Shown here in pieces: positions 1 to 35,355 of a stretch of 35,355 bases of DNA. A program made the position numbers and the translations under genes. The stretch covers positions 1 to 35,355 of the forward strand of contig JAIRMK010000146.1 in assembly GCA_031258755.1 (NCBI GenBank). The letters run 5' to 3'. A model generated the notes under the pieces. That model ran no database searches. It was not told where the DNA came from and saw only the letters and a list, made by a program, of their open reading frames with translations. Position 1 is the stretch's first letter, and the number at the start of each line of letters is the position of its first letter. Origin of the DNA: Prevotellaceae bacterium. Its GTDB lineage: Bacteria; Bacteroidota; Bacteroidia; Bacteroidales; UBA932.

Positions 1-189
1 GCGTTTACCGAATTTCAGGGCGCGTATCAGATGATAAACCAACAGTTTTTGCTGCATCACGCCGCCGCCTTTCAGTATGTAAATCGCGAAGACGACGCCG
101 GCGACGCCGGTTTGCGCAAAGCCAAATTGTCGTACCATCCGGCCTTCCTGCAGGAAAAATATATCGCCGTGGACAAATCAAACCCATAA
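1..189 (+). CDS. C-terminal fragment of DUF2156 (phosphatidylglycerol lysyltransferase C-terminal-like) protein
   Basis: Frame 1 translates AFTEFQGAYQMINQQFLLHHAAAFQYVNREDDAGDAGLRKAKLSYHPAFLQEKYIAVDKSNP*; NREDDxGxxGLRKAKxSYHP resembles DUF2156 C-termini; open at window start. Confidence 0.75.
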   Translation, partial: AFTEFQGAYQMINQQFLLHHAAAFQYVNREDDAGDAGLRKAKLSYHPAFLQEKYIAVDKSNP

Positions 190-196
190 CCACACG

Positions 197-1084
197 ATGA
201 TTACCTTTGCCGACCGCACGATGCTCAACGACGTAGCCGAACTCCGGCGCGTTTGTTTCGACGAAGACGAACCGTACGCATCCTTTTACCTCGCCAATCG
301 TTTCACGTCCGATAACACTTTGGTGTATATAGAGCAGGGTAGGGTAGTGGCGTCGCTAACGTTGCTTCCGGTGACGATAGTAACGCCCCGCAGGAATTTC
401 CAGGCCGCCTACGTGTATGCCGTCTCTACGTTACCCGACTTTCGTCGGCGCGGCATTGCCGCTGCGCTTCTGGAGCATGCCGAGACGGCGCTGCGGGCGC
501 GTGGCGGAGAAGCGCTGCTGCTGGCGCCGGCGTCCGAAGCGTTGCGCGACTATTACGCCAGGTTCGGCTATTGCCCCTGTTCCTACCGGAAAGAAGTCGC
601 CCTGGATACTGCCGCCATTGCCGGCGCCGGCGTGCAGACCCCCAGGATAGACATTGGCCCTTTGGAAGCCCCCGACCTTTTGCGATTGCGCAACGCAGCC
701 TATGCCTCGTGCGGCTATTTCGTGCAGTGGGACGAAGCGGCGCTGCGCTACGCCATAGATGAGTGTTACTTTTGCGGCGGTTTCACGCGCCTTCTCCGCT
801 CGGGCGCCGACGAAGGTTTTTTTATGGCTTACCCCAAGTATGGGGGTGTTGTTGTAAAAGAAAGCATGTTCACGGAGCAGCTATTTCCGTATGCGTTACA
901 GCTCATCCGGAAATATTTCGACCACGCCCGGCACGTATATTTTCACCTGCCGCAACATGTAACTCCTGGCCTCTGGGCGCCCGGCGACGGCGAAACAGTG
1001 CCTTTTGCCATGCTCAAGTGCCTTATCCCCGCCGCGCAGCCCGCCGCCGTCGCAATGCCCTACCTCGGCATGACGTTAGATTAA
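197..1084 (+). CDS. GNAT family N-acetyltransferase
   Basis: ORF with VYAVSTLPDFRRRGIAAALLEHAE, typical GNAT acetyl-CoA motif; follows the upstream CDS by 7 nt. Confidence 0.85.
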   Translation: MITFADRTMLNDVAELRRVCFDEDEPYASFYLANRFTSDNTLVYIEQGRVVASLTLLPVTIVTPRRNFQAAYVYAVSTLPDFRRRGIAAALLEHAETALRARGGEALLLAPASEALRDYYARFGYCPCSYRKEVALDTAAIAGAGVQTPRIDIGPLEAPDLLRLRNAAYASCGYFVQWDEAALRYAIDECYFCGGFTRLLRSGADEGFFMAYPKYGGVVVKESMFTEQLFPYALQLIRKYFDHARHVYFHLPQHVTPGLWAPGDGETVPFAMLKCLIPAAQPAAVAMPYLGMTLD

Positions 1085-1234
1085 ATTTACCCAACTGTTT
1101 ACGTGTGCCATACGTCATATCGCTTATTATCGAATTACTACAGAAAATTTATCAAAATTAGAAAGATAATTGTACTCGTTTGTTAAATATTTACTAAATT
1201 TGTCAATGAAATGTCAATACTAAATTTTAGGGTT

Positions 1235-1750
1235 ATGGAAAAAAGATTTTTGTACTTTATACTCTTTGGCTTCGTTTGTGCCAATGTCAATGCACAAGAG
1301 AAAACGATAAAAGTGGGAAATATAGAATGGGCGACTTGCAATATAGGTGCGGAAAAACAGCATGATTATGGTGTTTTCTTTACATGGGAGGAAGCTCAAA
1401 AATCTTGTCCGGAAGGATGGCGAATTCCCACAAAAAAAGAATTTGATGAATTAGTAACCTTATCTAATGGTGGTGTTTGGAATACATTGAACGGAGTAGA
1501 AGGTCGTTGGTTCGGCGAAAGCGGAAAAGAACAAAAAGGATTATTTTTCCCGGCAGGCGGATTTAAAGAACCCTCTTCTGATGCAATTGAATATCAAAAA
1601 ACTTGTGGACCCTATTGGACAAGTACTGATTTTGATTATTCGTTTGCCTTCTATTTATATACTTTTGCTAACGGAAGTTTTACGACCTTGGGTGACAACC
1701 ATTATGATAAGTCGTACAAGTTTACAGCTCGTTGCGTTAAGTCGGAATAA
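1235..1750 (+). CDS. Secreted FISUMP/DUF1566-like protein
   Basis: Signal peptide MEKRFLYFILFGFVCANVNA; WATCNIGAEKQHDYGVFFTWEEAQKSCPEGWRIPTKKEFDEL motif; ATG 1235 preferred over 1211. Confidence 0.6.
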   Translation: MEKRFLYFILFGFVCANVNAQEKTIKVGNIEWATCNIGAEKQHDYGVFFTWEEAQKSCPEGWRIPTKKEFDELVTLSNGGVWNTLNGVEGRWFGESGKEQKGLFFPAGGFKEPSSDAIEYQKTCGPYWTSTDFDYSFAFYLYTFANGSFTTLGDNHYDKSYKFTARCVKSE

Positions 1751-1789
1751 ACACAGGGATTGTCTAAAGGCCCATACCGCATTTTCTTG

Positions 1790-3196
1790 CTACGACACCA
1801 TTGCCGGGTCGAAATTTACGAGGTAGAGGTGCTGGGTAGCGCGGGTGAAAGCGGTGTAGAGCCAGCGCAGGTCTTCGAGGGTGGGCTGTGCGCCCCTGCG
1901 GAACGGGTAGTCGAGGAATACGGCTTTCCACTGTCCGCCTTGCGCCTTGTGGCACGTGATGGCATTGGCATAGCGCAGCTGCAGGGCATTATAGTAAAGG
2001 TCTTCGCGCACGGCCTTGTAGCGTTCCCGCTTATTGGTGATGTGCGCATAACTGGCCGCCACCGCTTCATAGAGCTGTCGCTGCTTTTCTTCGTCGAGCG
2101 CTGCGCTTTCGACGTGCAGCGTGTCGAGCATGATTTTCGCCGTAATTTCCACTTCGTCGTAGTCGGGGAAGCGGAGTTCGGCGCGTGCGAAGCGGAAGCC
2201 GTATCGTTCTTCATGACGGCGTATGCTCACCAGCTCGGCAATATCGCCATTGGCGATGAAATCCATTTTATCGCTGTTTTCTACAAACTGGTAGCAGTTT
2301 TTCACGACCATCACACGGTCGCCGCGCACCAGCTCGTCTTCACGTCCCAACAGTTGCGTGCGGATGCCGGCGTTGTAAATATTGGCGCGTTTGTTCGAAC
2401 GGCAAATCACCACAGTTTCGCGTTCTCCGTAGCGTTCGTAGGCTTCGGAAAGTTTTCCGGAGACTTCCTGTGCGCTGATGTGCTCGATGTCGTGAAAGCC
2501 CTTGCATTGCATCACCGGTATGGCACAGTGGTTATTTTCAATATGGCTGCGCAGACGTGTGGCGTTATGCAGGATGCCCGACTCGGCGGCTTGCCGCACC
2601 ACTTCCGTAAGATTTGACGTGGTGCATTGCCGGTAGCTGCTGCCTTGAAGCGCCGGACTAAAAGGCGAATGTACCGGCGGAAGCTGTGCCGGGTCGCCTG
2701 TTATGAGAAGTTTGCACCGTGTGCCGTTGCGGATGAATTGCAACAAATCGTCGAGCAATTTTCCGGAACCGAAAAGCGTACCCTGGTTTTCATTGGAAAT
2801 CATAGAGGCTTCGTCCACGATAAATACGGCGTCACTGGCGTCGTTGGGAGCGAGCACAAAATGGCTTGTGGGGTCGTTTTGTGTTTTTTGCCGGTAAATT
2901 TTCCGGTGGATGGTATAGGCGCTTTTTCCGGCATAACCGGCCAAAACCTTTGCTGCCCGCCCGGTGGGGGCGAGCAGCCACGATTCGATTTCCATTTCAT
3001 CAAGTAATTTCACCAGCGCGGCAACCACTGTGGTCTTTCCTGTGCCGGCATATCCGGTCAGCACAAATGTTTCGCTACCTTCAGGGTTGGCTATGAAAAC
3101 CGCTAATTCATTCAATAGTGCGTCTTGTGCGCTTGTAGGCTCATGCCCGAGGTAGTGCCGAAGTTTATCAACGATGAATTTATCTATTGGCATCAA
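1790..3196 (-). CDS. RecD-like ATP-dependent DNA helicase (AAA family ATPase with UvrD C-terminal-like domain)
   Basis: Walker A GYAGTGKTT, FIVDEASM, ITGDPAQLPPV, C-terminal ITCHKAQGGQW and YTAFTRA motifs. Confidence 0.88.
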   Translation of the reverse strand: MMPIDKFIVDKLRHYLGHEPTSAQDALLNELAVFIANPEGSETFVLTGYAGTGKTTVVAALVKLLDEMEIESWLLAPTGRAAKVLAGYAGKSAYTIHRKIYRQKTQNDPTSHFVLAPNDASDAVFIVDEASMISNENQGTLFGSGKLLDDLLQFIRNGTRCKLLITGDPAQLPPVHSPFSPALQGSSYRQCTTSNLTEVVRQAAESGILHNATRLRSHIENNHCAIPVMQCKGFHDIEHISAQEVSGKLSEAYERYGERETVVICRSNKRANIYNAGIRTQLLGREDELVRGDRVMVVKNCYQFVENSDKMDFIANGDIAELVSIRRHEERYGFRFARAELRFPDYDEVEITAKIMLDTLHVESAALDEEKQRQLYEAVAASYAHITNKRERYKAVREDLYYNALQLRYANAITCHKAQGGQWKAVFLDYPFRRGAQPTLEDLRWLYTAFTRATQHLYLVNFDPAMVS

Positions 3197-4430
3197 TAAA
3201 ATCCTTCTCTTCCTGAGTCAGCGGGAGGGAGTTGATTGTCCGCCAGGAGTCGTTCTCAGCCGATATTTGGCGATACAGCGGCTGTGATTTGTCGTAAGAT
3301 TCTTTTTTCGAAAATCGTTTTACATCTTTTGTAATGATGTCGTTTATCAAAATCAGACTCATTTGCCGCCTCTCGAGCGTTTGGTTGTTGTATTTTACGT
3401 TACTGAACACTTCGGTTTTGGCATATTCGGGATACATTCTGTTGCCGACACGCCTGAAGCTGTTGCTGTGTACTTGTTTCTCGAAGGTCGCCGTACATTG
3501 TACGCGTTGCGCCCCTTTATAAAAGTGCGAGATGGTGGTATAATTGTTAAATTCTTCTTCCATTTGTATTTTCAGAATAGAACTGTCGGCCACCGTCACA
3601 ATCACATATCCGCTTACTCTTTCAATAGTGGCAGAAGTGTTGATATCATTTTGCGTCCCTTTTGATTCGAATGTCATTCTATATATTTCTTCGAGTCCGA
3701 GTGAGTCTTTGCTGATTTTAAATTTGAGCTCATCCGTCTCTATCATAGACATAATGCTGTGCAGGGCATAGTTTTCCGGAATGATGGTGCGGATTGTTTT
3801 ATCGTACATTACGTATGGGCGCACAGGAATAGAGTCAGTGTAGCGGTCAATGTTTGCATCCACTTTGCGGATACGCATCATCGTGGGGTTGCGTTCTTCT
3901 TCTTCCCTGAGGAAAGAATATACCCACAAGTCGGCCGCGAAATCGTAGTAACTGGCTATTTTTTTGTTTTCAATGGTTACGTCCTTGATTTGGCTTTTGC
4001 ATATTACGGGCTCGGAAGGATAAAAGTATTTTAACTTTTGAATGGCGCTTTTTAGAATGTCTTCCTCCTGCAAGGCTTTTACCACTATCTCCTGCAGGTT
4101 GGTAGCCAGCGTCGGCATCACTACATCCGGTGATTTCACTAAGTCCGATACGGCCACTTGTACGGTTTTGTAGCCCATATACACGAATTGTATGGTGTCT
4201 CTGGGTTGAAGATTACCGATGCTATATGCACCTTCCATGTTTGTAACCGTTCCTTTGGTTGTTCCTTTCACTACAACGCTCACAAATTCGAGATATTCAT
4301 TTGTGTCGTCAGTTTTGACGCGACCGTTGATGTTAATTTGCGCTCCTGCGGAAATGCTTGCCGTAAGGCAGCACAGCGTCAAAAAGCAAAGTAAGAAATG
4401 TTGTTTTTTCATAGTTATTTTTTTACACAA
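3180..4430 (-). CDS. Carboxypeptidase-like regulatory domain-containing protein
   Basis: Signal peptide, then INGRVKTDDTNEYLEFVSVVVKGTTKGTVTNMEGAYSIGNLQPRDTIQFVYMGYKT beta-sandwich repeat typical of Bacteroidetes. Confidence 0.75.
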   Translation of the reverse strand: MCKKITMKKQHFLLCFLTLCCLTASISAGAQININGRVKTDDTNEYLEFVSVVVKGTTKGTVTNMEGAYSIGNLQPRDTIQFVYMGYKTVQVAVSDLVKSPDVVMPTLATNLQEIVVKALQEEDILKSAIQKLKYFYPSEPVICKSQIKDVTIENKKIASYYDFAADLWVYSFLREEEERNPTMMRIRKVDANIDRYTDSIPVRPYVMYDKTIRTIIPENYALHSIMSMIETDELKFKISKDSLGLEEIYRMTFESKGTQNDINTSATIERVSGYVIVTVADSSILKIQMEEEFNNYTTISHFYKGAQRVQCTATFEKQVHSNSFRRVGNRMYPEYAKTEVFSNVKYNNQTLERRQMSLILINDIITKDVKRFSKKESYDKSQPLYRQISAENDSWRTINSLPLTQEEKDFIDANR

Positions 4431-5776
4431 TATATTTGACTTGTTTCATATCGGGTGACACATACGGTATCACCTTTTCCAATCATGCCGTATTCTGCTA
4501 CGGCATCATAAATTTCACCGTTGATTTCTACTTTCCCGGAAGGGCGCAGCGCGGTTTGCGCGACGCCTTCGCTTCCCACAGTTAAAGCAGGCGTGGTTGC
4601 TACGCCTACGTATCCTTCATCGCCGGTAAGGCCGGTGCGGAGCGCAATGCGGCCGAATAACCGGGTGGAATACAGCCGGCGTGTGAGGTAAATGGCGCCT
4701 GCGAGGCCGCAGAACACGGCAATCGACAGCGTCGCCATAGGCCGCGCCAATATAGCAAGGTTGAAGCCGTCGGGTGTTTTGAACAGGGTGTTGTCAACCA
4801 TGGCGAATATAAGTCCGGTAACGCAAAGCAGAATACCTGAGATGCCTGTAATTCCGAAGCCGGGAATGATAAATATTTCGAGAAGGATGAGCAGTATGCC
4901 GAGAATAAACACGAGGAGTTCCCAGTTTTGCAATAATCCTTCGAGATAAAGCGGGGCAAAGTAAAGCAATGCGGCAGTGGTTGCGGCGATAAGTGGAAAG
5001 CCGATGCCGGGCGATTGCAATTCAAAATAAATACCGCCAATGATAAGCATCAGGAAAAGCCCTTGCAGGAAGGGGTTCAGCAGGAAGTGGATGATATGGT
5101 CGAGTGTGGTGGGACGATACGTAATCAATTCATAATTGCTGATACGGGCTTGTTGCAATACGTCGGTAATGTCTTCGGCTTTTCCTTCGCAATAGCGGTG
5201 TTTGATGGCTTCATCTACGGTAAAGGTGAGCACCTTTCCGCTGTCGCTGACGTTCGGCGCTACCGTTCGCGGATCAACCATAGCTTCTGCAATACGCGGG
5301 TCGCGTCCTTGCGCTTCGGCGGTGGCGCGCATCATTGAGCGCATGAACGACTGGTATTTGTCGGGCGCCGCTTCGCCGGTCTGGTGCACCACGGTGGCTG
5401 CGCCGATACTGCCGCCACTGCGCATGTAAATGCTGTCGCAGGCAATGGCGATGAGCGCTCCTGCCGAGGCCGCCTGATTATCTATAAATACGATTACAGG
5501 AACAGGGAAATGCAGCAATGCGTTGCGTATTGAGTCGGCGGCAGCGAGTTCGCCGCCATACGTATTCAGATGAAGCAGTACATAATCGGCGCCGGCTGCT
5601 GTGGCCGCCTGAAGGCCTTTGCGCACGATGCGTGCGCCGGGCGCGTTAATCTCCTGCATCAACTCAATCACATATACCACCGGCCGGTGTGCAGAAACCG
5701 TATCAGCGGCAAAGGCCGGAAATACCGTACACCACAGCAGCAGGCCTGCAATAATATGTTTCTTGTTGCCGTTCAT
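4415..5776 (-). CDS. NfeD-like membrane-bound ClpP-class serine protease
   Basis: N-terminal ClpP/SppA-like region (DNQAASAGALIAIACDSIYMRSGGSIGAA), multiple TM helices, C-terminal OB-like NfeD domain. Confidence 0.85.
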   Translation of the reverse strand: MNGNKKHIIAGLLLWCTVFPAFAADTVSAHRPVVYVIELMQEINAPGARIVRKGLQAATAAGADYVLLHLNTYGGELAAADSIRNALLHFPVPVIVFIDNQAASAGALIAIACDSIYMRSGGSIGAATVVHQTGEAAPDKYQSFMRSMMRATAEAQGRDPRIAEAMVDPRTVAPNVSDSGKVLTFTVDEAIKHRYCEGKAEDITDVLQQARISNYELITYRPTTLDHIIHFLLNPFLQGLFLMLIIGGIYFELQSPGIGFPLIAATTAALLYFAPLYLEGLLQNWELLVFILGILLILLEIFIIPGFGITGISGILLCVTGLIFAMVDNTLFKTPDGFNLAILARPMATLSIAVFCGLAGAIYLTRRLYSTRLFGRIALRTGLTGDEGYVGVATTPALTVGSEGVAQTALRPSGKVEINGEIYDAVAEYGMIGKGDTVCVTRYETSQIYCVKK

Positions 5777-6753
5777 TATAATAATTTCTTTCGTTTAAAA
5801 TACAGCACCGTCACAGCAAAGGCCATAATCATAAAAAGTATGGTGCTTACGAAACCCCAATAGCCGATTTCGGCAAAAGGCAGTTTCACGTTCATGCCGT
5901 AGATGCTCGAAATGAGTGTGGGCGGCATGAAGAACACCGTAACCACCGTGAATACTTTAATGATTTTATTTTGTTCGAGATTAATCAACCCCAGCACGGT
6001 ATTCTGCAAGTACTCCAAACGCTCAAAACTGAAGTCGGTGTGGTTGAGCAGCGAGCCCACGTCCCTGATCATGACATTTAGTTTCGGGAAAATATCGCTT
6101 GGGAACTTGTCGCTTTTCAGAATGCTTGATATCATGCGCTGCTTGTCGATGATATTTTCGCGTATGGTCATGGTGTTTTCCTGCAACTGGTTGATGTCAT
6201 ACAACATTTCTTCGCTGATGCGTTCTTCGGCGTTGATGCGTTTGTTCAGTTGTGCAATTTCTTTGGCCAGCAACTCAATCATGTCGGCGTCGAGGTCGAT
6301 CCGGTTTTCGAGGATGGCCACCATCAGGTGATAGCCCGTGGCATAGCTGCGGTGGTTGGCCATCAGCCGCCGTTCAATTTCCATGAACGTGCGCAGGTGC
6401 GAGTTGCGTACGGTAACTAAAATACCCGAAGCAAGAATGAACGATACGGTTTCTTCTTGATAGTCTTCAGCGCCTGCAATCAAAAATTCCGAGTTGGCAA
6501 AAATCGCATTTTCCGTTTCCGAATAGCGCGAAGAACTTTCAATTTCTTCCGCTTTTGCGCGGGTTTGCAATGGCGTTTCGAGATAATCCTCCACAGCACG
6601 CTTCTCTTCTCCGGTAGGACTGTTCAGGTCAATCCACAAAATATCGTCATATCCTAATTCCTCAAGGATACCCAGTTCGTTGGAGCTGTTTATTTGTTTG
6701 AGCGCTTTGTAATATGTCGTAATCATAAAGAGAAGTCGTTTATCAGGTCCCAA
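5776..6753 (-). CDS. corA: CorA-family magnesium transporter
   Basis: C-terminal IYGMNVKLPF (GMN motif) between two TM helices. Confidence 0.9.
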   Translation of the reverse strand: MGPDKRLLFMITTYYKALKQINSSNELGILEELGYDDILWIDLNSPTGEEKRAVEDYLETPLQTRAKAEEIESSSRYSETENAIFANSEFLIAGAEDYQEETVSFILASGILVTVRNSHLRTFMEIERRLMANHRSYATGYHLMVAILENRIDLDADMIELLAKEIAQLNKRINAEERISEEMLYDINQLQENTMTIRENIIDKQRMISSILKSDKFPSDIFPKLNVMIRDVGSLLNHTDFSFERLEYLQNTVLGLINLEQNKIIKVFTVVTVFFMPPTLISSIYGMNVKLPFAEIGYWGFVSTILFMIMAFAVTVLYFKRKKLL

Positions 6754-7487
6754 AATTTTGTTAAACCGTTTTTTTTTTCGGCATCAAAAGGATAACTGAT
6801 GTTTTTGGTAAGATATTCCAATGCCGTGTCGTGCGGGCACGGTAGCGCCCTGTCTTCGCCGCCCTGCGGAGGCTCGGTGAGGGATTGCGGAATATGCTTT
6901 ATACCGTAGTTCAAGGCTTTGTTGAACTGTTCGATAAACGATGCGGGAAGTGATTTATTGGTCGTCCAGGTCGCAAACACAAAGGGCGATCCGGTATGGT
7001 TTATCCACGTTTCGGCCAGGTCGTAGCGGTAAGTAAAACGTGGTTCGTGAAAAAGCGCTTTGTCGCCGATAAGCACACAGGCTTCTCCTGCTTTGAGGTT
7101 TTCGCCGGTCAGCGGTTTGAAATCGGGTGTGATTTTCCAGTAGTCCCGTGCCAGCAGGCGCGCCAATACTACGGATGTGCGCGATTCCGTATCGAGGTAA
7201 ACCGTTTTAACTTCCGGCAATTCATGATTTGAAAACAAAACCACGCTGCGTACTTTTCCGGTAGCGCCGATGCAGTAATCACCGATGATTTGGTAGTGGG
7301 AGTGTCCCGGTATGGCCGCTACGGGAATCAATGACATGTCGGTTTGTCCTGTTTCGAGTTGCCGGGCGCAGGCGGCTGGGGTGGCTATAGACAAATCAAC
7401 AACTTCCGCCACTTCGGAGTGCCGGATACCATACAAAAACGGTAAGGTATTCAGGTAGGATACTGCTGTGACTTTTACTCTTGCCAT
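6723..7487 (-). CDS. mqnA: Chorismate dehydratase, futalosine menaquinone pathway (MqnA)
   Basis: VSYLNTLPFLYGI, DMSLIPVAAIP and tail typical of MqnA; ATG 7487 preferred. Confidence 0.85.
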   Translation of the reverse strand: MARVKVTAVSYLNTLPFLYGIRHSEVAEVVDLSIATPAACARQLETGQTDMSLIPVAAIPGHSHYQIIGDYCIGATGKVRSVVLFSNHELPEVKTVYLDTESRTSVVLARLLARDYWKITPDFKPLTGENLKAGEACVLIGDKALFHEPRFTYRYDLAETWINHTGSPFVFATWTTNKSLPASFIEQFNKALNYGIKHIPQSLTEPPQGGEDRALPCPHDTALEYLTKNISYPFDAEKKNGLTKFWDLINDFSL

Positions 7488-7581
7488 AATCGGCAAAGAT
7501 ACTACTTTAATTTAAAAGTTCCAAAATTCCGCAAAAAGGCAAGGCGGAGAAGTTGTTTGGGAAATACAAAAAACGCTTACC

Positions 7582-8598
7582 CTATTTTATGGCGAAATAG
7601 TCGAGTAATTCGATATGATTGACAAGATATTCCGGGCGTAGCGGCTCGTCCGACAGCAACGTGCCGCTCAGGTATTTTTTGCTGCAATCGGAGAATACGG
7701 TAACCACGTTTTTTTGTCCGCCATATTTGTTTTGACAGGCCACCGCCCCGAGGAAATTAAATCCTGACGAAATACCCACGCCCAGTCCGAGTTTTTTTCC
7801 TAAGAGTTGCGTCATAATAATGCCGTCGCCGTCGGAAATGGTAAAAGGGTGGTCGAGCTTTTTCAAATCCACGAGGGGCGGGTTCCAGTCATCGGAAATA
7901 CCCGGTACGCGGTGTGTGCCGTGACTTACGCCGGTGCTCACCACCAGCGACTGGAGCGACTCTACGGGGTGCACCTGTATGCCGGGATAACATGCACGAA
8001 GGTATGTGCCGTTGCCCATAATCGTGCCGCCCGTGCCGATGGCTGCCACAAAAGCGTCGGGCGTTTTGCCGAGATGCTGCATGTGTCGCTGTACTTCCGG
8101 CCCCGATGTTAAAAAATGCCCTTGGGCATTGTCTTCGTTCTCGAACTGGCGGGGGTAATAGGCGTTGGGCATGGAGGCTTCCAATTCCCCGGCTTTTCGC
8201 ACGCACGCCTTAAAACCGCCGTCGTTATGGGTGGTCAGGATTACTTCGGCGCCCAATGATCGTAGCAAATCAACACGTTCTTTCGTAGCCCATTCGGGCA
8301 TTACGATAATCACGTTGTGCCCCAGATAGCGCCCTATGGAAGCCAGTGAAATCCCCGCGTTCCCGCTGGTTGCTTCCACAATGGTATATCCCGGTTTCAG
8401 CTCCCCTTTCCGGTACGCTTCGCTTAACACCTGAATAACCATCCGGTCTTTAATGCTTCCGGTTAAATTATAATATTCGCATTTCGCATAAACAGTCCGT
8501 TTTTCTCCTTCAAAACGATAACGGACACCCACCATAGGCGTATTTCCAATCAAAGGTCGCAGTTGGTCAATACGCGCTGTTATCCCACTCATCAACAT
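7582..8598 (-). CDS. PLP-dependent cysteine synthase family protein
   Basis: NLTGSIKDRM PLP lysine motif, EATSGNAGISLASIGRYLG, GTGGTIMGNGTYL. Confidence 0.88.
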   Translation of the reverse strand: MLMSGITARIDQLRPLIGNTPMVGVRYRFEGEKRTVYAKCEYYNLTGSIKDRMVIQVLSEAYRKGELKPGYTIVEATSGNAGISLASIGRYLGHNVIIVMPEWATKERVDLLRSLGAEVILTTHNDGGFKACVRKAGELEASMPNAYYPRQFENEDNAQGHFLTSGPEVQRHMQHLGKTPDAFVAAIGTGGTIMGNGTYLRACYPGIQVHPVESLQSLVVSTGVSHGTHRVPGISDDWNPPLVDLKKLDHPFTISDGDGIIMTQLLGKKLGLGVGISSGFNFLGAVACQNKYGGQKNVVTVFSDCSKKYLSGTLLSDEPLRPEYLVNHIELLDYFAIK

Positions 8599-8601
8599 GT
8601 T

Positions 8602-9276
8602 TTAATCTACAAATTTATAGCCTACACCTTTTAGTGTTTTAATATATTTATCTCCAATTTTTTCACGTAATTTACGAATGTGTACGTCAATCGTTCTTTC
8701 GCCCACTACAATGTCATTTCCCCATATCGTACTGAATATTTCTTCGCGGGAAAATACTTTTTGGGGCTTTGAATAAAGGAGCGCCAGAAGCTCAAACTCC
8801 TTCTTCGGGAGTGTCAGCTGCTCTCCGTCAATGTTTACCACAAAGCGCTCGCGGTCAATGCTGACGCCCGGTGTGGTTTGTCCGGCAGGCATGCTATTCT
8901 GTTCAAAGCGTTTTAATAGCGCCTTAATTCTACTTATGAGCACTTTGGGGCGTATGGGCTTGGTGATGTAATCATCGCCTCCCGCATTAAATCCTGCGAT
9001 TTGCGAATAGTCTTCGCCGCGTGCCGTTAAGAAAGCAATGATGGTTGACGACAATTCGTCGTGCCGGCGTATTTCCTCGCAGGTGGCAATACCGTCCATT
9101 ACGGGCATCATCACATCCAATAATATAAGGTGTGGCTGTTTCTCTATGGCCAGCTGTATGCCATCAGAACCGTTGGTGGCCGTGTACACTTCATACCCTT
9201 CTTTAACCAGGGCATACGATAAAAATTCGAGAATGTCATTCTCGTCATCTACTAATAGGATTCTATAGGCGCTCAT
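8602..9276 (-). CDS. OmpR/PhoB-family response regulator
   Basis: Receiver domain (VDDENDILE, LLDVMMPVMDG) and winged-helix C-terminus (GERTIDVHIRKLREKIGDKYIKTLKGVGYKF). Confidence 0.92.
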   Translation of the reverse strand: MSAYRILLVDDENDILEFLSYALVKEGYEVYTATNGSDGIQLAIEKQPHLILLDVMMPVMDGIATCEEIRRHDELSSTIIAFLTARGEDYSQIAGFNAGGDDYITKPIRPKVLISRIKALLKRFEQNSMPAGQTTPGVSIDRERFVVNIDGEQLTLPKKEFELLALLYSKPQKVFSREEIFSTIWGNDIVVGERTIDVHIRKLREKIGDKYIKTLKGVGYKFVD

Positions 9277-9342
9277 AATAAATGTATTAAATATTTTTTA
9301 TCAAAAAAATAACGTTGCAAGTTAATTATTTTTTTTTATTTT

Positions 9343-9374
9343 TTTGCTAACCCTGATGTTATTTTATATCTTTG
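9343..9374 (+). promoter_or_regulatory. Bacteroidetes-type promoter of tRNA-Leu (-33 TTTG, -7 TATCTTTG)
   Basis: TTTG 9343-9346, 20-bp spacer, TATCTTTG (TAnnTTTG) 9367-9374, 11 nt before the tRNA. Confidence 0.7.
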
Positions 9375-9385
9375 TGCCGTTTTTA

Positions 9386-9469
9386 GCCCGGATGGTGGAA
9401 TTGGTAGACACACTAGTTTCAGGGACTAGCGGTCGCAAGGCTGTGCAGGTTCGAGTCCTGTTCCGGGCA
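9386..9469 (+). tRNA. tRNA-Leu (anticodon CAG)
   Basis: Acceptor GCCCGGA/TCCGGGC; anticodon stem CTAGT/ACTAG with loop TTCAGGG; T arm GCAGGTTCGAGTCCTGT; variable arm CGGTCGCAAGGCTG. Confidence 0.95.
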
Positions 9470-9482
9470 CTTTTTCTAAGTG

Positions 9483-9512
9483 AAAGCCGTTGATTTTCAA
9501 CGGCTTTTGTTT
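9483..9512 (+). terminator. Intrinsic terminator after tRNA-Leu
   Basis: AAAGCCGTTGA-TTT-TCAACGGCTTT perfect 11-bp hairpin then T-rich tract. Confidence 0.8.
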
Positions 9513-9517
9513 TTTAT

Positions 9518-9538
9518 GGGTAATAAGAGGGGTAATAA
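9518..9538 (+). repeat. Tandem GGGTAATAA pair at the probable prophage left boundary
   Basis: GGGTAATAA at 9518-9526 and 9530-9538, 12-bp period. Confidence 0.5.
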
Positions 9539-9555
9539 ATTGGGCGAAAACATAT

Positions 9556-9834
9556 TTATGTGCTTTGAATTGATTTAAACATGTCAATCATTTCTTTTTG
9601 ACTATCAATTAACTCTGTTTGATTATTGATTATTTTAGTTTGGTTATCAATCTTTTCGGCTTGAATATTGATTAGTTTTTCCATTACTTCAATCCTTTCA
9701 AATGACGTTTTGATAATAGTTTTACAAATTTTTATTACTTCTTTATGTGGGCATTTATCGGGCAGGTCATTGATATAGCCATCTAACTGTGTTAAGCACT
9801 CATTGTCCTTTGTTTTTTTCTTTGTCGTTTTCAT
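9556..9834 (-). CDS. Hypothetical coiled-coil protein
   Basis: ORF with heptads LINIQAE-KIDNQTK-IINNQTE-LIDSQKE-MIDMFKS; ATG 9834 preferred over 9858. Confidence 0.6.
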   Translation of the reverse strand: MKTTKKKTKDNECLTQLDGYINDLPDKCPHKEVIKICKTIIKTSFERIEVMEKLINIQAEKIDNQTKIINNQTELIDSQKEMIDMFKSIQST

Positions 9835-9872
9835 AGTTCGCCATTTCTTTATTTTCATTTATCCTAATGCCA

Positions 9873-10553
9873 TTACCAATCATCACTATCCCTATTTTTA
9901 TCTATTGAAATTGTCATTTCATCTATAAATTTAGCCATATCGGAATTGATGTAGGTGTAGAATTTATCAAATTCTTTCCCGCAGTGCTCGCAAGATAATA
10001 AACCTGTTAGAGCTCCTTTCGATTTGCAGTTTCCCTCATCTTTCCAGCCATAAATCTGCGACTGTTTTCCCTGCGCTTGGTTATAATGAGTATAAGTAAA
10101 ATTGATAATCTTATACCTATATCGCCCGTCTCTAATTTCCATGATTAGGTCGTATTCCAGATAAATGACGCGAATACATCCAGTTGTTCCGCCTGTATAT
10201 TTATTTACAATTTTTCCTATGATTTTTTTTTCTTCTTTATCAGATAATTTTAATGGCTCATCATTTTTAAATAGGGCATCAATGTTTTCAAAATTACTTT
10301 TTTTGGTGCCAAGCCATACGTTGGTTCCCTGCATATTCTTTTCTGAATTTGACCGGTTAAAATTAGCAGATTTTGTAGATAGCCATTCTTTTGCATTGTC
10401 AAAAATGTTATCAGCTGTCAGGCTATTTTTTGTCTGGACGACGCCTGAAAACACAATTTCCCCACTATCGTCCATCGGTAAATTGACCTGTGCAAATAGT
10501 GCGTTCCAAGAAATGATAGTGCTGAATAGCACTAATAGAAAAGTTTTTTTCAT
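9873..10553 (-). CDS. Secreted DUF4468-like protein
   Basis: Signal peptide MKKTFLLVLFSTIISWNALFAQ followed by DUF4468-like IVFSGVVQTKNSLTADNIFDNAKEWL. Confidence 0.6.
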   Translation of the reverse strand: MKKTFLLVLFSTIISWNALFAQVNLPMDDSGEIVFSGVVQTKNSLTADNIFDNAKEWLSTKSANFNRSNSEKNMQGTNVWLGTKKSNFENIDALFKNDEPLKLSDKEEKKIIGKIVNKYTGGTTGCIRVIYLEYDLIMEIRDGRYRYKIINFTYTHYNQAQGKQSQIYGWKDEGNCKSKGALTGLLSCEHCGKEFDKFYTYINSDMAKFIDEMTISIDKNRDSDDW

Positions 10554-10589
10554 AATTTTTTGTTTTGTTAATTAATAAATCCCCTCCCC

Positions 10590-11255
10590 TTAATTTTCAA
10601 TATGTTTTTTGAATAATTGATTGATTGATTTTCTTGTGTCGTCTGGCTTGTTTTTTAATTTGAATAATGATATTTTTTTTTCATCACCGCCCAACTTGTC
10701 CTTTGTTGTAGGCGGATCTTGCGGTAATACAGATTTGACGGCCCGCAGTAATTCTTCATCGGAAAGTAAACCTCCTACGTCTTCATAAAAAATTGTTCTT
10801 ATCGTGTTAATATCAAAAGGCAAAATCGTTCCCTCTTTGGCTATACATATAAAAGGTTTTTCAATAGCATATCTATATCCATACTCGAACATTACATTGG
10901 GGTTCAATCCTGTTAAATCAATTATAACTAAATCCGATGTTTTAAGAAAATTAATTATTTCATTCGTCATGAATGCTGTGTTATAATTCGATCTGTGATA
11001 ACATTGCACATCAATATTAAAATCTTTTAGTAATAGTTGTAACACCTTAAATAATCCATCGGCATTTCTTCTTTCTGTTGTATTCTTATCACCTACCGGG
11101 GTAACAAGAAAACATACTCGTTGCCTATTGTGTGAATTAGCATTTGCGGGGTTGTTAATAGCTACCTTAGTTTCATTTATTTTTACATTTGTCATCTGAG
11201 AGTCTTTTATATCTCTGATATTCTGATTGGTTTTTATTTCTAATCTATTTTCCAT
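10590..11255 (-). CDS. TIR-like / nucleoside 2-deoxyribosyltransferase-like effector with C-terminal tag
   Basis: CFLVTPVGDKNTTERRNADGLFK...SDLVIIDLTGLNPNVMFEYGYRYAIEKPFICIA; pattern of NDT/TIR-like domains in defence proteins; ends KNKPDDTRKSINQLFKKHIEN. Confidence 0.7.
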   Translation of the reverse strand: MENRLEIKTNQNIRDIKDSQMTNVKINETKVAINNPANANSHNRQRVCFLVTPVGDKNTTERRNADGLFKVLQLLLKDFNIDVQCYHRSNYNTAFMTNEIINFLKTSDLVIIDLTGLNPNVMFEYGYRYAIEKPFICIAKEGTILPFDINTIRTIFYEDVGGLLSDEELLRAVKSVLPQDPPTTKDKLGGDEKKISLFKLKNKPDDTRKSINQLFKKHIEN

Positions 11256-11262
11256 AAAGATT

Positions 11263-11679
11263 TCATTTATTTATTTTTTCAATAAGACTCCATAATCTAT
11301 CGATTTCTTTATCCTTTTTATTGAGTTGTTCTTTTAATGTATCAATTAATTCACTGTTTATCTGATAATTGTTTATATGGCTATTGACAATTTTACTATT
11401 TTTCACATCTCCTACTTTTTGATTAATTTTCAGCATCTCACCTTTTCCGGTAAGTAGCCAATCAAGACTTATATCAGGTATAGACGCTGCAATGTCAATT
11501 AAAAGGTCATCCGGCACTCCGGGATATTTATTTGTTCGAGTATCAACATTGAATATCCTATTTAACCTTTGCTGCGAAACATTTTCGAGCCTTTTAGCAA
11601 ATTTAGCAACGTTTCCATTGTCAAGATTTTCAATAATTTCTTTTACTCGGCTGTTTAGATTTGGTAATTTTGTTTCCAT
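11263..11679 (-). CDS. CI-like prophage repressor (HTH)
   Basis: N-terminal HTH (NVAKFAKRLENVSQQRLNRIF), DWLLTGKGEML typical of Bacteroidetes phage repressors; divergent control region. Confidence 0.75.
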   Translation of the reverse strand: METKLPNLNSRVKEIIENLDNGNVAKFAKRLENVSQQRLNRIFNVDTRTNKYPGVPDDLLIDIAASIPDISLDWLLTGKGEMLKINQKVGDVKNSKIVNSHINNYQINSELIDTLKEQLNKKDKEIDRLWSLIEKINK

Positions 11680-11682
11680 ATT

Positions 11683-11697
11683 ACTGAAATGTTTGTA
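11683..11697 (+). promoter_or_regulatory. Putative repressor operator O1
   Basis: ACTGAAATGTTTGTA, exact 15-bp copy of 12567-12581; overlaps the -33 box of the rightward promoter. Confidence 0.55.
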
Positions 11698-11721
11698 TTT
11701 TTATTTTTTTCTGTATCTTTG
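11692..11721 (+). promoter_or_regulatory. Bacteroidetes-type promoter upstream of 11739 CDS
   Basis: TTTG 11692-11695, 18-bp spacer, TATCTTTG 11714-11721. Confidence 0.6.
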
Positions 11722-11738
11722 CAAAAATTTTAATTCAA

Positions 11739-11975
11739 ATGAAAGACACTATTGTTTTTTGGATTAATGTAGGGGCTGCGACTATGGCGGTATTTATTTT
11801 TCTCTCTGAATTTACCGGAATATTTCGTCCCATCGTCAAGTATTGGTTTTGGCCACGAGTTCTGCATCCTATTATTAAAATTTTGGTTTATATTTTTCAA
11901 TGGCTTCTTGTATTATCATGTTGCTTTGTTTTATCTTTTCCTCGCGGAAAAAATAAAAATCATTCCATCCAATAA
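11739..11975 (+). CDS. Hypothetical small membrane protein
   Basis: 78-aa ORF, two hydrophobic segments, promoter immediately upstream. Confidence 0.55.
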   Translation: MKDTIVFWINVGAATMAVFIFLSEFTGIFRPIVKYWFWPRVLHPIIKILVYIFQWLLVLSCCFVLSFPRGKNKNHSIQ

Positions 11976-11986
11976 AATAATTTGTT

Positions 11987-12160
11987 ATGAGAGATTTTTT
12001 TCATGTTGTCTCTAAATTTTCCTTTAAAGATGCTTTTTATTCCATGTTTCATTTTAACAGTGCAACAGAAAAGCAGCATTTTGATGAATTATTATTTATA
12101 AATGGCACATCTATATTAATATCACTTTCAGCGATATTAATAGTGATAATATCGAAATAG
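11987..12160 (+). CDS. Hypothetical 57-aa membrane protein (not in supplied ORF track)
   Basis: ATG 11987 to TAG 12158-12160: MRDFFHVVSKFSFKDAFYSMFHFNSATEKQHFDELLFINGTSILISLSAILIVIISK. Confidence 0.45.
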   Translation: MRDFFHVVSKFSFKDAFYSMFHFNSATEKQHFDELLFINGTSILISLSAILIVIISK

Positions 12161-12485
12161 CTATTGCTATATACGATACGTATCTCGTATGTTTATAATA
12201 CTTAATAGGCTCCTTGACGCTTTTGGCCTTGTCTTTTAAAAACTGGCTATACCCTTTCTTTTTATACAGAAGCCCAAGAGATGTTATCTCTATATCTGTC
12301 ATATACCTGTCAATAACATCATATATTATTAATCCGTCTCTTGACAGTGTGTTTAAAACATTGTTTAAATCATTACTATTCAAGCTGCCTATTGTTTTTT
12401 CAATGTCTTTAGCTTTAATAGTGCCATGTTTTGCGAGTTCGATAATTAATCTATCGCACAATTTAATTTTTTCTTTTATTCCCAT
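12111..12485 (-). CDS. Winged-helix-like protein with C-terminal TM helix
   Basis: MGIKEKIKLCDRLIIELAKHGTIKAKDIEKTIGSLNSNDLNNVLNTLSRDGLI then YIAIAISILSLLISLKVILI; ATG 12485 preferred to TTG 12518. Confidence 0.55.
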   Translation of the reverse strand: MGIKEKIKLCDRLIIELAKHGTIKAKDIEKTIGSLNSNDLNNVLNTLSRDGLIIYDVIDRYMTDIEITSLGLLYKKKGYSQFLKDKAKSVKEPIKYYKHTRYVSYIAIAISILSLLISLKVILI

Positions 12486-12535
12486 ATTTTCATAAAAAAT
12501 TTTCTCACTAATTATCAACCACTTATAAAATATTT

Positions 12536-12550
12536 TACAAAATATTCAGT
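12536..12550 (-). promoter_or_regulatory. Putative repressor operator O2 (inverted)
   Basis: Reverse complement ACTGAATATTTTGTA matches O1/O3 at 12 of 15 positions. Confidence 0.45.
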
Positions 12551-12555
12551 AAAAA

Positions 12556-12587
12556 TTTGCATAAATACTGAAATGTTTGTAATTTTG
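12556..12587 (+). promoter_or_regulatory. Rightward early promoter
   Basis: TTTG 12556-12559, 20-bp spacer, TAATTTTG 12580-12587; spacer contains O3. Confidence 0.65.
12567..12581 (+). promoter_or_regulatory. Putative repressor operator O3
   Basis: ACTGAAATGTTTGTA identical to O1, between the -33 and -7 boxes. Confidence 0.55.
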
Positions 12588-12593
12588 CACTCA

Positions 12594-12716
12594 GTTTCGT
12601 CCCCATGTTAAGAACAGACGAATAAAATAGGGGTGTGCCTGCAAAGCCGCCCATGAGGACACAAGAGAGAGAACTGACGTGGGGACGTAAAGGCTCAATC
12701 TTGTGTCCTTTTTTTT
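12594..12716 (+). ncRNA. Candidate structured leader/sRNA with pseudoknot topology and intrinsic terminator
   Basis: Helix 1 12598-12610 with 12675-12687 (13 bp, 2 G-U); helix 2 12656-12666 with 12699-12709 (11 bp) followed by T tract 12709-12716; interleaved pairing. Confidence 0.6.
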
Positions 12717-12761
12717 AATGATGTAAAGGTAGTGAAAATAGATGAATTAACAAAGAAAAAA

Positions 12762-13328
12762 ATGAACGACATGGAAAATTTAGTAATCATTCAGGATGGG
12801 CAACCGGTCACGAGTAGCCTGCTGGTAGCCGAAGTGTTCGGAAAACGTCATGTTGACGTTCTTAGGGATATTCGGAAATTGCATTGTTCCGAGCATTTCC
12901 GTGTACGCAATTTTGCGTCATTGGTGGAAATGAAAGAGTTGCCACAGGGCGGAGCTTCAAAAGCCGAGTGTTATGTAATGACAAAAGATGGATTTACCTT
13001 TTTAGTTATGGGCTATACAGGAGCGAAAGCGAGCGAGTTTAAAGAAAGGTACATTGCCGAATTCAATCAAATGGAGCGCACACTACAAAGCGGCATCGCC
13101 CTGCGGGTGGCCGCTGTTGAGGAAAACATCAAGCGGCGTTACCTGCTCACCAAAGAACTGCGGGATGTGAACGCGCAAATAAACGAGTTGATGAAACGGC
13201 ACAAATCAATCACAAAAGAGATGCGCGAAATTGATAACGAAGATTTTGCACAACTGTCGCTATTCCCGAAATACGATCCACACACACTCAAAGGTGCGTT
13301 CCCTAACAAGGAGAAAATGCCGAAATAA
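12762..13328 (+). CDS. Rha family phage regulatory protein
   Basis: VTSSLLVAEVFGKRHVDVLRDIRKL...YVMTKDGFTFLVMGYTGAKASEFKERYIAEFNQME. Confidence 0.88.
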   Translation: MNDMENLVIIQDGQPVTSSLLVAEVFGKRHVDVLRDIRKLHCSEHFRVRNFASLVEMKELPQGGASKAECYVMTKDGFTFLVMGYTGAKASEFKERYIAEFNQMERTLQSGIALRVAAVEENIKRRYLLTKELRDVNAQINELMKRHKSITKEMREIDNEDFAQLSLFPKYDPHTLKGAFPNKEKMPK

Positions 13329-13340
13329 CACCTTAATACT

Positions 13341-13529
13341 ATGAAAAACGAAACAATCACTAACAACTCAAAACTCCGTCGGGATTTAGTCGTAAGGATA
13401 TTGAGGCATACGCACTGTAAGGCAAGCGAATTTAACCCGAATTTAGTTGTAGAACAGGCGCATGTATTGGAAGAATTTATTATTGAACGCAACCACCGCA
13501 GTGGCAGCGACGCGGCGGGAGCAAACTAA
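13341..13529 (+). CDS. Hypothetical small phage protein
   Basis: 62-aa ORF, co-directional, close spacing. Confidence 0.45.
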   Translation: MKNETITNNSKLRRDLVVRILRHTHCKASEFNPNLVVEQAHVLEEFIIERNHRSGSDAAGAN

Positions 13530-13548
13530 AAAAATTGAGAGGGGCACT

Positions 13549-13944
13549 ATGAGAACAAGTAAAAGGCTTGAAAAGAACACCTTAAATGATAATAGGGAGA
13601 GTAAAAACGTGAAATTTTCGATTATTAAAATAAATGAGCTGAATGGATTGCTTAAAAAGCAGCACGAAGAATTAAGGGCGGACATAGAGGCTTTGTTATT
13701 GTCCAAACTGAACTCCCAGATTGTGGAGGGTTTTTGTAACCGTTTTTACGATGTGTTTGTGTCGCCCACAGAGGTGGCAAACATGCACGGAGTGTATAAA
13801 GATACGGTCATAGCATACATAAAGGACGGAGCGATAGCTGCCGAACAATCCCAAAAATATGGTGATTATCATATCCGGTTAAGCGATGCCCTGCTGCTTG
13901 ATTTTAAAGAAATGCGGAAGCAATTAAGACGAAAACAATCATAA
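13549..13944 (+). CDS. Excisionase/MerR-like HTH protein
   Basis: SPTEVANMHGVYKDTVIAYIKDGAIAAEQSQKYGDYHIRLSDALL; ATG 13549 after GAGAGGGG. Confidence 0.6.
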   Translation: MRTSKRLEKNTLNDNRESKNVKFSIIKINELNGLLKKQHEELRADIEALLLSKLNSQIVEGFCNRFYDVFVSPTEVANMHGVYKDTVIAYIKDGAIAAEQSQKYGDYHIRLSDALLLDFKEMRKQLRRKQS

Positions 13945-13949
13945 AAAAT

Positions 13950-14327
13950 ATGAATATGGAAAACAAACAAAACGCCGGAACAGGGAAGAACAGTACCGAA
14001 GCTGGAATGCAAGCGGGGCAAAACACCGCATGGAGAGAATTTCGAGAACAAGTATTAAAGGATAAAATGGATAGTGTAATTAAGTGTGTTGGTGAGCTTT
14101 TTGATTTTGGCGGGTTAAGTATGCTTGTTGAGCGTTTGTGTTATTACATTGACGACACTCTTCATGAACTTACAGAAGAAGACAAAGACGGCGGAAGCGA
14201 AGGAAAAGAATTTACAAAGAGCAAACATAACGCCATTTTTGAATTAACCTATATGATAAGACATCTGAGCAAACTATATGAGGAATATGGGTATTTTAAA
14301 TCGGTGGAAAAACATGAAAAACAATAA
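13950..14327 (+). CDS. Hypothetical phage protein
   Basis: 125-aa ORF, tightly spaced in early operon. Confidence 0.5.
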   Translation: MNMENKQNAGTGKNSTEAGMQAGQNTAWREFREQVLKDKMDSVIKCVGELFDFGGLSMLVERLCYYIDDTLHELTEEDKDGGSEGKEFTKSKHNAIFELTYMIRHLSKLYEEYGYFKSVEKHEKQ

Positions 14328-14643
14328 CAAAAACACTGCGACCGGGAAGAAGCACAGTACCCCCGCGAGCACGTCCAATGAAACGACATTCATAAGCGAC
14401 ACGCCATTTATCCGCAAGGAGATAGTCGTGTTTATGGAACATGTATTTCACATGCGTCGGTGGGGCTTTGACATGATGCGCATTGCTTCTTCGTGTGAAG
14501 ACAGTAACAGGATGATTGGTAACATTGAAAACCTCAATGAGGGGTTAGATGATGTTATTAATGCTTTTTTAGATATAGTATCTACGGACTTTATTGACGC
14601 CTACTACAAAAGGTTGTACAAAAGTATTCCGTCAAACAACTAA
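14314..14643 (+). CDS. Hypothetical phage protein
   Basis: ORF overlapping upstream CDS; ATG 14314 preferred over 14278. Confidence 0.5.
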   Translation: MKNNNKNTATGKKHSTPASTSNETTFISDTPFIRKEIVVFMEHVFHMRRWGFDMMRIASSCEDSNRMIGNIENLNEGLDDVINAFLDIVSTDFIDAYYKRLYKSIPSNN

Positions 14644-14655
14644 AATTATAGAATT

Positions 14656-14814
14656 ATGGAAAAGACAACTTCCGACCAACCGGAACTTGACAAGGCGGAG
14701 CATTTGTATATTGTCGCAGAGTGTGATGGTAGAGATATTTCGATATTCTTGACGCGAAAAGAGGCTGCTTTACTGCGTGATTTTATTGAAATAGTGTTAG
14801 AAGGTACAGAATAA
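14656..14814 (+). CDS. Hypothetical 52-aa protein (below ORF track cutoff)
   Basis: MEKTTSDQPELDKAEHLYIVAECDGRDISIFLTRKEAALLRDFIEIVLEGTE; fills the gap between neighbours. Confidence 0.45.
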   Translation: MEKTTSDQPELDKAEHLYIVAECDGRDISIFLTRKEAALLRDFIEIVLEGTE

Positions 14815-14824
14815 TTATAACGAT

Positions 14825-15109
14825 ATGGAAAGATTTATAATTAGCTGGATTTTAGTAATTCAATTGAGGAATTACCTCATTAATGAAAAACAAAAAGACA
14901 TGTTTAATACCATAATGCATTATGTTTTTAATGTGCTATTTTGGTGTTATACCGTATTTGCTTGTATTTATACCATCCAAGAGATTATACAGATTTATAC
15001 GGGTGTTGATTTAAAAATAATAGCAGAAAAGCCATGGACGAATCAATTTACAAAAAGCGGCAATGCGTTATGTGTGGTTCCACCGGCCGGTCGGTTGGTG
15101 TATATGTGA
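14825..15109 (+). CDS. Hypothetical membrane protein
   Basis: ORF with TM segment IMHYVFNVLFWCYTVFACIYTI. Confidence 0.4.
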   Translation: MERFIISWILVIQLRNYLINEKQKDMFNTIMHYVFNVLFWCYTVFACIYTIQEIIQIYTGVDLKIIAEKPWTNQFTKSGNALCVVPPAGRLVYM

Positions 15110-15330
15110 TGTGTGAAAATCGGCAGCGATACATACGCAATTCGTTAGAATGGATACCACTGTTGTACTATTGCCGGCGGTGTGCCAGAAAGGAAAACCG
15201 GCGGAGGTATAAGGAGCATTTAACCCGGAAAACAGGGTTGCGTAAGCCGACAACTTATACTGTCGGAGGTCGGTTTGTTATTTTGGATGACAGTTTGAAT
15301 GATGCGCGTATTACACTGAGAAAACTATAA
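15034..15330 (+). CDS. Hypothetical zinc-ribbon-like protein
   Basis: CVMCG...YYCRRCARKENRRRYKEHL, two CxxC knuckles. Confidence 0.5.
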   Translation: MDESIYKKRQCVMCGSTGRSVGVYVMCENRQRYIRNSLEWIPLLYYCRRCARKENRRRYKEHLTRKTGLRKPTTYTVGGRFVILDDSLNDARITLRKL

Positions 15331-15349
15331 TAATTTAAAAATAAACATT

Positions 15350-15559
15350 ATGATTGAAATTTCAAAATCAGACGCGGTAAATATCATAACATCGCTCTGC
15401 GACCTGTTATCTTCTGCAAGCTCTACGAGCAACACAAAGTACCTCCATGAGCTACACGGGGATGATAGAAGTATTGGACAAATTGCCTTTGCTGCCATGT
15501 GGATAAAAATGTTGTCCTATAAAATTTATGCGGGTGAAAATGATAACGTATTCAAATGA
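15350..15559 (+). CDS. Hypothetical phage protein
   Basis: 69-aa ORF, co-directional. Confidence 0.45.
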   Translation: MIEISKSDAVNIITSLCDLLSSASSTSNTKYLHELHGDDRSIGQIAFAAMWIKMLSYKIYAGENDNVFK

Positions 15560-15597
15560 AAAAAGCCGTAGAAATTCGACAAAAGTTATAATGAACT

Positions 15598-16467
15598 ATG
15601 CCCTTTATTCGATTAGATAGGAAATTTTTTGAGCATGACTATTGGAAAACCGAGCGCTCTTTCAGTTTTGCGGAAGCATGGTTGGACTTGATTTATATGG
15701 CGAGATTTGACGTAAAACCGGGTAGAAAGATTTTAGCGTCCGGCAGGTATGTTACTATAAATCGGGGTGAGATACATGCAAGCCTGCGGTTCCTTTCGAC
15801 ACGCTGGAAATGGGGTCAAAGAAAAGTTATGCGATTTCTTGATAATTGTGTGAAAGATGACGAGGTGAAACGCAGGACGGAGCAAGGGGAGAGCATTTTA
15901 ACACTCTGTAATTATGAAAAATACAATGTAAAAGTAGATGCCGACAGCAGCACCGATGACAGCGCATTAATCATTTATAATCAAGAAAATATAATCAAAG
16001 AGCGAGCACCGATGACAGCACCGATGACAGCACCGACAGCAGCAAATAATAAGAAAGAAAAGAATGTAAAGAAAGAAAATAATGTTGGTGTGGATGAAAT
16101 TTCCAATTTTGAGGAAAAAATTTCCAATTCCGATGTACAATTTCCAAAAAAAGAAAAAAGTTGCGCCAAAAAAGAAAAAGATGACGACAACGGATTTGAA
16201 AAAGTTTGGGCGCTATACGAGCGGAAGGGCAACCGCAAGACCAGCGAACGCAAGTGGGCAAACCTGAAAAATCATTGCAGAGAGGCCGCGCTAAAGCACA
16301 TCCCGCTATACGTTGCATCGACGCCGGATAAGCAGTACCGCAAAAACTTTGAGACCTACATCAACCAGGAATGTTGGAATGATGAGATTTTGGAAAGGAA
16401 ACAGGTAACGCCACCGCCAGCGGAGCCGTATGTTGTTAATATAAAACCGATAAACGATGATGAGTAG
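15598..16467 (+). CDS. Phage replication initiator / replisome organizer-like protein
   Basis: MPFIRLDRKFFEHDYWKTERSFSFAEAWLDLIYMARF...HASLRFLSTRWKWGQRKVMRFLD; typical wHTH organizer upstream of DnaB. Confidence 0.75.
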   Translation: MPFIRLDRKFFEHDYWKTERSFSFAEAWLDLIYMARFDVKPGRKILASGRYVTINRGEIHASLRFLSTRWKWGQRKVMRFLDNCVKDDEVKRRTEQGESILTLCNYEKYNVKVDADSSTDDSALIIYNQENIIKERAPMTAPMTAPTAANNKKEKNVKKENNVGVDEISNFEEKISNSDVQFPKKEKSCAKKEKDDDNGFEKVWALYERKGNRKTSERKWANLKNHCREAALKHIPLYVASTPDKQYRKNFETYINQECWNDEILERKQVTPPPAEPYVVNIKPINDDE

Positions 16468-19033
16468 AGATAAAAACCAAAGAACACAGGATAATTTCCC
16501 GGCTGTTGAACTGTCGGGCAGGGTACCGCCCTATTCAATCCCGTCGGAACGATACGTTTTGGGGGCGATAATGTCAGGATACCGGGATATAGACGGTGTG
16601 ATAAACATGCTGCAGCCGGAGATGTTTTACAGGGATACTCATACAATCATTTACCGCGCCATTGTGGAACTGCACAGGAATAAAACCGAGATAGACATAC
16701 AAAGTTTATCGAATACACTGAAAAAAAACGGCAACCTTGAAGAAGTTGGTGGGGATTACTACCTGTCCAAACTGATGGGTGACATTGCGAGCGGGTCAAA
16801 CATAGAATATCATGCGCTTGTCGTTCTTGAGACTTATATCCGGCGGCGGTTAAGTGGGATTTCTATTCAGGCGGCGGAAAAAGGCTTCGACCTGAGCATT
16901 CCGGTGGATGATATTTTTTCCGATATTGAAAAGAATTTAGCCGAACTGACACGGCTGATGACTGTAAAGCAAGACGTTAATCACATTGGCGTTGTGGCAA
17001 ACAGCGCAATAGATGAGGCATTCGGGCGCATTGAAAAAGCAGGAAAAGGGATGCCGACCGGTATCACTACTGGATTTAACGGCTTGGATGCGCTGACGTT
17101 CGGGTGGAAGCCGGCGGAGTTAATCGTATTGGCCGCCCGGCCATCTATGGGAAAGACAGCGGTGATGTTGCACTTTGCCAAAGCAGCTGCGAACGCCGGG
17201 AGCACGGCAGTAATATTTTCACTTGAGATGTCGAAAATCAGCATCGCCGACCGTCTGCTGCTGTCTGAATCCCACGAAGGCGAGATGAACATAAACCATT
17301 ACAAGAGCGGGCGTATGGATGAGGGTGAGGTAAACATGTTGGAGGTATTACTCGGCAGGATATACAACAAGCCGATTTATATAAATGACACGCCGGGCCT
17401 GACGATAGGGCAAATACATGCTTCGGCAAAAGAGATGAGAAGAAACGGAAAATGTGATATTATTTTCATTGACTACTTACAGTTGTGTAAGGGTAAAGGG
17501 GTGAGCAATAACCGAACGCGGGATATTGAGGTGGCCGAGATAAGCCGTGAGGCAAAAGAGATGGCCAAAGAACTCAACGTTCCGGTCATTCTGCTGTCGC
17601 AGTTGAGCCGTGAGGTGGAGCGTCGAGAAAAAAAGAGACCGCAACTATCGGATTTACGCGACTGCCTGCCTGTTGACGAATGGGTGGACACTCCTTACGG
17701 AGTTGTTCAGCTTAAAAGTAAGCCGGGGCGTATCGTTAGCGTTACTTGCCAGGGGAGTAAGGCGACCGGATGTGAGTATATTCCCAAAAAATACAACAGT
17801 ACATATACAGTCAGGACACATTTTGGCTCTTTTTCGGCAACGGCGCGGCACCGGGTATTAACCGCAACAGGCTGGAAGTATGTTTGTGACCTCGATGAAG
17901 AACGCGACATACTTGCTTCACCCAAAATCATAACACACGAAAACAGGGGTTATGTTTCCCACGGGAGGCTTTTGGGATGGTTAATCGGGAACGGTTATTT
18001 ATCCGGGACGCCCAGCCTTACCCTGCGAAACGAGTTGATAGATGACCTTCAGGATGAAATTAAAGGCTTCGGGGTTGAAATCAAGCCGAGGGAAACGCAG
18101 AAATGCAGCAATGTGACCGAAGTGTACTTGTCTAATGGTGTGGAATCAGGATGTAAACCCAACCCGCTAATGGAATGGATAAGGGGGCTTGGGCTGGAAG
18201 GTAAAACGGCGAAGGAAAAATCAATCCCTAAGCGATATCTTGGAACAAGCAACGAGGCGCATTTGGAACTTTTGCGCGGTCTGTGGGAAGCCGACGGAAC
18301 CGTATCAAAGGGTACTGCAAAATATTCGACAGTCAGTGAGCTTCTTGCAAGGCAGGTAAAATGGATGTTGCATACCATAGGGGTGCGTTCTTCCATTTCA
18401 CTTGAAGCACGTAAAAATAACTGTTCCGACCTGTTCACGGTGGTTTGTGCGGTTGAGGACAATCCCAACATGCGGCGGATTTGTAGTAATCCCAAACGGT
18501 TTGGGGCGCTAAAAATGCCGTCGGACAGGTATATTGACCCCGCCCCGGAAATATTTGTCCAGTTCGCGCAGGAATACGGCGCAAGCGGAAGGATACAAAA
18601 AAAATATGGTGGCTGCGGGCGGTTAAAAAGTATCGCAAAAAAACGGTTGCTTACAATGATTGCCGAAAATCCCATATCTACAATACAAGAATCACCCTAT
18701 GTCCAGATGCAGGGTATGGGATGGACGAAAATCACATCCATATCGCATAACGAGGATGAAGTACATGTTTGCGACCTGCACGTTCCTGAAACGAACTGTT
18801 TTTTGACAAATGGAATGGTCGTGCATAATTCGGGCGCTATCGAACAGGACGCAGATTTGGTGATATTCGTGTACCGGCCGGAGTATTACAAGCAGTCTAT
18901 AACAGACAGGTATGGCTCCGAGATAACGAACTATGGGGAGTTGATTGTAAGCAAGAACCGGAATGGGCGTTGTGGTGAGGTTGCCTATACCCACTCGACC
19001 GGTATGACAAAGTTTTTTGATTATCAGGAGTGA
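16457..19033 (+). CDS. dnaB: Replicative DNA helicase DnaB interrupted by an in-frame intein
   Basis: DnaB N-terminal domain, AARPSMGKTA Walker A, FIDYLQL, exteins SDLRD and SGAIEQDADLVIFVYRPEYY flank the insertion. Confidence 0.93.
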   Translation: MMSRDKNQRTQDNFPAVELSGRVPPYSIPSERYVLGAIMSGYRDIDGVINMLQPEMFYRDTHTIIYRAIVELHRNKTEIDIQSLSNTLKKNGNLEEVGGDYYLSKLMGDIASGSNIEYHALVVLETYIRRRLSGISIQAAEKGFDLSIPVDDIFSDIEKNLAELTRLMTVKQDVNHIGVVANSAIDEAFGRIEKAGKGMPTGITTGFNGLDALTFGWKPAELIVLAARPSMGKTAVMLHFAKAAANAGSTAVIFSLEMSKISIADRLLLSESHEGEMNINHYKSGRMDEGEVNMLEVLLGRIYNKPIYINDTPGLTIGQIHASAKEMRRNGKCDIIFIDYLQLCKGKGVSNNRTRDIEVAEISREAKEMAKELNVPVILLSQLSREVERREKKRPQLSDLRDCLPVDEWVDTPYGVVQLKSKPGRIVSVTCQGSKATGCEYIPKKYNSTYTVRTHFGSFSATARHRVLTATGWKYVCDLDEERDILASPKIITHENRGYVSHGRLLGWLIGNGYLSGTPSLTLRNELIDDLQDEIKGFGVEIKPRETQKCSNVTEVYLSNGVESGCKPNPLMEWIRGLGLEGKTAKEKSIPKRYLGTSNEAHLELLRGLWEADGTVSKGTAKYSTVSELLARQVKWMLHTIGVRSSISLEARKNNCSDLFTVVCAVEDNPNMRRICSNPKRFGALKMPSDRYIDPAPEIFVQFAQEYGASGRIQKKYGGCGRLKSIAKKRLLTMIAENPISTIQESPYVQMQGMGWTKITSISHNEDEVHVCDLHVPETNCFLTNGMVVHNSGAIEQDADLVIFVYRPEYYKQSITDRYGSEITNYGELIVSKNRNGRCGEVAYTHSTGMTKFFDYQE
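17663..18829 (+). other. Intein (389 aa) with LAGLIDADG homing endonuclease inside DnaB
   Basis: Cys1 (CLPVDEWVDTPYG), TARHRVLT block B-like motif, LLGWLIGNGYL and LLRGLWEADGTVS LAGLIDADG motifs, terminal VVHN followed by Ser+1. Confidence 0.93.
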
Positions 19034-19449
19034 TTATTATGGGTCAACTAATAATTGATGATATAGAAAGGATACCGCCTGACGGTCGCGAGGCTATCGA
19101 AACGATAATCCGCAATACCGGCGCCGCGCCGTGTTATCATTTAGATACTGACATTGATTGCCTGTCGAACGCCTTACAAAAGGTGTTTTGCTGCACGCTT
19201 GATGAACTAAAATCGAAAAGCAAAAAGCGGGATTTGCCATACGCCCGACACATATACTTTTACTACGTCCGCAAGATGTATTCCACCCTTTCACAGCAAG
19301 AAATTGGACTTCTGCTGAGCAGAAGCCAAAAATCCGTATCATACAGTCTCGCTTTTTTTGAGAGGGAAAACAGCCGATTTAACAGCAAGTTCAGGAAGTA
19401 TGTGGCGGAAGTCAATAGGGTATTTGGCAACAAGGAAAAACGAGGGTGA
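19030..19449 (+). CDS. DnaA domain IV-like HTH protein
   Basis: LPYARHIYFYYVRKMYSTLSQQEIGLLLSRSQKSVSYSL resembles DnaA C-terminal DNA-binding domain. Confidence 0.6.
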   Translation: MIIMGQLIIDDIERIPPDGREAIETIIRNTGAAPCYHLDTDIDCLSNALQKVFCCTLDELKSKSKKRDLPYARHIYFYYVRKMYSTLSQQEIGLLLSRSQKSVSYSLAFFERENSRFNSKFRKYVAEVNRVFGNKEKRG

Positions 19450-19467
19450 CACGCCCTCGTTTTCTTT
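19440..19467 (+). terminator. Intrinsic terminator after replication module
   Basis: CGAGGGTG-ACA-CGCCCTCG followed by TTTTCTTTT. Confidence 0.75.
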
Positions 19468-19542
19468 TAAAGAACCAACCTAAAAAGATATATGAAAAAC
19501 AATCGGCACAAATATACGTTAAAAATCGTTTAAGGGCATCAT

Positions 19543-19572
19543 TTTACCAACAACTCGCGACTTGTTGGTAAA
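19543..19572. repeat. 30-bp near-perfect palindrome
   Basis: TTTACCAACAA-CTCGCGAC-TTGTTGGTAAA; 11-bp arms, TCGCGA at centre. Confidence 0.8.
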
Positions 19573-19574
19573 TC

Positions 19575-19605
19575 TTTGAATTGTGGTTGTAGCGTGGTAA
19601 ATTTG
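19575..19605 (+). promoter_or_regulatory. Bacteroidetes-type promoter of ParB/packaging operon
   Basis: TTTG 19575-19578, 19-bp spacer, TAAATTTG 19598-19605. Confidence 0.65.
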
Positions 19606-19609
19606 TGGC

Positions 19610-20212
19610 ATGGTTGATAAAATCAAATACGACGAAAGGAATTACCGCAAGCACGACGAAAGAAACAAGGCGTTGATAAAAAAGAGCCTTGAGGAGTGTG
19701 GCGCGGGTCGTTCGATTGTTACCGACAAGGATAATGTTATCGTTGCCGGTAATGGCGTGTATGAGCAGGCGCAGGCGCTCGGTTTGAAAGCCCGCATCAT
19801 TGAAAGCGACGGAAAGGAACTCATCGTTATTAAACGTACCGACCTTTCTACGACCGATGAAAAGCGCAAGCTGCTTGCAATGGCGGACAACCGGACATCG
19901 GACACATCGGAATTTGATTTTGACCTTTTGACGGCCGATTTCGATATTGACCTGTTGAATGATTGGGATTTCAAATCTTTTGAATTGGGTATTTCGGCAG
20001 ACAATAATCCCGATGACGAGTTTAATAAGTTTGGTGAGTTTGAGTATGCCAACCGCGATGTTGAAGCTTACCGGAGCATTATTCTACATTTTGACAGCGA
20101 GGACGACGTGAAAAACTTTGCTGAAATCACCCAACTACCCATAAAGGACAAAACAAGGGCAATCTATTTCCCACATAAGGAAAACGAGCGGTTTAAGGAG
20201 GTTTATGAGTAG
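19610..20212 (+). CDS. ParB N-terminal domain-like protein
   Basis: DERNYRKHDERNKALIKKSLEECGAGRSIVTDKDNVIVAGNGVYEQAQALGL, AMADNRTSD; ParB/Srx fold pattern. Confidence 0.8.
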   Translation: MVDKIKYDERNYRKHDERNKALIKKSLEECGAGRSIVTDKDNVIVAGNGVYEQAQALGLKARIIESDGKELIVIKRTDLSTTDEKRKLLAMADNRTSDTSEFDFDLLTADFDIDLLNDWDFKSFELGISADNNPDDEFNKFGEFEYANRDVEAYRSIILHFDSEDDVKNFAEITQLPIKDKTRAIYFPHKENERFKEVYE

Positions 20213-21020
20213 CAATATTCCTATATTTATTCCATCAAAAGGTCGCTACGACAATGGTTTAACATGGAAAGCCCTTGACGCAATGGGTGTGCATCGTTAC
20301 CGTGTCATTGTGGAGCCGCAGGAATATGACAGCTACCGGAAGGTATTACCGGCGGAAAAACTGCTTGTATTGGATATGGAGTACAAGCAGAAGTATGACA
20401 CGTGTGATGGCATACCCTACGCCGATAACCCGCGTGTCGGCAGCGGCGCGGCGCGGAACTTCGGGTGGGATACGGCCAAAAAGGAGGGCGCTCCGTGGCA
20501 TTGGATAATTGATGACAATATCCGGCGTTTTTTGGTGTATAACGACAACCAAAAGTGCATTGCCCGCTACGATACCTTTGCCTGCGTGGAGCGATTTGCA
20601 GAACGATATGAAAACGTGGTAATGTCAGGGATGCAGTATGCCATGTTTGTGCCCAAGAAACAAAAGAACCGTCCGCTTATCATTAACACCCGCATATTTT
20701 CGTGTAATTTGATAAAAACAGACAGTCCGTTCCGGTGGCGCGGGCGATATAATGAGGACGTGATATTGTCATTGGACATGCTCGAAGCCGGATACTGTAC
20801 TGTATTATTCAATACGTATTTGTGTGATAAGATACGCACGCAAAACATGAAGGGCGGGAATACGGATGAATTGTATAAGTCCGGTACGGAAGAAAAGAGC
20901 CGGCTGCTAAAAAGCGTTTACCCGGATAAAGTGGCGTTGGTCATGCGGTATGGCCGGCCACACCACCGTGTCGATTTTTTGGTATATAATAAACGTAATC
21001 AACTAATAAGAAAAAAATAA
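20205..21020 (+). CDS. TET-associated glycosyltransferase (TAGT)-like protein
   Basis: IPIFIPSKGRYDNGLTWKALDAMGVHRYRVIVEPQEYDSY...GSGAARNFGWDTAKKEGAPWHWIIDDNIRRF. Confidence 0.7.
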   Translation: MSSNIPIFIPSKGRYDNGLTWKALDAMGVHRYRVIVEPQEYDSYRKVLPAEKLLVLDMEYKQKYDTCDGIPYADNPRVGSGAARNFGWDTAKKEGAPWHWIIDDNIRRFLVYNDNQKCIARYDTFACVERFAERYENVVMSGMQYAMFVPKKQKNRPLIINTRIFSCNLIKTDSPFRWRGRYNEDVILSLDMLEAGYCTVLFNTYLCDKIRTQNMKGGNTDELYKSGTEEKSRLLKSVYPDKVALVMRYGRPHHRVDFLVYNKRNQLIRKK

Positions 21021-21053
21021 TTAACTTTGGCGGAAAATTTAACGTTTTTCGCC

Positions 21054-21281
21054 ATGAAAAAACATATTACAATGACTTACATTGAGGTGCAGGAAAAACG
21101 GCTTAAAAGGAAGAAAGAAGAACTTCAAACCATTGAAGATGCTCTTAATTCCACGTCCAAAGCTTCGGTTAAACAACGCTACATAGAGTTGAAAGCCGAA
21201 ATCCGCGAATTGGAAAGCTGCCTCGACCTCGCAAAGGTGATGTTCGATGGCGAAGGTAACGAAACAACAGGCACAGCGTAA
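21054..21281 (+). CDS. Hypothetical coiled-coil protein
   Basis: YIEVQEKRLKRKKEELQTIEDALNSTSKASVKQRYIELKAEIRELESCLD; ATG 21054 preferred over 21027. Confidence 0.5.
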   Translation: MKKHITMTYIEVQEKRLKRKKEELQTIEDALNSTSKASVKQRYIELKAEIRELESCLDLAKVMFDGEGNETTGTA

Positions 21282-21822
21282 ATCTCCGGCCCGGCAGAAG
21301 AAAAAGACTTTAAAGAAGGCTAAGGCTGCTACCGGTAAAAAGGTTGCTCCGGCAAAACATGCCGGCGGGCGGCCTACTCCATATAGAGATGAGTATGCGA
21401 AAATGGCAATGCAGCATTGTCTATTAGGTGCGACGAATAAAGATTTGGCCGCACTGTTTGGCGTGGCAGTGTCCACTATTAGCAAGTGGATGAAGGATTT
21501 TCAAAAGTTTTCGGATGCCATAAAAAAGGGAAAGGAGGAGGCGGACATTTGTGTTGCCTCTGCTCTGTTCAAGCGGGCGACCGGTTTCGTCAAAGATGAC
21601 TGCGAGAAAGTATTTAATAATAAGGGCAGTGTGGTAAGAGCCAAGACACGTGAGTATTTCCCGCCCGAAACCGCCGCCGCCATCTTCTGGTTAAAGAACC
21701 GACAGCCGGGCAAGTGGCGGGAGAAGCAGACGCAGGTATTGGAAAATCCCGACGGAACACCGCTGTCCGGTGGCAGGCTGGGAGTAGTCTTTAGCGACAT
21801 GGATAGCGACAAAAAGGAGTAA
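21247..21822 (+). CDS. Terminase small subunit
   Basis: HTH region HCLLGATNKDLAALFGVAVSTISKWMKDF, FWLKNRQPGKWREK tail; precedes TerL. Confidence 0.85.
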   Translation: MAKVTKQQAQRKSPARQKKKTLKKAKAATGKKVAPAKHAGGRPTPYRDEYAKMAMQHCLLGATNKDLAALFGVAVSTISKWMKDFQKFSDAIKKGKEEADICVASALFKRATGFVKDDCEKVFNNKGSVVRAKTREYFPPETAAAIFWLKNRQPGKWREKQTQVLENPDGTPLSGGRLGVVFSDMDSDKKE

Positions 21823-21825
21823 ACA

Positions 21826-23142
21826 ATGCAAAGAGTAAAAGGGATAGCGTCATCGTTACAGTTCAATGTGAACAGGGTATTCAGGCCGGTGTTCGGAACT
21901 GCCAAGCCGATAATTGACATTGTCGGCGGGCGCGGTCGTGGGGGCTCATACTTTGGCACGGACTACTTCCTGATGCTGATGCTATCGGAGCAACACTTCA
22001 GGGGTTGCTTCCTTCGGCAGGCGTTCAATGACATTCGGGACAGTCTGTTCAGGGACTTCAAGGACAGGCTTGAGGAGCATGAGCTACCGCTCTCGCACTT
22101 CCACATCAATGAGAGTGAGATGCGGATACGGCACGTACCGACAGGCAACACCATCATCAGCAAGGGTTTTGTGACCAGTTCCAACCGGACGGCCAAATTA
22201 AAGTCGTTGGCCGGGATTACCCACGTGCTAATTGAGGAGGCCAACGAGATAAGCGAAGAACAGTTTGACCAGCTGCTGTTGAGCCTTCGGACGGTTAAGA
22301 CAGACCGGATACAGGCGCTCAGGATATTCAACCCGCCGAGCAAGAAGCATTGGATTTGGCGGGATTATAACCTTACCGAAAGCGATGTAAAAGGCTACTA
22401 TACCTATATACCAAAGACGGACAGCCCGGTAGAAATGATATTTTCCACGTATCAAAACAATACCAAGAACCTCAATGCCGAATATATTTCACATCTGGAA
22501 AGGATGCAGTCCCGCCCGGAGCAATACAATACGATTGTTCGCGGGTTGATTTCAGAGGGTAATATCGGGCGGATATACACCCATTTCAAACCGTGCAGCG
22601 TGGAAGAATTTAACGCTATTGATTCACGGACGGTGTATGCCATCGACTTTGGTTATAGTGAAGACCCGACGGCGTTGGTAGCTATCAAATGGAAGGATAA
22701 CCGGCTGTTTGTCCACGAACTCATATATCAGCCGGGACTGGATGACTTAGCTATTGCTAAACGGTTTATCGACTTTGGAGTTACCTACAAGGATTTAATC
22801 ATTGCCGATTATGGTAACGGCGGTGATGTGCGTATTCACAACCTGCGTTCCGGCGGCTCCGGCGCTTGGAGCAATATTCCCGGATACCCCGACCTGCGGA
22901 AAGGGTTTAGCGTGTACTATGCCGAGAAGGGCGCCGGGTCGATTGCCGGCGGTATTAACCTTGTCAAATCGTATGAGGTTTACATGACCGAAGCGAGTAG
23001 GAACGGATGGAACGAAGTACAGGAGTACTGTTGGGCGGTAGGCCGCGATAAGGATATATTGGACGTTCCGGTGGATAAATATAATCACATCATGGACAGC
23101 ATACGGTACTTTACTACCTACCGGGCCGCACATGGAATTTAA
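21826..23142 (+). CDS. Terminase large subunit (PBSX-like)
   Basis: VGGRGRGGSYFGTDYF, VLIEEANEISEEQFDQLLLSLR, YAIDFGYSEDPTALVAI, DYGNGGDVRIHNLRS. Confidence 0.92.
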   Translation: MQRVKGIASSLQFNVNRVFRPVFGTAKPIIDIVGGRGRGGSYFGTDYFLMLMLSEQHFRGCFLRQAFNDIRDSLFRDFKDRLEEHELPLSHFHINESEMRIRHVPTGNTIISKGFVTSSNRTAKLKSLAGITHVLIEEANEISEEQFDQLLLSLRTVKTDRIQALRIFNPPSKKHWIWRDYNLTESDVKGYYTYIPKTDSPVEMIFSTYQNNTKNLNAEYISHLERMQSRPEQYNTIVRGLISEGNIGRIYTHFKPCSVEEFNAIDSRTVYAIDFGYSEDPTALVAIKWKDNRLFVHELIYQPGLDDLAIAKRFIDFGVTYKDLIIADYGNGGDVRIHNLRSGGSGAWSNIPGYPDLRKGFSVYYAEKGAGSIAGGINLVKSYEVYMTEASRNGWNEVQEYCWAVGRDKDILDVPVDKYNHIMDSIRYFTTYRAAHGI

Positions 23143-23153
23143 CACGATGAAAT

Positions 23154-24566
23154 ATGGGATTTATTCGTAACATAGCAATAAAAGGACTGACAAGAATGGC
23201 AGGTAAAAGCCTCGGTAGCGGGGTTGGTAATTTTTTCATGCCATTTGGTTCGTTCTCGCTGGGTAGTAAGAGCAGTAAGAAAATCTACGAGGAAGCGGCC
23301 GTATTATCGACCGTGATTAACAAGCGGGCGCAATGTTTCGGTAATGCTATTGTGTACGTGAAGGACAAACAGGAAAACGAGCCGGACACGTCGCAGGCAA
23401 AGCGGTTGCGTGACCTGCTGAACAGTCCTAACCAATTTATGAGTTGGGAACAGATGTACCGGGCGACGGAAGCCTACCGGATGCTCTACGGCCATTGTGT
23501 ATGGTTGAAGTTATCAGCTTTTGAAAACGATATGCCGACGGCCCTGTATATCATAAACCCGGAACATATACAGATAGATATTGACAAAAATAATCCGTTT
23601 ATCGGCCGGGAAGCGGTGAAGAAAATACGAATAGGCGGTAAAGACACAGGATTAACCATTGACGACCTGATTATATTTAATGACATAAAAGTGGGATTTA
23701 CCGGTAACGCATTATTGGCGCAATCCCGAATGACCGCCTTATCGAATGAGAGTAAGCTGTTACAGGTCATTGCTGATGCCGAACTGTCTATTATACGCAA
23801 TCGCGGGGCGTTGGGTATATTGGCAAAAGACGGCCGCGACACTTCAACTGTCGGCGTATATGAAGAAAGCGTAGATAAGATACAGGAGCAGTATAAAAGG
23901 TACGGTATTTCATCGGAGCAGTGGAATATTATTATCACGTCGGCGGCGCTGAAATGGTATTCTATTACGCAGCCCTTGAAAGATTTGATGTTGCCCGAAT
24001 TTGAAGAACAGACGGCAAAGAAAATCTGTGGAGTTTTCGACGTGCCGTTTGAACTGTTGCCACTTTCCGGCCAGTCCACGTATGCCAACCGGAAAGAAGC
24101 GCTGCGGGAACTGTATCAGAATTATGTTATACCGTCGTCCAATGGCGATGCACGAGTGTTGACCGACGCCCTTTGCAAGGGTACAGGGCTAACCATCACG
24201 ATGGATTACTCCGATATGTACATATTCCAAGAGGACATGAAGCAGAAGGCCGATAGTGCTAACGTAGCCATTGCTGCTTTTAATGCGGCACAGGCAGCGG
24301 GCAATATCACCCGCGAAGAGTGGCGGGCGCTGGTTGCGGAGTATGTCAACATCGACCCGGCGGCGGCCATGCTGGAACAAAAGGTAATGCTTGCGCAACA
24401 GTTAGGCGTTAGTGGTTTACAGTCGCTTATGGCGTTGGTGGCAGATGTCAATTTAACCCCCAATCAAAAGAGGGCATTACTCGTTAGCGTATTCGACCGG
24501 ACGCCGGAAGAAGCGCTTGAAATGATACCGGAAGTTGAAACAATAAATAAGACAGGAAATGTTTAA
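23154..24566 (+). CDS. Portal protein (HK97-like)
   Basis: VINKRAQCFGNAIVYVKD, LRDLLNSPNQFMSWEQMYRATEAYRMLYG, CGVFDVPFELLPLSGQSTYANRKEALRELYQNYVIP. Confidence 0.88.
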   Translation: MGFIRNIAIKGLTRMAGKSLGSGVGNFFMPFGSFSLGSKSSKKIYEEAAVLSTVINKRAQCFGNAIVYVKDKQENEPDTSQAKRLRDLLNSPNQFMSWEQMYRATEAYRMLYGHCVWLKLSAFENDMPTALYIINPEHIQIDIDKNNPFIGREAVKKIRIGGKDTGLTIDDLIIFNDIKVGFTGNALLAQSRMTALSNESKLLQVIADAELSIIRNRGALGILAKDGRDTSTVGVYEESVDKIQEQYKRYGISSEQWNIIITSAALKWYSITQPLKDLMLPEFEEQTAKKICGVFDVPFELLPLSGQSTYANRKEALRELYQNYVIPSSNGDARVLTDALCKGTGLTITMDYSDMYIFQEDMKQKADSANVAIAAFNAAQAAGNITREEWRALVAEYVNIDPAAAMLEQKVMLAQQLGVSGLQSLMALVADVNLTPNQKRALLVSVFDRTPEEALEMIPEVETINKTGNV

Positions 24567-25299
24567 GAAAGAGCATAATAAACCGGCAAGGCAATTGAAC
24601 GCATTGCGTTACAAGAGTGTAAAGGTAGATGCACCGGCCATTGACGAGCAGAGCATGGTTGTTTCGGGCTATCTCGCATCGTTCGACACGGTGGATGAAA
24701 TGGGCGACCGCCTGCACAAAGGTTGTTTTGCCAAGTCTATCAAAGAGCACGGGCCGCAAAGTGACAGCCCGCGCAAAATACTGTTGTGCTATCAGCATTA
24801 CATGGACAAGCCGATAGGTCAGTTTACCGAGTTGAAAGAAGATGACAAGGGGCTGTATTTTGAGGCAAAACTCGACGATATACCGCTCGTTCGCGACACG
24901 GTGATACCGCAATACAAGTCCGGTACACTCAATCAGCATTCTATCGGTTATTGTTACGTCAAGATAGATTGGACAGGAGAAGGGCAAATGAATGAGATAT
25001 GCGAGGTGTACGAGGTGGAGCTATACGAGGGCTCGGTGGTCACCGCCGGGTGCAACGAGAACACGCCGTTTCTGGGCTTCAAAAACCTGACGTCCGCACA
25101 GGTGGAGCAGGCCTATAAGGAACTTGACAAAATCGCTGTTAAATTAAGCAAATTCGACAGAATTAAAATAAAGCAACTATTCGATTCACTTATTACGAAA
25201 GCCGAAGACACTCCGCCGGAGCCGTCCACGCCGAAGGGTAAGCCGGACAATACGCGCAAGTCAATCAATCAATTATTTATTAAAAACGTTAAAAAATGA
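24559..25299 (+). CDS. HK97-family prohead protease with C-terminal tag
   Basis: VVSGYLASFDTVDEMGDRLHKGCFAKSIKE...ILLCYQH...QHSIGYCYVK...EVELYEGSVVTAGCNENT; ends KGKPDNTRKSINQLFIKNVKK. Confidence 0.9.
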   Translation: MFKKEHNKPARQLNALRYKSVKVDAPAIDEQSMVVSGYLASFDTVDEMGDRLHKGCFAKSIKEHGPQSDSPRKILLCYQHYMDKPIGQFTELKEDDKGLYFEAKLDDIPLVRDTVIPQYKSGTLNQHSIGYCYVKIDWTGEGQMNEICEVYEVELYEGSVVTAGCNENTPFLGFKNLTSAQVEQAYKELDKIAVKLSKFDRIKIKQLFDSLITKAEDTPPEPSTPKGKPDNTRKSINQLFIKNVKK

Positions 25300-26807
25300 A
25301 AGGATTAAGAACGCTGTATAAAGACAGCAAGAAAAACAGCCTTTACGGAATGAAGGCGAAACGACAGTTTCACATCCTGCTTATGGCCTTTGCGCTGTTC
25401 ATCGGGATGGGTGCGCTCTGCTACGCGGCAGATACGGTTATCGGTAAAACAACCGGTATTGTGATGATGGCTACCGCTCCGGCGGCGGTGCTGAAAAAGT
25501 CCAACAAAGAAATTATTGCGGACAAAAAAGCGAAATTGCAAAAGAACTTTGCCAATGTAATGAAGTCACTCGATGAGAACGGACAGGCGATGCTCGAAGC
25601 CATTATTGCGGAAATAGATGAACTCTACACGCTGGTCAATGATGAGGGGTTGCCCGATATTATAGAGGCGTTACAAACGAAGCTCACAGAGCTGGAAGGC
25701 AAGTTGCCGAAAGATGAAGAAGCGGCCGCCGCTGAGGAGGAATTAAAGAAGCTCAAACAGGCTGTTGCCGATTTGAAATTAGGGAAATTCGGCAATGCTC
25801 AAAAATCGTTCAAAGAACAGTTTAAAGACTTCCTTGGTTCGGCAGAGTTTAAGGACGCGGTGAAGTCAAAGAAAGAGCAGGTATTTACCATCAAAGCGGT
25901 TGCCACGATAACCACGGCGAATGCCTCAGCCAGCGCTCCGCATGCGTTGTCGTTTGAAATTGTTCCGGGCATACAGGAAAAGCCATTTGAGGACAATGTG
26001 GTATTGGCGGCGTTGTCGAAAGGTGGTACGAGCTCGGCCACGATTATTTGGATAAACCGCAAAGATAAGGACGGTGGCGCGGCGTTTATCTCGGAAGGCG
26101 GGTTGAAACCGCTCAAAGACTGGACGTATGAAGAAGAAAACAGCAAGGCGAAGAAAGTTGCAGTAAGCACGAAGGTATCGACAGAAATGCTGAATGATTT
26201 TGAGTTCATGGAAAGTGAAATCCGCATGTTGCTTGAGCGCGACCTGCTCAAAGTCGTAGATGAAAAATTATTGAGCGGCGCCGGTGGGGTAGAGCCTGAC
26301 GGTATTCTGAGCGGCGCAGCTGCTTATGTGGGTACAGGATTAGACGAAACCATTACACGCCCCACCAACGCCGACGCTATCCGTGCCGGTATGCTGCAAA
26401 TGCGCCTGTTGAACTACAAGCCCGATGTGGTGTTTATGAACCCCACTGACACGGCTGCTTTGGATTTGCTCAAGACTGCCGATGGTCATTACATCAAAGT
26501 AGAGATAGACGCGATTATGCAGCACATCAAGGTAATTGAAACAACCGAAGTAACGGCCGGCAGCTTCCTGTTGATGGACACCCAAAAATGGACGGTAAAA
26601 ATCCTTGAAGATTTAGAAGTGAAGTTTGGCTGGGAAAACGACGACTTCCGCAAAAACCTTGTGACGGTGATTGCCGAAATGCGTTTGCATAGCTATCAAT
26701 ATTCGGTGGACGCCGGCGCTGTGCTGTATGACGAATTTGCGACCGTTAAAACGGCATTGGCAGTTCCCGAACCTGAACCGCCCGCAAGTGGCAGTAGCAG
26801 CTCTTAG
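25296..26807 (+). CDS. Major capsid protein (HK97 fold) with hydrophobic N-terminal extension
   Basis: Coiled-coil delta-like region then KVAVSTKVSTEMLNDFEFMESEIRMLLERDLLKVVDEKLLSGAG...GILSGAA; follows protease. Confidence 0.88.
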   Translation: MKGLRTLYKDSKKNSLYGMKAKRQFHILLMAFALFIGMGALCYAADTVIGKTTGIVMMATAPAAVLKKSNKEIIADKKAKLQKNFANVMKSLDENGQAMLEAIIAEIDELYTLVNDEGLPDIIEALQTKLTELEGKLPKDEEAAAAEEELKKLKQAVADLKLGKFGNAQKSFKEQFKDFLGSAEFKDAVKSKKEQVFTIKAVATITTANASASAPHALSFEIVPGIQEKPFEDNVVLAALSKGGTSSATIIWINRKDKDGGAAFISEGGLKPLKDWTYEEENSKAKKVAVSTKVSTEMLNDFEFMESEIRMLLERDLLKVVDEKLLSGAGGVEPDGILSGAAAYVGTGLDETITRPTNADAIRAGMLQMRLLNYKPDVVFMNPTDTAALDLLKTADGHYIKVEIDAIMQHIKVIETTEVTAGSFLLMDTQKWTVKILEDLEVKFGWENDDFRKNLVTVIAEMRLHSYQYSVDAGAVLYDEFATVKTALAVPEPEPPASGSSSS

Positions 26808-26842
26808 TAGCGTAATTGTGTAACTATTAAAAAAATAAAAAA

Positions 26843-26992
26843 ATGTCAACAGAAAAGAAAATCAAACTGAACGAGCGGGTCGAGGTGGTAGGTACCGGCA
26901 AAGTATCCACCTTCCCGAAGGGTAAAAAATTCAGTGTACACACCGAATTGGCGGAAAAGCTTGTTAAATCGGGTAAAGCCACCAAGAAATGA
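26843..26992 (+). CDS. Small hypothetical phage protein (49 aa, below ORF track cutoff)
   Basis: MSTEKKIKLNERVEVVGTGKVSTFPKGKKFSVHTELAEKLVKSGKATKK; TGA overlaps next ATG. Confidence 0.6.
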   Translation: MSTEKKIKLNERVEVVGTGKVSTFPKGKKFSVHTELAEKLVKSGKATKK

Positions 26993-27456
26993 CTATCACG
27001 CCGGATATATTCGAGGTCGGCCTGAAAATCGGGCAAGTGGAACACTCCGACGTGGCGGCACGGGTGCAGTGGTTTATCAATGAATATGAGCCAAAGTACT
27101 TGAGAAAGCTACTGGGGAAAGAGCTTGCCCGGTTGTTTCGGGAAGAATACGCAAAAGAAATCCACGACGAAAAGTGGGACGCGCTGGCTGCTAATGTGAA
27201 AAACATGGTAGCCCGCTACGTTTATTTTTACTATCACATCAAAAACGAAACGGTAACAACCGGGGTTGGAGAGGCGATAATGAAGACAGAAAACGCTGAG
27301 CGTACAACGATTGCCTACAAGGCTGTTTCGGCGTGGAATGAGATGGTAGAAATGAACCTTGAATTTTGCCAAAGTATAGACAGGGACGTTTACCCTGAAT
27401 ATTCCGGCTACGTAATTAGCGATATTTACACCTTCAAAAACACGTTTGGGATATGA
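26989..27456 (+). CDS. Head-tail connector-like protein (DUF6712-like)
   Basis: Position after MCP; ITPDIFEVGLKIGQVEHSDVAARVQWFINEYEPKYLRKLLG. Confidence 0.6.
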   Translation: MTITPDIFEVGLKIGQVEHSDVAARVQWFINEYEPKYLRKLLGKELARLFREEYAKEIHDEKWDALAANVKNMVARYVYFYYHIKNETVTTGVGEAIMKTENAERTTIAYKAVSAWNEMVEMNLEFCQSIDRDVYPEYSGYVISDIYTFKNTFGI

Positions 27457-27989
27457 TTAATGTCGTCGATGTTATAGGTAGGATTGTAGGTAAAACCTCT
27501 AATACTGTTGAAAAACAGATAGGGAAAAGGGTGTTTTACCAGTACGGCAATATCATTGAACTCGATGAAATATTACAGTCATATTCCAACTCTACGAAAG
27601 AATTTCGCGAGCAGAAGTATCCGGCAGTATTTCTGCTCACGGACTTCCGGGAGAGGCGTAACAGTAACCCCGATTATGAAACAGAAGCGTTTTTGCAACT
27701 GTTAATTGTAGAGAGTAGCGTGAAGGATTATCGAACTGCCGACAGGTATGAAAAGGTTTTCAATACCGTTTTACACCCGATATATGAAGCGTTTATTAAG
27801 CAATTAGAAAAAGACAGCCAAATACTTAAGCAGAAATATGGCCTTATTCCGCACGATTTCATCAACCGTTCCCTGATTTCGGGCTTTCAGTTGAAAACAC
27901 AGTCGGGAGCCACAAGAAACCTTCTTTCTGATTTCGTGGATGCTGTCGAAATAAACAATTTAAATTTAATAATTTTAAAAACTTGTTGA
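27453..27989 (+). CDS. Hypothetical head/tail completion protein
   Basis: 178-aa ORF overlapping previous stop; morphogenesis module position. Confidence 0.55.
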   Translation: MINVVDVIGRIVGKTSNTVEKQIGKRVFYQYGNIIELDEILQSYSNSTKEFREQKYPAVFLLTDFRERRNSNPDYETEAFLQLLIVESSVKDYRTADRYEKVFNTVLHPIYEAFIKQLEKDSQILKQKYGLIPHDFINRSLISGFQLKTQSGATRNLLSDFVDAVEINNLNLIILKTC

Positions 27990-27990
27990 T

Positions 27991-28896
27991 ATGAGCAACT
28001 ATTGTTCAAGCTCCGGTGGAAATACCGGAAGACCGGCGTGTGATTTAAGCGCCATTATTACGGTGGGCATAATACTCACGCCGAAAAACGCGGTGATTGC
28101 CGCGGGAACGGAAAACCTGTTGGACTTCTTTAAATCAAAGTTTAAAGAAGACGTCAAGGCAAACCGTTGGTACCCTATTGTCGATAAGAGTTGGACGGTA
28201 ACTAATAATTCAGAGGAGCCGGTTGTCGGTACTTTGGGTTCCGGTTACTCTGAAAAGCTTAGAGACGGTAACGCTATTTACAAATATGACCTTGCATTTG
28301 GCTTGTGTAAAAGCAAGACGATTGGCCAATTCGACGGCTGGCGGGGTGGTGTATTTCTTGTTTCAAATGATGGAAGGATTGTCGGGCGCCGGCAGGAAGA
28401 TGGAAGTCTGGCCGCGTTTCTTCCAACGTCTTTGTACACAACTGCCAATCCGCTCGGTGACGGCCAAAACATCTCGGTTATTTCCCTGACCGCGAATTTC
28501 GGAAACCTTAAACTGTTTTCTGAAATTTTGGAAGTTTCCGAAAAGATAGAAGGCTTTGACGTTGATGAACTGAATGGCATTATTGACGTGAAACTTTCTG
28601 TTCTCGGAACGGCTTCGTCGTCGGTAGATTTATTGTTGAAAACCAAATACGATGGCATAAACCTGTTCGATGTGTACAGTAACAAGCTGGACAAAGCCGC
28701 AGCGTGGAAGGTTGTAAATAAAGCCACCGGTGAATTGGCTACCCCGACCACGGTAAGCGCACGGGCCGACACAAAGGCTATCCGTATCGCCTTAGCTGCC
28801 GGAACGTATGTGATTTCACTCGACAGTGTTTCGGCGCTGGAAGCTGCCGGGCTGTTGGGCTATGAAAGCAATGAAGTTACCGTTGTAATTGCGTAA
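27991..28896 (+). CDS. Putative major tail protein
   Basis: 301-aa ORF; position and C-terminal Ig-like region AAAWKVVNKATGELATPTTVSARADTKAIRIALAAGTYVISLD. Confidence 0.5.
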   Translation: MSNYCSSSGGNTGRPACDLSAIITVGIILTPKNAVIAAGTENLLDFFKSKFKEDVKANRWYPIVDKSWTVTNNSEEPVVGTLGSGYSEKLRDGNAIYKYDLAFGLCKSKTIGQFDGWRGGVFLVSNDGRIVGRRQEDGSLAAFLPTSLYTTANPLGDGQNISVISLTANFGNLKLFSEILEVSEKIEGFDVDELNGIIDVKLSVLGTASSSVDLLLKTKYDGINLFDVYSNKLDKAAAWKVVNKATGELATPTTVSARADTKAIRIALAAGTYVISLDSVSALEAAGLLGYESNEVTVVIA

Positions 28897-28900
28897 GGCC

Positions 28901-29134
28901 ATGTATATCAATGACGTTGATTATGATGAGAAATGGGCAAGGTCGGTAAGCGAACAGGAGTTTGTGAGCCGGCTGACGCCTGTTCTCTGGCCGGAACTGC
29001 CGGAGCTCATTAGAAAGGAGAAACTGGCGGCTGCCTATGCGTTGATCACGGATAAGAAGGTACTGCCGGCGAAAGCGAAACAGATGGCCGTGCAGCAGCC
29101 CGAAGAAACGAAAGTAAAAAAAGGGGCTGAATAA
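28901..29134 (+). CDS. Hypothetical phage protein
   Basis: ORF; ATG 28901 preferred. Confidence 0.5.
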   Translation: MYINDVDYDEKWARSVSEQEFVSRLTPVLWPELPELIRKEKLAAAYALITDKKVLPAKAKQMAVQQPEETKVKKGAE

Positions 29135-29148
29135 GCCCCTTTTTTTAA
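29118..29148 (+). terminator. Intrinsic terminator at end of 28901-29134 CDS
   Basis: AAAAAAAGGGGCT-GAATA-AGCCCCTTTTTTT. Confidence 0.75.
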
Positions 29149-29156
29149 CTCAAACA

Positions 29157-29642
29157 ATGACACTTGACGACTTCATACACCGATTGCGTACATTTGACGC
29201 TCAGAAGCTTGCTTATAACGTATTGAGCCGGCACGAAGAAGATTTGATATATGCACAACATAACCAGCTGGCAGCGGGCCAGGATTTGAAGGGAGAGTAT
29301 TTGAAACCAACAATTTTAAATGACCCCTATTTCAAAGGTAATAGAAAATGGGCGCAATGGTGGGTAGAAAATAAGGCGCAACCGCCGTCTGATTTTGGTA
29401 CGAAGCCAGATTATATCGCTAATCTTATCTTTTCTACTGGGGAAATCGTGTGGGAAGAAATACGTGTTTTTCCCTTCGGCGGTAAAGATTTACGACTTGG
29501 TGCGGAGTTTGGTATTCAAATGGAAATAGAGAATAAATATGGTGATGTTTTCGGGTTAAATCCACATGGCGTAAAATATATCAGAGAAGGCTTTTTTGAC
29601 CGGGAATTTGTTGATGAGGCACGAAAACACTTTTTTGGATGA
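29157..29642 (+). CDS. Hypothetical tail morphogenesis protein
   Basis: 161-aa ORF in tail module. Confidence 0.5.
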   Translation: MTLDDFIHRLRTFDAQKLAYNVLSRHEEDLIYAQHNQLAAGQDLKGEYLKPTILNDPYFKGNRKWAQWWVENKAQPPSDFGTKPDYIANLIFSTGEIVWEEIRVFPFGGKDLRLGAEFGIQMEIENKYGDVFGLNPHGVKYIREGFFDREFVDEARKHFFG

Positions 29643-29827
29643 TGGGATGCGGCTGCGGGAAAAATATAGAAAAAGACGCGAAGCGCGAGCGGGTGCTGGA
29701 GTTGGCGAAGCAATACCAGCGGACGCACGGCGGGGTGGTGGTGTTCTACCGGTGTAATGATTACGATTTTACAACGCTTGAAAACTTTGATGAAGATGGA
29801 AAAACAGACATTGAATATATCCTGTAA
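29639..29827 (+). CDS. Hypothetical small protein
   Basis: 62-aa ORF overlapping preceding stop (ATGATG). Confidence 0.45.
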   Translation: MMGCGCGKNIEKDAKRERVLELAKQYQRTHGGVVVFYRCNDYDFTTLENFDEDGKTDIEYIL

Positions 29828-30377
29828 GTGCAGCGAGGTGACGCTGGATGAGTTTATAGACTGCCTCATAAATAGCAACCTGCGGCGGCTGGTGCGTTCC
29901 GGCAGTCCCACCGATACGGAATTGCAGGCGGCGTGGTCGGCATTATATCAGGATTATATGAAACAATGCGCCGGCGAAAAAAACAAATACCTTTTCGCAT
30001 TGTACAAACGGACAGCGGTATTGCAGGCAAGATTAAAGGCCGCCACTACGATTTTAAATGAAGCACTGCCTGACGACGAAAAGATTGAATTTTTGAAACA
30101 GGTAGATTATAGCGGGAACATAGATAGTATTGTTGCGAAAATACAACGCGATACCGTTATACTCTCCGGTGCAATTAATGAACTGAACGCAGCAAAATCA
30201 GGCGGCAGCGAGGACGGAATGACGGAAAGCGATTTTACCCGATGGATAGTATCTGTGAGCAAATTTATGGGCTACCGGATAGACAGGCATGAGGTCACAG
30301 TGTCGGAATTTTTGGAAATGAACCGGGAATGGGAAGAAACGGCTAAGGCGAAAGCGAAATTGAAACAGAAGAATTAG
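29790..30377 (+). CDS. Hypothetical tail protein, possible tail assembly chaperone
   Basis: VTLDEFIDCLINSNLRRLVRSGSPTDTELQAAWSALYQDYM; upstream of tape measure. Confidence 0.55.
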   Translation: MKMEKQTLNISCKCSEVTLDEFIDCLINSNLRRLVRSGSPTDTELQAAWSALYQDYMKQCAGEKNKYLFALYKRTAVLQARLKAATTILNEALPDDEKIEFLKQVDYSGNIDSIVAKIQRDTVILSGAINELNAAKSGGSEDGMTESDFTRWIVSVSKFMGYRIDRHEVTVSEFLEMNREWEETAKAKAKLKQKN

Positions 30378-30556
30378 CGGGCTACTATTTCAACCGGAAT
30401 GCTCATAGGCCTTACATCGGTGGCATGATGTACGATAAAAAACAGAATAGCGGCCAATATTGCAACAAATACAGGTGTAACTATCAGATAAGTAAGGAGA
30501 GTGACGCCGCCCCTGTTTCGAGTTAATTCGTGTTTGATTTTTTTAATTAAGTTCAT
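30374..30556 (-). CDS. Small membrane protein on reverse strand
   Basis: MNLIKKIKHELTRNRGGVTLLTYLIVTPVFVAILAAILFFIVHHATDVRPMSIPVEIVAR, one TM helix, own promoter. Confidence 0.6.
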   Translation of the reverse strand: MNLIKKIKHELTRNRGGVTLLTYLIVTPVFVAILAAILFFIVHHATDVRPMSIPVEIVAR

Positions 30557-30593
30557 AATTAACGAGTTTTTAAATAGTTAATTACTTTATTTA

Positions 30594-30625
30594 CAAATAT
30601 ACAAAAAAGAATTGAAATATACAAA
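30594..30625 (-). promoter_or_regulatory. Bacteroidetes-type promoter of the 30374-30556 gene
   Basis: On minus strand TTTG (30625-30622), 20-bp spacer, TATATTTG (30601-30594). Confidence 0.65.
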
Positions 30626-30649
30626 TTTTTCAATAAAAAATTAAAAATT

Positions 30650-33600
30650 ATGGCAGAAGGTGTAATTGATTCTCTATTTGATAAACAGAAAGTAGGGGAA
30701 GAGGTAAAAAGTATCGAAGCGATGCTTATTGGGTTGTCCGATGAAATAAAAAAAACGCTAACAGAAATCGCGAGGGTTTATAAGGAGGAGTTAAAGACCA
30801 TTTCAGACTTTGACTTCAAGGGGTTGAAAGATGCCGTGAGCAAAATAAATTCCGAAACGCAGAAAATGACCACCCTGCAACAGCAACAGGAAACGCTGAA
30901 CAAACGGCTGACGGATGCCAGGAACGCAGAGGCGGTGGCCATCGAGAAAGTACGGCTTCAGTTGGCCGAACAGAACCGGGAAAACAAGATTGCGGCACAG
31001 CAACAAGTGGCCAACGAAAAGGTGGCAAATGGCTATATTTATGCACTCAAAAATCAAGCCAACTCCATCAAGGAACTAACCGAACAGAACAAAAAACTGC
31101 GTCAAATGCGCGACAGCATGGATACGGAAACTCAAACCGCAGAAATCCGGCAACTTAATGCTATGATTGATACCAATACGACAGTGATTAAACTGAATGA
31201 GGATGCGTATGTGAGGCAAAAGATGAACATCGGTAATTATCAAAAGACATTAGGCGGATTAAAACAGGAGCTGTTGGATATATCAGAAGACATGAAATTT
31301 GTGGCGGATAATGTCGGAAAACAAAGTAAGGAATATAAGGACTTGCAAGCCCAGGCCGATGCTGTTACCGCTAAAATAGATGATTTAAGAAACGAAATGC
31401 AGGCGGCAGCAAAGGACGTGGAGCCGATGCAAACGCAGTTAAAGAAGCTGAAACAGGAAGCACAGGAGCTGTATTTGGTCATAAAAGAAGGAACCGCCAC
31501 CGAAGAAATGAAAGCCCGCTTCCATGAAGTAACGGAAGAAGCCGCCGAATTACAGAAAAAAATACAGGGCGTTTCAGCACGTATTGACATGATGGCCTCC
31601 AATACGGCAGGGATACAGGCCGTCGTAGATGGAATAGGTGTTGTTAATGCGGGTTTTGAAGTGTACAAAGGTGTGCTGACGGAAGCGGGAATTGAAACAG
31701 AGGCATTAGATGCGGTTATGACTAAGTTAAGTGCCGCAATAGCAGTGGCCAACGGATTACAGACCCTGTCCAATGCCCTGAAACAAAAGAGCGCGTTAAT
31801 AACGATGCTTGAATCAGCAGCCACGTCTAAAAATATCATAGTACAAAAGGCGGCTATCATTACACAGAGAGCCTTAAACGCTGCACAAAAGGCCATGCCC
31901 ATCTTGGCTGTCATTGCTGGGTTGGCTTTACTTGTGGGTTGGTTGGTGAAGTTCGCCAAAAGTAGTAACGACACAGCGAAACGGCAGAAAGAATTTAACG
32001 AGGCGCTCGGTGAGACAACGAAGGCCACAGCCGAACATGCGTCTAAAATTCAAATATATATCAATACCATGAATAACGTAAACGCCACTGTTTATCAACA
32101 ACAGGAGGCATTTCAGGGGCTGAACAAGGAGCTTGCAAATACCGGGTTGCAGTTCGACACCATCGAGCAGCAAATGGAGTGGTTCCTGAAAAATGGAGAA
32201 GATTACAATAAAATGCTGGCACAACAGGCAAGTATGCAGGCTCATATTAATAATCATACTAAGGCGTCCGTGGCGTTGGAGGAATTAATGAATAAGCGTG
32301 GTAAACGCACGGGTAAGGAAATGAAACAGATTGAGGAGTTAAAGAAGACAATGGAAGCGGCAGCAGCAGGGATACAGTCATGGGGAGAATTATATTATTC
32401 CTCTTTGGAAAAGTTGGGAATAAAGACCAAAGAGCAAATCTCTATTGTTCAAAAAGTAGCTGATTTACGTATAGCAGCTATGAAAGACGGACAGACCAAA
32501 GAACTGGCCGCACTGAAAAACGCACAGGAAAAAGAAGAGAAAGAAGTTACCGGTACGGCTGAACAAATAGCCGAGCAAAAAAAGTTGATTGAGCAAAAAT
32601 ATGTGATTGAGCGGGAAAAAATCAATAAAAAATATAACGAGCAGACTATTACTCTTGAGCGGCAATTAGCCGGATTACGTATTGAGGCCATGAATGAAGG
32701 CTATCAAAAGGAATTTAAGACGTTGGTGGAAAACGAGAAAAAGGAAAAAGACACCATATTAAACAACGCACAATTAACAGCGAAACAAAAGGGGGAGTTA
32801 ATCAATAGTATAACAGATAAACATAACAAACTTCTTAGTGACCTCGAAAAGAAATATGCCAAAGAGCGCACACAGATTGAGATTGACACCCTTAACATGA
32901 TTGCGAAAGTGGCCGAAGTGGGGTCGGAAAGAAGATTAACCACCCAGGTGAGCGCACTGGAAAAGCAGCGGGAACTCGAAAAGAAAGAAGCGACAAAGAA
33001 AGGCGAAGAACTTGGAATGACGGAAGAAGAAATACAAAGAAATATTGCCGCCATTGATAAAAAATATGACAAAGAAAAACTTGACGCCTTTACCGAGTTC
33101 ATCAATGCCAAAGTAGCCAAAGCGCAGGAAGAAGTGGGGGAGCGCGCCCGGATAGCGCAGGAAGCCGCCGCCGCTGAAGAAGCCGTATTGCTGGAAAAAT
33201 ACAAATCCGGTGAAATCAAAGAGAAAGAATACAACAAGGGTATTGCCGACATCCGGCACAAGTACGCGGTGGATGCGTTCGATGATGAAATCGCCGCTAT
33301 CCAAAAGATATTGGACATGGAGGGCATCAGCGCCGAGCAGCGGAAAGAGATAGAAAAGAAACTGTACGACGCGAAAAAATCACTATCCGACGAAGAAACA
33401 AGCCACGAGATAGAGAACATCAAGAGGGTCGAAGAAAACAGAAAGAAGGCAGCAAAAATGGCGCAGGACGCCGCCAAGCAAGCTTTTGACATGGCGATGG
33501 ATTTTCTTACGCAGCAATCGGAGGCGAAGGTAGCGGAGTTGGATGCTGAATTGGAGCGCATTGATGAGTTGATGGAAAAGCAACTCGAAGAGCTGGACAA

Positions 33601-34273
33601 TGCCGTGATGAGCGACGAAACCCGCGCCGCCGAAGAAAAACGCATCCGTGCGCAGGCAAAGGCAGATAGCGATAAAATTGAAGCCGAAAAACGGAAGGAG
33701 CAACAAAAGCAGGCCATCTATCAAAAGACCTCATCAACAGTTCAGGCAATAATTAATACTGCGCAGGCTATTACGGCGGCGCTGACTATTCCGCCACCGG
33801 CCGGGCCGATACTGGCGGGCATCAATGCGGCGTTAGGTGCGGCACAAATCGCCATGATTGTCGCCCAGCCGGTGGCGAAGTATGCCAAAGGTATCTTTGG
33901 AGATGAGGAACACCCCGGCGGTTATGCTGTTGTCGGCGACGCCCGCAAGCGCGAGTATGTCCTCACGCCTTCCGGCAAACTCTACGAAACGCCGGCGGTG
34001 CCCACGCTGGTAGATATGGAAAAAGGGGCGCAGGTGTTCCCCGACTACCAGACCATGATGAAGTATTTCCGGCCTGAGGTGCCGCGATATACAACCAGTA
34101 CGACGGCGCCCGACTTGTCGGGAGGTATTGACCGGCTGGAACGTGCCATTAAGAACGTCAAGCCTGTGCAACAGGTGCAGATGAACCTCGACAACAACGG
34201 TATATGGCACGTGGCCAACGGCAAGTCCGGGCGCCGGCGACATATCAATTCATTTATTCACGGAAACGCATAA
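30650..34273 (+). CDS. Phage tail tape measure protein
   Basis: 1207-aa coiled-coil ORF with hydrophobic segment MPILAVIAGLALLVGWLVKF and AIINTAQAITAALTIPPPAGPILAGINAALGAAQIAMI. Confidence 0.85.
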   Translation: MAEGVIDSLFDKQKVGEEVKSIEAMLIGLSDEIKKTLTEIARVYKEELKTISDFDFKGLKDAVSKINSETQKMTTLQQQQETLNKRLTDARNAEAVAIEKVRLQLAEQNRENKIAAQQQVANEKVANGYIYALKNQANSIKELTEQNKKLRQMRDSMDTETQTAEIRQLNAMIDTNTTVIKLNEDAYVRQKMNIGNYQKTLGGLKQELLDISEDMKFVADNVGKQSKEYKDLQAQADAVTAKIDDLRNEMQAAAKDVEPMQTQLKKLKQEAQELYLVIKEGTATEEMKARFHEVTEEAAELQKKIQGVSARIDMMASNTAGIQAVVDGIGVVNAGFEVYKGVLTEAGIETEALDAVMTKLSAAIAVANGLQTLSNALKQKSALITMLESAATSKNIIVQKAAIITQRALNAAQKAMPILAVIAGLALLVGWLVKFAKSSNDTAKRQKEFNEALGETTKATAEHASKIQIYINTMNNVNATVYQQQEAFQGLNKELANTGLQFDTIEQQMEWFLKNGEDYNKMLAQQASMQAHINNHTKASVALEELMNKRGKRTGKEMKQIEELKKTMEAAAAGIQSWGELYYSSLEKLGIKTKEQISIVQKVADLRIAAMKDGQTKELAALKNAQEKEEKEVTGTAEQIAEQKKLIEQKYVIEREKINKKYNEQTITLERQLAGLRIEAMNEGYQKEFKTLVENEKKEKDTILNNAQLTAKQKGELINSITDKHNKLLSDLEKKYAKERTQIEIDTLNMIAKVAEVGSERRLTTQVSALEKQRELEKKEATKKGEELGMTEEEIQRNIAAIDKKYDKEKLDAFTEFINAKVAKAQEEVGERARIAQEAAAAEEAVLLEKYKSGEIKEKEYNKGIADIRHKYAVDAFDDEIAAIQKILDMEGISAEQRKEIEKKLYDAKKSLSDEETSHEIENIKRVEENRKKAAKMAQDAAKQAFDMAMDFLTQQSEAKVAELDAELERIDELMEKQLEELDNAVMSDETRAAEEKRIRAQAKADSDKIEAEKRKEQQKQAIYQKTSSTVQAIINTAQAITAALTIPPPAGPILAGINAALGAAQIAMIVAQPVAKYAKGIFGDEEHPGGYAVVGDARKREYVLTPSGKLYETPAVPTLVDMEKGAQVFPDYQTMMKYFRPEVPRYTTSTTAPDLSGGIDRLERAIKNVKPVQQVQMNLDNNGIWHVANGKSGRRRHINSFIHGNA

Positions 34274-34284
34274 AAGGAAAACAC

Positions 34285-35118
34285 ATGCAACCAGCACCAA
34301 TACGTATCATACTGAAAGCCGATGGCGAAGAATACATCTGTAAATACCTGCCCACCGGCTGGCGCGACCAGTCGGCCTCGTGGATATTCGACTACAAGGT
34401 ATTCGGTTATAATTTGAAATACAGTACGGAAAAGCTACGCTTCATCAAGGAAGACGCCGACTTCATCCGGCGACAGATTGACCTGTATGGCATCTCTGCC
34501 GAAATTGATTTCACCGTGCAGCACCGGCAGGAAGACTGGACGTATGCCGACAGCTTTACCGGACAAGTTGACATGTCCGACGGATACATCAATGACCGCG
34601 ACTTCGTGGAGGTGGCCGTAATTGAGGGCGGCCTCAAACGCGCCTACTCTCAGAACCAAAAGACAAACTACGAACTACCGTTGGATGATGCGGACGCAGT
34701 GGATATTGAGGTGCCGGAGGGGATACAGTTGTACGAGAGTGTAAAATATATTAAAGAAGGAACAGGTAATGTCAATGAAGAAAAGGTATATGAGAGGTTA
34801 GTTATTACTAATTCTTTTGTGGTTTCAAGGCATTTAATGTTTCAAAATCAATATTATGAGAGTCAGGTTTTATATCCTTTTCTTGTGGCCAAAGGAAAGG
34901 AAGCAGCTGACCCAGCATACACTTATCCCATGAAAATGTATTTGGATTTTACTATAAAAAAGACGTCAAATTTTACATATAACCCTGTAACTTTTATGAT
35001 AACTAAAGTGTTGCATGGTAATAGTGCAAATAATTATATAGCTGTAGCATATTATACAATAACTCCTGCTTATCTTAATAATGACAGGATTTTATTTTCT
35101 ATTGATTTTAATAAGTAA
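34285..35118 (+). CDS. Putative tail protein
   Basis: MQPAPIRIILKADGEEYICKYLPTGWRDQSASWIFDYKVFGYNLKYSTEKLRFIKEDADFIRRQIDLYG; follows tape measure; ATG 34285 preferred. Confidence 0.55.
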   Translation: MQPAPIRIILKADGEEYICKYLPTGWRDQSASWIFDYKVFGYNLKYSTEKLRFIKEDADFIRRQIDLYGISAEIDFTVQHRQEDWTYADSFTGQVDMSDGYINDRDFVEVAVIEGGLKRAYSQNQKTNYELPLDDADAVDIEVPEGIQLYESVKYIKEGTGNVNEEKVYERLVITNSFVVSRHLMFQNQYYESQVLYPFLVAKGKEAADPAYTYPMKMYLDFTIKKTSNFTYNPVTFMITKVLHGNSANNYIAVAYYTITPAYLNNDRILFSIDFNK

Positions 35119-35188
35119 ATGCTCATAATTAGTTTATATAAAATATTTCGACTATCTTTCCATTCTATTATAATAGACACAAATAGTA

Positions 35189-35355
35189 ATGGGAAAGATA
35201 AAGAAATTGGAATTAATGGATACCCAACGTGTTGTGCTCGAGAGCGGCTTCCGCAATGGCACGAGCCACTGTTTTCGCATGCGGTGCCGCGCGGTTCTTC
35301 TCAAGGCCGACGGGCTGTCTTCGGCAAAGGCAGGGGAACAGACGGAAATGAGTTT
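35189..35355 (+). mobile_element. 5' end of IS630-family-like transposase (partial)
   Basis: MGKIKKLELMDTQRVVLESGFRNGTSHCFRMRCRAVLLKADGLSSAKAGEQTEMS resembles IS630 N-terminal HTH region; runs off window. Confidence 0.6.

Follow-up and report, generated by a model that had tools for sequence, protein, structure and literature searches.

A probable RNA switch in the leader of an antirepressor operon in a Bacteroidales prophage

Between a divergent repressor-like gene and the antirepressor gene rha, a contig of a gut-type Prevotellaceae bacterium carries a short stretch whose letters pair with one another in two interleaved helices, which raises the question of whether this stretch acts as an RNA and what it would control. 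We analysed the whole 35,355-nucleotide stretch of DNA around it (hereafter the window) together with related genomes and phages, and we conclude that it probably encodes a previously undescribed RNA switch in the choice of a prophage between dormancy and multiplication.

The leader begins at a sigma-ABfr-type early promoter on the plus strand (12556–12587), which consists of TTTG (12556–12559), a 20-nt spacer, and TAATTTTG (12580–12587). The preliminary description had placed a promoter here, and TTTG-N20-TAATTTTG agrees with the published consensus for B. fragilis sigma-ABfr, TAnnTTTG/TTTG (PMC7366714). Transcription from this promoter is expected to start at about 12590–12595 and to give a predicted leader RNA of about 125 nt that runs to the terminator (12590–12717, plus strand), for which both folding and a 70% identical homologue in another genome, G003, speak. 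Direct reading of the window located both strong helices where they had been described. In the long-range helix H1 (helix 1), a 5' arm that we call seqB (12598–12610, CGTCCCCATGTTA) makes 13 pairs, with G-U at 12606/12679 and 12609/12676, with its complement seqA (12675–12687, TGACGTGGGGACG), and seqA sits in the loop of an intrinsic terminator (12655–12716). The terminator stem has 11 pairs (12656–12666/12699–12709), or 12 when 12655–12710 is added (12655–12666/12699–12710), and encloses a 32-nt loop; because the standard terminator scan accepts loops of 3–8 nt only, it missed this site. Its U run spans 12709–12716, so that the run of eight Ts said to follow the stem is real, but one of the eight is the last paired T of the 11-bp stem, which leaves seven after it.

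Three smaller elements of the same strand lie between these arms or overlap them. The P2 hairpin (12631–12652, GGGUG-U-GC/GC-CGCCC) has the core GGGTG/CGCCC (12631–12635/12648–12652) that had been noted as a minor stem and gains two further pairs (12637–12638/12646–12647) across a bulged U; its sequence is nearly invariant between the window and G003. The linker CAGACGAATAAAATA (12615–12629) is conserved in G003 as CGGACGCATAAAATA. P1', found in the minimum free energy (MFE) structure and in prefix folding, is a competing local hairpin (12596–12622) that uses part of seqB, pairing 12596–12601 with 12617–12622 and 12606–12609 with 12613–12616. A six-codon mini-ORF in the 5' arm (ATG 12605) has no counterpart in G003 and was set aside.

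Downstream of the leader, rha (12732–13328, plus strand; PF09669, 8.8e-30; phrog_518) is the first gene of the early operon. Its start is more likely the ATG at 12771 than the GTG at 12732, since other Rha N-termini read MENLV, MKDLV, or MEELV. We saw no promoter-like element between the terminator and rha in the window sequence, so the early operon appears to need read-through. On the minus strand, the divergent genes are one without a family match (12111–12518), which by eye has a winged-helix-like N-terminus and a C-terminal transmembrane segment, and a repressor-like gene (11263–11679) with weak PHROG matches to transcriptional repressors. Farther upstream, a tRNA-Leu(CAG) (9386–9470) separates host-type genes (a response regulator and a PLP enzyme) from the phage genes and is a candidate attachment site; the genes identified in the window include no integrase. 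The window also holds a DnaB-type replicative helicase split by an intein with a LAGLIDADG domain (16457–19033; PF03796, PF14890, PF14528) and a TET-associated glycosyltransferase (TAGT) gene (20205–21020; PF20691, 1.7e-41; PHROG beta-glucosyl-HMC-alpha-glucosyltransferase, 6e-46) that adjoins a gene for a ParB-like protein (19610–20212); the phage DNA may be glycosylated and hypermodified.

Taken by itself, the window gives suggestive evidence for a functional fold. The MFE of the leader has a z-score of −3.9 relative to dinucleotide shuffles, with 0 of 200 shuffles as good, and the pairing of seqB with seqA alone reaches p = 0.022 against loop shuffles. The helices are nevertheless only mildly unusual: shuffling produced a helix of at least 13 bp 43 times in 3000 (1.4%) and an interleaved pair, each helix 9 bp or longer, 107 times in 3000 (3.6%), and because such structures arise at a rate of a few per cent, the single sequence is not decisive and does not settle the case. 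A strict descriptor, defined as a terminator of at least 8 bp with a loop of 16–45 nt containing an 8-nt exact complement of upstream sequence, had one match in the window and none in 700 kb of mononucleotide-shuffled sequence; over 315 kb of strand sequence it matched only the leaders of the window, G003, G050, and G011.

The comparison with G003, the one full-length relative from a BLAST of 100 related genomes, provides the covariation that the preliminary description had named as a check. The genome is congeneric, and its leader is 70% identical to that of the window over a stretch that starts upstream of the promoter and ends shortly after the terminator, with the −7 element TATCTTTG retained. 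All 10 counted pairs of the terminator stem are identical, whereas the letters of H1 differ (CGTCCCCAT/GTGGGGACG versus CGATTCCAG/CTGGAATCG): four of the nine shared pairs (window 12598–12606/12679–12687) are changed on both sides and none is broken, and H1 of G003 reaches 14 perfect pairs. A local 5' hairpin is present in G003 as well, at shifted columns, which is weak evidence that P1' is conserved.

The surroundings of the two leaders differ. In the G003 prophage, an integrase, HicA/HicB-like genes (by eye), and an HTH repressor precede the RNA, and small unannotated genes and a nuclease/helicase-like set lie 3' of it. The first gene after the leader is a small unannotated one and not a recognised antirepressor, so the element is not tied to rha as such. 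No window protein had a credible match on the G003 contig. Since the two prophages share the leader but no protein, the leader is, to judge from sequence, a module that travels without its neighbouring genes and in which the scaffold is fixed and the pair covaries.

Other features of the two neighbourhoods were recorded alongside. The apparent HicA/HicB toxin-antitoxin pair of the G003 prophage lies next to the integrase (L023 4914–5554, by eye). In each prophage, a small protein with a terminal transmembrane segment (AIAISILSLLISLKVILI, ILIAAASLIVSIIAICRI) is encoded between repressor and leader, on the minus strand at 12111–12518 of the window and at about 7509–7676 of L023, and the two proteins have no significant similarity. 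Directly past the terminator, the two prophages share a motif AAAGGTAGT(G/A)AAAAT (window 12719–12740, L002 1750–1769), even though different genes follow in each.

Close relatives of this leader were few in the genomes searched, which under-sample its distribution. A model of the window and G003 leaders (R1) had strong matches in G000 and G003 only when 394 order-level and 399 family-level genomes were searched, and six weak matches (L016–L019, L021, and L022) fell in ordinary genes or in unrelated stretches, and we dismissed them as chance. The exact terminator-stem pattern occurred, among the 399 family genomes, in G000, G003, and four others, and blastn of the leader against phage and plasmid records gave no match. 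In this sample the window and G003 form a class of two members (class 1), beside a class of three (class 2: G050, G011, and G105). A model of the G050 and G011 leaders (R2) gave chance matches only in 247 order genomes and one new true member, G105, in 125 family genomes.

The layout itself recurs where the sequence does not. In class 2, the G050 and G011 leaders stand directly before rha with a promoter, a 5' element, and a 16–18 bp terminator hairpin whose loop carries the complement of the 5' element, and the G105 leader precedes an AntA antirepressor. The three-sequence class 2 alignment, which was padded by hand with Ns to hold the arms in register, has two-sided changes in 6 of 24 pairs (three in H1 and three in the terminator stem) and 97% of its cells paired; 0 of 500 shuffles were as good, and slid versions dropped to 36–57%. 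The layout is shared by leaders of unrelated sequence that stand before rha or BRO-N operons in G565, G540, and Bacteroides phage B40-8, with BF1-TP2 and BF766P1 as less sure cases. These unrelated leaders were sought upstream of Rha-family genes and hence are no blind sample. Among nine leaders, seqB:seqA pairing beat loop shuffles in eight (p < 0.03; Fisher p = 4e-9), the exception being BF1-TP2 (p = 0.52). The pairing in BF766P1 was weak (p = 0.08). A promoter-plus-terminator scan of the collected loci added a tenth leader, G439 (p = 0.0025). No such leader lay directly upstream of rha in L027, L035, L037, L043, or L044, where rha stands within an operon. The gene products after the leaders (Rha, Rha-KilAC, AntA, and BRO-N) are of antirepressor type, which points to control of the choice between lysis and lysogeny. 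The helices, the covariation, the order of promoter, terminator, and antirepressor gene, and the recurrence of that order are established by these comparisons. Four leaders (G050, G011, G565, and B40-8; L026, L028, L039, and L040), two of which are homologous, also have a linker motif AAAGATAT just 5' of the terminator hairpin, a candidate protein-binding site that falls short of significance once motif choice is roughly corrected for.

In some relatives, seqA may have a further partner. It pairs with the rha start codon over 15 bp in G565 (p = 5e-4) and over 14 bp in G540 (p = 0.0015), in both cases as the best site within 1.5 kb downstream. In G439, where the first gene is a small ORF ahead of rha, seqA makes 10 Watson-Crick pairs with the start codon of that ORF, and the longest-run test with G-U allowed gives p = 0.07 only. 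In G050 and G011 there is no more than a weak match of 8–9 bp a few codons into rha, and start-codon complementarity was absent from the window, G003, G105, B40-8, and BF1-TP2. In the window, no downstream target of seqA was above chance (p = 0.48 for the GTG start, p = 0.11 for the ATG 12762/12771 region), nor was any other antisense target.

Folding of the growing transcript suggests how the pairing of seqA with seqB could be used. The nine leaders folded in this way followed one itinerary, in most of them with the 5' element partly held first in a local hairpin, and the probability of H1 was 0.85–1.00 in all nine at the stage where seqA is out and the terminator is incomplete. For the finished RNA, a nested model preferred the terminator in six of nine leaders and H1 in G565 and G540, with BF1-TP2 mixed. 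The interleaved helices of the proposed pseudoknot are confirmed, but the nested model presents H1 and the terminator as successive states and not as one static pseudoknot. These results fit a kinetic switch in which H1 competes with termination or delays it, the sign of the effect being our reading of the models; sterically, one pseudoknot could hold both H1 and the terminator, and H1 would then not have to oppose termination.

We propose that transcription from 12556–12587 would yield seqB, then P2, then the 5' half of the terminator with seqA in its loop, and that the nascent RNA would pass through three states, from the local 5' hairpin to seqB:seqA (H1) to the terminator hairpin. H1 would form once seqA emerges, ahead of the 3' half of the terminator, and by capturing seqA in cis, seqB would hinder the terminator so that polymerase reads through into rha. 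With seqB occupied, the terminator would fold freely and the operon would be off; candidate occupiers are its own local hairpin, a protein, or, in a lysogen, the seqA of an already terminated leader acting in trans. In G565, G540, and G439, freed seqA could also block translation of the read-through RNA. From the models and the layout we infer that H1 alters termination, which of the states is ON, and any action in trans. On balance we lean towards a leader RNA that gates the antirepressor-headed early (lytic) operon, with seqA:seqB pairing deciding transcription.

Other explanations of the same arms were weighed against this one. In the strict P4 CI or P1 C4 sense, terminated leader accumulated from the prophage would pair through its seqA with the nascent seqB of an incoming phage and force termination there. 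We regard this as possible but rather doubtful. It would make seqA and seqB the determinants of immunity specificity and so explain why only H1 differs between the window and G003, where the covarying helix is the variable part and P2 and the terminator stem are nearly fixed, and P4 CI is described as an RNA that pairs with complementary stretches of the same transcript, one upstream and one downstream of it (PMC4825925), an arrangement that matches the seqB/seqC layout of G565, G540, and G439; against it, seqB would normally sequester seqA in cis and the downstream target is absent from the window. The earlier suggestion of an attenuator or P4/P1-type system is strengthened by the leaders of unrelated sequence that keep this arrangement ahead of antirepressor genes; action in trans stays hypothetical for the window. 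Activation in the manner of IsrK, where a short terminated RNA would bind the read-through mRNA and turn antirepressor translation on, appears improbable: in Gifsy-1 isrK the order is the same (promoter, terminator-bearing sRNA, antirepressor operon reached by read-through) and translation is switched on by the short RNA (PMC4825925), but IsrK pairs with a downstream ORF and not with its own 5' end, and the pairing in G565, G540, and G439 covers the start codon, which points to repression.

Two further readings would make the pairing of the arms secondary. An ordinary attenuating leader, bound at P2 or the linker by a phage or host protein (as a put-like or antitermination RNA) and with H1 as scaffolding, is unlikely, if slightly less so than activation by the short RNA. 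P2 and the linker are nearly invariant in two phages without common proteins, as a host-factor site would be, but other leader families lack P2 and yet keep seqA, seqB, and the terminator. Least probable of all, in our judgement, is that the arms are DNA operators, two inverted copies of a site that the repressor or Rha binds, and that their pairing as RNA is incidental. The region does sit between the divergent repressor and the early genes, and G565, G540, and G439 have a third direct copy at the start codon; however, unrelated leaders place one copy at the 5' end of the transcript and the other in the terminator loop, the strict descriptor found nothing besides four leaders in its 315 kb, and no second close copy of the seqB motif occurs in the window, with none beyond chance at the repressor promoter.

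If gating of the early operon by leader RNA is right, independent leaders with one logic stand before antirepressors in Bacteroidales phages, and such control would be common in a phylum that is dominant in the gut. Antirepressor operons under RNA control have been described in a small number of enterobacterial elements (P1/P7 C4, P4 CI, and Gifsy IsrK), and we found no description of RNA-level lysogeny control in Bacteroidota in the open-access literature, nor anything relevant there on a Bacteroides phage antirepressor or leader RNA. Tentatively, and with less confidence than for the window itself, we suggest that Bacteroidota phages have a widespread, undescribed RNA-based control of lysogeny, a promoter-plus-leader module with a swappable pair (at the 5' end and in the terminator loop, sometimes also at the start codon) that might set both read-through into the antirepressor gene and its translation, act in trans as immunity, and evolve specificity by compensatory change on a fixed scaffold. 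The specific predictions for H1 swaps and for start-codon pairing in G565, G540, and G439 make this cheap to test, and a candidate regulator would be at hand for Rha and AntA, whose control in these phages is unexplained.

The leader matched no known RNA family. Rfam models at gathering score found only tRNA in the window and nothing in five other leader loci, and the leader region had no credible match at E up to 10, an outcome in keeping with the preliminary description, for which a hit to a known family would have counted against it. C4 in particular had no match in the window, in the region (E up to 10), in L002, L026, or L028 (E up to 1), or in the five other loci (gathering score), and the isrK covariance model had none in the window or region. 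By analogy, the leader most likely works like P4 CI, P1 C4, and Gifsy IsrK, and we assign it to none of them.

P22 sar also exerts antisense control over an antirepressor gene, but it is a separate RNA and not the leader of the antirepressor transcript. With P4 CI, an RNA with complementary sequences up- and downstream of it (PMC4825925), our predicted leader would share an untranslated position at the head of an early operon, premature termination before the lytic genes (PMC4825925), and a segment complementary to upstream sequence in the same transcript, the covarying seqA:seqB; a second, downstream complement occurs only in three relatives (G565, G540, and G439) and not in the window. It differs in that seqA lies in the terminator's own loop and the host phylum is Bacteroidota. 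P1/P7 C4 is leader-encoded antisense control of ant in which loops set specificity and the scaffold is conserved (PMC8198154, PMC5320573). Here too an antirepressor operon would be under RNA control from its own leader, and the Rha, AntA, and BRO-N genes downstream reproduce the C4-type layout, but C4 is excised by RNase P and folds into three stem-loops that carry a'/b' loops, whereas here a terminator would end the RNA. Gifsy-1 IsrK combines a promoter, a terminated small RNA, a read-through antirepressor mRNA, and alternative structures (PMC4825925), and for our leader the same set is predicted: a promoter, a small RNA with its own terminator, predicted read-through into an antirepressor gene, and alternative structures. 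IsrK, however, pairs with the downstream orf45 and activates, whereas the partner here would be the RNA's own 5' end.
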